Notes: a model not told the origin generated them from the sequence alone. A DNA stretch of 53,078 nucleotides from Candidatus Sabulitectum sp. (GCA_023145375.1 JAGLDY010000054.1:1-53078); one strand, 5' to 3'; numbered from the stretch's first letter, positions 1 through 53,078 are shown. Translations and numbers: made by a program.

Positions 1-1351
1 TGACCATTTCGCTGTTGTCAGCCAGACCTCCCTTGAACTTCTTATCAGCGCCCTGTTTGGACAGTTCACGGTGTTTATCGAAAGCTTTGTTGTAACCGTC
101 CATATCAATGGTCATGCCGTTCTCTGCTGCAAGGTCTGCTGTTAGTTCCACGGGAAATCCATAAGTGTCATACAGTTTGAAGGCCAGCCTTCCGGCAATG
201 ACCCTGTTGGGATTCTTCAGCAGGTTTGGCAGCATCTTATTGTATTGTTTCAATCCTGCTTGAAGAGTCTCACCGAAGAGTTTTTCCTCCCTTTCAAGCT
301 CGTCCAGAACAACTGCTCTGTTCCGCCCCAGCTCCGGGTATTCCCCGCCCTCATTATCAATGACCATGGTGGCAAGTTCACCCAGGAATCCCTTTTCTAT
401 CTCAAGTTTCATTCCGTGTCTGATCGCCAGTCTGATAAGTCTTCTAAGCACATAACCCTGATCAACATTGGATGGCACTACACCCTGATCATCACCGAGT
501 ATGTGTGTTGCAGATCTGATATGATCGGCAATGACCTTCTCTGATCTGGAAGGTTCTTCAGTTCTCGCAAGTTCTCTTATCCTTTTAATCAGAGGTTTCA
601 GTACACCGATCTCGTAAACTGTTTTGCAGCCTTCAAGCATTGCAACGGTTCTTTCCACACCCATACCTGTATCCACATTCTTCTGCTTGAGAGGTTCATA
701 ACTACCTGTCTCAGTTTTTCTGTACTCCATGAATACATCGTTCCAGACCTCGAAGTACTTTCCACATGAACAACCGGGTATGCATTCGTCACCGCATGGT
801 TCTTTCCCGGTGTCAAGGAACATCTCAGTGTCAGGGCCGCACGGGCCTGTGGCACCGGTTGGTCCCCACCAGTTGTCCTTCATGCCCAGTCTGTAGATTC
901 TTTCTTCTGGAACCCCGGCATTATGCCAGAGCTCTGCTGCTTCCTCATCGGCGGGGATGTCTCCCTCACCGGCGAATACAGTAACGCTTATCTTTTCAGG
1001 GGCAAACCCCAGCCACTCTCTGCCGGTAAGAAACTCCCAGCTCCACTGGATGGCTTCCTTTTTGAAATAACCGCCAAGGGACCAGTTGCCGAGCATCCTG
1101 AAGAAAGTAAGGTGTGTTGCGTCCCCCACCTCTTCAATATCACCTGTTCTTATGCATTTCTGAACATCAACAAGCCTTTTACCCTGTGGATGCTTCTCGC
1201 CAAGAAGATATGGGACCAGTGGCTGCATGCCTGCAGGGGTGAACAGAATGGTTGAATCATTCTCTGGAATTATTGAGGCTCCAGGTATCCTTACATGATC
1301 CTTACTCTCAAAAAATTTTATGTACAGATCAACAAGTTCTCTTTCAGTCAT
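1..1351 (-). CDS. alaS: Alanyl-tRNA synthetase, N-terminal part (runs off the window)
   Basis: Charges tRNA-Ala with alanine in the cytoplasm. The reverse strand is open from the ATG at 1351 to the window edge, about 450 codons, so only the N-terminal class II catalytic core and the start of the tRNA-recognition region are present. Visible family blocks include the N-terminal FFESKDHVRIPGAS region, TPAGMQPLVPYL, HLTFFRMLGNWS, GPTGATGPCGPDTE and a cysteine-rich CGDECIPGCSCGKYFEVWN segment, then VDTGMGVERTVA and KLYDTYGFPVELT. The start codon shares one base with the upstream stop (TAATG), so it is translationally coupled to the ceramide-synthase candidate. The editing and C-Ala domains must lie outside the window. 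Identity is certain; completeness cannot be judged. Confidence 0.95.
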   Translation of the reverse strand, partial: MTERELVDLYIKFFESKDHVRIPGASIIPENDSTILFTPAGMQPLVPYLLGEKHPQGKRLVDVQKCIRTGDIEEVGDATHLTFFRMLGNWSLGGYFKKEAIQWSWEFLTGREWLGFAPEKISVTVFAGEGDIPADEEAAELWHNAGVPEERIYRLGMKDNWWGPTGATGPCGPDTEMFLDTGKEPCGDECIPGCSCGKYFEVWNDVFMEYRKTETGSYEPLKQKNVDTGMGVERTVAMLEGCKTVYEIGVLKPLIKRIRELARTEEPSRSEKVIADHIRSATHILGDDQGVVPSNVDQGYVLRRLIRLAIRHGMKLEIEKGFLGELATMVIDNEGGEYPELGRNRAVVLDELEREEKLFGETLQAGLKQYNKMLPNLLKNPNRVIAGRLAFKLYDTYGFPVELTADLAAENGMTIDMDGYNKAFDKHRELSKQGADKKFKGGLADNSEMV

Positions 1352-2472
1352 TAAAATTCCTTATGGTAAATTCTGTATCGTTTGTAGAGGTCTGCATTCA
1401 TCTGCTTTTCCAGGATGGCTCTCATTTCACGGTTGTTTTCCAGTATCCATGACAACTCTCCCCTGCCCATTCCCATTTCCGTACTGTTCTTTATCATACG
1501 GTCTATGACCAAGGCCTCCAGCCCTTTATTCCTGTGTTCTTTCTTTACACCCATGAGAAGCACCCGCACCCTGTCTATGTTAACCTTGAAAGGAGGTACC
1601 TTCAGAGCAAGGATGGAAGGTACTGCCCTGCCTCTGCCCTTCTTGAACGCAACGTTGGCATCCGGAAGACCCACTCCGAAGGCAACGACTTCACCGTTAA
1701 GTTCTACAATGGGGGTCAGTTCAGGTGTGATGAGCATCTTAAGCTCGTCCACCATGGCGGCGAATTCTCTGGAGGACATGGGAACAAAGCCCCAGTTCTC
1801 TCCCCAGCACTCGTTGTAGACATCCATGATCTTACGCATGTCATTGCTGAGGTCCTTGAGATTGATACCCCTGACCTTCCAGTCTCCCCGTTTCTCCACC
1901 ATTTCTGCAATACGGAAAAGCTTTTCGAATTTGTCACTGTCTCCATCAAGCCAGTATGCAAGGAGGTCCATGAGTTTAGTGTAACCTGCTGCCTCAACAA
2001 GCTCTCCAAGCCACTTCGGGTTATGGGTCATCATCAGTATCGGATCAGTGTCGAACCCATCCACAAGCAGACCGCATTCCTCATTTGTTGAAAGGTTGAA
2101 CGGCCCGCGAATACTCTCCATACCGCCCTTTTTTACGTAGTCCTCTGCGGTTCTCAGTAGAAGAGATGCAAGCTCTTTATCATTTTCACACTCCAGAAAA
2201 CCGAAGAATCCGGTTTTCTCATTGTGGTATTCATTATGGGTCCGGTTGATGCACGCGCTGATCCTGCCCACGACTTTGTTGTTCTTGTCACGGGCCAGGT
2301 AGAACTCCACATCTGCATGCTCATGGAACGGGTGTTTACTGTCCATGAGCTGTCGCACATTCATGAGAAGCGGGGGAACCCAATGGGGATCTCCTGCGTT
2401 AATTCCAAACGGCAGCATGATGAATTCTTTGCGGGTCTTCCGGTTGTTCACCTTCTCAATTAAGTACTTCAT
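1351..2472 (-). CDS. GNAT-fold acyltransferase, probable bacterial ceramide synthase (bCerS-like)
   Basis: Probably N-acylates the product of the neighbouring serine palmitoyltransferase to form a (keto)ceramide. The 373-residue protein has the N-terminal block DPHWVPPLL, then FFGFLECEND, RGPFNLSTNEECGLLVDGFD and a C-terminal GNAT-like fold with a GVKKEHRNKGLE acyl-CoA-binding stretch. I recognise this as the large GNAT-annotated family that includes the Caulobacter bacterial ceramide synthase; this is from memory of the family, not a search. I chose the ATG at 2472, one base after the upstream stop, over a TTG four codons earlier. It sits between the serine palmitoyltransferase gene and alaS, coupled to both. 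The general acyltransferase assignment is firm; the substrate is inferred from context. Confidence 0.75.
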   Translation of the reverse strand: MKYLIEKVNNRKTRKEFIMLPFGINAGDPHWVPPLLMNVRQLMDSKHPFHEHADVEFYLARDKNNKVVGRISACINRTHNEYHNEKTGFFGFLECENDKELASLLLRTAEDYVKKGGMESIRGPFNLSTNEECGLLVDGFDTDPILMMTHNPKWLGELVEAAGYTKLMDLLAYWLDGDSDKFEKLFRIAEMVEKRGDWKVRGINLKDLSNDMRKIMDVYNECWGENWGFVPMSSREFAAMVDELKMLITPELTPIVELNGEVVAFGVGLPDANVAFKKGRGRAVPSILALKVPPFKVNIDRVRVLLMGVKKEHRNKGLEALVIDRMIKNSTEMGMGRGELSWILENNREMRAILEKQMNADLYKRYRIYHKEF

Positions 2473-2473
2473 T

Positions 2474-3670
2474 TTACCCGCCAATCAGATTATGCCTGCG
2501 CCCTATCTTTTCAAATACTTCCAGCGCCCGGTCAATCATGTCATCTGTGTGGCTGGCCATAAAACTTGTTCTAAGCATGGCTCCTCCCGGCTCCACAGCC
2601 GGTGATACAACTGGATTTGTGAATACACCGTTATCGAACATGTCCTTCCAGAACCTGAAACAGTCCAGGTCGTCTCCCACTTTCACCGGAATGATAGGCG
2701 CTTCACTTCTGCCTATGCTGAATCCCATGGAAGAAAGCCCGTCGCGACATCTTGCTGCTGCCCGGTGAACTTTTACAAGCAGGTCAGGCTCTCTCTCCAG
2801 GACATCAATAGAAGCAATTACAGTGGCAACTGCTGCAGGAGGAAGGCTGGCACTGAAGATATTTGTTCTTGCGTTGTGGCGAAGGAAGCTTATCACGCTG
2901 GCGGGACCTGCGGCAAAACCGCCTATACAGGCAAAGGACTTGCTGAAAGTTCCAACGGTGAGATCGACCCTGTCATGGCATCCCTGATGCTGGGCAGTGC
3001 CCATTCCAGTTGAGCCCATTGCACCAACTCCGTGAGCGTCATCAACAAGCAGGCGCACTCCGAATTCCGCAGCCAGGTCTGCAAGGCCGTTTATGTTCGC
3101 CAGATCACCCTCCATACTGAATACACCGTCTGTGATTATCATGCCGGGTTCACCGGGATGCTTTTCCAGGATATGTCTCAGCTGATCCATGTCATTGTGC
3201 TTGTACTTGACAACTTTTGCGTAACCAAGCCTCGCACCATCAATAATGGAAGCATGGTTCTTTCTGTCCAGATAGAGGATGTCTCCCCTTGAAGCCAGAG
3301 TGGCTATGGTCCCCAGATTTGCCTGGAATCCGGTACTGAAAGTAATGCACTCCTCTTTTTTCAGGAACTTTGTAAGCCTCTCCTCAAGCTCCAGGTGTAT
3401 ATCGAGAGTGCCGTTGAGAAACCTGCTGCCGGTACACCCGGTACCGTATTTTGTAATGGCTTCACGGGATCTTTCCATGACATAGGGATTATCTGTAAGT
3501 CCAAGATAGTTATTGGATCCAAGCATGATGAGACTGTGACCGCCTATTTCCATCTCTGCGCCCACATGCCCCTGAAGGGGAACGAAGTAGGGATAAAGCC
3601 CCATGGCTTTCACCTTTTCAGGCCTGTCGTAATCAAAACACTTCTGAAATATGTCCATTGAATCACCCAT
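2474..3670 (-). CDS. Serine palmitoyltransferase (alpha-oxoamine synthase family, PLP-dependent)
   Basis: Condenses serine with a fatty acyl thioester to 3-ketosphinganine, the first step of sphingolipid synthesis. The 398-residue protein has the family blocks GSNNYLGLT, GTGCTGSRFLNGTLDIH, FSTGFQANLG, a PLP-stacking His near 139, DDAHGVG (Asp211, His213) and the Schiff-base Lys near 244 in GTFSKSFA. Blocks such as GSRFLNGTLDIHLELEE and GVFTNPVVSPAV closely resemble Bacteroides-type serine palmitoyltransferases rather than BioF or Kbl. The ATG at 3670 follows GGAG at good spacing and gives the usual family length; an upstream in-frame extension to 3745 looks untranslated. It is the first gene of an operon with the ceramide synthase candidate and alaS, and diverges from the CerR-like gene. 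BioF or Kbl activity cannot be excluded from sequence alone. Confidence 0.85.
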   Translation of the reverse strand: MGDSMDIFQKCFDYDRPEKVKAMGLYPYFVPLQGHVGAEMEIGGHSLIMLGSNNYLGLTDNPYVMERSREAITKYGTGCTGSRFLNGTLDIHLELEERLTKFLKKEECITFSTGFQANLGTIATLASRGDILYLDRKNHASIIDGARLGYAKVVKYKHNDMDQLRHILEKHPGEPGMIITDGVFSMEGDLANINGLADLAAEFGVRLLVDDAHGVGAMGSTGMGTAQHQGCHDRVDLTVGTFSKSFACIGGFAAGPASVISFLRHNARTNIFSASLPPAAVATVIASIDVLEREPDLLVKVHRAAARCRDGLSSMGFSIGRSEAPIIPVKVGDDLDCFRFWKDMFDNGVFTNPVVSPAVEPGGAMLRTSFMASHTDDMIDRALEVFEKIGRRHNLIGG

Positions 3671-3805
3671 CGGTTTTCTCCAGTTGCGGTCGTAACCAGT
3701 AGAATTGTAAAGTTGATACAAAACATCACATGAATCTAACCACAAACCTTTCTAAAACAAACAGGAATCGGCATATTCCCTTCTCTGAAAGTAAAGGGGT
3801 TGATC

Positions 3806-4738
3806 TTGAAAGTATTTTTGACAGGTGCTTCCGGTTTTATAGGCAGATTTCTCGCAGGGAAACTTGTTGAGGATGGTCACACTGTAATTGCTGCAGTAAG
3901 ATCCACCTCAGACATCAGTCTTATCCCCGAGGGATGCAGACTGGTCACTGTGGACATAATGTCTGAAAAAGAACTGCTTCCTTACCTTTCAGATATTGAT
4001 GTGATCTTCCATGTTGCAGGTGCCGTAAAAGCATGTTCCAGCCAGGAGTTCGATCAGATCAATGCAGGAACAACAGCAGCTATTGTGAATGCAGCTGAGA
4101 AATCCTGTCCGCAAGCTCTGTTCATTTATATGTCAAGTCAAGCAGCCGCAGGTCCCTCCGGAACCAAACCTATCACATCTTACGGTAGAAGCAAACTGCT
4201 GGGCGAACAGGTAGTTACCGGATTCCCAAGGTTCATTATTGTTCGTCCGCCTGCTGCTCTGGGTCAGGGTGACAAACCAATGCAATCATTGTATCTATGG
4301 GCGAAAAGAGGGATCTCAGGTGTGATCGGTAGCGGAAAAACGAAATTCTGTATTATTTCTGTCCATGATCTCTGTGATCTTGCAGCTTTGCTGGTTGATT
4401 GTCCCGACGCTGAAGGAAAGATACTGCAACCTTCCTGGCCGGAGCTGATCTCATGGGATAGCTTTCACTCCGCCATGGAAAAGGCAACGGGCAAAAAGAT
4501 ACTGAAGATCAGAGTGCCTGATCTTGCAGTTCACATGGCAGGAGTCATTGCTGAGATCACTGCCAGAATAACCGGATTATGCCCAATGGTCGACAGAGAA
4601 AAAGCCAGAGAGCTCACAGCTGTATCGTGGTTGAATCTGCAACATGAAGTTGAAGAGATAACAGGATGGAAACCAAAACTATCTCCTGAGGAAACCATTG
4701 CAAGAGCCATGGGGTCACTTAAAAAACAGCGTTCTTAG
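3806..4738 (+). CDS. NAD(P)-dependent epimerase/dehydratase-family reductase, probable ceramide reductase (CerR-like)
   Basis: An extended short-chain dehydrogenase of 310 residues. The Rossmann glycine motif GASGFIG lies at residues 7-13 and the catalytic YGRSK at 126-130. Its position, divergent from and 135 bases from the serine palmitoyltransferase gene, suggests it reduces the 3-keto group of the acylated sphingoid base, as CerR does in Caulobacter. I chose the TTG at 3806 because GGGG lies six bases upstream; the TTG at 3800 directly abuts that motif. Its 3' end faces the MaoC gene, with only 14 bases between stops and no terminator. Sugar-nucleotide or sterol-like dehydrogenase roles are possible, since this fold has broad substrates; the ceramide role rests on context. 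Confidence 0.7.
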   Translation: MKVFLTGASGFIGRFLAGKLVEDGHTVIAAVRSTSDISLIPEGCRLVTVDIMSEKELLPYLSDIDVIFHVAGAVKACSSQEFDQINAGTTAAIVNAAEKSCPQALFIYMSSQAAAGPSGTKPITSYGRSKLLGEQVVTGFPRFIIVRPPAALGQGDKPMQSLYLWAKRGISGVIGSGKTKFCIISVHDLCDLAALLVDCPDAEGKILQPSWPELISWDSFHSAMEKATGKKILKIRVPDLAVHMAGVIAEITARITGLCPMVDREKARELTAVSWLNLQHEVEEITGWKPKLSPEETIARAMGSLKKQRS

Positions 4739-4752
4739 TTACTGCAATATCA

Positions 4753-5217
4753 CTATCTGAAATGGTAGAGCAAAATGATATTCCCCTTGTACGCTGATCG
4801 CTTCTCTCCTTTGATCTCCATTTCAACACCCAGAGTTACTCTGGTTATGCTCCTGATATCTCTAATTCCGTTCACCGACAGAATAAGCCTTACTTCGCTG
4901 TCCACAAGCACTGGGGCACCAAAACGCAGATTTTCCACAGCATAATTCACTGTCATTTCTGAATTACGCACTTCAATAATTTCGTCAAGAAGGAAAGGCA
5001 GGAGTGAGACTGTTAAAAAACCGTGTGCTATGGTGGACCCGAATGGAGATGCAGCCGCTCTTTCCGTATCGACATGGATCCACTGATGATCGCTTGTGGC
5101 ATCGGCGAATGCATTAATGGTTTCCTGTGTTATCTTCTTCCATGGGGATCTGCCTACTTCACCGCCGTTGAATCTCTCGATATCGGCATGGGAAGCAATA
5201 ATAGTTTTCTCACTCAT
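4753..5217 (-). CDS. MaoC-like (R)-specific enoyl-CoA hydratase/dehydratase
   Basis: A single hot-dog-fold MaoC domain of 154 residues. The hydratase signature is readable: Asp43 and His48 in SDHQWIH form the expected catalytic pair, followed by the conserved Ser-Pro-Phe-Gly and IAHGF segments. Such enzymes add water to trans-2-enoyl-CoA giving (R)-3-hydroxyacyl-CoA, but NodN-like relatives act on other acyl thioesters. The ATG at 5217 is preceded by GGAGG six bases upstream; a longer reading to 5256 lacks such support. It is downstream of the reductive-dehalogenase-like gene on the same strand (48-base gap) and convergent with the CerR-like gene. A link to hydroxy-fatty acids for sphingolipids is possible but unsupported by sequence. 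Confidence 0.8.
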   Translation of the reverse strand: MSEKTIIASHADIERFNGGEVGRSPWKKITQETINAFADATSDHQWIHVDTERAAASPFGSTIAHGFLTVSLLPFLLDEIIEVRNSEMTVNYAVENLRFGAPVLVDSEVRLILSVNGIRDIRSITRVTLGVEMEIKGEKRSAYKGNIILLYHFR

Positions 5218-5265
5218 TTCATTCCTCCAGATTGCTGCATCCGTACATATCATCATTACTCATTA

Positions 5266-6564
5266 TTATTTGTTTCCCATCCACTGCGGTATACGCAGGG
5301 AACCTGGCTTCCTGCCGTAGAAGATATCGTCCAGCTTCTTAAGCAGCCATCCTGCGATATATGAACGAAGTGCAAAGGACTTCAGGACTCCCCAGGGGTG
5401 TCCCATGGGGCAGACAGCCATGCACTTCCCGCAGTCGGTGCCCACCGAATTCCAGTACTTGAAACACCTGTCGGTATTAACCTTTTCCAGCTTATCCGGG
5501 TTGATGGCTCTGCTGGGACAGTTGATGGCACACTTCCTGCAGATATTGCAGAAGGAAAGAAAACTGGTCTGCTGTTTCACCGGAAGAGCTGAAACGTCCA
5601 AGTCAGTGGTAACAACAGAGAACCTTACTCTGGGGCCGAATTCCTCTGTTAAAAAAAGACTGCTCCAGCCAAATCCTCCAAGCCCTGCGTCATGCGCCAC
5701 TAGTGGAGTTATTACCTGATAATTCCCGTCAATGTGTGCCCTTGCTGAATATCCCAGATCTCTGATGAATGATGCTGTCTGAACCGCCCACACTGCACTG
5801 TCCACATATCTGCTGCCGGTTTCGACCACCTCAGGAGACAGGGGTGCAGTTGCGGTGAACCGGGGCTTCATCTCTGAGCCCAGAACAATGGCGAATTTGT
5901 GATCAGTGGATATTTCATCTCCGTAAGTTCCCTGGCCCCTGCCGGTATGTGAGTAGTAGTTGTCAGGTTTCATCAACGCCGTTCCATAGCAGCTCACCCC
6001 ATAATGCTCTAACAGCGAACGAAGATAGTTACCTATCTGTTCAGGGGTGTGCCCGCCTGTTTTTTCTCGAACCTCACCGTCCACAGAATCTCTTAAATGG
6101 TGGAGGAGAAAAAAGCTGGCATCTGCTGCAGCTGCATTAAATCTGTGATAAAACCTGCTTTGCTTTGAGAGAAGTCCTGGAAGAGCCCTGGTAGCAGCAT
6201 CAGGGACCTCTTTCTCAGGTTTCTTTCCGTAATAGCTGAGATAGTTCTCTGTGCCTGGTTTCAGTCTGTAACGTGAAAAGACAATGTCCCTCTCATCAAA
6301 TTCGGTTTCTTCCTTTTTTAGATCTTCACTTACCTTTGGGAGAGGGATAAAAGAAATGAGGAACAACAGCAGACAAATGGCGGGAAGGAAAAAATGAAAT
6401 GCCTCCCACTTATAAAGAAGAGAAAATACAACCACTGAAATTGCTGCTGCAAGAAGAGCGATTCTTCCAGCCCTGCTGTATCCACTTCTGAAATTCTTTA
6501 CGGAAAAGACCGTGGAGAGCAAAACTAAGGTCAGGAAAAGAAAAGAATTCAACATGGGAAACAT
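5266..6564 (-). CDS. Membrane-anchored reductive dehalogenase-like (RdhA/QueG-related) Fe-S protein
   Basis: The 432-residue protein starts with three predicted membrane helices (about residues 5-22, 34-52 and 56-76), followed by a soluble region resembling RdhA/epoxyqueuosine reductase corrinoid enzymes (HDAGLGGFGWSSLFLTEEFGPRVRFSVVTT is split here as HDAGLGGFGW and EEFGPRVRF). The C-terminal part has a classical cluster motif with Cys339, 342, 345 and 349 (CxxCxxCxxxCP) and a second set Cys367, 378, 381 and 385 (Cx10CxxCxxxCP). That second spacing resembles the respiratory reductive dehalogenase type. There is no twin-arginine signal, unlike exported RdhA enzymes, so the catalytic part may face the cytoplasm. 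Start ATG 6564 or 6555 is uncertain. The family assignment is good; dehalogenation itself is not demonstrated, and QueG is unlikely because of the anchor. Confidence 0.7.
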   Translation of the reverse strand: MFPMLNSFLFLTLVLLSTVFSVKNFRSGYSRAGRIALLAAAISVVVFSLLYKWEAFHFFLPAICLLLFLISFIPLPKVSEDLKKEETEFDERDIVFSRYRLKPGTENYLSYYGKKPEKEVPDAATRALPGLLSKQSRFYHRFNAAAADASFFLLHHLRDSVDGEVREKTGGHTPEQIGNYLRSLLEHYGVSCYGTALMKPDNYYSHTGRGQGTYGDEISTDHKFAIVLGSEMKPRFTATAPLSPEVVETGSRYVDSAVWAVQTASFIRDLGYSARAHIDGNYQVITPLVAHDAGLGGFGWSSLFLTEEFGPRVRFSVVTTDLDVSALPVKQQTSFLSFCNICRKCAINCPSRAINPDKLEKVNTDRCFKYWNSVGTDCGKCMAVCPMGHPWGVLKSFALRSYIAGWLLKKLDDIFYGRKPGSLRIPQWMGNK

Positions 6565-6635
6565 TCGGGAGTTCCAATCTCTTGTTTGTCCGGAAATTGC
6601 TCAGTCCTGTCCAAACATACCAAATGGAATCGGTA

Positions 6636-6665
6636 TTGACAGCCTGAAGCTGGCCTCAGTATTGT
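6636..6665 (+). promoter_or_regulatory. Possible sigma-70 promoter for the adenylate cyclase gene
   Basis: A perfect TTGACA at 6636-6641 is followed after 18 bases by TATTGT at 6660-6665, about 80 bases before the cyclase start. It lies in the 179-base divergent gap between the reductive-dehalogenase-like gene and the cyclase. The -10 match is only moderate. Confidence 0.4.
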
Positions 6666-6743
6666 ATTCTCCATAGATAACTCTGGATTAGACTGCAGAT
6701 TAGTTGGTTTTATCATTCTTCTGAAAAGCGAAGGGATACTTCA

Positions 6744-9116
6744 TTGCCCTACAGGGAACAAGCAGCTGTAATGTTCACTGATGTGGTCGGTTTCACATCA
6801 GTAATGGAGCAATCCGAGAATGAGGCTATGCGGATCCTCTCCCGTAAAATGCGTGTTGTCAGAAAAGTAATAACAGGTTGCAGAGGTCGACTGGTGAAAG
6901 AGATGGGAGACGGTACTCTAAGCGTTTTCCCCTCAGCTCCGGACGCTGTTTCATCCGCAATGAGCATTCAGAAAGACCTGGAAGATGAGACTTTTAAGAT
7001 CAGGATCGGGGTCCATTTCGGCAGTGTCCTTTTTGAAGGTGATGACATATTCGGAGACACTGTGAACGTGGCTTCGCGACTGGAACAGAAGTCTCCTGGT
7101 GGAGGAATACTGGTGAGCAGGGAAGTGCTTTCCCGGTTCAAAGACAAGAAAAGACCTGAATCTGTCAACCTGGGGCTAACAAGACTGAAGGGGCTCGGTA
7201 GACTATTGCAGATACACTTTCTTGGCAGGAACAGCCTTACTCCAAAAAGAGACAGAGAGGTCAGCCAATTTGGAGGGACCGGTCCAGTTGTGCTTTCGGT
7301 CTTTCCCCTGGTAAACAACGGCGGGCCGGAGGATGAATTTTACGCTTACGGAATATCTGCGGACCTTCTTAGTAATCTTTCAAAGGCTAAATCCATATCA
7401 GTTGTACCAGTAACCTCGCTTCTTAGATCAATGAACAGCGGGGAAAGCCATGAAGACATAGCGAGAAGATTCGGTTCAAGCATACTTGTAAAAGGAACCA
7501 TTGAGCGAACAGGTTCGCAGATGAAGCTCTCTCTGACACTCAAGGAGACCGAACCTGACCGTGTTGTTTGGTCAGACTCCTGGATCGAAGATATAGATGA
7601 CCTCCCGGTGATAAAGGGAAAACTTGCCGATGGAATTCTTAAAGCCCTGGGCAGGAACCCGGAAGATTACCCTGGAGTCTCTTCCATCGAGGTAAGATCT
7701 GTCTCAACCTATGAGAAGTATCTTCAGGCACTTCACCTCTGGGAAACAAGAAAGAACATAGAGCAGATTCATCAGGCCAGAGTTCTTCTTGAGCAGGTTA
7801 TCAGAAGAGAACCGGAGATGATACCGGCGAGAGTGCTTCTTGGGACTACGTACAGGAACCTTGGCGAATACAGCACAGATATGGATATTCTTCAGCAGGC
7901 TCGAGAGATAGCCCATACAACGAGCAATCGGTCAGGTCTACTCTACGTTCTCCGGTCAATGGGTATATCTCACTGGATGAAAGGTGAGCTTGATGAAGCT
8001 CAGCAGGTAAACACAAAAGCTATGGCACTTGCAAAGGAACTGGACAACAGAACTGAGGAATCCAGCCTTCTTAACAACATGGGTTTGATCGATTGTGACC
8101 GTTCCCATTTCTCAAAGTCTTTGATCAAGTTGCAGAGAAGCCTGGATATGTCCCGTGATATGGGTTCAAGAACCGGACAGGCTCACTCTCTCTGCAATAT
8201 CGGACTGGTTCACTGGAGAAGCGGTGACGGTTCAAAAGCACTTGAGTTCTATAAACAATCGCTGGAGATAGTGAAGATCATCGGAGATCAGTCAGGCGAG
8301 GCAAATCTGTTGACGAATATGGGAATTATCTACAATGACCGGGGTGAGATGGAGCTTGCCTATGATACTGTATCCAGAAGCATGGGTCTGTCTCAGGTTC
8401 TTGGTGACCAGCGTGCTGTCTGCAGAGCAATGAATAACATGGGTAGCGCCATGCTGGCTCTTGGTGTTTTTGAAAAAGCAGAAGAACATTTCTCCCAGGC
8501 CATTACCCTGGCAAGAAAGATAGGGCTAAGGAACATGGAAGGGCTCCTTCTCACAAATTCCGCAATCCTGAGAATTCAAGCTGGAGATCTCCGTGGAGCA
8601 GAAAAATTGCTTGAAGAATCTCTGATCCTAAGTGGTGAAGTGGACGACAAAGAAGGAATCGTAGAAAACAAATTGTACCTTGCCGATATCCTTCTGAGCA
8701 GAAATGATTTCAAAAACGCTGTCAACCACCAGAGAGATGCCCTGACGCTCTCTGAAAAGTTTAAGATGACAAGAGTTATAGCTTCCATTAAAACAAACCT
8801 GGCACTGACCCTGATCATGAGTGATGAGGCAGACATTGAGGAAGTGGGAGAACTGCTGCGAGAAGCACAGACCGCAGAGATCGAGAACGAGAAGAGCCTT
8901 CCCGAGATCTACTGGAAATGGTCGGGGATCTGCTCTGGAATAGCAAAAAGTTTCAGCAATGAGCAGGTTGAAAAAAACAAATTCCTTGAGGAATCCGCAA
9001 AGTGGAAGAGCGCTGCCAGGACTGAGCTACTCCAGATGGCGGACAAGATCAAATCAGAGGAATTCAGAAACTCATTCCTCTATCAGATATCCTGGCACAA
9101 AACCATAATGGGCTGA
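6744..9116 (+). CDS. Class III adenylate cyclase with TolB-like and TPR regions
   Basis: A 790-residue signalling protein. Residues about 1-165 form a class III nucleotidyl cyclase: metal Asp13 (FTDVVGF) and Asp56 (MGDG), adenine-selecting Lys52 and Asp105, and Asn108/Arg112 in DTVNVASRLE, so it should make cAMP from ATP. Residues about 185-310 resemble the TolB-like domain found in COG5616 proteins. From about 340 to the end come many tetratricopeptide repeats with typical NNMG and NIG helices. No membrane segment or signal peptide is visible, so it is probably cytoplasmic and regulated by protein partners through the repeats. The start is a TTG with AAGGGA upstream. It is monocistronic and convergent with the adenosine-specific kinase gene, the stops being one base apart. 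Confidence 0.9.
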   Translation: MPYREQAAVMFTDVVGFTSVMEQSENEAMRILSRKMRVVRKVITGCRGRLVKEMGDGTLSVFPSAPDAVSSAMSIQKDLEDETFKIRIGVHFGSVLFEGDDIFGDTVNVASRLEQKSPGGGILVSREVLSRFKDKKRPESVNLGLTRLKGLGRLLQIHFLGRNSLTPKRDREVSQFGGTGPVVLSVFPLVNNGGPEDEFYAYGISADLLSNLSKAKSISVVPVTSLLRSMNSGESHEDIARRFGSSILVKGTIERTGSQMKLSLTLKETEPDRVVWSDSWIEDIDDLPVIKGKLADGILKALGRNPEDYPGVSSIEVRSVSTYEKYLQALHLWETRKNIEQIHQARVLLEQVIRREPEMIPARVLLGTTYRNLGEYSTDMDILQQAREIAHTTSNRSGLLYVLRSMGISHWMKGELDEAQQVNTKAMALAKELDNRTEESSLLNNMGLIDCDRSHFSKSLIKLQRSLDMSRDMGSRTGQAHSLCNIGLVHWRSGDGSKALEFYKQSLEIVKIIGDQSGEANLLTNMGIIYNDRGEMELAYDTVSRSMGLSQVLGDQRAVCRAMNNMGSAMLALGVFEKAEEHFSQAITLARKIGLRNMEGLLLTNSAILRIQAGDLRGAEKLLEESLILSGEVDDKEGIVENKLYLADILLSRNDFKNAVNHQRDALTLSEKFKMTRVIASIKTNLALTLIMSDEADIEEVGELLREAQTAEIENEKSLPEIYWKWSGICSGIAKSFSNEQVEKNKFLEESAKWKSAARTELLQMADKIKSEEFRNSFLYQISWHKTIMG

Positions 9117-9117
9117 A

Positions 9118-9606
9118 TCAGCGCTTGTAACCGAATCTCTTTAGAAGTTCAATCCTCGCATCTACATCCTCTGCACACTCAACAGCGGTAGGCGCTTCTC
9201 CATCAATCACTCCCAGTATGCCCCCACCCTGCTCTGTCCTGGCTACAATAACCTGCACAGGATTAGCAGTAGCACAGAAGATATTACATACCTCTGGAAC
9301 AGCTTTTATTCTGTTCAGTACCTGAATGGGGAACGCTTCACCGAGAACTGTTATGAAACAGTGACCTGCGGCAATACTCTTCAGATTGTCCTCGGCGATC
9401 TTTTTCAGTTCCAGATCATTCCCATCGCTTCGGATCAGACACGGGCCTGAGGCTTCGCTGAAAGCCAGCCCGAAGGGACTGCCTGGAATTGTGGTTGAGA
9501 TAGCTTCAAAGAGATCTTCCACTGTTTTTATGAAATGAGACTGACCCAGGATGATGTTGCATCCATCGGGAAAGCTCAGGTCCACAGATTCAATTCTAAT
9601 ACTCAT
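9118..9606 (-). CDS. Adenosine-specific kinase family protein (COG1839/DUF355)
   Basis: A 162-residue single-domain protein that matches the COG1839 family through blocks such as NIILGQSHFIKTVEDL, GLAFSEASGP, LIRSDGNDLEL, FPIQVLNRIKAVPEVCNIF, CATANPVQVIVA and GGGILGVIDG. The family was described as an adenosine kinase from structural work on an archaeal member and is mostly found in archaea and thermophiles; the true physiological substrate is poorly settled. It overlaps the end of gatD by four bases (ATGA) and closes the long operon, so it is co-translated with a second archaeal-type gene. No signal peptide. Family identity is very clear, function only moderately so. Confidence 0.88.
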   Translation of the reverse strand: MSIRIESVDLSFPDGCNIILGQSHFIKTVEDLFEAISTTIPGSPFGLAFSEASGPCLIRSDGNDLELKKIAEDNLKSIAAGHCFITVLGEAFPIQVLNRIKAVPEVCNIFCATANPVQVIVARTEQGGGILGVIDGEAPTAVECAEDVDARIELLKRFGYKR

Positions 9607-10988
9607 CGGTTTATCCCTTTGAAGATGTCCTTAACTTCCGGTACACCACCCTGAAGGATGATATACCCGTCAGGTGGTTCACTTTCAGTTATATCCCCGC
9701 CTATAGGAGTGAGCATCAAACGGTTCACTTCTTCGTGGTCATCTGTAACGCCCATTGCCCAGCCCAGTTTGATGTATGCAGCTTCCGGGAGCATGTTGCC
9801 CAGGGGAACAACCCCTCTCTGCATAAGAAGCCGTCCGGTGTCGTATACATACATCTGTGCAAAACCCCATAGGGTCTGAACTGTCATAAACACATGAACG
9901 CCAGCTTCTGTAGCCCTGCGTATGGGCTCGTAAAGGGCCTTGTTCACATGGCCCAGGCCGGTGCCTGCAATGATTATTCCCTTGTAGCCATTCTCCACCA
10001 TGGAATCGATCATGTCAGCTTTCATGCTGGGATAGTAGTAGACCATACCCACTTTGTCACAGAATACCGGGCGGATATTTGGTTTCCGGCTGGGGTCCCG
10101 TTTAGTGTAGTCGTCTTTCAGGAAGGTAAAGCTTTCCTTGTCCACCATTGCCAGAGGTCTGTCGCCGATGGTTCTGAAGGTGCTTCTGTAGCTGGAATGC
10201 ATCTTCCGTACCTGGGGGCCCCGGTGAAGAAGACCATACTGATCGCTTGTGGGACCGAACATGCAGACAACAACTTCAGCAGCGTCAAAATATGCAGCGG
10301 TTCTGGCGGCATGTATAAGGTTCAGAGCAGCATCACTGGAGGGGCGGTCACTGGACCTCTGACTTCCCACAAGAACCACTGGAACAGGAAGATCCTGACA
10401 CATGTAGGTGAGGGCAGCTGCAGTGTGACTAAGTGTATCTGTTCCATGGCCTATCATTATCCCGGCAACACCCTTCTCGATCTCCTTTTCAATTGCTTTT
10501 GCCAGGATGATATACTCTCGGGGACCCATGTCCTCGCTGAAAATTCCGAAGAGTTTTTCCGTTTCAAGATTGCATATATCCGCCAGTTCAGGCACTGCTC
10601 CATATAGCTCACCAGGGGAGAATGCGGGGATCACTGCGCCTGTTTTATAGTCAAGACGACTGGCGATGGTACCTCCAGTACCAAGCAGTTTTACATTGGG
10701 ATGCGCGGGGTCAAATGGGAACTCCTGCTCAGGGATCTGGTAGACAACATTTTTTGATCCAAGTATCTCTACTCCTGTTACCTTGGAAGCGGCAATACCG
10801 ATATTGTATCCTGTGGCCAGTTTGATAACAATGTGATCTGCGTCAGCGGTCTCACTTCTGGGAAGTACAACGCCCTTGAAAGTGTTTGAACCTGCTGTAA
10901 GAACAACATCATCCCAGACACTGATATCAAATTTCTCCATCATTTCTCTGGTAGCTTCTCTGTAACCTTCAAAAATATCCTTACTCAT
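9603..10988 (-). CDS. gatD: Glutamyl-tRNA(Gln) amidotransferase subunit D (archaeal-type GatD)
   Basis: The 461-residue protein has an N-terminal GatD-specific beta-barrel domain (about 20-75; ending in HIVIKLATGYNIGI) and an asparaginase I-type domain. Catalytic residues are all present: Thr107 in TGGTIAS, Thr183/Asp184 in GHGTDT and Lys262 in RKMHSS. GatD releases ammonia from glutamine and passes it to GatE, which amidates Glu-tRNA-Gln; GatDE is known as the archaeal system. No gatE lies in the window. The ATG follows AAGGGG, 11 bases after the rpoN stop. A stand-alone asparaginase would lack the N-terminal domain, so GatD is the better call. A bacterial occurrence is unusual. Confidence 0.88.
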   Translation of the reverse strand: MSKDIFEGYREATREMMEKFDISVWDDVVLTAGSNTFKGVVLPRSETADADHIVIKLATGYNIGIAASKVTGVEILGSKNVVYQIPEQEFPFDPAHPNVKLLGTGGTIASRLDYKTGAVIPAFSPGELYGAVPELADICNLETEKLFGIFSEDMGPREYIILAKAIEKEIEKGVAGIMIGHGTDTLSHTAAALTYMCQDLPVPVVLVGSQRSSDRPSSDAALNLIHAARTAAYFDAAEVVVCMFGPTSDQYGLLHRGPQVRKMHSSYRSTFRTIGDRPLAMVDKESFTFLKDDYTKRDPSRKPNIRPVFCDKVGMVYYYPSMKADMIDSMVENGYKGIIIAGTGLGHVNKALYEPIRRATEAGVHVFMTVQTLWGFAQMYVYDTGRLLMQRGVVPLGNMLPEAAYIKLGWAMGVTDDHEEVNRLMLTPIGGDITESEPPDGYIILQGGVPEVKDIFKGINR

Positions 10989-10999
10989 CCAAGATCCCC

Positions 11000-12406
11000 T
11001 TAAAAGCGCCTTCGCTTCCTGGCGCCCGATATGTTCATCTGCTTACGGTAGTTAGCCACCGTTCTTCTCTTTATTATAGTTCCACTGCTGTTAAGCATGC
11101 TGGCAATCTTTTCATCGCTGAAAGGCTTTGAATCATCTTCTCCTTCAATGATCCTTCTGATCTCCTCCTTTACGGAGATGGCCGTAACTGAAGCATCTGC
11201 ACTTCCCCTGCTGAAGTAGTACCGCATCTCATGGATCCCCTGGGGGGATTGAACGTACTTTCCATTTATTGCTCTGCTGATAGTGGACTGGTTGAAACCG
11301 AGAGCCTTTGCCGCCTCCTGAAGGGTTAGCGGTCTCAGAGATTCCATACCATTGATCAAAAAATCCATCTGCGTCTCAACTATGAAATACGCTATCTTCA
11401 TCACGGTTTCCTGCCGTTGTTTTATCGCCCTGATGAACCAGCTTGCTCTCTTGAATTTCTTTTTCACATACTCTTTTTCAACTGCTCCAGTTGAAGGTGA
11501 TTCAAGTATCCGCCTGTTTCTACTGCTTATGGCAAGATGCGGGAAACGGTTATCGTTCAAAAAAACCATGAATTTTCCATTGTGTTTTTCTATGATGATG
11601 TCAGGTATCACCGCTGTTCCTGTACTGCCGGCAAACTCTGACCCCGGCCAGGGATTTAGTTCTTTGATCTTTTCAATAGCGACTTCCACATCATGCGGTG
11701 GAACTCCAAGGATCCCGGCGATGGAAAGAATGTGTCTTTCCGCAAGATCATTGAAACACTGATCAATGATCCGGTATTCCAGACTGTTCACTGTTGAAGC
11801 CCCATGTTTCTTCTTCAGCTGAAAAAGAAGCACGTTCCTTGCAGAATTCTGCGCTACTCCCGGAGGATCGAATTTCTGTACAATACTCACAGCATCTGCA
11901 AGTGTGACTTCCGGTCCATCCCAGCCGATCCGAAGTTCTTCCGGATCAAGAGAAAGAAGGCCATTCCTGTCAAGAGAATAGATAACGTAGACCGAGGCAT
12001 TCTCCAGATCCTCAGAGAGTTCATGACCGTCCAGTTGGGAAAGTAGAAATTCACTCAGCGTCTCCGGACTGACTGCTTCCGGGCGCCACTGTTCTTCCTC
12101 ACGGAACTTTGTAGACGGGGCAGTACCAATACTCTCGTCGATCTCCTTCAGGATATCAAGGGGATCATCTTCTTTTGAATCATCTCTCTCGGGCTCATCG
12201 CCTGATTCCCCCTCAGTACCTTCTTCTGTTTTGTCAGAGGCATCGTCCTTCTCTTCCAGAAGGGGGTTTTCCGACAGTTCCGTGGCGATAAGACCATCCA
12301 GTTCAATGGAAGCCATCTGCAGGATCTCCAACTGCTGGCGAAGGGTCTGGGTAATCGCCAGTTTCTGAACCTGTCCCAGTCGTATCTCAGCTCTCAGCTC
12401 AGGCAT
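11000..12406 (-). CDS. rpoN: RNA polymerase sigma-54 factor
   Basis: Directs RNA polymerase to -24/-12 promoters that need AAA+ activators. The 468-residue protein has the glutamine-rich N-terminal activator-interaction region (QVQKLAITQTLRQQLEILQM), an acidic linker with many Asp/Glu at about 60-95, the core-binding region (ending near NPWPGSEF), the helix-turn-helix (LTLQEAAKALGFNQSTISRA) and a C-terminal RpoN box read as KRRTVANYRKQM. The first residue of the box is Lys rather than the usual Ala. The ATG at 12406 follows the lptB stop by one base and matches the family N-terminus; an upstream extension within lptB is discarded. The lptB-rpoN order is the same as in many proteobacteria. Confidence 0.95.
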   Translation of the reverse strand: MPELRAEIRLGQVQKLAITQTLRQQLEILQMASIELDGLIATELSENPLLEEKDDASDKTEEGTEGESGDEPERDDSKEDDPLDILKEIDESIGTAPSTKFREEEQWRPEAVSPETLSEFLLSQLDGHELSEDLENASVYVIYSLDRNGLLSLDPEELRIGWDGPEVTLADAVSIVQKFDPPGVAQNSARNVLLFQLKKKHGASTVNSLEYRIIDQCFNDLAERHILSIAGILGVPPHDVEVAIEKIKELNPWPGSEFAGSTGTAVIPDIIIEKHNGKFMVFLNDNRFPHLAISSRNRRILESPSTGAVEKEYVKKKFKRASWFIRAIKQRQETVMKIAYFIVETQMDFLINGMESLRPLTLQEAAKALGFNQSTISRAINGKYVQSPQGIHEMRYYFSRGSADASVTAISVKEEIRRIIEGEDDSKPFSDEKIASMLNSSGTIIKRRTVANYRKQMNISGARKRRRF

Positions 12407-12407
12407 G

Positions 12408-13151
12408 CTAGAGAGAAAACCTTTCACCCAGATAGATCTTTCTTGCCTCAGGGTTGTCTGCCAGCTCCTGGGCGGAACCGGAAATAAGCACTCTTCCATC
12501 GAACATGATATACGCTCTGTCTGTTACAGCAAGGGTTTCTCTTACACTATGGTCTGTTATCAGAACACCCAGGCCCCGTTTAGCAAGGTCCCCGATAATG
12601 CCCTGGATATCTGCCACTGCAATAGGGTCAATACCTGCAAAAGGTTCATCAAGCAACAGGAACGAGGGTTCTGTAACGAGAGCACGGGCGATCTCTACTC
12701 TGCGTCTTTCTCCTCCGGAAAGGGTGAAAGCCTTCTGCCGGGCAAGCCTGGTTATCCCAAGCTCGGAGAGAAGTCTCTCCTGTCTGTCTTTCCTCTCCTT
12801 TTTCTTCAGTTTCATGGTCTCCAGAATACACATCAGATTGTCTTCAACAGTCATTTTCCTGAAAACGCTGGATTCCTGAGGAAGGTATCCAAGGCCAAGT
12901 CTCGCCCTCTTGTACATGGGCAACCCTGTTATGTCCCGGTCATCAAGAAAAACTCTTCCTGAATCCGGTTTGATGAATCCTACTATCTGATTGAAAGTGG
13001 TTGTTTTCCCTGCGCCGTTCGGGCCTAGAAGACCGACGATCTCGCCATTGCGTACATTAAGACTGACCCCGTCCACCACTTTGCGCTTTCTGTACTTTTT
13101 TACCAGATCTTTAACAACAAGCTCACCTGAACGGGTTTTCTGCTCACTCAC
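12408..13151 (-). CDS. lptB: LPS export ABC transporter ATPase LptB
   Basis: ATPase that powers extraction of LPS from the inner membrane with LptF and LptG. The 247-residue protein shows Walker A GPNGAGKT (43-50), signature LSGGERRR (from 144), Walker B LLLDEP (166-170) and the switch His201. The LptB-type blocks SVFRKMTVEDNL and LLLDEPFAGIDPIAVADIQ are clear. I chose the GTG at 13151, which has GGAG six bases upstream and overlaps the lptA stop by eight bases; an ATG further upstream would add an unconserved tail. The partner permease genes lptF and lptG are not in the window. Confidence 0.95.
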   Translation of the reverse strand: MSEQKTRSGELVVKDLVKKYRKRKVVDGVSLNVRNGEIVGLLGPNGAGKTTTFNQIVGFIKPDSGRVFLDDRDITGLPMYKRARLGLGYLPQESSVFRKMTVEDNLMCILETMKLKKKERKDRQERLLSELGITRLARQKAFTLSGGERRRVEIARALVTEPSFLLLDEPFAGIDPIAVADIQGIIGDLAKRGLGVLITDHSVRETLAVTDRAYIMFDGRVLISGSAQELADNPEARKIYLGERFSL

Positions 13152-14193
13152 GAAATTCTCCACTCCAACTGTATGTTCCGTTAACATAGCCTCTTGCAAC
13201 TATCTTATCCGCTTCACCCGAGAGAAATCTTACCACTATCTCCTCCGCACTGATGGTATTCACTTCCACCCTCACGGAATCCTCCCCTGCTACATTAAGG
13301 ACAGCACTGCCCTGAAGAAGAAGACTGTCCAGATCATCTCCAGAAGGGAGAAAGGCGAACTCGGCTCTCTGAGAATTGAAGTTTATCGTTGTTCCCTGAT
13401 CCTCGATATCACCTGAAGCTGCTCCCTCTATCCTGAGGAAACTGAGAGCACCGCCGGGATCAAGGAGGATCTCCATCCAGTCCCCCTGTATTGTCCCCTG
13501 ATCGCCGGATATTTCCGGGTGACCGATCAGCTCCATCCTCTCCTCTTCTCCAAAATATCTCAGGTATTCACTTGACGTCTCCATACCATCCGGCTGCATG
13601 GAGACCAGCGCATTCCCCTGAGCCTCCGCCCTCTCTCCATCTTCAAAAAATTCAAGCCGGTCAGCGGTGATGACAGTGGTATCAGAGCCCTCTATTCTTG
13701 TAAGGATCGGATCCACTGTAACGAAAAGACTCTGCCTTTCCCGGTCGTAGAGAGCATACTCACCCTGAACCATCCCCAGCCAGTCTCCTTGAAGAACAAC
13801 TGCTCCTTTGGCTGTGGCTTTGTCTCTGAATCGGAACCAGTCAACCTGGTTCGCTGAGAGAACAGAAGAGCCGTCAGTAAGAACAGCATTCCCCTGTAAC
13901 ACCATCACCCCGGTAATTCTGGAATATGAAAGAAAATTCCCACTTGCAGTGAGGGTGTCAGCATCAACTTGAACATTACCTGTGAATTCGGCTCTTTCAG
14001 AGTCCTGATAGATGGTTGCTGAATTGGATGTAACTGTAACCTGATCATCGGTAACTACAACATTATCATGCAGTTCAAGAATGGATTCTCCGTTCTCAAG
14101 TTCAGTGGTTAATGCATTATCCGAGGTTACCGTAAATACTCCGCCAATAGAAGAAATAGATGAGAAAAACAAAAATACAAGATATTTACTCAT
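13144..14193 (-). CDS. lptA: LptA/OstA-like periplasmic LPS transport protein, enlarged
   Basis: A 349-residue secreted protein starting with a signal peptide (MSKYLVFLFFSSISSIGG). The rest is a run of beta-strand repeats of OstA type, such as LHDNVVVTDDQVTVTSNSA, AEFTGNVQVDADTL, MVLQGNAVLTDGSSVLSANQ and ERAEAQGNALV. This suggests at least two OstA units, almost twice the length of the E. coli LptA. It should form the periplasmic bridge carrying LPS to the outer membrane. The ATG at 14193 overlaps the lptC stop by eight bases (ATGAGTAA), and the gene is followed by lptB with an eight-base overlap. It could alternatively be a divergent piece of an LptD-like protein, but no beta-barrel is present. 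Confidence 0.82.
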   Translation of the reverse strand: MSKYLVFLFFSSISSIGGVFTVTSDNALTTELENGESILELHDNVVVTDDQVTVTSNSATIYQDSERAEFTGNVQVDADTLTASGNFLSYSRITGVMVLQGNAVLTDGSSVLSANQVDWFRFRDKATAKGAVVLQGDWLGMVQGEYALYDRERQSLFVTVDPILTRIEGSDTTVITADRLEFFEDGERAEAQGNALVSMQPDGMETSSEYLRYFGEEERMELIGHPEISGDQGTIQGDWMEILLDPGGALSFLRIEGAASGDIEDQGTTINFNSQRAEFAFLPSGDDLDSLLLQGSAVLNVAGEDSVRVEVNTISAEEIVVRFLSGEADKIVARGYVNGTYSWSGEFRE

Positions 14194-14746
14194 CCAGTTC
14201 CAGCTCCCCTGTGGTAACAGCTGTGAAAGATTCACGGACAATCACATCACCAACAGCGCTGAGACCTGTGTCCATAATGACACCTCTGCCGTGAATAGTG
14301 GTTACCGTTCCTGTGCTTTCAGGAATAACGAAGGTTACCAGACAGTCCGTCTCAAAGGTTTCAAGTGAATCAGACCAGTTTAAAAGATCAGTTTCCAGAG
14401 TTCTGCTTCTGATGTTCTCAGCGTGAACATTTCCCCAGAGTACTGTTGCTCCGTTCACAAGATCTGAAGTACCTGTATCACTTCTCACAAAGCTTTCAGG
14501 AATGTCATTCTCATAAAAAATAATGTCCACGTCTGTCATAAAGAGAAGACTGTCAGCTTCCCTGTAAACGGCAGAATCACCGGAGAGCATCCACTCCCGA
14601 TGGCTACCCTCGGCCTGCACCAGTCTAAAATCCGCAACCGTCTGTACCTGTCCACTTTCATCGGACCAGTCAGCAGGTTCATTTCCACAGGCAGCAAGAG
14701 TCAGCAGGGCGACAAGCCCAGAGCAGAATAGAAGGCGGGTATTCAT
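14186..14746 (-). CDS. lptC: LptC-like LPS transport protein, apparently a lipoprotein
   Basis: A 186-residue protein with an N-terminal signal ending in a lipobox (LTLAAC, Cys20). The remainder has the LptC/OstA-like strand pattern (DFRLVQAEGSHREWMLSGDSA, split as DFRLVQ and EWMLSGDSAVY; later HAENIRSRTLETDLLNW). Position directly before lptA and lptB and after kdsD, kdsC is the classical place of lptC. E. coli LptC is held by a transmembrane helix; this one would instead be lipid-anchored. Its first base is shared with the kdsD stop region. Sequence similarity within LptC is generally low, so the name rests on domain pattern plus gene order. Confidence 0.8.
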   Translation of the reverse strand: MNTRLLFCSGLVALLTLAACGNEPADWSDESGQVQTVADFRLVQAEGSHREWMLSGDSAVYREADSLLFMTDVDIIFYENDIPESFVRSDTGTSDLVNGATVLWGNVHAENIRSRTLETDLLNWSDSLETFETDCLVTFVIPESTGTVTTIHGRGVIMDTGLSAVGDVIVRESFTAVTTGELELDE

Positions 14747-15702
14747 CAGAATCCAAGGACCAGAGCATCGTGAAGGTAAACAACACCAACAGGAGTGGAG
14801 TATTCATCAAGAGCCACAAGGGAGGTTATCCCCCGTTCCTCCATGGTCTGAACCGCGAGAGCAAGAAGTTCTGTGGAACTGGTGACTGCAGGTTCCCTGA
14901 TCATCACGTCATCCAATGTAAACCTGTTAATATCCACTCTGTCTCTCATAAGTCTGCCCAGATCACCGTAAACAAATATTCCCCTTAGTTTCCCTGAAGC
15001 ATCCACCGCCATACACAATCCCCTGTGTTCAGTCATTACCTCCACAGCTTTTGAAAGAGGAGCCTCGGGAGGGAGAACCGGCAGGTCCCCAGTAACCATG
15101 ATATCAGAAACTCTCGTGAGTAGTTTCCGGCCCAGAGAACCACCGGGATGCACTTCGGCAAAATCCTCAGGGGTAAACCCCGCGAGGTTCAGCATGGCCA
15201 TGGCCAGAGCATCTCCGAGAGCCATCATGGCAGTCGTGCTTGCGGTGGGGGCCAGATCGTAAGGGCATGCTTCCTTCAAAGCTGGGAGTTTAAGAACAAC
15301 ATCTGCAAATTTTCCCAGAAGTGAATTCTCATTTGTAACCATGGCCACCACGGGGATATCAAGACGTCGAAGAACCGGGAGAAGAGCTGCTATCTCTGCA
15401 GTATCACCGCTTTTGGATAAAACCAGTGCCGTGTCTCCCCTGGCAAGTATTCCCGCATCACCGTGGATCCCGTCAGCAGGATGCAGAAAATAGGATGGTG
15501 TTCCTGTACTGGTCATGGTGGCGGCTATTTTTCTTGCAACGATACCGGACTTACCCATACCGCAAACAATGATCTTCCCTTTTGAACAGCTTAGAAGCTT
15601 AACAGCCTCAGGTAACGCCTCCCTGTTCAGAGGAAGAGTAGCCTTCAGCCACTTGATCTCTATGCCAAAAACTCTTTCTGCTTCCCGAAAAACACTACTC
15701 AC
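14746..15702 (-). CDS. kdsD: Arabinose-5-phosphate isomerase (KdsD/KpsF family)
   Basis: Converts ribulose 5-phosphate to arabinose 5-phosphate, the first step of Kdo synthesis. The 318-residue protein has an N-terminal SIS sugar-isomerase domain (IIVCGMGKSG, TSTGTPSYFLHPADGIHGD, ALVLSKSGDTAEI) and a C-terminal pair of CBS domains (about 200-318), the standard architecture. The GTG start at 15702 is preceded by GGAGG and overlaps the kdsC stop by eight bases. It joins kdsC, kdsA and kdsB in one operon, so all dedicated Kdo steps are together. Confidence 0.95.
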   Translation of the reverse strand: MSSVFREAERVFGIEIKWLKATLPLNREALPEAVKLLSCSKGKIIVCGMGKSGIVARKIAATMTSTGTPSYFLHPADGIHGDAGILARGDTALVLSKSGDTAEIAALLPVLRRLDIPVVAMVTNENSLLGKFADVVLKLPALKEACPYDLAPTASTTAMMALGDALAMAMLNLAGFTPEDFAEVHPGGSLGRKLLTRVSDIMVTGDLPVLPPEAPLSKAVEVMTEHRGLCMAVDASGKLRGIFVYGDLGRLMRDRVDINRFTLDDVMIREPAVTSSTELLALAVQTMEERGITSLVALDEYSTPVGVVYLHDALVLGF

Positions 15703-16174
15703 CGGAATCCTCCAGAATCATTTCTGCTATCTCCCTCACAGCCCCAAGACCACCATTTGATTCAGCAACAAGAGAGCAGATATCTCTTACCTCGGGAGCA
15801 GCATCCCTGGGACAGGCTGATATTCCCGATATCTTCATGGCTGGAATATCCTTCCTGTCGTCACCCATGAAAAGGACGGAGGACAGAGGAATACTCAGAT
15901 GCGCCGCAAGCTTCTCCAGGGAAGTCGCCTTGTCTGCACTTCCCAGAGATAGCAGTTTGACACCAAGATCTGATGCTCTACGTCTGGTACAGGCAAAATC
16001 ACGAAACGAAACGAATGCAACCTCCACACCGCTGTCCAGAAGCCTCATGATCCCGGCACCATCCTTTGCGCTGAAAGCTTGAGAGACCCCTGAGGGGCCA
16101 TAAAGAAGTCTTCCGTCTGTGAGTGTTCCATCAACATCAAGGGCAACCAGTTTGATATGAGATAACTCCATCAT
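15695..16174 (-). CDS. kdsC: 3-deoxy-D-manno-octulosonate 8-phosphate phosphatase
   Basis: HAD-family phosphatase that removes phosphate from Kdo-8-phosphate. About 159 residues with the HAD motif DVDGTLTDG near the N-terminus and the GDDRKDIPAM motif near residue 105. It has no cap domain, as usual for KdsC. Two ATG codons (16174, 16171) and a TTG (16177) are possible starts; the ATG at 16174 overlaps the kdsA stop as ATGA and lies six bases after GGAGGG. It sits between kdsA and kdsD with overlaps on both sides. Confidence 0.93.
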   Translation of the reverse strand: MMELSHIKLVALDVDGTLTDGRLLYGPSGVSQAFSAKDGAGIMRLLDSGVEVAFVSFRDFACTRRRASDLGVKLLSLGSADKATSLEKLAAHLSIPLSSVLFMGDDRKDIPAMKISGISACPRDAAPEVRDICSLVAESNGGLGAVREIAEMILEDSGE

Positions 16175-16974
16175 CAAACACCCTCCCAGTAATTCAATGC
16201 GTTTTCCAGCACGATCTCTGCATCCTGAAAATCAAGCATAACGGCACTGTCACTGAGAGCACTCGCCGGGTTGGGATGGACCTCTATAAACATTCCTCTT
16301 ATACCCCAGGCTGCAGATGCCCGAGCCATTTGCACAGCAAATGTTCTGTCTCCTCCTGTGAACCTGCCGGCTGCTCCGGGTTTCTGGAGAGAATGGGTAA
16401 GGTCCATGATGACACCATCGCAAAAAGCTGACATCACCGTTAATGACCTCATGTCCACAACCAGATCGCCATACCCGAAAAAGCTGCCCCGCTCTGTAAG
16501 GAAAACGGAAGGACAACCGTTTGTACGAAGTTTATCAACGGCTCCTCTCATGTTACCAGGTGCCATGAATTGACCTTTTTTTACATTTACAGGGATTCCT
16601 GTTCTGCCTGCAGCTGTGAGCAGGGATGTCTGCCTGCATAAAAAAGCCGGGATCTGCAGCATCTGGCAGACTTCAGCCACAGGTGCTGCCTGGTCTGCGG
16701 AATGGATATCTGTAACAATTGGTAGATTGAATTCCCGGCGGGTCTTCTCCAGGATCCGCAATCCTTCTTCAAGACCCGGGCCAGCCCAGGAGCCTTCGGA
16801 AGTTCTGTTGTCCTTTAGAAAAGAACTTTTGAATAAAAATACCGCTCGATCCGCATACCTGGTTCTTAGACCATGAACAAACTCTGCTGTTCTAAGTACC
16901 AGTTCCTCTGATTCAATACCGCATGGGCCCATTATAAAGAGAGGAAGACCTGTCTCTATCTGTTCCTGAACCAC
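16174..16974 (-). CDS. kdsA: 3-deoxy-8-phosphooctulonate synthase (Kdo-8-phosphate synthase)
   Basis: Condenses arabinose 5-phosphate with phosphoenolpyruvate. The 266-residue TIM-barrel protein has GPCGIESEE at its N-terminus, FKSSFLKDNR, GPGLEEGLRIL, LPIVTDIHSADQ, IPAFLCRQTSLL, NVKKGQFMAPGNM and EVHPNPASALSD. The Cys in GPCGIES is the position that separates metal-dependent enzymes (Cys, as in Aquifex) from metal-independent ones (Asn, as in E. coli), so this looks metal-dependent. The GTG start is preceded by GAGGAGG and lies inside the kdsB end (19-base overlap). Confidence 0.95.
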   Translation of the reverse strand: MVQEQIETGLPLFIMGPCGIESEELVLRTAEFVHGLRTRYADRAVFLFKSSFLKDNRTSEGSWAGPGLEEGLRILEKTRREFNLPIVTDIHSADQAAPVAEVCQMLQIPAFLCRQTSLLTAAGRTGIPVNVKKGQFMAPGNMRGAVDKLRTNGCPSVFLTERGSFFGYGDLVVDMRSLTVMSAFCDGVIMDLTHSLQKPGAAGRFTGGDRTFAVQMARASAAWGIRGMFIEVHPNPASALSDSAVMLDFQDAEIVLENALNYWEGV

Positions 16975-17669
16975 TTTCTAGCCTCCTCCAGGTCATCCAG
17001 CGTATCGACTCCCATTGCATCCCAGACGCCGGGTATAACAGTAATTTGTACACCACTTTCCATCCAGCTGAGCTGTTCAAGTTTCTCCTGTCTGGAGAGT
17101 ATTCCCCAGGGAGAATTTGCGCAGAGACTCAGACTGTCCGGAGTAAAACAGTACACACCAACATGCTGATAGACAAAATCAGCACCCCATGGAATAGAGC
17201 TTCGAGAAAAATACATAGCTTTACCGCCGGGGCCCATTACAACCTTGACTGAAGACGGGTCTGCCCCTGAATCCCCGGGGATCTCACGGGCCAGTGTTAC
17301 CACGGAATGGGGCAGCATGTCCTGTGATTCAAGAGCATCGATCCAGGCGGGCTGAACAAACGGTTCATCTCCCTGGAGATTCACGATACGGTCTCCGGGA
17401 CATCCCAGTGCTTTCCAGGCATCATAGACCCTGTGGGTCCCGCTTTCTGCAGGTCCTGTTAAAACTGCCTCGTATCCGGCAGCGATGACCACTTCCTCTA
17501 TCTGTGTGGAATCTGTTGCCACAACCAGTCTGAATCTTTGCCGGTCACCGCTGGAAACCCCGTCAAGAACTCTAAGTATTAAAGGCCGACCACAGATATC
17601 CGCCAGGGGCTTACCCGGAAGCCGGGTAGACTCCATCCTGGCAGGTACTACAACTACCGTCCCAGCCAA
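16956..17669 (-). CDS. kdsB: CMP-Kdo synthetase (3-deoxy-manno-octulosonate cytidylyltransferase)
   Basis: Activates Kdo with CTP for transfer to lipid A. The 237-residue protein has the nucleotidyltransferase N-terminus VVVVPARMESTRLPGKPL, NLQGDEPFVQP near residue 100 and YFSRSSIPWG near 150, and a C-terminal GVDTLDDLEEARK block. The start is a TTG overlapping the end of the outer-membrane-protein gene by 16 bases; no strong Shine-Dalgarno is visible, suggesting translational coupling. It is followed by kdsA with an overlap. Confidence 0.95.
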   Translation of the reverse strand: MAGTVVVVPARMESTRLPGKPLADICGRPLILRVLDGVSSGDRQRFRLVVATDSTQIEEVVIAAGYEAVLTGPAESGTHRVYDAWKALGCPGDRIVNLQGDEPFVQPAWIDALESQDMLPHSVVTLAREIPGDSGADPSSVKVVMGPGGKAMYFSRSSIPWGADFVYQHVGVYCFTPDSLSLCANSPWGILSRQEKLEQLSWMESGVQITVIPGVWDAMGVDTLDDLEEARKWFRNR

Positions 17670-18742
17670 TTCTCTGATACTCGTATGGACACAAACAGAA
17701 CCGTCTCAGATTCATCTGCACCCCAGGTTTCATAACCGACTCCCAGATCCATAGATGCAATGCCCCGGTGAAGAATGTACCCCACGCCACCTGAAATTCT
17801 TGATGCGCCGTCTCTCCACAAACCGTTCATTGTTCTGTATCCGCCTCTGATCCTGAAACTGGCAGATGGAGATATCTCTATGCCGGAAGCTAGGTAGCTG
17901 CCTTCTTCAGTGGTGCTTCCGAGAAGAGACAGCTTCTTTCTGGCAAAATAATCCACTCCCACAAGCACTCTGGGATGAATATGTGCGGAAACTCCTGCGG
18001 TGAGTTCTCCCGGAACGGAATAATTGAAAGTAGTATCCGCTGTTGAGTTACCCATGTAATGTCTCTGAACTGTAAGTTCTCCAGCTCTGTCAGTGACAAT
18101 AGAGAATCCTGCAGAGAGGTACTTTGTGTTCATGAAGGCCCCGAACACAGGTCCCCATGACGGGGAGAAGGAAAGATCATCCCTGTATGTGGTGGTTACC
18201 GGTACAACTGTTCCAGGATTGTAGGGCGATGTTTCTGCATCTCCCATGGCAGAACCAAAAAAGCATTTTCCCCCCAGAGAAAAAGCCAGTTGCTCAGAGA
18301 CCCGCGCAGTAACACCAACATACGACTCGCCTGAACCGCCTGTCCATTGGATGGTTCCGGAACCATTGTCAAAAACAATGGTGTCCTCTCTGTTCATCCT
18401 TGAGCGATTGCTGAGAGAGGCCGAGAAATGCAGGTCAAGGGGTAACGGCATTATTACTGAGATATCAGGGAAAGCAGAGGCACTGGACCAGGCAAGATCC
18501 TCGGTTTCTCTGGCTTTCATGCCCCATGAAAAACCTGTATTAACAGCCCAGGCAGATGCGGCAGGATTGGCCCCTGAAACCATGCTGGAGTCAGCTGTTC
18601 CAGCAGAGACACCTCCCATGGAGAACGCTCTGACACCCCCTCCTGCAGTTTCAGCTCCGATACCGCAGCTGGGAGGTTGAAATCCAGGTGTAAAGCCGGA
18701 AACGGAGATCAGATATGCAAAAAGAAGATTCATCATTATCAT
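17654..18742 (-). CDS. Outer-membrane beta-barrel protein, FadL/PorV-like
   Basis: A 362-residue protein with an N-terminal signal sequence and a long run of alternating amphipathic strands, ending in an aromatic/hydrophobic strand (ETVLFVSIRVSENW). The N-terminal AFSMGGVSAGTADSSMV with ANPAASAW matches the pattern of FadL-like and PorV/PorQ-type barrels (MGGA... NPA). It heads the Kdo/Lpt operon and overlaps kdsB, so it is expressed together with LPS assembly. It could be a transporter for hydrophobic compounds or a PorV-like shuttle for type IX-like cargo; the sequence does not decide. The ATG at 18742 has GGAG seven bases upstream. Confidence 0.7.
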   Translation of the reverse strand: MIMMNLLFAYLISVSGFTPGFQPPSCGIGAETAGGGVRAFSMGGVSAGTADSSMVSGANPAASAWAVNTGFSWGMKARETEDLAWSSASAFPDISVIMPLPLDLHFSASLSNRSRMNREDTIVFDNGSGTIQWTGGSGESYVGVTARVSEQLAFSLGGKCFFGSAMGDAETSPYNPGTVVPVTTTYRDDLSFSPSWGPVFGAFMNTKYLSAGFSIVTDRAGELTVQRHYMGNSTADTTFNYSVPGELTAGVSAHIHPRVLVGVDYFARKKLSLLGSTTEEGSYLASGIEISPSASFRIRGGYRTMNGLWRDGASRISGGVGYILHRGIASMDLGVGYETWGADESETVLFVSIRVSENWLGR

Positions 18743-18760
18743 CAGGTTACTCCAGATTCA

Positions 18761-18787
18761 TTGTGACTGCATTGTTGTACGTCACAA
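18761..18787. repeat. Perfect inverted repeat before the outer-membrane-protein operon
   Basis: TTGTGAC at 18761-18767 and GTCACAA at 18781-18787 are perfect 7-base inverted arms separated by 13 bases. They lie 19-45 bases upstream of the barrel gene start and just downstream of a possible -10 element (TATGAT on the minus strand, 18793-18798). The arms contain TGTGA/TCACA like CRP half-sites, but the spacing is wrong for CRP. It may be an operator or a 5' UTR hairpin. Confidence 0.45.
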
Positions 18788-18803
18788 ATATAATCATACG
18801 GGG

Positions 18804-20213
18804 TCAGTTTGTTCCATCTATGTACATGGAATCGCCTGGTGCAGGGATCACAACCTCTACCTCTTCAGAACTGTCTTTCCCTATCAGCACTGCAAGAGCT
18901 TCAGCGGATCTCTTTTCGCCATGAACTACTGCCACCTGCTTGACATTTTCACCCACTGCATGGAAATATTTCATGAGGGCATCTGAATCCGCATGGGCAC
19001 TGAACCCGTCAATATCAACGATCTGAGCGTTAACAGCATAGGGCTCGCCAAATATGTTAACCGTTTCTCTCCGCTCGCCTATCTTGCGACCAAGGGTGTG
19101 CTCAGCCATGAATCCCACCAGAACAATGGTGCTGCGGGGATCTGTGATGTTGTTCTTCAGATGGTGCCTGATCCTTCCGTTCTCACACATTCCGGAAGCG
19201 GAGATAATGATCATAGGCTCTTTCATGGTGTTAATAGCCTTTGATTCCCCAACATTCTGAACAAAGTGAAGACTTCTGAACTGAAACGGACTGTGCCCGG
19301 CGTATAGAAGATCCCTTAGCTCCTTATCGTAAACTTCAGGATGCAGCTTGAATACTTCAGTGGCATTGAAAGAGAGGGGAGAATCCACATACACAGGAAT
19401 GTCCGGTAATCGACCTGCAACGAAGAGAAGGTTTAGAAAGTATAGAACTTCCTGTGTCCTGCCCACACTGAATGCAGGGATAATGACCTTCCCACCCCGC
19501 CTGGCAGTTTTTTTCACAACCTGTTCCAGATCAAGAAGTGACTTCTCCTGAAGCTCATGATTCCTGCCGCCATAGGTACTTTCAGTTATCAGAAAGTCCG
19601 GCCTGGAAGATAGATCAGGGTTACGGAGGATAGGTCTGTCAAAACGACCCAGATCACCTGTAAAAAGAAGTGTACGCTGTTTTCCATTCTCTTCAAGTAC
19701 AAGTTCAACCTGAGCACTGCCAAGTATATGCCCTGCTTCAAGAAAACGCAGAGTTACTCCGGGGAATATGGGGAAAGAAAGATCGTAGGGTATGGAAACG
19801 AATTTTTCAATGGCTGAAAGAGCATCCTCAAGGTCGTAGAGAGGTTCAACAGGTGGCAGGTCCTCTTTTGCCCGTTTCCTGTTCAGATATTCAGCATCAG
19901 CCTGCTGTATGTGCGCCGAATCAGGGAGCATGATCGCTGCAAGGTCTCTTGTGGCTCCAGTGGAAAAAATGATCCCCTTGAAACCATTCTTAACAAGTCC
20001 AGGTAGTTTCCCGGAATGATCTATGTGAGCATGAGACAGTATTACAGCGTCAAGTGAAGCGGGTTCATAACCGTACTCACGGTTCAGTCTTTCACTGTCC
20101 TGTCTTCTCCCCTGGCTGAGTCCGCAATCAAGAAGGATCCTTCTGCCGGCAACCTCAAGCAGATGCTGGGAACCGGTAACAGCCTGTGCAGCCCCGTAGA
20201 ATGTAATTTTCAA
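18804..20213 (-). CDS. Metallo-beta-lactamase/beta-CASP family hydrolase (CPSF-like RNase)
   Basis: A 469-residue two-domain protein of the CPSF73/RNase J-like class (COG1236). The MBL zinc motif SHAHIDHSG lies near residue 60, followed by EAGHILGSAQ, FTGDLGR and ITESTYG; the beta-CASP part contains IPAFSVGRTQEVL, ASGMCENGRIRHHL, GFMAEHTLGRKI and GFSAHAD. Such proteins are zinc-dependent ribonucleases that process RNA. I chose the TTG at 20213, six bases after AAAAGGAG, giving the usual MKITFYGAA start; the ATG at 20219 directly touches the Shine-Dalgarno. It is monocistronic, divergent from the metalloprotease and upstream of the OMP/Kdo operon on the same strand. RNA cleavage is inferred from family membership. 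Confidence 0.9.
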   Translation of the reverse strand: MKITFYGAAQAVTGSQHLLEVAGRRILLDCGLSQGRRQDSERLNREYGYEPASLDAVILSHAHIDHSGKLPGLVKNGFKGIIFSTGATRDLAAIMLPDSAHIQQADAEYLNRKRAKEDLPPVEPLYDLEDALSAIEKFVSIPYDLSFPIFPGVTLRFLEAGHILGSAQVELVLEENGKQRTLLFTGDLGRFDRPILRNPDLSSRPDFLITESTYGGRNHELQEKSLLDLEQVVKKTARRGGKVIIPAFSVGRTQEVLYFLNLLFVAGRLPDIPVYVDSPLSFNATEVFKLHPEVYDKELRDLLYAGHSPFQFRSLHFVQNVGESKAINTMKEPMIIISASGMCENGRIRHHLKNNITDPRSTIVLVGFMAEHTLGRKIGERRETVNIFGEPYAVNAQIVDIDGFSAHADSDALMKYFHAVGENVKQVAVVHGEKRSAEALAVLIGKDSSEEVEVVIPAPGDSMYIDGTN

Positions 20214-20291
20214 CGCCATCTCCTTTTATAGTGGGTAATTTGTTTCAATCTTTCGTATGCTTACTATGTTGACACACGGCCATTGTTGCAA

Positions 20292-20425
20292 CCTGCCCTG
20301 GAACCCGAAGCTCCAGTAACCGTCAGGCACAAGGGAGACCCGTTCTCATGCATTGTCGGTTGCTGAAGCAATGAGAATGGGGTATTTTCCCTCAGGTTTG
20401 CTGGATCACAGTATTTACAGGCAGG
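20292..20425 (+). ncRNA. Candidate structured 5' leader RNA upstream of the metalloprotease
   Basis: The 245-base gap before the metalloprotease gene holds nested complementary segments: an outer CCTGCC (20292-20297) with GGCAGG (20420-20425); a small hairpin CTGGA (20298-20302) with TCCAG (20312-20316); and a long stem CCCGTTCTCAT (20339-20349) with ATGAGAATGGG (20371-20381), with an inner TTGC-TGAA-GCAA hairpin in its loop. GGGA (20333-20336) can extend the stem with TCCC further out. A possible -10 (TACTAT, 20262-20267) would start a transcript just before it. It matches no riboswitch class I can recall. It could be a regulatory leader; the pairing is seen, the function is not. Confidence 0.4.
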
Positions 20426-20458
20426 CTGAATGCGTTGCCATTTCAATTGGAGGACTGA

Positions 20459-22165
20459 ATGAGAATCGCCCTTATCACAATGTTGATTTTGAGCCTGTCC
20501 ATGTTCGCTGACACAGTTTATCAGCGAGTTGACAATGATCAAGATCTTACCGTGGACCAGAGAGCCTTGTATCTCGTTTACAGTGTTCTTGATAGAGACA
20601 GGCTTCCCCTTGAATACACTGCAGATGCTGTAAGTGAAAGAAGTGGCACCCCTGCTCTGCATGAGGCTTTGCTTCTTTCCCATGAGCTTTCATCTGCAAC
20701 TCTTCAGGAGATACTCACCCTGGCCGACCGACCGGTCCTCTCAGGAAGTCCTGCAACATTTGTTTCTGTGGGGGGCAACTTCAGGATACACTATACCACC
20801 ACAGGTATCGATGCCAGTAATCTTTCCTATGCCCAGGACATTGCCGAGTACATGGATTTTGCCTGGGAAGAAGAGTGCAACACAATGGGTTACTTCACCC
20901 CCCCGCCTGACAACAACATAGGTGGAGACAACCTCTACGACATTTACATAGCCTATATTGAAGGCAATACACTTGGGTATACCTCCCACGGCGGTGAATA
21001 CAAACCACCTGATTCAACTCACTCATGCAGCGCAAGTCACATTGTCATGAATACCGATCTGGGTCCAAATCACCAGAAAGTCACTTCAGCCCATGAGTTC
21101 CAGCATGCCATTCAGATGTCCTACGACTACGAGGAGCCCACATGGTTCATGGAGAACTGCGCAGTCTGGATGGAAGACCAGCTCTGGGACGATATAAATG
21201 ACTACTTGAGTTACTACTCCGGTGGAGCAATGAGAAAACCCTACAGGGGTATTGATGGTGGTGGCATGTACTGGTACGGAGCCAGCTTCTGGCCAAGGAT
21301 GATAGGGCTCATGTTCGGTATAGATTCAGTCCGCGAGGTCTGGGAGAACTGCGCCGCGACAAATGAAGCAAACATGTGGGACGCTCTGGATGACATGTTC
21401 ACAGCCCATGGAACAGATTTTGAGAACGGGTTCATGCTTTACGGTCTGTGGCGTTACATGGTGGGTCCTCAGTGGTACTCCTCTTTCAACATGTTTGATG
21501 AGGAAGCTGACACCTGGGGAACACCTCTTGTGTTCAGCTGGCACAACTTCACTACTCTTCCTGCCAGTGGAGATCAGGGAAGCTACCCGCAGTACCTTAT
21601 GGACGACCTTGGTATTGCCTGGATCAGGGTTGATCTTGCTTCCTACCAGGGTGGCTGGGTCCAGATGGACTTCGACGGAAGAGACGGCTACGAGTGGAAT
21701 CTGGGAGCAATCGTGTGGAACGATAACAACTTCCAGTTCACCTGGGTTGACTGCGATCCAACATCAGGAGAGAAGGCACTCTCTGTTCCCACTGAAGGCT
21801 GGGACTATGCAGTGTTCTTCCCTGCATTCATGACAAACACATCGTTCACTGCCAATTACACCTTCGAGATCGCCTACACAGCAGGAATTGAAGAGGGAGA
21901 ATCTCTCACCGGAACCGATCTTACAATTGGATCAAATCCCGTGATAGCTGGTTCTTCAGTAAGTTTCAACGCTCCTTCCACAGGTTATATGGACCTTTCT
22001 GTGGTTGACATGACAGGCCGGAGGGTTTCAACTCTCTTCAGTGGAGTTGCCCAGCAGGGTCTGCATTCCGTTGAATTCCAGGAAGATCTGGCTTCAGGGG
22101 TATACCTGGTTGTTCTCCGGCATGGAAATTCCGTAGAAACCGCCAGAGTATCGGCACTCAGATAG
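20459..22165 (+). CDS. Secreted zinc metalloprotease (MXAN_6640-like) with type IX-like C-terminal tail
   Basis: A 568-residue exported protein. A signal peptide is cleavable near residue 17. The zinc motif HEFQH (His212, Glu213, His216) with a downstream Glu in FMENCAVWMED (Glu232) places it with putative metalloproteases of the MXAN_6640 type. The last 85 or so residues form a beta-sandwich tail (GRRVSTLFSG, ASGVYLVVLRHG) resembling FlgD-Ig and type IX secretion sorting domains. It is likely secreted or surface attached and digests protein. GGAGG lies before the ATG. It is monocistronic, with a structured leader and a strong terminator after it. Substrate unknown. Confidence 0.8.
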   Translation: MRIALITMLILSLSMFADTVYQRVDNDQDLTVDQRALYLVYSVLDRDRLPLEYTADAVSERSGTPALHEALLLSHELSSATLQEILTLADRPVLSGSPATFVSVGGNFRIHYTTTGIDASNLSYAQDIAEYMDFAWEEECNTMGYFTPPPDNNIGGDNLYDIYIAYIEGNTLGYTSHGGEYKPPDSTHSCSASHIVMNTDLGPNHQKVTSAHEFQHAIQMSYDYEEPTWFMENCAVWMEDQLWDDINDYLSYYSGGAMRKPYRGIDGGGMYWYGASFWPRMIGLMFGIDSVREVWENCAATNEANMWDALDDMFTAHGTDFENGFMLYGLWRYMVGPQWYSSFNMFDEEADTWGTPLVFSWHNFTTLPASGDQGSYPQYLMDDLGIAWIRVDLASYQGGWVQMDFDGRDGYEWNLGAIVWNDNNFQFTWVDCDPTSGEKALSVPTEGWDYAVFFPAFMTNTSFTANYTFEIAYTAGIEEGESLTGTDLTIGSNPVIAGSSVSFNAPSTGYMDLSVVDMTGRRVSTLFSGVAQQGLHSVEFQEDLASGVYLVVLRHGNSVETARVSALR

Positions 22166-22179
22166 CAGACCAGATGCTT

Positions 22180-22215
22180 AAAAAAAGTGCCCGGCATAAT
22201 ACCGGGCACTTTTTT
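22180..22215 (+). terminator. Rho-independent terminator after the metalloprotease gene
   Basis: AGTGCCCGG (22186-22194) pairs perfectly with CCGGGCACT (22202-22210) around a seven-base loop, flanked by an A-run before and a T-run (to 22215) after. It ends the metalloprotease transcript and lies only seven bases before the ATG of the next gene. Confidence 0.92.
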
Positions 22216-22221
22216 CACACA

Positions 22222-22983
22222 ATGTTACTGCTTCTAGCTTTAGGAGCGGGGACAGGGTGTGTAAGTAGTGATGATACTGAAGGACAGGGCATCTCTCACG
22301 ACATACCTGCCACTGGAGATATCACCATGGTTATCCAGTTTGCAGGGACTGCCACGGGCGATTCAATGCCTGAAGCAGTGGTTCATCTTCCTTTCACTGC
22401 CGGTGGTCGGTTTCATCCGGCAGAAGAGTGCCATGACTGTTTCCAGACAGTTTTCGAAAATGCGGACAGCACCGGCAAGCTGATGATGGTTATAATCCCG
22501 GAGACTGAACAATTCAGTGGTTCCAGGGATCACCTGATAATATCCCTCGATCCCGGGGGAATTCCTGTGGCGGTAAGCCCTGATCTGGATTCACTTTTTC
22601 TGGTTGACAGCCTGTGGGAAGACCCGGTTGCAAGGCAGCAGACAGTACTTGAACTTGCGGTTTTCTTTAAACCTGAAATAGTTCTTCAATTCATAGAGGT
22701 GCCCCTAAGCAGTTCAGATGTAACAAGGTTCTGGAGTGACCACGGAGCAGAGAACAGCATAACTGCAGCTCTGTTCGTTTCCCCGGATGAAAGCATTCCC
22801 ATAAATTCAAGGGGCTGGGGTCTTTTCACAGGAAAAGGCATCAGAAGTGGTACATTGGAAGGATTGGACATGCCCGGATTTATCGCCACGGTGAGAATGA
22901 TATCAGGAATGGACTGGATCCACGGCGAAAGCGGATATCCGGCAATGCAGGCTTTCTTTGCCACAGAGTCGGAGGTACAATGA
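22222..22983 (+). CDS. Putative lipoprotein of unknown function
   Basis: A 253-residue protein whose N-terminus MLLLLALGAGTGC looks like a short lipoprotein signal, although the residues before the Cys (G-T-G) are a weak lipobox. No domain is recognised. The remainder is acidic, with strand-rich stretches such as ITMVIQFAGTA and an ISLDPGGIPVAVS block. The ATG at 22222 follows the terminator T-run; an alternative ATG at 22174 would place the terminator hairpin inside the coding region. Neither has a Shine-Dalgarno. It overlaps the next gene by four bases (ATGA), so it is the first member of a four-gene membrane operon. Function unknown. Confidence 0.6.
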   Translation: MLLLLALGAGTGCVSSDDTEGQGISHDIPATGDITMVIQFAGTATGDSMPEAVVHLPFTAGGRFHPAEECHDCFQTVFENADSTGKLMMVIIPETEQFSGSRDHLIISLDPGGIPVAVSPDLDSLFLVDSLWEDPVARQQTVLELAVFFKPEIVLQFIEVPLSSSDVTRFWSDHGAENSITAALFVSPDESIPINSRGWGLFTGKGIRSGTLEGLDMPGFIATVRMISGMDWIHGESGYPAMQAFFATESEVQ

Positions 22984-25277
22984 AGCTTAAAACCCTCATA
23001 GACAGATCGATAAGCTGGGGTGCCAACCTTCCTGCCACCCCATGGCAGCTTGCAGCTGTATTTACAGTAACTGTTATTCTAAGAAATCTCATGGAAGCTC
23101 TAACCCTGGGTATCGTGTTCCCCGCTCCTTCCTTTGTGCTTCATTTTCCAGTTGCTTACGTTTACCCCATGCTCACTCTTGTTTTTGTAATGAGAGTATT
23201 CAGCAGGTATGACACTGCCAAACTATTGAGAATAATGGTTCTTGCCTGGACCCTCACCCTTCTTCCTCCACTGATAGACAAGCTTGCCGGTACTACTTCA
23301 GCGATTGGGTATTTCCCCCTTGACAGAAGCAACGCAGTATGGTTCCTGCTGAATTTCTTCAACCCGCTCACGGCGTTGAACGGAACCACCACAGGTATTC
23401 GAATTGAAGCTGCAATCGGATGCGTTCTTGCCGGAGTATTTACCTGGGCAGTTGCTCCAGACAAAAGAGCTCTCAGGGGAATTCTAAACACGGTTGTTTT
23501 CGCTCCTGTATTCCTCACCTTCTTCACATGGCCCCACCTTGTCAGCGTGATCTTTCAGCCCTTCTTTCCAGGTGATGGAGTTACCCACTCTCTGCTTCAG
23601 TGGCATGCTGCAACAGAGGCGCCCACAACTGGAGCATCACACTTCACTACATATCTCATTGATATGATACCGGTCTCTCTGCTTGCGCTGTGGTATGTGA
23701 GAGAACTGGCAGAGGATCGCTGGAATGAGCTTAGTAAAAAAGTTGGATACCTCATTCCGCTCTACTCTTCTGCAGTTCTGGGAACGGTTGTAGCATTCAC
23801 AGTGATTCCTGGAAATGGAACTACTTTCGCGGATGTTGTAACAATTTCCGGTGCCCTGATGGCAACCTTCTGGCTGGTTACAGCATCCGTGTGGAAGGGT
23901 AGCTTCAGAGCAGTTGCTTCAGGTATTGCTTTAACACTTGCCTGGGCTTCGGGATGGGAAACTCTTGTTTTCGCGGGCCTTGCTCTTGCAGCAGGGGGAC
24001 TTCCCGGACCTGATAAGATACGAAAGGCTCTGTTTGGAACCGTTCTCTTCATCACTGCTCTTTCACCGGTTGGATTCTCTCTTTCCACTCCTGCAGCAGC
24101 TCTTGCGTTGTTGATAATCCCGGTAACTGTACTGCTGACTCAAAGAAAAAGAGCGCTTACATTACTTCTCACCGTTCCTCTTGCTGTGGCTCTTATCGCT
24201 CCACCCTCAGCAGAAGAGGGTGCCTGGCTCAGAGGAGTTTCAAGAAGAACTGACACTTTTGCCAGGTCAAGCAGGGTGGGTCTTGCTCTGGAATCTGCTT
24301 CACGCCTTGCCGCCGGAGGCGGATCATGGCTGACCCTCGGTGAAACAACCCACATGACCGGACAGAGCGAAAGATCCCGTTACGTCTGTGAGACAGCTCT
24401 GGCAAGAGGAGACTCCACCTCTTCACTGCTGAAAGTAATGATGAATCTGGCCTTTGCCAGGGCTGATACATCGGCATTCAACACCATTTTTGATATCTAT
24501 TCCAGTAACGCAGATGAATCAGAGCTTAATGCAGCTGTTACCATGAGGGTAACATTCCTCTCTTTAACCGGAGACACAGCATCGCTGAACTACATTCATT
24601 CCAGAGGAGGAATGAATCCCATGCTTCTCAGGTCCATGGCAACAGCTCAGTTAATACAGGGAGACACCCTCCGTTCTCTTCAGTATTCAAGGGCATTTCT
24701 CGATTCGCCTGCAGCTGCTGCAGAAGACTGGGCAAAAACGATCACCCTTGCAGCAATAACAGGTGGTGCCGACTGGGATTCGCTCTACATCGAAGCGGAA
24801 GAGATACTGGGCAAGTGCCTTCCTGTTATGCTGGCAAGGCTCAGGGCGTCTGTGATCGCAGAAGGCAGGGCCGACAGAAGAGACCTTCTTGATAGATGTA
24901 TTCTTATAAAACCGGATGGCTCAGAGGTTCTGGAGACTGCAGCAATGTGGTATTCTGCCGCTGGTGACCCTGAGAGCACCCTTCTTTTTGCTTCCAGAGC
25001 AATAGCTTCGCAGACGACTCCCTCAAGAACAAGTTTCTCACTTGCTTTGAATGCAGCTCTTAACTCGGGAAAATTTACCGAAGCAGCCATTACAGCCAGA
25101 TACGCCATGTACTGCTATCCTGGAAATGCGGGTCATAGAGCAGTCCTTGCAGGGATCCTGAAGGCTCAGGGCTATTCTGTGGAAGCAGAGCTGCTTCAGG
25201 AATCATTCAGCGGGATACTCTGGGCAGAGACCCTGTGCGATTCCCTTGAGTCAGTGGTATGTGCAGCAGAAAACTGA
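22980..25277 (+). CDS. Polytopic membrane protein with C-terminal helical (TPR-like) region
   Basis: A 765-residue protein I do not recognise. Residues about 20-405 hold roughly ten to twelve hydrophobic segments. Residues about 430-765 are soluble, with paired helices resembling degenerate tetratricopeptide repeats (SLLKVMMNLAFARADTS, ETAAMWYSAAGDPESTLLFA). GGAGG precedes the ATG, which overlaps the upstream lipoprotein stop. The 3' end overlaps the DUF2723-like gene by 19 bases. The context with two GT-C-type proteins suggests a role in glycan transfer or envelope assembly, perhaps as a scaffold. That is inference from neighbours only. Confidence 0.65.
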   Translation: MKLKTLIDRSISWGANLPATPWQLAAVFTVTVILRNLMEALTLGIVFPAPSFVLHFPVAYVYPMLTLVFVMRVFSRYDTAKLLRIMVLAWTLTLLPPLIDKLAGTTSAIGYFPLDRSNAVWFLLNFFNPLTALNGTTTGIRIEAAIGCVLAGVFTWAVAPDKRALRGILNTVVFAPVFLTFFTWPHLVSVIFQPFFPGDGVTHSLLQWHAATEAPTTGASHFTTYLIDMIPVSLLALWYVRELAEDRWNELSKKVGYLIPLYSSAVLGTVVAFTVIPGNGTTFADVVTISGALMATFWLVTASVWKGSFRAVASGIALTLAWASGWETLVFAGLALAAGGLPGPDKIRKALFGTVLFITALSPVGFSLSTPAAALALLIIPVTVLLTQRKRALTLLLTVPLAVALIAPPSAEEGAWLRGVSRRTDTFARSSRVGLALESASRLAAGGGSWLTLGETTHMTGQSERSRYVCETALARGDSTSSLLKVMMNLAFARADTSAFNTIFDIYSSNADESELNAAVTMRVTFLSLTGDTASLNYIHSRGGMNPMLLRSMATAQLIQGDTLRSLQYSRAFLDSPAAAAEDWAKTITLAAITGGADWDSLYIEAEEILGKCLPVMLARLRASVIAEGRADRRDLLDRCILIKPDGSEVLETAAMWYSAAGDPESTLLFASRAIASQTTPSRTSFSLALNAALNSGKFTEAAITARYAMYCYPGNAGHRAVLAGILKAQGYSVEAELLQESFSGILWAETLCDSLESVVCAAEN

Positions 25278-26743
25278 TACTTCTCGGGATCTCGGCAACC
25301 GTATTCCTGATAGCCCTTCTAACGGGACCATCATCATTCGATGCAACAGACGGGGCGGAATTTGCAGTGTGCGGAGGTGAGCTTCAGATAGCCCATGCGC
25401 CTGGCTATCCTCTCTTTCTTATGCTTGTCCGCTTCTTCTCAATGATCTTCTCACCGGTATACGGCCACCTGAGGCTGCTCAACTGCTTTCTTGCTGCAGC
25501 AGTGGTCTGGATGGGAACAGCAGCTTTTCAAAGATCGGGTACTGGATTTCTTCCCGCTCTGGCAGGTTCTCTTCTGTTTCTTACTTCAGCTCCTGTAATG
25601 AGCCAGTTCAACAGTCTGGAGATCTATCCTCTGGCGATACTTCTGGTTCTCACTGCAATGTATCTGAAGGACTCCGCTCTGTCTCCCTACGCTTCAGGAA
25701 TGGCTTTGTTCGCCGGGCATCCGGTCTCCCTGCTGTCCAGCCCTCTCTTTTTCTCATTTAAGAGAAAGTGGCCCCTTATTCTGACATTTCTCATACCTGC
25801 GACTCTCTATCTTTACATCCCAATACGGTCAGGAGCGAGCAGGATAGCCCATTACGGGCATCCAGCCTCTCTGGAAACCCTTTTCAATTACTTCACCATG
25901 TATTCTGGAAGACTGGGTACTCCATCCTTTAACAATCTTTCCCTGGCACTGAGTTCCATTGGAATTCCAGCCCTGGTTGTTTTTGTACTTCTTGCAACAG
26001 CCGGTGGCAGATTCTCCTTCAGGCGGGATATTCCAATAATTGCATCTTTGATATTTCTTGCCTCCTATGAACTTCCGGACCCGGCAGGGCAACTTTGGAT
26101 ACTACTGCTTCCCCTCTCTCTGAGATGTTCCACGGGAATAGAGAAACTCTTTGTTAAAAAAGCAGCGCACAGGATACTTGCTGCAGGTCTCATATTGATC
26201 GCGATTGTAAGCGGGATAGCAGGAGCTGACAGAACAGGTGATGACATAGCAATGAGATGGACCACAGATGTGATGTCTTCCCTGCCTGCGGGTTCTGTTT
26301 ACAGGCCAGTTGCTCACGATACCTACTATGCTGCTTACGCTCAGACAGTTCTTGGGTTCCGACAGGATGTTCTGCTTTCAGACCCCTTTGGAAACTACTT
26401 TGAGTATTCACCACCGGGGCCTGTACCTTCCTCCCTTGGTGGAAGAACGGTTCATATTTCCAGAGCCTGGAACAGGGAAGAAAGCTTTTCTCTTCAGGGA
26501 CTCGTCTTCAGCCCGATAAATTTCAGAGAGGAACCCCTGAACTGGGAGCAAATGGATATATTCAAGTTTCAGAATCGTTCCCCTGACCCGATGGCAATGG
26601 ATATAATTGCTGAGGCATGGGCAAGGAGGATGCTACAGGAAGAATCCCCTTCGCTCAGGGACAGTTTTTATCTTAGAGCTGTAGAATTCTCGGCCACACC
26701 CGTTACCCGGAGAAGAATTGAGAATATCAAAGAGAATATCTGA
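25259..26743 (+). CDS. DUF2723-like GT-C fold membrane protein (putative glycosyltransferase)
   Basis: A 494-residue polytopic membrane protein. Residues about 27-51 contain the DUF2723 signature: an acidic Asp31-Glu34 pair in TDGAEF followed by HAPGYPL (His46 to Pro51), in the first periplasmic loop as in GT-C enzymes such as protein O-mannosyltransferases, where acidic loop residues are catalytic. Several further helices follow to about residue 340, then a soluble C-terminal part. Family members are thought to use lipid-linked sugars, though most are uncharacterised. It overlaps both neighbours (19 and 26 bases). No strong Shine-Dalgarno precedes the ATG, which fits coupling. Donor and acceptor are unknown. 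Confidence 0.72.
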   Translation: MCSRKLILLGISATVFLIALLTGPSSFDATDGAEFAVCGGELQIAHAPGYPLFLMLVRFFSMIFSPVYGHLRLLNCFLAAAVVWMGTAAFQRSGTGFLPALAGSLLFLTSAPVMSQFNSLEIYPLAILLVLTAMYLKDSALSPYASGMALFAGHPVSLLSSPLFFSFKRKWPLILTFLIPATLYLYIPIRSGASRIAHYGHPASLETLFNYFTMYSGRLGTPSFNNLSLALSSIGIPALVVFVLLATAGGRFSFRRDIPIIASLIFLASYELPDPAGQLWILLLPLSLRCSTGIEKLFVKKAAHRILAAGLILIAIVSGIAGADRTGDDIAMRWTTDVMSSLPAGSVYRPVAHDTYYAAYAQTVLGFRQDVLLSDPFGNYFEYSPPGPVPSSLGGRTVHISRAWNREESFSLQGLVFSPINFREEPLNWEQMDIFKFQNRSPDPMAMDIIAEAWARRMLQEESPSLRDSFYLRAVEFSATPVTRRRIENIKENI

Positions 26744-29033
26744 GGCCACGGTACTCTGCTGGCTGCTCACGTCCATAGCGGTGCTGTACTGCATCACCCC
26801 CATTCACAACGGCAACATATTCTGGCACCTCAGAAACGGTATTGATATTGTTGAGACGGGAGAGATCAGAACACAGGACCCGTTCACATGGACAAGGCAG
26901 GGAGCTTACTGGATACAACACGAATGGCTTGCAGAATCTGCCATGGCACTTTCCTGGATACACATTGGTGAAGCAGGTCCTGTACTGCTGAAGGCTCTTT
27001 TCATCGGTCTCTCCATCTTCCTGGTGTACAGGGCTTCCGTTAAGAATGGTGGAGATCCAGGTCTTGCCTTTGTTCTTGGAGCCTTCTGGCTGGCACTTGC
27101 TCAACCTAGATGGATTGCCAGACCGCATTTTTTCAGCATCTTCTTTTTCTCACTCTACCTGTACATACTTTCCTTCAAATTTGAAAAACCCTGGAAACTT
27201 GCTCTGCTCCTCTTCCCCATACAGATCCTATGGGTCAATGTTCATGCGGGATTTGTCATGGGGCTGTTCCTTGCTTCAGTTCCTGCAATGAAAGAACTAC
27301 TGCATGGTAGATACAAAAACTTTGGAAAGTGGCTGCTTCCTCCGGCGGCACTGCTTCTTGCAAGCGGGATCCATCCAAATGGTTTTAGAACTCTGGAGTA
27401 CCTGCCTGCATTTCTCGCTCAACCTCTGTTCAAGCAGTCCATAAGGGAGTGGTGGAGCCCGTTTGACCCAAGATACGCACCTGAAAAAGTCATTTCCCGA
27501 ACTGCCCTGCTTCTTTCCGCGCTTACCCTGGGCACAACGGCTCTTGTACTTCGGTATTCAAAACAGTTAGACAGAGGAAAGCTCCTTGCCCTTCTGATGC
27601 TGATAGTGGCAACTGTGTTTGCCGCCCGCAACGGCGAACTCCTTGCACCTGCCATGCTGGCCTGGGTACCTGGAATGATAAAGCTGCGAATTCCCATGAA
27701 GTACGCTGTTGCATCTGCTGTGATCCTGGCAGTTATCCCCTTCGTCTATGGAGTTCCAAGAGAGATCGGTCCTCCCAGAGAGCTGGGGGCCTGTGTGGAC
27801 TGGACAGTTTATCCTGTGGACCTTGCTGATCTTCTTGAAGAACACCCTGCCCTGATGGAGCATGCGGTTCTTTTCAATACAAATGAGATATCCGGATACC
27901 TTGAATTCAGGTTCGGAGAGAAATTTCCTCTGTTCGTTGACGGAAGATGCCTTCTCTTTCCTGAAGCATTCCACTGGGACTACCTTATGCTCACAGAGGC
28001 TCCGGGAGAGGGGTTCACCGCTTTGCAGAATGACCTGTTGCAGCAGTACGGATTCAATCTTCTGATCTATAACACAAGAAATCAATACTCTTCAGTTCAT
28101 CTTGCGGCATCGCTTCCCCAGTGGATTCCCATTCAGATGAACGGGCTCACAAGCACGTATGCAACAAAGGAACTGCTGGAGGAAACCGGTCTGGATTCTC
28201 TTGCTTTCCGTTACTATGATCCACTTGATCCTTCAGCTTTCCTGACAACACCTCTCTACTTCCTGCCTTCTCAGGCTTTGAGCGAACTGCTGGAACAGAA
28301 GGATCAACTGGGTATCACTGTTCTTGACCCGGCAATAGGATCTCTTCTGTTCAGAACAGATACCACATTTTCCACAGATACCTTGTCCGTTGAAGGCATC
28401 TGGCCAAACACTCTTCAGTGCTGGGAGTACTGCAGAAGGAATGATCTTGTATCGGCTGCAGCAAAGGCCGATCTGACTGAAGACCCTTCGCTGCAGGCGG
28501 CAGTTGCATTTCTGCAGAACCCGATCCTTACTGAAGGAGACGGAATAATGGGAATCACGCCAAACATTGTCAGGACGAAATGGGATGAGAAAGCAGCTCG
28601 AATTACTTCTCTCTGGGTCACCGGACAGCAGATCATATCTCTTCATGAGGCGGACATGTTCATGGATTCTCTCCCACCATGGGGCGTTGCCCAGTGTGCA
28701 TGGTTATATTCCCTGTCTGGACAGCAGGAGCACGCTTTGGAACTGGTGGAACTTGCTCTGTCCAGAGCGCAGGGTCCTATTGTGCTGGAAAGGTCTGCCA
28801 GGGTATTCAGCATAGGTGGTGATCTTCCCCATGCTGTGGAATACTGCAGGCGGGCGGTGGCAATGTCACCGGGCTTTGCCGAGGCAAGACTGTTACTGGC
28901 TGACTGCCTGTGGGATTTGAACAGACTGAAAAACGCAGAGGTGGAATACCGCTGGTTCGAGAACAATGAACTTGCACTTCCGGAATACGCATTACAGCGT
29001 CTTTTGCTGATACGAGAGCTGGAAAACAGATGA
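26718..29033 (+). CDS. Large GT-C-like membrane protein with C-terminal TPR region
   Basis: A 771-residue protein. The N-terminal half (about 10-350) is polytopic, beginning with a helix and then a loop containing FWHLRNG, TQDPFTWT and QHEWLAE, a pattern typical of uncharacterised bacterial GT-C-like proteins (Asp54, His68, Glu69). A middle soluble domain (about 355-600) contains FNTNEISGYLEF and FVDGR blocks, and the last part (about 660-771) has two or three TPR-like helix pairs. The only sensible start is TTG at 26718, five bases after GGAG, overlapping the upstream gene by 26 bases. Together with the previous genes it forms a candidate envelope glycosylation unit; this is inferred. Confidence 0.65.
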   Translation: MRISKRISEATVLCWLLTSIAVLYCITPIHNGNIFWHLRNGIDIVETGEIRTQDPFTWTRQGAYWIQHEWLAESAMALSWIHIGEAGPVLLKALFIGLSIFLVYRASVKNGGDPGLAFVLGAFWLALAQPRWIARPHFFSIFFFSLYLYILSFKFEKPWKLALLLFPIQILWVNVHAGFVMGLFLASVPAMKELLHGRYKNFGKWLLPPAALLLASGIHPNGFRTLEYLPAFLAQPLFKQSIREWWSPFDPRYAPEKVISRTALLLSALTLGTTALVLRYSKQLDRGKLLALLMLIVATVFAARNGELLAPAMLAWVPGMIKLRIPMKYAVASAVILAVIPFVYGVPREIGPPRELGACVDWTVYPVDLADLLEEHPALMEHAVLFNTNEISGYLEFRFGEKFPLFVDGRCLLFPEAFHWDYLMLTEAPGEGFTALQNDLLQQYGFNLLIYNTRNQYSSVHLAASLPQWIPIQMNGLTSTYATKELLEETGLDSLAFRYYDPLDPSAFLTTPLYFLPSQALSELLEQKDQLGITVLDPAIGSLLFRTDTTFSTDTLSVEGIWPNTLQCWEYCRRNDLVSAAAKADLTEDPSLQAAVAFLQNPILTEGDGIMGITPNIVRTKWDEKAARITSLWVTGQQIISLHEADMFMDSLPPWGVAQCAWLYSLSGQQEHALELVELALSRAQGPIVLERSARVFSIGGDLPHAVEYCRRAVAMSPGFAEARLLLADCLWDLNRLKNAEVEYRWFENNELALPEYALQRLLLIRELENR

Positions 29034-29060
29034 ACGCCTGCTGGCGGGGAGGGAAAATAG

Positions 29061-30602
29061 ATGTCGATCAAAAGTAGATTAACCGAATTTGGTTCAAAGG
29101 TACAGAATCTTTTCAAGGGTGGCGGTGATATAGCCCAGGAGAAGCAGAAGAAACGGGGAAAACTCACCGCGAGAGAAAGAGTTGATGAGATACTGGACAC
29201 CGATTCATTTCTAGAGACCGACCTCTTCGTAGAGCACTCCTCCACTGACTTCGGCATGGACCGAAAAAAACTTGCAGGTGATGGTGTGATCACCGGATAC
29301 GGTAAGATAAATGATCGCCCTGTTGCCTTATTTGCCCAGGATTTCACAGTCGCCGGAGGATCGCTTGGCAAAGCTCATGCAGCCAAGATCGTTAAGGTAA
29401 TGGATGGTGCCGGTACAAAGAAGATCCCGCTGATCGGTATCAATGACTCCGGTGGAGCCAGGATCCAGGAAGGCGTTGACTCCCTTTACGGCTACGGTGA
29501 GATATTCCTGAGAAATACCACCTTCAGCGGTGTTATCCCTCAGCTCTCTCTGATACTTGGACCATGTGCAGGAGGCGCGGTGTACTCGCCGGCACTTACT
29601 GACTTTGTCTTTGTTGTGGAGAAAATATCCAACATGTTCATCACCGGCCCGCAGGTCATTAAGACGGTTCTTGGTGAAGATGTTTCCCCGGAGGTTCTTG
29701 GAGGTGCAAAGACCCACACATCTGTTACAGGCAACGCCCACTTCTACGCTCAGACAGAGCAGGAGGCATTCGGACAGATCAAGAGGCTCTTGAGCTTCCT
29801 GCCGGCCAACTGCCTTGAAGCATCCCCTGTATACAGGTCCGCAGCCCCGGTGAAGGACATAACAGACAACATCATTCCCGATAACCGCAGGAAAGCCTAC
29901 GATGTTACAGATGTGATAAAGGGCCTGGTGGACAACAGCGACTTCATGCAGGTTCATGAGCATTATGCAAAGAACATTGTTGTCGGATTTGCCAGAATGG
30001 ACGGCAAGACAGTAGGAGTTGTCGCCAACCAGCCCAGATACCTGGCAGGAGTCCTTGATGTCAACGCATCCGACAAGGCGGCAAGGTTCATCCGTTTCTG
30101 CGACGCCTTCGGCATATCTCTGCTCACCCTGGTGGATACACCCGGTTATCTCCCCGGTGTTGATCAGGAGCATGCAGGTGTTATCAGGCACGGTGCCAAA
30201 CTCTTGTATTCATACAGTGAGGCCACTGTTCCCAAGGTCACGATCATCATGCGCAAAGCATACGGCGGAGCATACATTGCCATGTGCAGCAGGCACCTTG
30301 GCGCCAGCAGCGTTATCGCCTGGCCCACTGCTGAGATAGCGGTCATGGGTGCTGAAGGAGCTGCGAACATAGTCTTCCGCAAGGAGATCGCTGCAAGCGA
30401 TGACCCTGAAGCCATGCGTCAGCAGAAGATAGACGAATACGAAGACAAGTTCGCCAATCCGTATGTGGCTGCCTCCAAGGGTTATGTTGATATTCTAACC
30501 GAGCCTCACAAGACAAGGAACATTGTTATCAAGGCGTTCGAGTTTGCAGGGGTACAGGATCATGGCAACTCCTTCCGCCGCCACGGCAACATTCCTCTTT
30601 AG
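29061..30602 (+). CDS. Acyl-CoA carboxylase carboxyltransferase subunit (propionyl-CoA carboxylase beta / methylmalonyl-CoA decarboxylase alpha type)
   Basis: A 513-residue carboxyltransferase with the full double-crotonase layout. Blocks include KKRGKLTARERVDEILD, FAQDFTVAGGSLG, GINDSGGARIQEGVDSL, LGPCAGGAVYSPALTDF, ITGPQVIKTVLGEDV and LVDTPGYLPGVDQE. It exchanges carboxyl groups between biotin and propionyl- or methylmalonyl-CoA. The biotin carrier follows directly. No biotin carboxylase or membrane decarboxylase beta subunit is in the window, so carboxylase, transcarboxylase and sodium-pumping decarboxylase roles remain open. A GGGGAGGG stretch precedes the ATG. A 27-base gap separates it from the GT-C gene, so it may share that transcript. 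Confidence 0.92.
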   Translation: MSIKSRLTEFGSKVQNLFKGGGDIAQEKQKKRGKLTARERVDEILDTDSFLETDLFVEHSSTDFGMDRKKLAGDGVITGYGKINDRPVALFAQDFTVAGGSLGKAHAAKIVKVMDGAGTKKIPLIGINDSGGARIQEGVDSLYGYGEIFLRNTTFSGVIPQLSLILGPCAGGAVYSPALTDFVFVVEKISNMFITGPQVIKTVLGEDVSPEVLGGAKTHTSVTGNAHFYAQTEQEAFGQIKRLLSFLPANCLEASPVYRSAAPVKDITDNIIPDNRRKAYDVTDVIKGLVDNSDFMQVHEHYAKNIVVGFARMDGKTVGVVANQPRYLAGVLDVNASDKAARFIRFCDAFGISLLTLVDTPGYLPGVDQEHAGVIRHGAKLLYSYSEATVPKVTIIMRKAYGGAYIAMCSRHLGASSVIAWPTAEIAVMGAEGAANIVFRKEIAASDDPEAMRQQKIDEYEDKFANPYVAASKGYVDILTEPHKTRNIVIKAFEFAGVQDHGNSFRRHGNIPL

Positions 30603-30622
30603 GCAATGGGAGGTAAGGATCA

Positions 30623-30946
30623 ATGCAAAAAGAAAAAGAGAACGAAAACGAACTCAGAGAACTGAACATAGATGACACCATCTACGAGACTGAAGTTCCC
30701 GCTTCTTTCGACAAAAGATGGGCTCCGGAAGACGAGAAGCAGATCAAGGCTTTCATCCCGGGAACCATAATTGAAGTTACAACAAAAGCTGGTTCCACTG
30801 TAAAAGAAGGTGATATACTTCTTATCCTGGATGCCATGAAGATGTACAATGAGATAGTTGCACCGGTTGCAGGTACTGTGGAAGTAATTGCAGTATCAGC
30901 AGGGGAACGGGTGGAGAAGAATCAGCTTCTTGTAAGACTGAAGTAA
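30623..30946 (+). CDS. Biotin carboxyl carrier protein (biotinyl domain)
   Basis: A 107-residue carrier. The C-terminal biotinyl domain (about 40-107) has the biotinylation site AMKM with Lys73, preceded by FIPGTIIEV and GDILLILD and followed by EIVAPVAG and GERVEKNQLLV. The N-terminal ~40 residues are charged and flexible with an LNIDDTIYETEV segment common to carriers of this class. It carries carboxybiotin to the upstream carboxyltransferase. GGGAGG precedes the ATG, and a terminator follows, ending the transcript. Biotin ligase must be elsewhere. Confidence 0.93.
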   Translation: MQKEKENENELRELNIDDTIYETEVPASFDKRWAPEDEKQIKAFIPGTIIEVTTKAGSTVKEGDILLILDAMKMYNEIVAPVAGTVEVIAVSAGERVEKNQLLVRLK

Positions 30947-30967
30947 CTCAACTAACCTGAATAGCAG

Positions 30968-30997
30968 AAAGAGCCCGGGAAAATCCCGGGCTCTTTT
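30968..30997 (+). terminator. Rho-independent terminator after the biotin carrier gene
   Basis: AAAGAGCCCGGGA (30968-30980) pairs perfectly with TCCCGGGCTCTTT around an AAA loop, followed by T-rich sequence. It lies between convergent genes and, being A-rich on the other side, may serve both the biotin carrier and the TPR lipoprotein gene. Confidence 0.9.
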
Positions 30998-31016
30998 CGT
31001 GGAGAATACTCAGGTG

Positions 31017-32297
31017 CTAGCGCAGTGACTGAGCCTTTGCCATAGCCTCCATGGCCTGGTTGTTACGACCAAGGGTGCTGTATGTCTGAGCAAGAAGCTC
31101 GTAGTAGTCAGCATTATCAGGATCGTACTCTATGGCATTCTGCATTGCCTGGAGGGCGTCAGTATCTTCTTCCAGACGAATGTAGTTTGCATACATCATG
31201 TACCAGGCATTGGCGTATTCATCGTTTGTCAGACCATCCATAACAGTAAGCTGCTCCATTACTTCAATGGACTCATTGTACTTTTCCATTGTGAAATTGG
31301 CATGGCCGATCATGGCAAGAACCTGATAGGTGTTACCCATCTGAGCTCTGCACTGCTCAAGGGCGGCTATACCCTCGTCAAATCTGTCCATCTCGATGAA
31401 TGTGAAGCCCCTTGTAAGAAGAACTCCAGCCTTCATGTCAGCTGCGTCTTCCTCGCTGATCCAACCCTCTTCAACGCCTGTATCGATGGCTATAAGAGCA
31501 CTGTCGTAAATGGCAAGAGCGTCGTCATACTGTTCGGAGAGTATGTAGAATTCAGCCAGACCGGTCATAAGATCAGCACTTGAAGGATCGATCTCGATAC
31601 CTCTGGTGTAAATCTGAACAGCTTCAGCCATTTGTTCTGCTGCTTCTGTCTCATCCTCGGAATTCATGTAAAGATTCTTCAGAATTGCGCCTGTGTTATA
31701 GGTTGAAAGAACAACACTGTGCACCATGTTTTCCCGTTGTGTGTTCAACTGCTCGATCCAGGCTGGATCCTCTGATGCTGCAATGCTCTCCTGAATAACA
31801 TCTATCTGAACTACTGCAAGCTCAATGGATGATTCAAATTTTGCGATAGCTTCATCGTAGTTACCCTCGTTAAGAGCAATATCACCCAGCATCTGATCGA
31901 ATTCCGGACGCTCCGGAACAATAGATCCACCTGTTTGAAGCATGCTGACAGCGTCCTCAAGCCTTCCCTCTTCTATGTAACCAGCAGCAGTATTGTAAAA
32001 GGCCGGCCAGTAATTAGCCATGTTGGCTGCCATAAGCGGATCAAGCTCGTAAGCCTGTACGAACGACTCTGCAGCTTCGTCCCAGACACGCATCATACTG
32101 TGTGCTCTTGCTTTCCAGTACCAGACCTCGGGATTTGATCCCTCGCCATTGGCAATCACGCTGTCGGCCAGGTGAATAGCATCCTGATACTCACTGTTCT
32201 GAATGTGAACCTTGATACCGGTAACCGCGGGAGATGAACAGGCAGCAACCACAAGAAGACCGACTACCACGGAAACCAAAATTTTTGCGAGACTCAA
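31017..32297 (-). CDS. TPR-repeat lipoprotein
   Basis: A 426-residue lipoprotein made almost wholly of tetratricopeptide repeats. The N-terminus is a signal peptide ending in the lipobox VVAAC. Repeats such as PEVWYWKARAHSMMRVWDEA (about 45-65) and DNADYYELLAQTYSTLGRNN near the C-terminus carry the TPR pattern. The start is a TTG at 32297 behind GGAGGAG; the longer reading to 32357 adds an unsuitable N-terminus. It probably mediates protein contacts in the periplasm or at a membrane. It is monocistronic, convergent with the biotin carrier gene and divergent from the L,D-transpeptidase. Specific partner unknown. Confidence 0.85.
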   Translation of the reverse strand: MSLAKILVSVVVGLLVVAACSSPAVTGIKVHIQNSEYQDAIHLADSVIANGEGSNPEVWYWKARAHSMMRVWDEAAESFVQAYELDPLMAANMANYWPAFYNTAAGYIEEGRLEDAVSMLQTGGSIVPERPEFDQMLGDIALNEGNYDEAIAKFESSIELAVVQIDVIQESIAASEDPAWIEQLNTQRENMVHSVVLSTYNTGAILKNLYMNSEDETEAAEQMAEAVQIYTRGIEIDPSSADLMTGLAEFYILSEQYDDALAIYDSALIAIDTGVEEGWISEEDAADMKAGVLLTRGFTFIEMDRFDEGIAALEQCRAQMGNTYQVLAMIGHANFTMEKYNESIEVMEQLTVMDGLTNDEYANAWYMMYANYIRLEEDTDALQAMQNAIEYDPDNADYYELLAQTYSTLGRNNQAMEAMAKAQSLR

Positions 32298-32396
32298 ATC
32301 ACTCCTCCATTCGGACAGTATCCATGTATAAACGAAAAATACCACTGGGCACATCATGTGGAAATCTGCTTTAAAAAGAATGTAAAGTCAACTCTT

Positions 32397-32448
32397 CCCC
32401 CCTTGACCTAAGGCTTTGTTCTTAACAGACTAAGCAGTTGCAGGGGGG
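32397..32448 (+). promoter_or_regulatory. C-tract/G-tract pair spanning the transpeptidase Shine-Dalgarno
   Basis: CCCCCC (32397-32402) and GGGGGG (32443-32448) flank 40 bases just before the L,D-transpeptidase ATG at 32452. The G-tract is its only Shine-Dalgarno-like sequence. If transcribed from an upstream promoter, the C-tract could pair with and mask it. A TTGACC (32403-32408) may alternatively be a -35 element. Confidence 0.3.
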
Positions 32449-32451
32449 TGC

Positions 32452-32898
32452 ATGCTGAATTGTTTCCTGATACCGTTTCTGTTGCTCCGGGGGGTTGTCT
32501 CTGTTCTTCCACTTCAGGGAGGGAGCATAACCAGTGAATCTGCTGAAAGACTTGCTCTGGTAAACAAAGACCAGCAGGTCATTGTGTTCCTTGAAGATGG
32601 TCGGGAAGCAAATCTGGCCCTGGTTTCCACTGGAAGACCCACAAGACACTCCACCCCCAGTGGAGATTTTGAGGTTCTTTACAAAAGATGGAGTCCTGTT
32701 TCAAGCATATACAGAGTACACATGCCCTACTGGCAGGCAATTGAGGATTCAGGGCGGATAGGCCTTCACCAGGCCTCCCGGTCCGCTGAACACAGGCTGG
32801 GCGAGCCCCTCTCCCACGGATGTGTCAGACTTGGTTCTTTCACCGCAAGGTGGGCTTACTTCTGGCTTCCGGTGGGCGCTCAAGTGATAATCAGATAG
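32452..32898 (+). CDS. Small L,D-transpeptidase (YkuD domain)
   Basis: A 148-residue exported protein: a hydrophobic N-terminal signal (about 1-20) then a compact YkuD catalytic domain. The motif is complete: His106 in GLHQAS, then His122 and the nucleophile Cys124 in SHGCVRL. Such enzymes form 3-3 crosslinks in diaminopimelate peptidoglycan or attach proteins to it, working in the periplasm. It is shorter than most family members and has no LysM or peptidoglycan-binding domain. It is divergent from the TPR lipoprotein and 48 bases upstream of the GAF-phosphatase gene, so it may share a transcript with it. Confidence 0.85.
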   Translation: MLNCFLIPFLLLRGVVSVLPLQGGSITSESAERLALVNKDQQVIVFLEDGREANLALVSTGRPTRHSTPSGDFEVLYKRWSPVSSIYRVHMPYWQAIEDSGRIGLHQASRSAEHRLGEPLSHGCVRLGSFTARWAYFWLPVGAQVIIR

Positions 32899-32946
32899 AT
32901 TTATGTTCTATTACATATTCACAACTTAGATCACAGGAGGAACAGT

Positions 32947-34218
32947 TTGTCTAACAGTCAGGAATACACCTCAGACATTCTATGGCGTATTCTGGATGTT
33001 ACCAGAGAACTCAGCAGTCCCATTGATCTGGATGAAATGCTTGTTAAGGTGGTGGATGTGGCCAGAGACGTTCTTAAGGCAGAGCGTGGAACGGTCTTCC
33101 TTTACGACAGTAAACACCACGAACTCTATGCAGAGGTTGGAACCGGGCTTGCTGTGAACGAGATCCGATTTCCTGCAGATCAGGGTATTGCCGGTATTTG
33201 CGCCAGTTCTCTTGCGATCGTTAACGTGCCGGACGCTTACTCAGACAAGAGATTCAACTCTGCAATTGACAAGAAAATGGGCTATCTGACCAGGTGCATT
33301 CTTTCCATACCTCTTGTGGGTCTTAACAACAGCCTTGTTGGTGTTCTCCAGCTGATAAACAAGAGAGACGGAGTATTCACCCTTGCAGAAGAGAGGGTTG
33401 CCGAAGTACTGGCATCTCAATGCGCGGTAGCACTGCAGAGAGCACAACTGCTTGAAGAATTCCTTATCAAGCAAAAGTTTGAACATGACCTGAACCATGC
33501 CAGAGAAATACAGAAGGACCTTCTACCGGAAGCCATGCCGGTAATTGATGACTATGATCTGGCAGGATGGAATGAACCAGCAGATCAGACTGGCGGAGAC
33601 ATATTTGATGCAGTCAGCCTGACTCACGACAAAGTACTTCTTCTGCTTGCAGATGCAGCAGGTCACGGCCTTGGGCCTGCTCTCACTGTTATCCAGTTTC
33701 GGGCAATGATCAGGATAGCGTTGAGCCTTGGAAGTGATCTGTGCGATCTAAGCAGATGCACCAACAATCAGTTAGTTGAAGACCTCTCCTCAGATACTTT
33801 CATTACAGCTTTTGTAGGTCTCCTCGATACAAAAGAACATGTTATCAGCTACCACGCCTGTGGCCAGGCACCGCTTTTGCATTACCACGGTTCTACCGGT
33901 AAAACTAATGTGTTATCTGCAACGGCACTCCCTTTTGGTGTGATCCCGGATATGCCTCTGGGAGACCCAGGCAGTATTGTGATGGAGAAAGGTGATATCT
34001 TTGCACTGATATCCGATGGCATCTTTGAACAGGCGAACGGTGCTGATGAACAATTCGGTGTGGAAAGAACAATTGATATCATAAGGAGAAACTACGAAGA
34101 CTCCATGCAGGAACTCACAGAAAAGATATTCTCTGCAGTTGCCCGGCACTCTGATGTATCAACTTATGATGACGACATGACTATCATGCTTGTTAAGAGA
34201 AGCATGGACAAAAGCTAG
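32947..34218 (+). CDS. GAF domain / PP2C-type (SpoIIE/RsbU-like) serine phosphatase
   Basis: A 423-residue cytoplasmic regulator. The N-terminal GAF domain spans about residues 15-180 (FLYDSKHHELYAEVGTG, LVGVLQLINKRDG). A short linker helix follows (FEHDLNHAREIQKDLLPEAMP, split as HAREIQKDLLP), then a PP2C-type phosphatase with TGGDIFDA, ADAAGHGLGPAL, SDGIFEQANG and DDDMTIML holding metal-binding aspartates. RsbU-like proteins dephosphorylate anti-sigma-factor antagonists in a stress pathway; no such partner genes are here. The start is TTG with AGGAGG six bases upstream. Target unknown. Confidence 0.92.
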   Translation: MSNSQEYTSDILWRILDVTRELSSPIDLDEMLVKVVDVARDVLKAERGTVFLYDSKHHELYAEVGTGLAVNEIRFPADQGIAGICASSLAIVNVPDAYSDKRFNSAIDKKMGYLTRCILSIPLVGLNNSLVGVLQLINKRDGVFTLAEERVAEVLASQCAVALQRAQLLEEFLIKQKFEHDLNHAREIQKDLLPEAMPVIDDYDLAGWNEPADQTGGDIFDAVSLTHDKVLLLLADAAGHGLGPALTVIQFRAMIRIALSLGSDLCDLSRCTNNQLVEDLSSDTFITAFVGLLDTKEHVISYHACGQAPLLHYHGSTGKTNVLSATALPFGVIPDMPLGDPGSIVMEKGDIFALISDGIFEQANGADEQFGVERTIDIIRRNYEDSMQELTEKIFSAVARHSDVSTYDDDMTIMLVKRSMDKS

Positions 34219-34234
34219 CCAGCCTCAAGAGATT

Positions 34235-35266
34235 TCAGATAAGCTCAGGTCTTGATCTTTCCAGGGTGGTAACCACCTCTTTGATACTCTGCGAGCGGGA
34301 ATCAGACATTACAAGAGTTGCCTTTTCGGTGGAAACAACGCTGACGTTGTCCAATCCTATAACAACAGTTAACCTGCCTGTTTCATCGAACACAAGAGTG
34401 TTCTCTGAATCGATGATAATACTGTCACCTTTTGAAACACCTGCGCCCCTGGCTCCGGGCCAGTCGCCAATATCACTCCACTGGAAGAGTGCAGGCACAA
34501 CGACCGCTCTGTCAGTATTCTCCATCAGTCCGTAATCAATTGACTGGGATTCCAGTGCACCGTACTCTTCCAATGATGGAGATGTTGTATCAGGAAGCCT
34601 CTTTATGTTCCTGTAAAGATCAGGCATATGCTTTCTGAACTCCTCAAGGAAGGAATCAACTCTCCAGATGAACATTCCTGAGTTCCAGAGATATTCTCCT
34701 GATCCAAGATACCTCTCTGCAGTTGCTGCATCAGGTTTCTCCCTGAAGCTCTTCACTCTATTGCCAGGGGGGATATCTTCACCTGTCTGAATGTATCCGT
34801 AGCCTGTTGCAGGGTTGTCCGGAGTGATGCCTATGGTACAGAGATAACCCTTTTCAGCAAGTTTCACAGCATTGGCAATGGTTTCCTCGAACAGGTCAAC
34901 CGGCTGGATACTGTGATCACTTGCGGCCACTATCATTATGCTTTCGCTAAAGCCTCTCCTTCTCAATGTCTCCGCAGCCCAGCCAATACATGCGGCTGTG
35001 TTCCTGCCCACAGGCTCCAGCAGAAGATTACTCTCTGGAAGAAGAGGCAGCTGGTTTGCTGTTACGTCTCTGTAGTCAGCTCCAGTAACGACCAGCACGC
35101 CGTCCGGTCCGGATATCTTTGAGAACCTGGATGCTGTGATCTGGAGCATTGTTCCGCCACCCAGCAGATCCATGAACTGCTTTGGACGGGATAGAGTGGA
35201 AACTGGCCAGAAACGGGTTCCCTTCCCCCCTGCCATTATCACTGCAAACACTCTTTTGTCGTTCAT
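34235..35266 (-). CDS. manC: Mannose-1-phosphate guanylyltransferase
   Basis: Makes GDP-mannose from mannose 1-phosphate and GTP. The 343-residue protein has the nucleotidyltransferase signature AGGKGTRFWPVS near residue 12, SRPKQFMDLLGG, EPVGRNTAACIGWAA, FREKPDAATAERYL, YLWNSGMFIW and QWSDIGDWPG. The C-terminal isomerase domain of bifunctional enzymes is absent; manA is encoded separately just upstream. The ATG at 35266 follows GGGGG; an extension to 35338 lies in manA and is discarded. It is the last gene of the long minus-strand run and convergent with the GAF-phosphatase gene. Confidence 0.93.
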   Translation of the reverse strand: MNDKRVFAVIMAGGKGTRFWPVSTLSRPKQFMDLLGGGTMLQITASRFSKISGPDGVLVVTGADYRDVTANQLPLLPESNLLLEPVGRNTAACIGWAAETLRRRGFSESIMIVAASDHSIQPVDLFEETIANAVKLAEKGYLCTIGITPDNPATGYGYIQTGEDIPPGNRVKSFREKPDAATAERYLGSGEYLWNSGMFIWRVDSFLEEFRKHMPDLYRNIKRLPDTTSPSLEEYGALESQSIDYGLMENTDRAVVVPALFQWSDIGDWPGARGAGVSKGDSIIIDSENTLVFDETGRLTVVIGLDNVSVVSTEKATLVMSDSRSQSIKEVVTTLERSRPELI

Positions 35267-35268
35267 TC

Positions 35269-36042
35269 TTATACCCCCACGATCCATGAATCTTCCGTTG
35301 TTATAAGTGATCCGCCGGCTGGATCTGCGAAGAAACATTCTTCTGTCTCCGGTAAAAATACCACTTCCAGCGGTCTCAATTTCAACTCACCAGGTTCCGC
35401 TCTGCGCATGTAGTAAGAACCGGCATCGAGGAGATCTGCATCCACTTCAGTGGCTCTTCCCATTGTCTCCCAGTTTATAGCTGAAAGCCCAGACTCCACA
35501 TGAAGCTCTCTGAGATTTCCATTGTTATCCTTTCTGGCATAGTCCCATAGACGGTAGGTAATACTGCAGTTCAACTGAACCTCCAGCACTGTCAGCCCTG
35601 CGCCCAGGGCATGAACGGTTCCACCGGGCAGGTGAACAAGAACGCCCGGTTCTCCCTTGATATGCTGCAGCAAATTCTCCACAGAGCCATCCTTAACCGC
35701 TTTCCTGAATTGAACTGGTGTCACGCCTGGAGTGATACCATGCACAATTCTGCCGAAGCCACTTAGCACTACCCATGATTCATCCTTAATTGGCAGTGTT
35801 CTATCCCAGCCTGGATGCACCTGAACAGACAGGTCGCTGGCTGCATGAAGAGTTTTTATGACCAGCGGGAATGAGCCTTCGGGAAAGAAATCACAGGCTC
35901 TCCTCTGTTCTCCACCTACGCTCTGCAGGACAGTATCGCTGAAAAACCACCATACCTCTCCCACAGGTTCCTCACCGGTATTCTCAGGGGGAAGAGAACC
36001 CCATATTCTACTGACTTTCTGAGGAAGACACTGATAGATCAC
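35269..36042 (-). CDS. manA: Mannose-6-phosphate isomerase, class I
   Basis: Interconverts fructose 6-phosphate and mannose 6-phosphate, feeding GDP-mannose. The 257-residue cupin-type protein has zinc-site blocks SVQVHPG (near residue 74), GGTVHALGAGLTVLEVQ and NCSITYRLWDYAR. It is shorter than many class I isomerases, comparable with the compact Bacillus type. The GTG start overlaps the upstream amidotransferase stop by four bases and the stop is two bases before manC. A phosphomannomutase gene is not in the window. Confidence 0.9.
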   Translation of the reverse strand: MIYQCLPQKVSRIWGSLPPENTGEEPVGEVWWFFSDTVLQSVGGEQRRACDFFPEGSFPLVIKTLHAASDLSVQVHPGWDRTLPIKDESWVVLSGFGRIVHGITPGVTPVQFRKAVKDGSVENLLQHIKGEPGVLVHLPGGTVHALGAGLTVLEVQLNCSITYRLWDYARKDNNGNLRELHVESGLSAINWETMGRATEVDADLLDAGSYYMRRAEPGELKLRPLEVVFLPETEECFFADPAGGSLITTEDSWIVGV

Positions 36043-36734
36043 GATCTGCCGATCAATTTCAACATGGCCTCCAGAATAGGTTCACCGGTACTGTCCCTTT
36101 CCGGATGCCATTGGACACCAAGAACAGATCCGTCACTGCTTTCGATCGCCTCGATCAGCCCGTCACTGCTTCTTGCAGAAACGGTATAACCGGGCGGTAC
36201 TTCTTCAAGAACCTGATGATGAAAAGAAGAAACGGTGGTCTTCTCACCGAACAGGGAGTGGAGAGTGGTGCCCGGACTGAGAGAGACCGGATGACTGGCA
36301 GGGTTATCTGTTGAGCCATCATGGAACACACCGGTATCGGGGATATCCTGAATAAGAGCAACACCTTCTGCTATACCCATGAGCTGCATCCCAAGACAGA
36401 TGCCCAGGATCGGCATTCTCCTCTCTCGGGCAGCATGGTATATCCTCATGTCCCATGTGGAACGATACGGTCTTGGTTTCCTGCTTCCCCGGTCTTCCCT
36501 GCCGAAGAGAAAAGGAGAAGGGTCTCCTCCGCCTGTGAGGATCAGTATATCGAAGTTCTTTAAAATATCATCGGGAGTTATGCTATCTGTTGGCAGCAGG
36601 GCAAGAGGAAGCAGACCGGGGTGATCCAGCAGATTTGCATAACTTTGATTCAATCCGTACTGGAACACACCGTACGCCCTGTGTGTTTTGGGATCGTTGT
36701 CATACCATACCTGCGTTACCGCTGCTTTTATCAA
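36039..36734 (-). CDS. Class I glutamine amidotransferase-like hydrolase (peptidase C26, gamma-glutamyl hydrolase type)
   Basis: A 231-residue stand-alone class I amidotransferase domain. The nucleophile is Cys113 in GICLGMQ, and His210/Glu212 in QWHPE complete the triad. The LTGGGDPSPFLFG segment resembles PuuD-like gamma-glutamyl-GABA hydrolases and related peptidase C26 proteins. It may cleave gamma-glutamyl compounds; no GABA or polyamine genes are near. It starts with TTG three bases after the nadA stop and overlaps manA. Substrate uncertain. Confidence 0.85.
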   Translation of the reverse strand: MIKAAVTQVWYDNDPKTHRAYGVFQYGLNQSYANLLDHPGLLPLALLPTDSITPDDILKNFDILILTGGGDPSPFLFGREDRGSRKPRPYRSTWDMRIYHAARERRMPILGICLGMQLMGIAEGVALIQDIPDTGVFHDGSTDNPASHPVSLSPGTTLHSLFGEKTTVSSFHHQVLEEVPPGYTVSARSSDGLIEAIESSDGSVLGVQWHPERDSTGEPILEAMLKLIGRS

Positions 36735-36737
36735 AAA

Positions 36738-37649
36738 CTACCCGCCTATTTTCGTCATTCTTCGAACCGCTTCCACAGCCCTCTCTGCCAGGTGAGAAGG
36801 TATTTCTATACCGCGATCAACTACCCCGGACTCAAGGGCTTTTAATACCAGTTCAGGTGTAGAAAAACCCATGTCATCACAGATGATCTTTCCAGCAGCC
36901 ACAAACTGTCTGTCTGGAAAAAGAGTTTCCAGACGGTAGATCATCCCTTCCTCGGTTCCTATGATGAATCTCCCGGCTTTTGAACTCTCTACGTGTCGGA
37001 TCATTCCTCCGGTCCCAAGCACCGCATCCGCCTCCCGGAGAAATATTGATGGGGACTCCGGGTGAACAAGTACCTCTGCATCAGACCAATCCGCCATTTT
37101 CTCCCTGAGATCACGAATATCGGCACCACTGTGTGCATGGCATCCGCCAGGCCAGATATGAAGTTTCTTATCAGTTTGAGATGCAACCCATGTCCCAAGA
37201 TTCCTGTCAGGTCCAAATATTACTTCTTCAGAAGGTGCAGCCTCAACAACTTCGAGAGAGTTAGCACTGGTGCAGCAGGCCCAGGACTCAGCTTTCAGTT
37301 CAAGGGTGGAATTCACATATGTAACAGCTTCAGCACCTGGGTGTTTCTTTTTCATCTCTCTGAGATCAGCGCTTGTCATGCTGGCAGCCAGAGAACAGTC
37401 CGCATCAGGTGCTGCAAGAACAACGGTACTCTCCGGAGAAAGCAGTTTTGCGGTTTCAGCCATGAATTTAACCCCACAAAAGATAACAAGCTCTGCTGAT
37501 TCCCTGGCTGCTATCCTTGAAAGCTCCAGAGAATCACCGACAAAATCTGCGATATCCTGTATTGCTCCAGGTTGATAACTGTGTGCAAGAATAATTGCTC
37601 CGCGTTCTTTCTTAAGCCTGCCTATCTCTTCCTTTATTCTGTTAGGCAT
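36738..37649 (-). CDS. nadA: Quinolinate synthase
   Basis: Condenses iminoaspartate with dihydroxyacetone phosphate to quinolinate, in NAD synthesis. The 303-residue protein has the [4Fe-4S] ligands Cys58 (FCGVKFMAE), Cys170 (WPGGCHAHS) and Cys257 (GKIICDDMG), plus AHSYQPG and YVNSTLELKAES. This is the compact class without an extra N-terminal region. nadB and nadC are not in the window. The ATG follows GGGAGGAG and overlaps the mnmA end by eight bases. Confidence 0.95.
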   Translation of the reverse strand: MPNRIKEEIGRLKKERGAIILAHSYQPGAIQDIADFVGDSLELSRIAARESAELVIFCGVKFMAETAKLLSPESTVVLAAPDADCSLAASMTSADLREMKKKHPGAEAVTYVNSTLELKAESWACCTSANSLEVVEAAPSEEVIFGPDRNLGTWVASQTDKKLHIWPGGCHAHSGADIRDLREKMADWSDAEVLVHPESPSIFLREADAVLGTGGMIRHVESSKAGRFIIGTEEGMIYRLETLFPDRQFVAAGKIICDDMGFSTPELVLKALESGVVDRGIEIPSHLAERAVEAVRRMTKIGG

Positions 37650-38640
37650 GTTCTCCTCCCTTGTATCCGGTAATAATGCCTCCGCCGATCACGGTGTCCG
37701 CAGAGTACAGGGCACCTACCTGCCCCGGGGCAACTGCCTTCTGAGGTCCGCAAAACTCAACTGACGCACCCCTGCCGTCTGCCTGGAGGGTAACATCAGC
37801 CTGAACGACAGGTTTCCTGTAGCGGGTCTGAATCATACAGGTGAACCTCTGTTCGGCTGGCTTCCTCAGCCAGTTGATACTATTCAGAAAACAGCTTTCG
37901 CTGTAAAGGTACTTCTCATCTCCGATAACCAGCCTGTTATTCCGCGTGTCCAGCTCTGTAACGAATTTTCTTTCCCCATGAGCCCCAAGTCCTTTTCTCT
38001 GACCGGGAGTGTAGCCCTCCAGACCTGTATGTCTGCCAACCACATTACCACTGGCGTCCACAATATCTCCCGGGATCCCTGAGTTTACCCTTACGAAGCA
38101 GAGATCCTGGCTATCCCCGGTTATGAAAGGCAGTCCTTTTTCAAGGACCTCTCTTCTAACATCAGTTTTCATACTTTCTGCAAGGGGAAACCAGCAGCGA
38201 TCCAGTATTTCTTCAGCTACCAGTGAAAGGAAGTAAGACTGATCCCTGGAAGGATCTCTGCCTCTTTTCAGAGAACCGTCATAGTTGCCTGCATAATGCC
38301 CTGTGACTAGAAACTCGTTCTCTTTCAGCATGGAGAATGGGACAGCAAGTTTAACCTTTGCATTGCACATGGCACACGGATTGGGAGTCTGCCCCATACT
38401 GTAGATCCGCCGGGTGTATTCTTTGATCTCTCTGTTGAATAAGTCAATGGCTTCAGCCTCTATCAGCTCTACACCAAGGATCTCACAGGATCGCCCTGCC
38501 TCATCCGGGGCACCTCTGCCGGTGGTATCCACATACACAGCTCTTACGTCCTCGAACATGGTTCTGCAACGAAGAAGGGCGGCAGTGGAATCCACGCCGC
38601 CTGATAAGCAGACGAGTGCCGTGTACCTGGCCTCAGGCAC
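37642..38640 (-). CDS. mnmA: tRNA-specific 2-thiouridylase MnmA
   Basis: Thiolates U34 of tRNA Lys, Glu and Gln. The 332-residue protein has the PP-loop SGGVDST near residue 13, the catalytic Cys in TPNPCAMCN and the second Cys in SQDLCFV. LEGYTPGQRKGLG and a C-terminal beta-barrel follow. I chose the GTG at 38640, which overlaps the apgM stop and puts the PP-loop at the expected distance; the ATG at 38775 lies inside apgM. It is slightly shorter than most MnmA proteins. The proximity to nadA and apgM reflects a housekeeping run. Confidence 0.93.
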   Translation of the reverse strand: MPEARYTALVCLSGGVDSTAALLRCRTMFEDVRAVYVDTTGRGAPDEAGRSCEILGVELIEAEAIDLFNREIKEYTRRIYSMGQTPNPCAMCNAKVKLAVPFSMLKENEFLVTGHYAGNYDGSLKRGRDPSRDQSYFLSLVAEEILDRCWFPLAESMKTDVRREVLEKGLPFITGDSQDLCFVRVNSGIPGDIVDASGNVVGRHTGLEGYTPGQRKGLGAHGERKFVTELDTRNNRLVIGDEKYLYSESCFLNSINWLRKPAEQRFTCMIQTRYRKPVVQADVTLQADGRGASVEFCGPQKAVAPGQVGALYSADTVIGGGIITGYKGGEHA

Positions 38641-39844
38641 CGAACTTGGCCAGTCTTCCTGCTGCAGCCAGCATAAGAGGCATGAGCTCGTCCCCATTAA
38701 ATGTACCAAGAGCGCCTGCTGCCGCTTCCCTCTCTGTAAATCTGCCACTCCAGCCGGTTCTCTGTGGTCCCCCATGAATAAGAACCGGTACAGGATGCCA
38801 GCTGTGAAGCTTCATTGGGCATGGAGTAGAATGATCACCGGTAATACAGATAACATCAAAACCACAATCAAGAAGTCCGGGAACCGCACGGTCGAACTTC
38901 TCTATCTCAGCTACTTTTCTCTTATGGTCACCGTCTTCACCGGAACTGTCGGTGTATTTGTGGTGAAGAAAGACAAAGTCTCTCCCATCCATAAGCGCTT
39001 TTTTTGCAGCTTGAACCTCGCCATCAAGATCTGCCGGCTCCGATGAATACTGTTCCATCCCTGCAAGAGAGGCAACGCCTCTGTACATGGGATACAGAGC
39101 AACAGCAGCAGGGTTGAGCTTGAAAAGGTCTGTAAGTGTGGGAAAATCTTCATGGAGAGCAAAGCCCCTGAGAAGAAGTCCATTGGCCGGGCTCTTATCC
39201 TTGAGGATCAAGGAGGCCTTTCTAACAAATTCGGAAACTGCTTCAACAGCCAGTTCCGCCCCTGGAGCAGATGCTGTTATCTCCAGAGGTTTTTCTCCCA
39301 CAAGCCCGGGGTCAGTATCGTGAATTCCCTCCGAAAGACCCTGACCGCGAAAGATGACACAGGCTCTGTGTTCTTTCACCGGCTCAACAAATACCTCTAC
39401 TCCTGGAATAGATATTGGCTTAAGAGCTGCAACAAGCTCTATGCACAGTTCAGTTGATATCCTGCCAGCTCTCCTGTCAAGAACGATCCCATCACTGTCA
39501 AGGGTGCAGAAGTTGATCCTTGCAGCAAGATCACCGTGCTGAAGCTTGAAATCAATACCCAGAGCTGCAAGGGCACCTCTTCCCACAAGGTACTTAACCG
39601 GATCATATCCAAAAATGGACAGATGACCCGGTCCGCTTCCGGGAGTTATCCCCCTGCCCACAGGCAGATGCTGCCCCAGCGCACCGGCTGATGCAAGTTT
39701 GTCAAGATTGGGGGTTCGTGCCTTCTCCAGAGGCGTGAGTCCACCAAACTCCGGAATGGGGATATCCCCCACACCATCCATCACCGCAAGAAGGATAGTA
39801 CCTCCGTGGTCAAGGGATAACTGTGATGCCAGGTCAGAAGACAT
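38633..39844 (-). CDS. apgM: Cofactor-independent phosphoglycerate mutase, archaeal type (ApgM)
   Basis: Interconverts 3- and 2-phosphoglycerate in glycolysis. The 403-residue alkaline-phosphatase-fold protein has the N-terminal metal motif AVMDGVGD, the Ser-containing GPGHLSIFGYDP, HHKYTDSSGEDGD and ITGDHSTPCPMKLHSWHPVP. These match the archaeal-type independent mutase, distinct from the longer bacterial GpmI. It starts at ATG immediately after the purM stop (TAG then ATG) behind GGAGGGGG, and overlaps mnmA by eight bases. Phosphonate or other phosphatase roles are unlikely given the complete motifs. Confidence 0.92.
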   Translation of the reverse strand: MSSDLASQLSLDHGGTILLAVMDGVGDIPIPEFGGLTPLEKARTPNLDKLASAGALGQHLPVGRGITPGSGPGHLSIFGYDPVKYLVGRGALAALGIDFKLQHGDLAARINFCTLDSDGIVLDRRAGRISTELCIELVAALKPISIPGVEVFVEPVKEHRACVIFRGQGLSEGIHDTDPGLVGEKPLEITASAPGAELAVEAVSEFVRKASLILKDKSPANGLLLRGFALHEDFPTLTDLFKLNPAAVALYPMYRGVASLAGMEQYSSEPADLDGEVQAAKKALMDGRDFVFLHHKYTDSSGEDGDHKRKVAEIEKFDRAVPGLLDCGFDVICITGDHSTPCPMKLHSWHPVPVLIHGGPQRTGWSGRFTEREAAAGALGTFNGDELMPLMLAAAGRLAKFGA

Positions 39845-40879
39845 CTAGACCCCCTCCCCGGAGTATTCTATTGAATCTCCAACTGTGATCCTGCCTGCAG
39901 TAAATGGTGCTTCTCCAGCCTGTATCAGAAGCTCTGTTACCTTCTCGGGATGGGAAGTCACGATCAGGAATCCAGCGCCAAGATTGAATGCCCTGCGCAT
40001 CTCGATCTCAGGAATATCACCCAGTTCCTTGATCAACTTGAATACAGGAGGTACATCCCACCCGGGAGTAATAAGGGCTCCACACCCTTCAGGCAGAATT
40101 CTTACAAGGTTGCCCGGGACACCTCCGCCGGTTATGTGGGCCATTCCTGAAACGAGCTTCCTTTCAAGAAGAGGTTTCATCGGTCTCAGGTAACTGAGGT
40201 GAACCTTAAGTAGCGCCTCACCCACTGTATCCTCTCCCAAAAGCCTGTGCCTGTCTGAAACGTTGAGACCTGCCTTTTCAAAAAGCACTGCACGTGCCAG
40301 TGAAAATCCGTTGGTGTGTAATCCACTTGAAGGAAGACCAATTATGGTGTCTCCGGGGACAACGCTGGAGCCGTCGACTATCCGTCTTTTGTCAACGGAA
40401 CCCACTATTGTTCCTGCTACATCATAATCTCCCTGATTGTAAAACCCCGGCATCTCCGCTGTTTCACCGCCAAGAAGAGCGCAACTATTCTCCGAACAAG
40501 CTTTTGCAAGACCGGTGACGATCTGGGCAGCCACTGCGGCGTCCAGCTTTCCACAGGCTATGTAGTCAAGAAAGAACATGGGATGCGCACCCTGGACAAG
40601 AATATCGTTAACACAATGATTTACCAGATCGCACCCTACTGTGGAATAATCTCCAACCAGAGAAGCAACTTTCAGTTTTGTTCCAACGCCATCCATGCTT
40701 GCAACAAGAACAGGCTGCTCCATACCGGGGAAATCGGCTTTAAAAAGACCTCCGAAGTGGCCGAGCTCTGAAAGAACATTGTGGTTGAAAGTTTTCCTGA
40801 CTTCTTCCTTCATCATGTCTACGGCCTTGAGACCCTCGTCTATATCCACTCCGCTGTTTCTGTAGTCAATTCCACTCAT
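39845..40879 (-). CDS. purM: Phosphoribosylformylglycinamidine cyclo-ligase (AIR synthetase)
   Basis: Closes the imidazole ring in purine synthesis. The 344-residue protein has the family's N-terminal YRNSGVDIDEG block, ASMDGVGTKLKVA, GGETAEMPGFY, DTIIGLPSSGLHTNGFSLAR, AHITGGGVPGNL and RRAFNLGAGF. No other pur gene is in the window. The ATG overlaps the PfkB-kinase stop (TAATG) and the stop directly abuts apgM. Clear full-length match. Confidence 0.96.
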   Translation of the reverse strand: MSGIDYRNSGVDIDEGLKAVDMMKEEVRKTFNHNVLSELGHFGGLFKADFPGMEQPVLVASMDGVGTKLKVASLVGDYSTVGCDLVNHCVNDILVQGAHPMFFLDYIACGKLDAAVAAQIVTGLAKACSENSCALLGGETAEMPGFYNQGDYDVAGTIVGSVDKRRIVDGSSVVPGDTIIGLPSSGLHTNGFSLARAVLFEKAGLNVSDRHRLLGEDTVGEALLKVHLSYLRPMKPLLERKLVSGMAHITGGGVPGNLVRILPEGCGALITPGWDVPPVFKLIKELGDIPEIEMRRAFNLGAGFLIVTSHPEKVTELLIQAGEAPFTAGRITVGDSIEYSGEGV

Positions 40880-41793
40880 TATTTTATCCTGTCAAGCTGG
40901 TTGGTGGAGAGATAGAATGCAAGCCTCTCATCTATATCCGGTTTGCCAAGTGTACGTAGGGCTTCAACACCGAACCCGCTTATGGCATAGCTCGCTGTGA
41001 CCGAGCCGTAGCACAGGCCGCGTGTGATGTTTCTGAATGTAAGCTCACCACCCACACCTGCAAGAAATCCCAGCATTCCTGCAGCAAAGCTGTCTCCTGC
41101 GCCGGTTGGGTCAATGACCTTATCCACAGGACAGGCCGGTAGCAGGAAAGGTTGAGGTCCGCCAAGAACCATTACGCCACTGGCTCCCAGTTTGATCACC
41201 ACGAACCTGGGTCCACGCTTCAGTATGTATCTGCCTGCTCTGAACAAATCATTTGAACCTGATATCTGCCTGGCCTCGGAAGCATTAACAAAAAGAAGAT
41301 CGACCCTCTTGATAGCCCTGAGAACTACATCTTTCTTGTGCTCTATCCACAGGTTCATAGTGTCCATGGCTATCCATGTTGGATCATCTATCTGGTCAAG
41401 GACTTTCAGCTGAAGGTCTGGATCAATATTGGCAAGAAATACATGGGGGGTCTTTCGGTATTCATCAGGAAGAACAGGTTCAAAACTTGCGAAAACACCC
41501 AGTTCGGTTCTGATAGTTCTGGCATCACCGAAATCCGGTCCGTAAACTCCCTCCCATCTGAATGTGGGTCCTCTGCCAATGGTTAATCCCTGAACATCCA
41601 CATTTCTTTCCTGGAGGAACTTTCTTTCTTTACTTGGAAAATCAGGACCCACAACACCCACGACTCGAACCCTGGCCAGCTGCCCTGCGGCAAGGCCGAA
41701 GTAAACGGCGGAACCGCCCAGGGTGTCCTCAGCTTTTCCAGCAGGGGTTGTAAGGGTATCAAGAGCTACCGAACCAACTACAAGAACAGACAT
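40879..41793 (-). CDS. PfkB-family carbohydrate/nucleoside kinase
   Basis: A 304-residue ribokinase-like kinase. It has the N-terminal glycine pair in TLGGSAVYFGLA and the C-terminal PfkB signature DPTGAGDSFAAGMLG with the catalytic Asp in GAGD. The substrate is not evident; adenosine, ribose or other sugars are possible. An N-terminal HVFLANIDPDLQ block and MDTMNLWIEHKKD resemble a subgroup often left as hypothetical sugar kinase. GAGAGGAAC lies upstream of its ATG. It lies between argS and purM with gaps of at most 12 bases, so it is co-transcribed. Confidence 0.9.
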   Translation of the reverse strand: MSVLVVGSVALDTLTTPAGKAEDTLGGSAVYFGLAAGQLARVRVVGVVGPDFPSKERKFLQERNVDVQGLTIGRGPTFRWEGVYGPDFGDARTIRTELGVFASFEPVLPDEYRKTPHVFLANIDPDLQLKVLDQIDDPTWIAMDTMNLWIEHKKDVVLRAIKRVDLLFVNASEARQISGSNDLFRAGRYILKRGPRFVVIKLGASGVMVLGGPQPFLLPACPVDKVIDPTGAGDSFAAGMLGFLAGVGGELTFRNITRGLCYGSVTASYAISGFGVEALRTLGKPDIDERLAFYLSTNQLDRIK

Positions 41794-41805
41794 AACTGTT
41801 CCTCT

Positions 41806-43482
41806 CTACATTTTTTCCGGAGCATGAACTCCAAGAATTTTTAAAAGATCACTAAGTGTACTGCGTACGGCAATGCACAAAGTGAGTCTGGCTGCTGTTG
41901 TTTCATCGTTGTCAGGATCAACAACCCTGTGATGCTGATAAAAGCCGTGGAAAGCTCTGGCAATTTCTGCCAGAATATCCGGTATCCGATGAGGCTCCAG
42001 AGCAGAGGCCGCTGCGGATATCCTGAGAGGTACGGTCTCCATCAGTCTCATGAGATCTCTTTCTCTTTCGCCTGTTAGGATAGAGATCAACCTGCCTGGA
42101 TCTCTTACAACAAGAGACTCCGGATCTGTTGTTTTCCTGAGTATCCCGGCTATCCTTGCAAAGGCATACTGAACGTAAAAGACAGGATTGTCCTCATTTT
42201 CAGCAACTGCAGCCTCCAGGTCAAAATCCATATGGGCTTCTGCTCTTCTTGTAAGAAATATGTACCTGACCACATTGGCGGAACCCACTTCACTGATCAT
42301 TTCTCTGAGAGTAACATAGTTTCCGGCTCTAGTAGACATCTTGACCTTTTCTCCACCTCTAACAAGAGTAACGAATTGATGAAGGATTGTTCGAAGACGG
42401 CTGGAAACATCGTCCTTCCCCAGCAGTTCCCCCAGAACGGCTTCCACATCCTTACAGGTGTCAATGTGATCAGATCCGAAAATGTCCACAACAAGATCAT
42501 ATCCTCTTCGGAATTTGTTAAGATGGTAGGCTATATCAGGCATCCGGTATGTATATGTACCGTCTTCCCTCATAATCACTCTGTCTTCCGGGCGATCCAT
42601 TTCTGACAGTTTCAGCCAGATCTTGCGGGGATCATCACTGTCCTCATAAACAAGCTCTTTACGCCTGAGAAGACCGATGGCCTCCTCAACTGCATCAGGG
42701 ATAAGCTCGCTCTCTGCAAAGAATCTGTCAAAAGTAATTCCCAGGAGTTTCAGATCATCACTGATAAGAACAAATGCTTTCTCTCCTGCATACTCTCTGA
42801 AGAGGTCTTTCTCATCAGGCCATTTAAGCAAATCACCTTTGTCTTTCCTCAGTTCCCCGGCCCACTCTTTTATGTATCCGCCCTGGTAACCGCCCTCTGG
42901 AATGTCCATGGAAACTCCAAGAAGTCCCATGTACCTGACTGCAAGCGATTCGGCAAGTTTATCCATCTGCCTGCCTGCATCGTTGAAGTAGTATTCCCTC
43001 TGCACAGTCCAGCCTGCCGCCTCCAGTAATCTGGAAACAGCATCACCAAGAACTGCCTGACGGCAGTGCCCGACTGTAAGCGGTCCGGTGGGGTTAGAAC
43101 TGACAAACTCTACAAGAGCCGTCTTCCCCGTGCCCTGAGATGGTATGAACTGGCCGATCCCGCCACTTGCAACAGCAACAGTGAACTCTGCCAGATACTC
43201 ACCGGACAAAGTGATGTTAAGAAAACCCGGTCCGTCAATTGACACTTTCTCCACCTGCGAGAACCCACTGCTGACAGAGTCCGCCATCACCGCCGCAATG
43301 TCCCGGGGAGACCTTTTCAGTTTTCCCGCAAGAGGCATTGCAGAGTTACATGCCAGATCCCCGAAAGAGAGATTTCTGGAGGGCAGTATCTCAACATCAG
43401 GGATGTCTTCCTGAAACTTCTCAGCTAGCGCCTTCTGCATGGCAGAAGCAAGCTCAGTCCTGATCTGAAGGGGTGATCTCAA
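41806..43482 (-). CDS. argS: Arginyl-tRNA synthetase
   Basis: Charges tRNA-Arg. About 558 residues of class I synthetase: an N-terminal additional domain (to about 100), the HIGH-like motif in NPTGPLTVGHCRQA, YYFNDAGRQMDKLA, FGSDHIDTCKD and a KMSTRAGN signature, then the DALR anticodon-binding domain (FYVQYAFARIAGI). The start is most likely TTG at 43482, seven bases after GAGGAG; ATG at 43497 is also possible. It overlaps rsfS by 29 bases. Identity is certain. Confidence 0.96.
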   Translation of the reverse strand: MRSPLQIRTELASAMQKALAEKFQEDIPDVEILPSRNLSFGDLACNSAMPLAGKLKRSPRDIAAVMADSVSSGFSQVEKVSIDGPGFLNITLSGEYLAEFTVAVASGGIGQFIPSQGTGKTALVEFVSSNPTGPLTVGHCRQAVLGDAVSRLLEAAGWTVQREYYFNDAGRQMDKLAESLAVRYMGLLGVSMDIPEGGYQGGYIKEWAGELRKDKGDLLKWPDEKDLFREYAGEKAFVLISDDLKLLGITFDRFFAESELIPDAVEEAIGLLRRKELVYEDSDDPRKIWLKLSEMDRPEDRVIMREDGTYTYRMPDIAYHLNKFRRGYDLVVDIFGSDHIDTCKDVEAVLGELLGKDDVSSRLRTILHQFVTLVRGGEKVKMSTRAGNYVTLREMISEVGSANVVRYIFLTRRAEAHMDFDLEAAVAENEDNPVFYVQYAFARIAGILRKTTDPESLVVRDPGRLISILTGERERDLMRLMETVPLRISAAASALEPHRIPDILAEIARAFHGFYQHHRVVDPDNDETTAARLTLCIAVRSTLSDLLKILGVHAPEKM

Positions 43483-43876
43483 AGGTAAACTCCTCATCTG
43501 CTTCCAGTTCTGATCTGTCTTCAAATTTCTTATCTGGAGCGTCACTCCAAAGTGACTCAATGTTGTAGTATTTTCTTACATCCGGAAGAAAGATGTGAAC
43601 CACCAGGTCAATGAAATCAAGAAGTATCCAGCTGCCCTCGTCATAGCCCTCTTTATGATGAAGTCTCCAACCCAGACTTCTGGCAGTTCTTTCAACATGA
43701 TCTGCTATTGCTCTGCTTTGTATCCTGTTGTCTGCAGAGGCCAGAAGGAAAATATCCATGGTGAGTGGAAACTCGGACATGTCCAGAGCCAGAACATTGT
43801 ATCCGTGACGCTGATGAACAGCATCCACTATCTGCTCAAGTACATCGGGGCTTTCTATCTCAGTCTCAGTACTCAA
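43454..43876 (-). CDS. rsfS: Ribosomal silencing factor RsfS
   Basis: Binds ribosomal protein uL14 and blocks subunit joining under starvation. The 140-residue protein has the conserved DMSEFPLTMDIFLLASADN, GSWILLDFIDLVVHIF and YYNIESLWSDA blocks and an acidic C-terminal tail (about 110-140) that is longer than usual. The TTG at 43876 lies five bases after GGAGG and is preferred over a TTG six codons upstream. It sits between a LytR_C protein gene and argS. Confidence 0.93.
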   Translation of the reverse strand: MSTETEIESPDVLEQIVDAVHQRHGYNVLALDMSEFPLTMDIFLLASADNRIQSRAIADHVERTARSLGWRLHHKEGYDEGSWILLDFIDLVVHIFLPDVRKYYNIESLWSDAPDKKFEDRSELEADEEFTFEITPSDQD

Positions 43877-43938
43877 AGGATCCTCCGCTCTCAAGCCCGC
43901 TTCAAGGGCATAGTATTAATCACTCTGTAAATCTGAAT

Positions 43939-44469
43939 CTAGTCTCTGTATGGTATGAAATAAGAAGGATCATCCCTGTCCCTTCCAAGAATTACTGTAA
44001 CATCAACCGGAGCGATCTCTCCCGGAGGAGGCAGCAGCATTACTATTGAAGAATCACCTACCCCTATAACATCTGCAACTTTAATAGCTGCTGAAAAAGA
44101 AGCATCATGTGAAACAATAACAGTAACAGCGTAATCCATATCCCCAGCGTTCAGTGGCGGTCCAGGAGCATAAAAAGTGACATCTCCGCCACGGGTTTCA
44201 AGAAAGCTCTGCGCTCGTCCTGCAAGATCGGATACTCCTGTTCCGTTGCGAACCTCTATACGGATCGTATCCGGTGGCGGTGTGGAATCATTGAGATGGA
44301 AATCTGACAACAGGTGTATTGGAATAAGTTCAGTCTGAAACCAGGAAGGAGAGTAGATAACAGAAAGAGTTATCAGACAGCCTGCGGCCAGAGAGATAAG
44401 GATCACAGGAATTACACTTTTCTTCTTGCTGTTTTTTTTCTTTTTTTGCCTGGTGGAAACCTTGCTCAA
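43939..44469 (-). CDS. LytR C-terminal domain membrane protein
   Basis: A 176-residue single-pass protein. The first ~18 residues are very basic (lysine run), then one transmembrane helix (about 19-42) and a periplasmic LytR_C-like domain with IRIEVRNGTGVSDLA and a closing VDVTVILGRD. This domain is found alone next to RsfS in many bacteria, and its role in the cell envelope is unclear. The TTG start directly follows the HIT stop and is preceded by GGAGGG. Cell-wall-linked function is inferred from domain name only. Confidence 0.82.
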   Translation of the reverse strand: MSKVSTRQKKKKNSKKKSVIPVILISLAAGCLITLSVIYSPSWFQTELIPIHLLSDFHLNDSTPPPDTIRIEVRNGTGVSDLAGRAQSFLETRGGDVTFYAPGPPLNAGDMDYAVTVIVSHDASFSAAIKVADVIGVGDSSIVMLLPPPGEIAPVDVTVILGRDRDDPSYFIPYRD

Positions 44470-44967
44470 TTATTTCCCTCCAAAGTAAACTGAAAGCTGC
44501 CGGTGCGCCCTCTCTAGAGACTGGGACACTACCCTTATGGCACCAACTGTACTCATAAAGTTAGTATCACCGTTCCACCGGGGAAGCATATGCAGGTGGA
44601 AGTGTCCGGGTATTCCGGCCCCTCCCGCTGAGCCGATGTTCCAGCCACCGTTGATCCCCTGGCATTTCATTCCCTGCTTAAGTGCGTTCTCAGCCTGCAG
44701 GGCAAATTCCATGATCTCTGTCCTCTCCGCGCTCTCAAGAGAAGATAAATCAGGAACATGACGAAAGGGAACGATCATCAAATGACCGTTTATGTATGGG
44801 TATCTGTTAAGGATAACAAAGGCATGCTCACCACGGCAGAGAACCAGATTCTCCCTGTCCCTGGAGATGTCACTTTCTCCTATACCGCAGAAAACACATT
44901 CCTCATTTCCATCTCCTGGAGATGTCACATAATCATATCTCCATGGTGCCCATAATCTTTCCGTCAT
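44470..44967 (-). CDS. HIT-family hydrolase (AP4A hydrolase/phosphorylase-like)
   Basis: A 165-residue histidine-triad protein. The catalytic motif HFHLHMLP (His122, 124, 126) is clear, and Cys24/Cys27 in CVFC may bind zinc as in many family members. The N-terminal LWAPWRYDYV block is typical of COG0537 proteins that act on dinucleoside polyphosphates or nucleotide amides. It overlaps the GlmU-like gene by four bases (ATGA) and abuts the LytR_C gene. Exact substrate unknown. Confidence 0.9.
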   Translation of the reverse strand: MTERLWAPWRYDYVTSPGDGNEECVFCGIGESDISRDRENLVLCRGEHAFVILNRYPYINGHLMIVPFRHVPDLSSLESAERTEIMEFALQAENALKQGMKCQGINGGWNIGSAGGAGIPGHFHLHMLPRWNGDTNFMSTVGAIRVVSQSLERAHRQLSVYFGGK

Positions 44968-45923
44968 TCAGCAGCTCCAAGAATTGAATACTCCTCCACA
45001 ATTTCCCCTGATTCGACAACCACCCCATCTACTATGGACCCGTCACCGATAACTACTCCAGTTCCTATGACAGCATCACCTGAAAGCCTGCAGTTGCGCC
45101 CTATCACTGTGCCTTTTCCAATGATAACTGATTCTTCTATCCATACGGAATCCGCATCCGGTATGACAACCCCGGAGAGCAGATGAGACTCCACCACTCT
45201 TCTCTTCATCTCGGAAGTACACCGTACAAGCTGCACAGGATTGTTCACTCCGGCAACCTCCTGCCAGGCAGGGGTAAAGACAGGTATCGCTTTTCTACCC
45301 ATTTCTGCAACGATGGCAACCGCATCGGTAAGGTAGAATTCATTCTGAGCGTTTGCGTTTCCAATTCTGGAAAGAACCCCGGCAAGAACAGATCCGTCAA
45401 ATGCCATTATTCCTGTGTTGATCACTCTGCATTCTCTTTCCTCTACAGAGGCATCCTTTTCTTCAACGATCCTGTCTATTCTTCCCTGGTGGTCCATGAT
45501 AACTCTTCCGTACCCCGTAACATCAGGCGGAGTAGTAGTGAGAACTGCAAGCAGGGCATTGTTTTTCCTCCGGGCATGGAGAAGCTCTTCAATGGTTTCC
45601 TCCCTCAGCAGAGGAACATCACCCATGAGTATCACCACTTCATCTGCATTCCCGATCTGATCCGTGGCACAGCTTACTGCATGTGCTGTTCCAAGCTGTT
45701 CCTCCTGTATCGCCCAGTTCCACCCATTTTTCTCCAGAAGGGGAATCACCGTGTTCCGTCCATGACCAATAACAACTATAACCTCAGTAACACCGGCAGC
45801 CTCAGCCGCGCGAGCTGCTCTTTCGATCATTGGTACCGCAAGTACAGGGTGCATAACTTTGGGAAGTTCAGATCTCATTCTCTTGCCCATACCTGCCGCA
45901 AGGATAACCGCTGCTGTATTCAT
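44964..45923 (-). CDS. GlmU-like sugar nucleotidyltransferase with shortened C-terminal beta-helix
   Basis: A 319-residue protein. Residues 1 to about 230 are a GlmU-type pyrophosphorylase domain (LAAGMGKRMRSELPKVMHP, QEEQLGTAHAVSC, MGDVPLLREET, GYGRVIMD, NTGIMAFDG, NEFYLTDAVAI). The rest is only a few hexapeptide repeats (ESVIIGKGTVIGRNCRL, GDAVIGTGVVIGDGS), far fewer than in the full GlmU of about 450 residues, and the acetyltransferase active site is missing. It should make UDP-GlcNAc or a similar nucleotide sugar, but not acetylate glucosamine 1-phosphate. It overlaps panD and the HIT gene by four bases each. Confidence 0.85.
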   Translation of the reverse strand: MNTAAVILAAGMGKRMRSELPKVMHPVLAVPMIERAARAAEAAGVTEVIVVIGHGRNTVIPLLEKNGWNWAIQEEQLGTAHAVSCATDQIGNADEVVILMGDVPLLREETIEELLHARRKNNALLAVLTTTPPDVTGYGRVIMDHQGRIDRIVEEKDASVEERECRVINTGIMAFDGSVLAGVLSRIGNANAQNEFYLTDAVAIVAEMGRKAIPVFTPAWQEVAGVNNPVQLVRCTSEMKRRVVESHLLSGVVIPDADSVWIEESVIIGKGTVIGRNCRLSGDAVIGTGVVIGDGSIVDGVVVESGEIVEEYSILGAAE

Positions 45924-46279
45924 ACAAGCTCCACGGGATTAAGATTAGCTTCGTCTGCAACTATCACTACAGGGCCGGGAACAGGTTCCTTATCCATATC
46001 CAGCCAGGCAAACTGCAGTATGATCACTCTGTCTCCTATGTCACAAAGCCTTGCAGCAGCACCATTGATACAGATAGTTCCACTCCCGCGATCCCCAGGT
46101 AGAACATAAGTCTCAAACCGGTTACCTGTGTCAATATCCGCTACAAGTACCTTCTCATGCTGGAGAAGTCCCGCCTTGTCCATAAGATCCTGATCAATGG
46201 TGATAGAGCCAATGTAGTCAAGCTCAGCCTGGGTCACCACCATCCTGTGAAGCTTGGACTTCAAAAAACATCTAAGCAA
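45920..46279 (-). CDS. panD: Aspartate 1-decarboxylase
   Basis: Makes beta-alanine for pantothenate. The 119-residue pro-enzyme self-cleaves between Gly24 and Ser25 in YIGSITID to form the pyruvoyl group. Conserved LKSKLHRMVVTQAELDY and ICINGAAARL are present. The start is TTG at 46279 behind GGAGG (six-base spacing), encoding the usual MLR beginning; an ATG nearby is out of frame. It follows panC by two bases and overlaps the GlmU-like gene. Confidence 0.96.
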   Translation of the reverse strand: MLRCFLKSKLHRMVVTQAELDYIGSITIDQDLMDKAGLLQHEKVLVADIDTGNRFETYVLPGDRGSGTICINGAAARLCDIGDRVIILQFAWLDMDKEPVPGPVVIVADEANLNPVELV

Positions 46280-46281
46280 AT

Positions 46282-47133
46282 CTAAACCTCCGGCTCGATC
46301 AGAATGTTATCTATCAATCTGGTGGTTCCTGCAAAGACCGCAACCGCCAGAAGAACCCTGTTCTCTATCTTGTCAATTTTCAACATCGTGTAAGGGTCCA
46401 CCGTTTCCGCATACTGCACACTGAGCATATGTGCTTTTCTCAAATGATCAATAAAGGCTTTCCTTAAAAGGCTGCAATCCTTCTCGCCTGTCAGCGCAAG
46501 CTGCCTGGCAGCAAAAAGCCCCCCGTGTATAAGCGACGCCTCTTCCCGAAGCTCAGCAGAGAGATATTTATTCCTGCTGCTCATGGCAAGACCATCAGGT
46601 TCTCTTACGATCGGTGCAGCAACTATTTCAATTTCCAGTCTGAGATCGGTGACCATGCGCCTTATCACTGCCAGCTGCTGGGCATCCTTCATACCAAAAA
46701 CCGCAAGATCCGGTTTAACAATACCGAATAGAATAGTACATATCGTTGCAACTCCGTCAAAGTGTCCCGGTCTTGCTGTGCCGCAAAGCCCCTGGCTCAC
46801 ACCGGCAACATGAACTTCCGTGGAAAAATCGTCCGGGTAAACAGTATTTACATCCGGGGTAAACACTGCGAAAGCTCCAAGAGCCTCAACTGCCCTGCAG
46901 TCATCATCAATAGATCTTGGATACATCTCAAGATCCTCACCGGGTCCGAACTGGGTCGGGTTGATGAAAATGCTGACCACAACCCGATCAGAGGAGGCAG
47001 CAGCGATCTCCACCAGACTCAAATGTCCTTCGTGAAGTGCACCCATAGTGGGTACAAGGCCCACCGTAAGCCCCTCTTTCCTCCAGCTGGAGCAGAGCTC
47101 TGAGATCCTCCGTTCACTGCCAGTTACTATCAA
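46282..47133 (-). CDS. panC: Pantothenate synthetase
   Basis: Joins pantoate and beta-alanine with ATP. The 283-residue protein has PTMGALHEGHLSLV, FINPTQFGPGEDLEMYPR, FGMKDAQQLAVIRRMV and REPDGLAMSSRNKYL. The TTG start overlaps the deoxynucleoside kinase stop by four bases. With panD it supplies two of the pantothenate steps; panB is not in the window. Confidence 0.96.
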   Translation of the reverse strand: MIVTGSERRISELCSSWRKEGLTVGLVPTMGALHEGHLSLVEIAAASSDRVVVSIFINPTQFGPGEDLEMYPRSIDDDCRAVEALGAFAVFTPDVNTVYPDDFSTEVHVAGVSQGLCGTARPGHFDGVATICTILFGIVKPDLAVFGMKDAQQLAVIRRMVTDLRLEIEIVAAPIVREPDGLAMSSRNKYLSAELREEASLIHGGLFAARQLALTGEKDCSLLRKAFIDHLRKAHMLSVQYAETVDPYTMLKIDKIENRVLLAVAVFAGTTRLIDNILIEPEV

Positions 47134-47804
47134 ATCAACAAGCCTCTGCTGGAAGAAGGATTAAAGCCCTGAATCCCGCCAGAGTGGGAATCTATGGCAT
47201 CAACAAGCCCCTCAAACGCAGTCTCATCATGCAACAGATCAGAATAATCAGTATTTACCACGAGAACAGAATACTGTCTGTCCCGTAGAAACCAGCTATT
47301 GTATGAATCCACCAGTTCCTCCAGCCATGTTCTATCCATATCCCGTTCGAAATCTCTCCCGAAACGATTGATCCTGTCAAGAAGAACCCCTGTGGAAGCC
47401 TGCAGGTAAACCACAAGGTCCGGAGAAGGAACATTGTTATCAAGCTGATCCATCAGACGTTCATAGAGTATCAGCTCCTCAGACTCAAGACTTACTCTCG
47501 CAAAGATCATCCCCCGGCCGAACAGGAAGTCAGAGATCAGATACCTGGAAAACAGGTCAGGGTGAACAAGCCGTGTCTGCTGTATGTACCTGGCCAGCAG
47601 GAAAGAAACCTGAGCTTGAAAACCATACTTCTTCCTGTTACTGTAAAACAGTTTAAGAAAAGGGTTCTTTCCGGTTTCCTCCAGAATTGCTCTGCCTTCA
47701 AGTCTTGTTGCAAGCTTTCTTGCCAGGGCGGTCTTACCCACCCCGATAGGACCTTCAACAACAAGATACTCAGTGGTTCTCAAACTGGCACAGCTCCATT
47801 TCAC
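47130..47804 (-). CDS. Deoxynucleoside kinase
   Basis: Phosphorylates deoxyadenosine or deoxyguanosine with ATP. The 224-residue protein has the P-loop EGPIGVGKTALARKL near residue 17, LEETGKNPFLKLFY, FLLARYIQQTRLV, SDFLFGRGMIFA and VYLQASTGVLLDRI with a DRTWLEELVDSYNSWF region, like DGK/DAK kinases of the dNK family. It sits between folK and panC, an arrangement also seen in other bacteria. The GTG start overlaps folK by four bases. Confidence 0.9.
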   Translation of the reverse strand: MKWSCASLRTTEYLVVEGPIGVGKTALARKLATRLEGRAILEETGKNPFLKLFYSNRKKYGFQAQVSFLLARYIQQTRLVHPDLFSRYLISDFLFGRGMIFARVSLESEELILYERLMDQLDNNVPSPDLVVYLQASTGVLLDRINRFGRDFERDMDRTWLEELVDSYNSWFLRDRQYSVLVVNTDYSDLLHDETAFEGLVDAIDSHSGGIQGFNPSSSRGLLI

Positions 47805-48301
47805 GGTGAATACAGATCACCTTGGAATATAATAGAAGAGCAATCCTGCGCTCGTTTTAGAAAGTCGGAAGGTGTTTCACCAAGGCCGGGAATGGCATCA
47901 ACCCATACTTCACAGAGAGGAACCAGCACGAATTTCCTCTGGATCAATCCGGGATGCGGCAGTGTGAGTTCTTCACTGGAGATGCCACTCTCAAGGAATA
48001 AAACATCAATGTCAAGAATTCTTGCTGCTCCATTCTTGTTCACAGGAACAGAGAAACTTCCCTCAATTGATTGACACAGATGCAGAAGCTCAATATCTGT
48101 TCCCAGCCACATGCCACTAACGGCTGAATTAAGGAATTCTCCCCCCTGAACCCCTCCCCAGGGAGGTGTCCGGTACAGTGATGATATTCTAAGCCCTGAG
48201 ATCCTTTGATCTTCCGAAAGAATAGTGATACAGGACTTCATGGTGCCCCGGACATCACCCAGGTTACCTCCAAGCCCGAGGGCAAAGGATCTACTCTCCA
48301 A
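47801..48301 (-). CDS. folK: 2-amino-4-hydroxy-6-hydroxymethyldihydropteridine pyrophosphokinase
   Basis: Transfers pyrophosphate to the pterin in folate synthesis. The 166-residue protein has LGLGGNLGD, SSLYRTPPWGG and the signature NGAARILDIDVLFLE, followed by LTLPHPGLIQRKFVLVPL. The TTG start overlaps the folB end by 11 bases with no Shine-Dalgarno, suggesting coupling. It is followed by the deoxynucleoside kinase gene. Confidence 0.95.
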   Translation of the reverse strand: MESRSFALGLGGNLGDVRGTMKSCITILSEDQRISGLRISSLYRTPPWGGVQGGEFLNSAVSGMWLGTDIELLHLCQSIEGSFSVPVNKNGAARILDIDVLFLESGISSEELTLPHPGLIQRKFVLVPLCEVWVDAIPGLGETPSDFLKRAQDCSSIIFQGDLYSP

Positions 48302-48644
48302 TGGTTACTGTGGCCCTTTCCATAGGCAGGTCAGTGGGTGGATGGTCCTTATGCACGGAAACGATCCACCGACCGGGCCAGTCATTGATAAGCAGAGTCT
48401 GAACATCCGCAGCCAGTTCTTCGATGTACTCATAAGTCGGGCTGAGCTTGTTCTTAAGTGCTGTGCTTACTTGCGAATAGTCAACTACCGGACAGCCGGA
48501 TGACAGGATATCACCGGTCCATTTCAGATCAAGTTTAACTTTTCTTGGCTGGATCTGCTCACTGGGTAATGCTCCAAGACGCAAAGTGAGTGAGATCCCC
48601 TGCAGGAATAGAGAACCTGTCAGTCGCCTGTTTTCTTCAGCCAT
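48291..48644 (-). CDS. folB: Dihydroneopterin aldolase
   Basis: Cleaves dihydroneopterin in folate synthesis. The 117-residue protein has the FolB fold blocks GISLTLRLGALPSEQIQPRK (about 17-36), VVDYSQVSTALKN, TYEYIEELAADVQTLL and WIVSVHKDHPPTDLPME. The ATG overlaps the end of dapL by 25 bases and the gene overlaps folK. folP and folE are not present in the window. Confidence 0.93.
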   Translation of the reverse strand: MAEENRRLTGSLFLQGISLTLRLGALPSEQIQPRKVKLDLKWTGDILSSGCPVVDYSQVSTALKNKLSPTYEYIEELAADVQTLLINDWPGRWIVSVHKDHPPTDLPMERATVTIGE

Positions 48645-49828
48645 TTGAGAAGCCTTCCCTTGTGTAACTCCATCTGTTCAAGTCTGCCGACAGCCTGGTG
48701 GATCCTGGCGGACGGGATCGTCAAAGCAAAACGGATGTATCCCTCTCCCCATGTGCCAAAACCGCTTCCAGGCGTTATTACGATACCTGCATGGTTGATC
48801 ATCTTTCTGGAAAAAACCATGGAATCAGCTCCCCTGGGAAGCTTGACCCACACATAAAAGGTTCCTGGAGAATCAAACACATCCCAGTTGAGATTCTTAA
48901 GCCCTTCCACAAGGATATCTCTTCTCTCTCGGTACACTTCCATTCTCTCATTGAACAGTCCATGAGGCATCTCCATTGCAAACTCAGCCGCTTTCTGAAC
49001 AGCAGTGAAGGCCCCTGAATCAATGTTTTCCTTGGCACCCATAAAGGTGTTCACAAGATGTGCACCACCTGCAACAAACCCAACCCTCCAGCCAGTCATG
49101 TTGAAGGTCTTTGAAAGGCTGTGAAACTCCAGAACAACATCTTCTGCTCCTGGTACCTGAAGAAAACTCATTGGCTGTTCCCCATCAAATCTGATATGGC
49201 TGTATGAGTTATCACTTACAATAAGCAGGTTGTTCTTTCTTGCGAATTCCACCATTCCGGTCATCTGCTCAAGAGTTAAAACAGCCCCTGTGGGGTTATT
49301 GGGGTAATTCAGGAACATTACCTTGGCTTCCCTGAGTACCGCTGGAGGAATACTTTCGAGATCCGGCAGGAAACCATTCTCGCTAAGCAGAGGCAGATCA
49401 ACAGGTATGGCATCTGCTAGTATTGCTGCTGCCCTGTAAACCGGATACCCGGGGTTGGGAACAAGAACCAGATCACCCCTGTTGCAGAAAACCATGGGAA
49501 TGTGGGCAATACCCTCCTTGGAGCCAATAACTGCAGCAGTTTCACATTCCACACCGAACTGGCTTTTCATCCACCGCCTGGAAGCTTCCCGAAAGGAATC
49601 ACACCCGGCACCGTTGGGATATCTGTGATTAGCAGGATCTGCCACAGCATCCTGGCCAGCCTTCACAATGGCGTCAGGAGTAGGCATATCCGGATCACCG
49701 ATGCCGAAATCTATTAGATCAAGTCCTCTTTTTCTGGCAGCTTTCTTCTGTCTGTCAAGCTCTGCAAAGAGGTATGGAGGAAGCTTGCTGAGTCTTTCTG
49801 AAGCACTGATAAGAGGCTTTTTCTGCAT
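48620..49828 (-). CDS. dapL: LL-diaminopimelate aminotransferase (DapL)
   Basis: Makes LL-diaminopimelate from tetrahydrodipicolinate for lysine and peptidoglycan. The 402-residue PLP protein has FGIGDPDMPTPDAIV, IGSKEGIAHIPMVF, PGYPVYRAAA, NYPNNPTGA, SDNSYSHIRFDG, HSLSKTFNMTGWRVGF with the PLP Lys, and ENIDSGAFTAVQ. These match DapL better than generic aspartate aminotransferases. ATG 49828 lies after AAGGAG; the extension to 49909 runs through the intergenic operator. It is the first gene of a 19-gene run. Confidence 0.88.
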   Translation of the reverse strand: MQKKPLISASERLSKLPPYLFAELDRQKKAARKRGLDLIDFGIGDPDMPTPDAIVKAGQDAVADPANHRYPNGAGCDSFREASRRWMKSQFGVECETAAVIGSKEGIAHIPMVFCNRGDLVLVPNPGYPVYRAAAILADAIPVDLPLLSENGFLPDLESIPPAVLREAKVMFLNYPNNPTGAVLTLEQMTGMVEFARKNNLLIVSDNSYSHIRFDGEQPMSFLQVPGAEDVVLEFHSLSKTFNMTGWRVGFVAGGAHLVNTFMGAKENIDSGAFTAVQKAAEFAMEMPHGLFNERMEVYRERRDILVEGLKNLNWDVFDSPGTFYVWVKLPRGADSMVFSRKMINHAGIVITPGSGFGTWGEGYIRFALTIPSARIHQAVGRLEQMELHKGRLLKWLKKTGD

Positions 49829-49850
49829 GAGGTCTCCTTTTCTTTGTAGT

Positions 49851-49874
49851 CCATGCAATATAGTATAAGCATGG
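49851..49874. promoter_or_regulatory. Palindromic operator candidate between dapL and the nuclease-helicase gene
   Basis: CCATGC (49851-49856) and GCATGG (49869-49874) are perfect 6-base arms around 12 A/T-rich bases that include a TATAGTATA core. On the minus strand the core reads TATACTATAT, a good -10 element for dapL. A protein bound here could affect both divergent genes. No regulator gene is adjacent. Confidence 0.4.
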
Positions 49875-49914
49875 CTCACAGAGATATGTTTCAAACCGGA
49901 AGAACACAAAGAAA

Positions 49915-52209
49915 ATGCTCATACCGTTCGACAGAGATACAGCTACTGTAAGGTCTGCCATAAAAGTGCTTATTGGTTTGTGCCGACCGCCTGATACCCT
50001 CCGTAGCGGGGACGCATCCATTGATCTCAGAACCAGGCAGAAGGAGCACAACAGGAAACAGAAGGAACTTGCAGAAGAGAGAAACTGCACCTGGGAAGTG
50101 CCTGCTGTACTTATCACTGAACGGAACGGGATAAACTTCCAGATAACAGGAAGAGCTGATCTGCTTTCCGAAGACGGTGATACCGTGGTGGAGGTTAAGA
50201 CTTCGCAACCAATGCCAGAGTCTCCTGCTACCCATCACCTGCTTCAGGTACTGTTCTATGCAAATGCACTGGGGGCGGAAAATGCCGCCATGGTGTACAC
50301 CGACCCTGATTCGAAGGAATCAAAGGAGTTTCCCGTAGACCCTCAAGCCGGGGATATGATCACTCTCTGGAACGGTTTTATTGAAGATGTCTCCCTGTTT
50401 GTTAAGAGTGAATGGACAAGGCACCGTGAGCTTAAAGTCGCCCTTGAAACCCTGAGCTTTCCCTTTGATGCCATCAGACCAGGTCAGGAAGAGATCATCA
50501 GTTCAGTAAGAGAGGCCGGGAGTAAGCGGGAAGAACTGCTCATCCAGGCTCCCACAGGTACCGGTAAAACAGCTGCTGTTCTTACAGGAGCAATTCCCCC
50601 GGTTGTTGAGAACTGGAGGATCCTCTTCTTTCTCACAGCAAAGAACACCCAGAAAAGGATACTTGCAGAAACTGTAACCAGGTTCATTGATCAGGGCTTT
50701 CCCATGAGAACCATCATTCTCTCATCAAGGGAGAATTCATGCCCCATGGACATGGAAAGATGCAACCCTGCACTCTGCCCGTACGCAGAGGAATTCGGCC
50801 CCCGAATAAAGGCATCAGGAGTTATTGAGAAGCTTACAGAGAAAGTTCTGATCACCCCGGAGTGTATAATGCGGGAGTCTGTAAACGCGGAAGTCTGCCC
50901 CTTTGAACTGGCATTGTTCATCTCCCAGAGATGTGATCTGGTGGTCAGCGACTACAACTATGTCTTTGATCCCGGAATAAGGCTGAGAAGGTTCTTTGAC
51001 GATGATGAAACAGCTTCAAGATGCGTCCTTCTTGTGGATGAGGCGGCAAATCTTCCTGAGAGAGTCCGGGGAATATGGTCTCCGGAGATAAAAACCTCCT
51101 GGATGAAAAAAACATGGAAGTACGCCAGAGGCAACAGAAAGCTCCAGAACCTTCTTAGACCGTGGAGAAAACTGCTTCAGGCCTATGCAGACCAGCCCTG
51201 GCTGCACAAGAGCGACGAGATACGTCTTCCTGACGAAGTTGAACTTCCCCGGATAACAAGCAGAAAATGGCAGAAGATGCTAGGGGCAGATATGAAAGCT
51301 CCACGGGAGGCCGGTCTTCTCTGCAGAGCCATCTACGGTTTCTCCCGTGTGTCTGAAAGAATGGATGAGAGATTTCACCTGCTTGCAAGAAAGGACGGAG
51401 ATGACACACTTATACAGTGGTACTGTACAGACCCGTCTACATTCATTGCCGAAGAACATTCAAGATGTTCCAGCATAACTTGTTTCTCTGCTACCCTTGA
51501 ACCAATGGATCACTTCGCTGCGGAACTGGGGCTGGGTAAAGAAGACAACTTCACAGCAAAAGCCGTAGGCTGGCCATTCCCCCGGGAGAACCTGGCTGTC
51601 TGGGTTGACACCGGGATCAATACCCGGTGGAAGTACCGCAGTGAGCAGACAGAAAGCATCATCAAGAAACTCAATGGAGCCAGAACAAAAAGTCCAGGCA
51701 CCTGGATGGCCTTCTTCCCCTCTTTTTCCTGGATGGAGAAGATAGCCCTGGCTGCCGGAGATTCAGGAGTGGATCTTATTGCACAGAAAAGGGAGATGAC
51801 AGAACAGGACAGATCTGAATTCGTTGAACTGATCAACAGCGGTGATCACCTGATCCTGGTGGTTGCAGGTGGCCTGTTTGCAGAAGGTGTAGACCTGACC
51901 ATACCCGACCTCCGGGGCTGTTTCATAGCCGGTCCTTCCCTGCCCTCAGTCTCCCTCCGGCAGAAACTTCTTCAAATACGATACGACCAGACAAACAGAA
52001 ATGGCTTTCTTCATGCTTTTGCAATTCCAGGAGTAAACAGGGTGATACAGGCCGCCGGCAGACTCATAAGAAACAGTGAACAGAAGGCCGACCTGGTCCT
52101 CCTGGGCGGCCGGTTCATAAGAGACCCCTACTTCGACCACCTTCCAGAGCACTGGTTCCCTTTGAGGGTGATAAGGAACGGAAGGGTTTCATTGAAACAC
52201 AGGAATTGA
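49915..52209 (+). CDS. RecB-like nuclease fused to a DinG/XPD-type DNA helicase
   Basis: A 764-residue fusion. Residues about 50-165 form a PD-(D/E)XK nuclease: Asp82 in GRADLL, Glu93 and Lys95 in EVKTS, and the RecB/Cas4-type Gln111/Tyr115 in QVLFY. The helicase follows with Walker A APTGTGKT (212-219), likely [4Fe-4S] ligands among Cys276, Cys283, Cys288 and Cys328, SDYNYVFDP, DEAA (instead of DEAH) and C-terminal motifs GLFAEGVDL and QAAGRLIRN. It probably unwinds and cuts DNA in repair or replication restart. The ATG lacks a good Shine-Dalgarno. Divergent from dapL; no defence genes nearby. The domain call is clear, the cellular role is not. Confidence 0.82.
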   Translation: MLIPFDRDTATVRSAIKVLIGLCRPPDTLRSGDASIDLRTRQKEHNRKQKELAEERNCTWEVPAVLITERNGINFQITGRADLLSEDGDTVVEVKTSQPMPESPATHHLLQVLFYANALGAENAAMVYTDPDSKESKEFPVDPQAGDMITLWNGFIEDVSLFVKSEWTRHRELKVALETLSFPFDAIRPGQEEIISSVREAGSKREELLIQAPTGTGKTAAVLTGAIPPVVENWRILFFLTAKNTQKRILAETVTRFIDQGFPMRTIILSSRENSCPMDMERCNPALCPYAEEFGPRIKASGVIEKLTEKVLITPECIMRESVNAEVCPFELALFISQRCDLVVSDYNYVFDPGIRLRRFFDDDETASRCVLLVDEAANLPERVRGIWSPEIKTSWMKKTWKYARGNRKLQNLLRPWRKLLQAYADQPWLHKSDEIRLPDEVELPRITSRKWQKMLGADMKAPREAGLLCRAIYGFSRVSERMDERFHLLARKDGDDTLIQWYCTDPSTFIAEEHSRCSSITCFSATLEPMDHFAAELGLGKEDNFTAKAVGWPFPRENLAVWVDTGINTRWKYRSEQTESIIKKLNGARTKSPGTWMAFFPSFSWMEKIALAAGDSGVDLIAQKREMTEQDRSEFVELINSGDHLILVVAGGLFAEGVDLTIPDLRGCFIAGPSLPSVSLRQKLLQIRYDQTNRNGFLHAFAIPGVNRVIQAAGRLIRNSEQKADLVLLGGRFIRDPYFDHLPEHWFPLRVIRNGRVSLKHRN

Positions 52210-52308
52210 CAATATGCATTGACAGGCTTTTTTCATTAAACTGTGTTATGAATTGAATAACGTCAGAGTGGAATAGTGTTTGCAAGTACATACGCGAAAG
52301 GAGAAGTC

Positions 52309-53001
52309 ATGAGAAAGTATGGAGCGGAGTTCTTCGGCACATTCTGGCTGGTGCTGGGAGGATGTGGAGCTGCTGTGCTGGCAGCGGGAGTTCCCGGTGT
52401 TGGAATAGGCTATCTCGGGGTAGCACTTGCGTTTGGGTTAACTGTGCTGACAATGGCTTTTGCAATCGGTCACATTTCCGGTTGTCATCTTAACCCGGCA
52501 GTGTCCTTCGGGCTCTGGGCGGGCGGGCGTTTCCCCGCAAAGGAGTTGCCGCCTTACATCATATCTCAGGTTCTCGGTGCTATTGCCGCCGGTGCACTTC
52601 TCTTTGTTATTGCCAGCGGACAACCCGGTTTTGATATCTCTAACGGGTTTGCATTAAATGGATTTGGTGCTGAAGGCTCCCCTGGTGGATATTCCATGAT
52701 CGCTGCTCTGGTAACAGAGGTTGTCATGACCATGATGTTCCTTCTGATCATTCTTGGTGCCACAGATAAAAGAGCTCCAAAGGGACTGGCGCCTGTTGCA
52801 ATCGGTCTTGGTCTTACACTGATCCACCTTATCAGTATCCCGGTTACCAACACATCTGTTAACCCTGCACGCAGCACAGGTGTTGCCATCATAGCTGGTG
52901 GTCTTGCCCTTAAGCAGCTCTGGCTCTTCTGGCTGGCACCAATAGCGGGCGGCTTACTTGGAGCACTTGTTTACCGGTTCGTTGGCGGCAAGAACGACTA
53001 A
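52309..53001 (+). CDS. aqpZ: Aquaporin Z-type water channel
   Basis: A 230-residue six-helix channel. Both NPA motifs are present (HLNPAVSFG and SVNPARSTG). The pore-lining Phe in GTFWLVLGG, His in LIHLIS, Thr in VTNTSVN and Arg in NPARS give the water-selective aquaporin filter rather than the glycerol type. ATG 52309 follows AAGGAG; the longer reading from 52276 is discarded. TTGACA at 52219-52224 may be the -35 of its promoter, with TGTTAT 19 bases later. It is monocistronic with a terminator. Confidence 0.95.
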
Positions 53002-53012
53002 GCCACACACAC

Positions 53013-53068
53013 GCCTACCCAGGGGCTGGCTTTTGCCAGCCCCTGTTCCTTTTTGCAATCGGGTAGGC
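53013..53068 (+). terminator. Rho-independent terminator after aqpZ with an outer inverted repeat
   Basis: AGGGGCTGGC (53021-53030) pairs perfectly with GCCAGCCCCT (53035-53044) around a TTTT loop, followed by a short T-rich run. An outer pair GCCTACCC (53013-53020) and GGGTAGGC (53061-53068) surrounds it, forming a nested inverted repeat. Confidence 0.85.
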
Positions 53069-53078
53069 GGTAGTTTTA

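Follow-up and report, generated by a model that had tools for sequence, protein, structure and literature searches.

A repeatedly lost three-gene unit of the Fermentibacterota as a candidate periplasm-facing glycosylation module

Results

Four overlapping genes encode a lipoprotein and three membrane proteins

The window analyzed here is a stretch of 53,078 nucleotides from Candidatus Sabulitectum sp. (GCA_023145375.1, JAGLDY010000054.1). ORF calling in the window revealed four ORFs on the plus strand, LP, P2, P3 and P4, which overlap by 4, 19 and 26 bases. These genes and their immediate neighbours are as follows.

20459–22165, plus strand: secreted metalloprotease of the MXAN_6640 family, bearing a C-terminal T9SS-type sorting domain (NF045524, 2e-47; TIGR04183 over cut-off), the conserved upstream neighbour
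22174–22983, plus strand: LP, lipoprotein (269 aa, lipobox Cys at residue 29)
22980–25277, plus strand: P2, N-terminal membrane domain, putative UbiA-derived domain and TPR repeats (765 aa)
25259–26743, plus strand: P3, TMEM260-like GT-C membrane protein without TPRs (494 aa)
26718–29033, plus strand: P4, probable GT-C-like membrane protein with a periplasmic alpha/beta domain and C-terminal TPRs (771 aa, TTG start)
29061–30602, plus strand: biotin-dependent carboxyltransferase, the conserved downstream neighbour, whose gene tree served for counting the losses

An earlier note on this DNA had described a lipoprotein gene and three large membrane-protein genes joined by overlaps of these lengths, and both ORF calling and the recurrence of the arrangement in relatives bear this out. 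Within the genus the overlaps of 4, about 19 and 26 bases recur, and across the order the 4-base LP/P2 overlap and the short P2/P3 and P3/P4 junctions are mostly kept; the overlaps are therefore not due to chance. All four motifs that had been picked out by eye (DATDGAEF, HAPGYP, TQDPFTWT and QHEWLAE) were found to be present. The named relatives of P4 came from Candidatus Sabulitectum and Fermentibacteraceae genomes, which places the host in the Fermentibacterota. The genomes sampled for comparison were mostly metagenome-assembled and of varied completeness, and all of the evidence presented here is computational.

The start of the lipoprotein gene had previously been placed at 22222. However, a start at this position would leave just 12 residues ahead of the lipobox Cys, and the relatives align from an upstream Met; the start at 22174 is therefore more likely. 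LP had no match in Pfam or in the PDB, and the residues invariant in the alignment of its relatives were C29 and R213-G214-W215. The idea, formed by eye from the C-terminal RGW region, that LP is a decayed alkaline-phosphatase-type phosphodiesterase was rejected for want of Pfam, PDB or hhalign support, the hhalign probability of LP against PF01663-type proteins (the genomes' own phosphodiesterases) being 0.07%.

P2, P3 and P4 are lost together while LP is retained

The earlier note would have been refuted by a lack of adjacency in relatives, but the genes proved to be neighbours there, with synteny holding in the genus, the family and the order, and the arrangement protease–LP–P2–P3–P4–carboxyltransferase–biotin carrier was kept in most contigs spanning the region. 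Among 42 genomes of the order, P2 was present in 28 and P4 also in 28; the two occurred together in 26 genomes and were both missing from 12. P4 was found without P2 in just two genomes, both of which are fragmented. Genus g5 has lost P4 alone and kept P2 and P3, and in one of its genomes (G016) the carboxyltransferase directly follows P3. Profile searches of genomes outside the order never found P2, P3 and P4 homologues together. Thus, the co-occurrence of four families suggested earlier holds for the P2–P3–P4 order within this taxonomic order, but LP is separable and the families were not found together elsewhere. A cross-phylum system was considered and discarded, as the P2 and P4 homologues lay in unrelated neighbourhoods, with the P3 homologues elsewhere in those genomes.

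Module-free genomes were numerous (12 of the 42 lacked P2, P3 and P4), and the junction was readable in 10 of these 12. At all 10 readable junctions LP directly precedes the carboxyltransferase, and a remnant of the P4 C-terminus lies between the two; 0 or 1 of 300 shuffles, which preserved dinucleotide blocks only, gave as good a match. In genome G032, the first P2 codons are fused to the last 53 P4 codons. The retention of LP and the carboxyltransferase with a P4-tail remnant between them indicates that the P2–P3–P4 block was deleted, and such scars indicate that the module was ancestral in the genomes that carry them. On the carboxyltransferase tree, a single gene tree with some weakly supported forks, the deletions map to three positions. 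One is a clade of five, another a clade of four, and the third is G032, whose fully supported sister, G022, is intact.

A lone deletion removes adjacent genes whatever their jobs, so it is the repetition of a loss that spares LP and the carboxyltransferase that argues for a unit, and this unit is P2–P3–P4. The lipoprotein had been taken for a fourth member; however, LP was retained in every readable genome without P2–P3–P4. Because LP outlasts the loss of the other genes, the obligate unit comprises three genes, and LP is a neighbour of the module and not a core part of it.

Two genomes carried disrupted versions of the region. In G031 (C72; L089:6593-8716), which lies near the deletion clades, P2 contains an in-frame TAA while P3 and P4 are still open, and this stop may represent early decay or an assembly error. 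In G011 (C7; L085), all genes of the region are broken up across several reading frames, which most likely reflects faulty sequencing or assembly of that genome.

P3 is a member of the TMEM260 family

TMEM260 (GT117) is a protein O-mannosyltransferase of the endoplasmic reticulum. In Pfam, P3 scored above the cut-off of PF11028 (TMEM260-like, formerly DUF2723; 31.7 vs 24.2 bits, E 1.6e-7), and the P3 profile found one solved protein, human TMEM260 (9rql), at E 6.5e-8 over residues 31–224. In the profile alignment, FDATDGAEF...HAPGYPLF of P3 aligned with GDSGEL...HPPGYPLF of the human protein. This part of P3 maps to the following segment.

25340–25414, plus strand: P3 first-loop motif D28, D31, E34, H46, P48 (DATDGAEF...HAPGYP), from alignments

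All five residues were invariant in 18 relatives. The DUF2723 GT-C signature reported earlier is therefore confirmed by both the Pfam score and the match to human TMEM260, and P3 is, on the basis of its sequence, a GT-C of the TMEM260 family and a predicted transferase. The two proteins share family membership, the loop-1 D..E and the HPPGYPL motif, whereas the TPR region of the human enzyme, said to serve substrate recognition (PMC11292533), has no counterpart in P3, which at 494 aa gave no TPR match in Pfam; TPRs are found in P4 and P2 instead. This difference bears on substrate choice more than on family membership.

A second DUF2723/TMEM260-like gene, of about 1000 aa, was observed at G000:C24:159109-159696, and DUF2723 genes of about this size occur in most family and genus genomes, module-less ones included.

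P4 is likely a GT-C-like protein with a TPR tail

TMTC1–4 (GT105) are GT-C enzymes with C-terminal TPRs. P4 had been described in the earlier note as resembling GT-C proteins and carrying TPRs. Of this description, the TPRs are supported by Pfam and the topology by a structural model, but no sequence match to a GT-C family was obtained. Two regions of P4 are distinguished.

26718–27752, plus strand: P4 membrane part, about residues 1–345; 11 TM in the model, with D54, E244 and R304 conserved
28395–29030, plus strand: P4 C-terminal TPR region (Pfam, model), whose tail is the remnant in module-deleted genomes

Two helices occupy the first loop in the AlphaFold model of P4 (pLDDT 83), in which we count 11 TM together with an alpha/beta domain and TPRs; the loop around residues 53–65 is of low confidence. 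Enzymes of the TMTC type are laid out with loop-1 helices, a long TM7–TM8 loop, and an Arg between TM9 and TM10 (PMC7801869). Compared with that description, the P4 model agrees with the GT-C layout (7–13 TM, an acidic two-helix first loop and a long TM7–TM8 loop) and places Arg304 between TM9 and TM10. Twelve residues were invariant in 19 sequences from unrelated genomes (G41, D54, W65, W70, R135, P136, W172, N174, E244, R304, D408 and R410), and the charged ones appear to lie on the periplasmic side of the model.

P4 and the TMTCs thus share, in the model, a GT-C-like membrane part, the loop-1 helices, the TM7–TM8 loop, the TM9–TM10 Arg and the TPR tail. In contrast to the TMTCs, P4 has an alpha/beta periplasmic domain inserted between the membrane part and the TPRs, and the bacterial family around it is broad and unnamed: its membrane-part profile matched proteins in many unrelated genomes, while many other matches in the search were to the TPRs only. 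Neither P4 nor ten distant relatives matched a GT-C family in Pfam, TMTC models included, and a profile search of the PDB linked P4 to no GT-C. P4 was also considered as a sequence relative of P3, for which hhalign gave no support. Foldseek searches with whole models were swamped by TPR repeats; with the P4 model, the archaeal oligosaccharyltransferase AglB (3wak) ranked 32nd, below TPR matches, as a weak hit (E 5.9e-3, TM-score 0.29). Given a layout that matches the TMTCs and an AglB hit no higher than rank 32, P4 is likely, rather than demonstrably, GT-C-like.

P2 joins an undescribed membrane domain to a putative vestigial UbiA domain

UbiA prenyltransferases include polyprenyl-phosphate phosphoribose synthases. 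A relationship to this group emerged for P2, which is divided into three regions.

22980–23729, plus strand: P2 N-terminal domain, about residues 1–250 (invariant columns, topology)
23742–24209, plus strand: P2 putative vestigial UbiA domain, about residues 255–410 (both Asp motifs absent; alignment with PF01040 relatives)
24267–25214, plus strand: P2 TPR-like region, about residues 430–745 (Pfam in the family, model)

Pfam matched TPRs in 9 of 18 members of the P2 family and no other domain in any. The possibility that P2 is a GT-C was rejected, as no relation to P3 or P4 was found and UbiA-bearing relatives turned up instead. The P2 profile found ten relatives outside the order, four of which scored above the PF01040 cut-off (1.6e-21 to 3.3e-33). 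Alignment revealed both UbiA Asp motifs (NDxxDxxxD and DxxDxxGD types) in L128, L133, L134 and L135 and partial motifs in some other distant relatives, but none in the aligned Fermentibacterota P2 sequences, which also lack the second-half loops. Compared with UbiA prenyltransferases, P2 additionally has the N-terminal domain and TPRs. PF01040 is absent from P2 of the window, and the significant similarity to the UbiA-bearing relatives resides in the N-terminal domain. Based on co-linearity with relatives whose corresponding segment contains PF01040, we infer that the P2 middle domain was derived from UbiA and that its catalytic Asp motifs were lost.

Ten residues of P2 are invariant even in distant relatives (R35, E39, H55, P96, P97, G139, R141, E143, P185 and G268), and those of the N-terminal domain lie mostly near the periplasmic side in the model. 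The model gave 13 TM, with boundaries placed by hand, a cytoplasmic N-terminus and periplasmic TPRs, and the positive-inside rule fits this topology in all 18 members. The N-terminal domain is an undescribed membrane domain. Members of the Lipocone superfamily have a four-helix core with His, Glu and Asp on helices 2–4 (PMC12419801), and membership of this superfamily is a lead only.

The N-terminal domain occurs together with an intact or partial UbiA domain in the distant relatives L126, L127, L128 (1184-10293), L133, L134 and L135. The L128 gene adjoins two phosphodiesterase genes and a PHP gene, and the L134 gene lies near the isoprenoid gene gcpE/ispG. Tandem type I phosphodiesterase membrane proteins, apparently paired across the genus, are encoded at G000:C35:55406-58836 and resemble the pair beside the L128 gene.

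Sugar-nucleotide, flippase and secretion genes

Two loci of the window concern sugar nucleotides.

16956–17669: KdsB-like sugar-nucleotide gene
34235–36042, minus strand: GDP-mannose supply, mannose-1-phosphate guanylyltransferase-like (TIGR01479, 6e-87) and mannose-6-phosphate isomerase-like (TIGR00218, 2.6e-14), both matches below the equivalog cut-offs

The GDP-mannose supply genes lie 5 kb from the module on the other strand. No gene for a polyprenyl-phosphate-sugar synthase or a flippase was found beside the module, where the conserved neighbours are the protease, LP, the carboxyltransferase and the biotin carrier. A GtrA-type flippase was present in just 2 of 33 Fermentibacterota genomes and was dismissed as a general partner. 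Nearly all Fermentibacterota genomes searched encode an SprA-like type IX translocon (TIGR04189 above cut-off; G000:C13:4220-9544), which occurs with and without the module, so that a link to type IX secretion was discarded.

Discussion

We favour, with moderate confidence, the view that P2–P3–P4 constitutes an inner-membrane, periplasm-facing glycosylation module in which two GT-C transferases act with a partner derived from UbiA. Both P3 and P4 would transfer a sugar from a polyprenyl-phosphate carrier to an acceptor lying beyond the membrane. P2, its UbiA motifs gone, would organise the complex or the lipid carrier, and its periplasm-facing N-terminal domain would probably bind or hand over that carrier. 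P4 and P2 carry TPRs, periplasmic by the topology model, which may serve to bind the acceptor or to keep the three proteins in one complex, and acceptor recruitment could be shared between P4 and P2; for human TMTCs and TMEM260, TPRs have been proposed to recruit acceptor domains (PMC11292533). Exported proteins would be the most likely acceptors, at a guess. Mannose, for which GDP-mannose supply genes lie 5 kb away, would be the first sugar to try, likewise just a first guess. Several results speak against the favoured view: P4 matched no GT-C family by sequence and AglB only weakly, no donor synthase or flippase gene was found beside the module, the trio was not found together outside the order, and many genomes do without it. 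In a more elaborate version, to which we assign a low probability, the P2 N-terminal domain would be a periplasm-facing enzyme acting on polyprenyl-phosphate or phospholipid head groups and feeding lipid-linked sugars to both GT-Cs, making the trio a self-contained donor-to-acceptor machine on a dead UbiA scaffold.

Extracytoplasmic GT-C modules with lipid-linked donors are already known. In the pentofuranose (GT136) system, a single GT-C works with a flippase and a polyprenyl phosphoribose synthase that is catalytically complete (PMC11127046). In both the Gtr/GT136 systems and the module described here, GT-Cs expected to use periplasmic lipid-linked donors are encoded beside membrane partners. 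The partner there is a polyprenyl-phosphate donor synthase, whereas here it is a putative UbiA-derived protein devoid of the catalytic motifs, two GT-Cs replace one, and an adjacent donor synthase and flippase are missing. Characterised bacterial GT-C modules of similar style modify O antigens (PMC11127046), which raises the possibility that the trio decorates a surface polysaccharide by adding side chains or caps, like Gtr/GT136 post-polymerisation systems, and does not act on proteins. Its patchy presence and repeated loss would fit a variable surface glycan, the window holds the KdsB-like and GDP-mannose genes, and nucleotide-sugar genes, annotated by eye, occur near one distant relative of P2. 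However, no donor synthase or flippase was found next to the module, the sole characterised relatives of P3 act on proteins, and the P4 TPR tail resembles that of the protein-recognising TMTCs; we consider a polysaccharide acceptor possible but clearly the less probable case.

It appears very unlikely that P3 and P4 have given up sugar transfer and that the trio forms a structural or chaperone complex through its TPRs, for example in lipoprotein or type IX export. The lost UbiA motifs of P2 do mean that one degenerate enzyme is already there, and the genome encodes both an SprA-like translocon and, just upstream, a protease with a type IX-type tail. Yet decay would not have preserved the loop-1 D, D, E, H and P of P3 across the order or the candidate catalytic residues of P4 across unrelated genomes, and SprA is also found in module-less genomes. 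Equally little credence is given to the notion that genes with unrelated jobs are adjacent through conserved chromosome order alone: although the surrounding protease, lipoprotein, carboxyltransferase, biotin carrier and TPR lipoprotein genes are also syntenic and a single deletion takes adjacent genes together regardless of their jobs, losses in three lineages took P2, P3 and P4 and spared LP and the carboxyltransferase, the coding overlaps are conserved, and P4 occurs without P2 in no genome except two fragmented ones.

For the favoured glycosylation module, the combination P2–P3–P4 was not found described in the literature searched, which covered few subscription papers, in keeping with the earlier note's view that no characterised operon has this set. 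A literature search for DUF2723 found nothing, and one for Fermentibacterota with glycosyl found a general treatment only. We know of no characterised function for bacterial homologues of human TMEM260. The conserved trio of a TMEM260-type protein, a TPR-bearing GT-C-like protein and a putative UbiA-derived protein is a defined, repeatedly lost unit through which bacterial TMEM260 function may be probed, and the natural deletions provide ready comparisons with and without it in an uncultured phylum. In addition, the membrane family to which P4 belongs is widespread and unnamed, and that of the P2 N-terminal domain is undescribed.

Two minor observations concern the upstream side of the locus. 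The MXAN_6640-family metalloprotease is duplicated in tandem in relatives L081, L084, L086, L087, L094 and L095. At 18804–20219 of the window lies a metallo-beta-lactamase/beta-CASP ribonuclease-like gene, which among NCBIfam models is closest to that of type VII CRISPR Cas14, but at half of the cut-off score; it is therefore probably a housekeeping nuclease.
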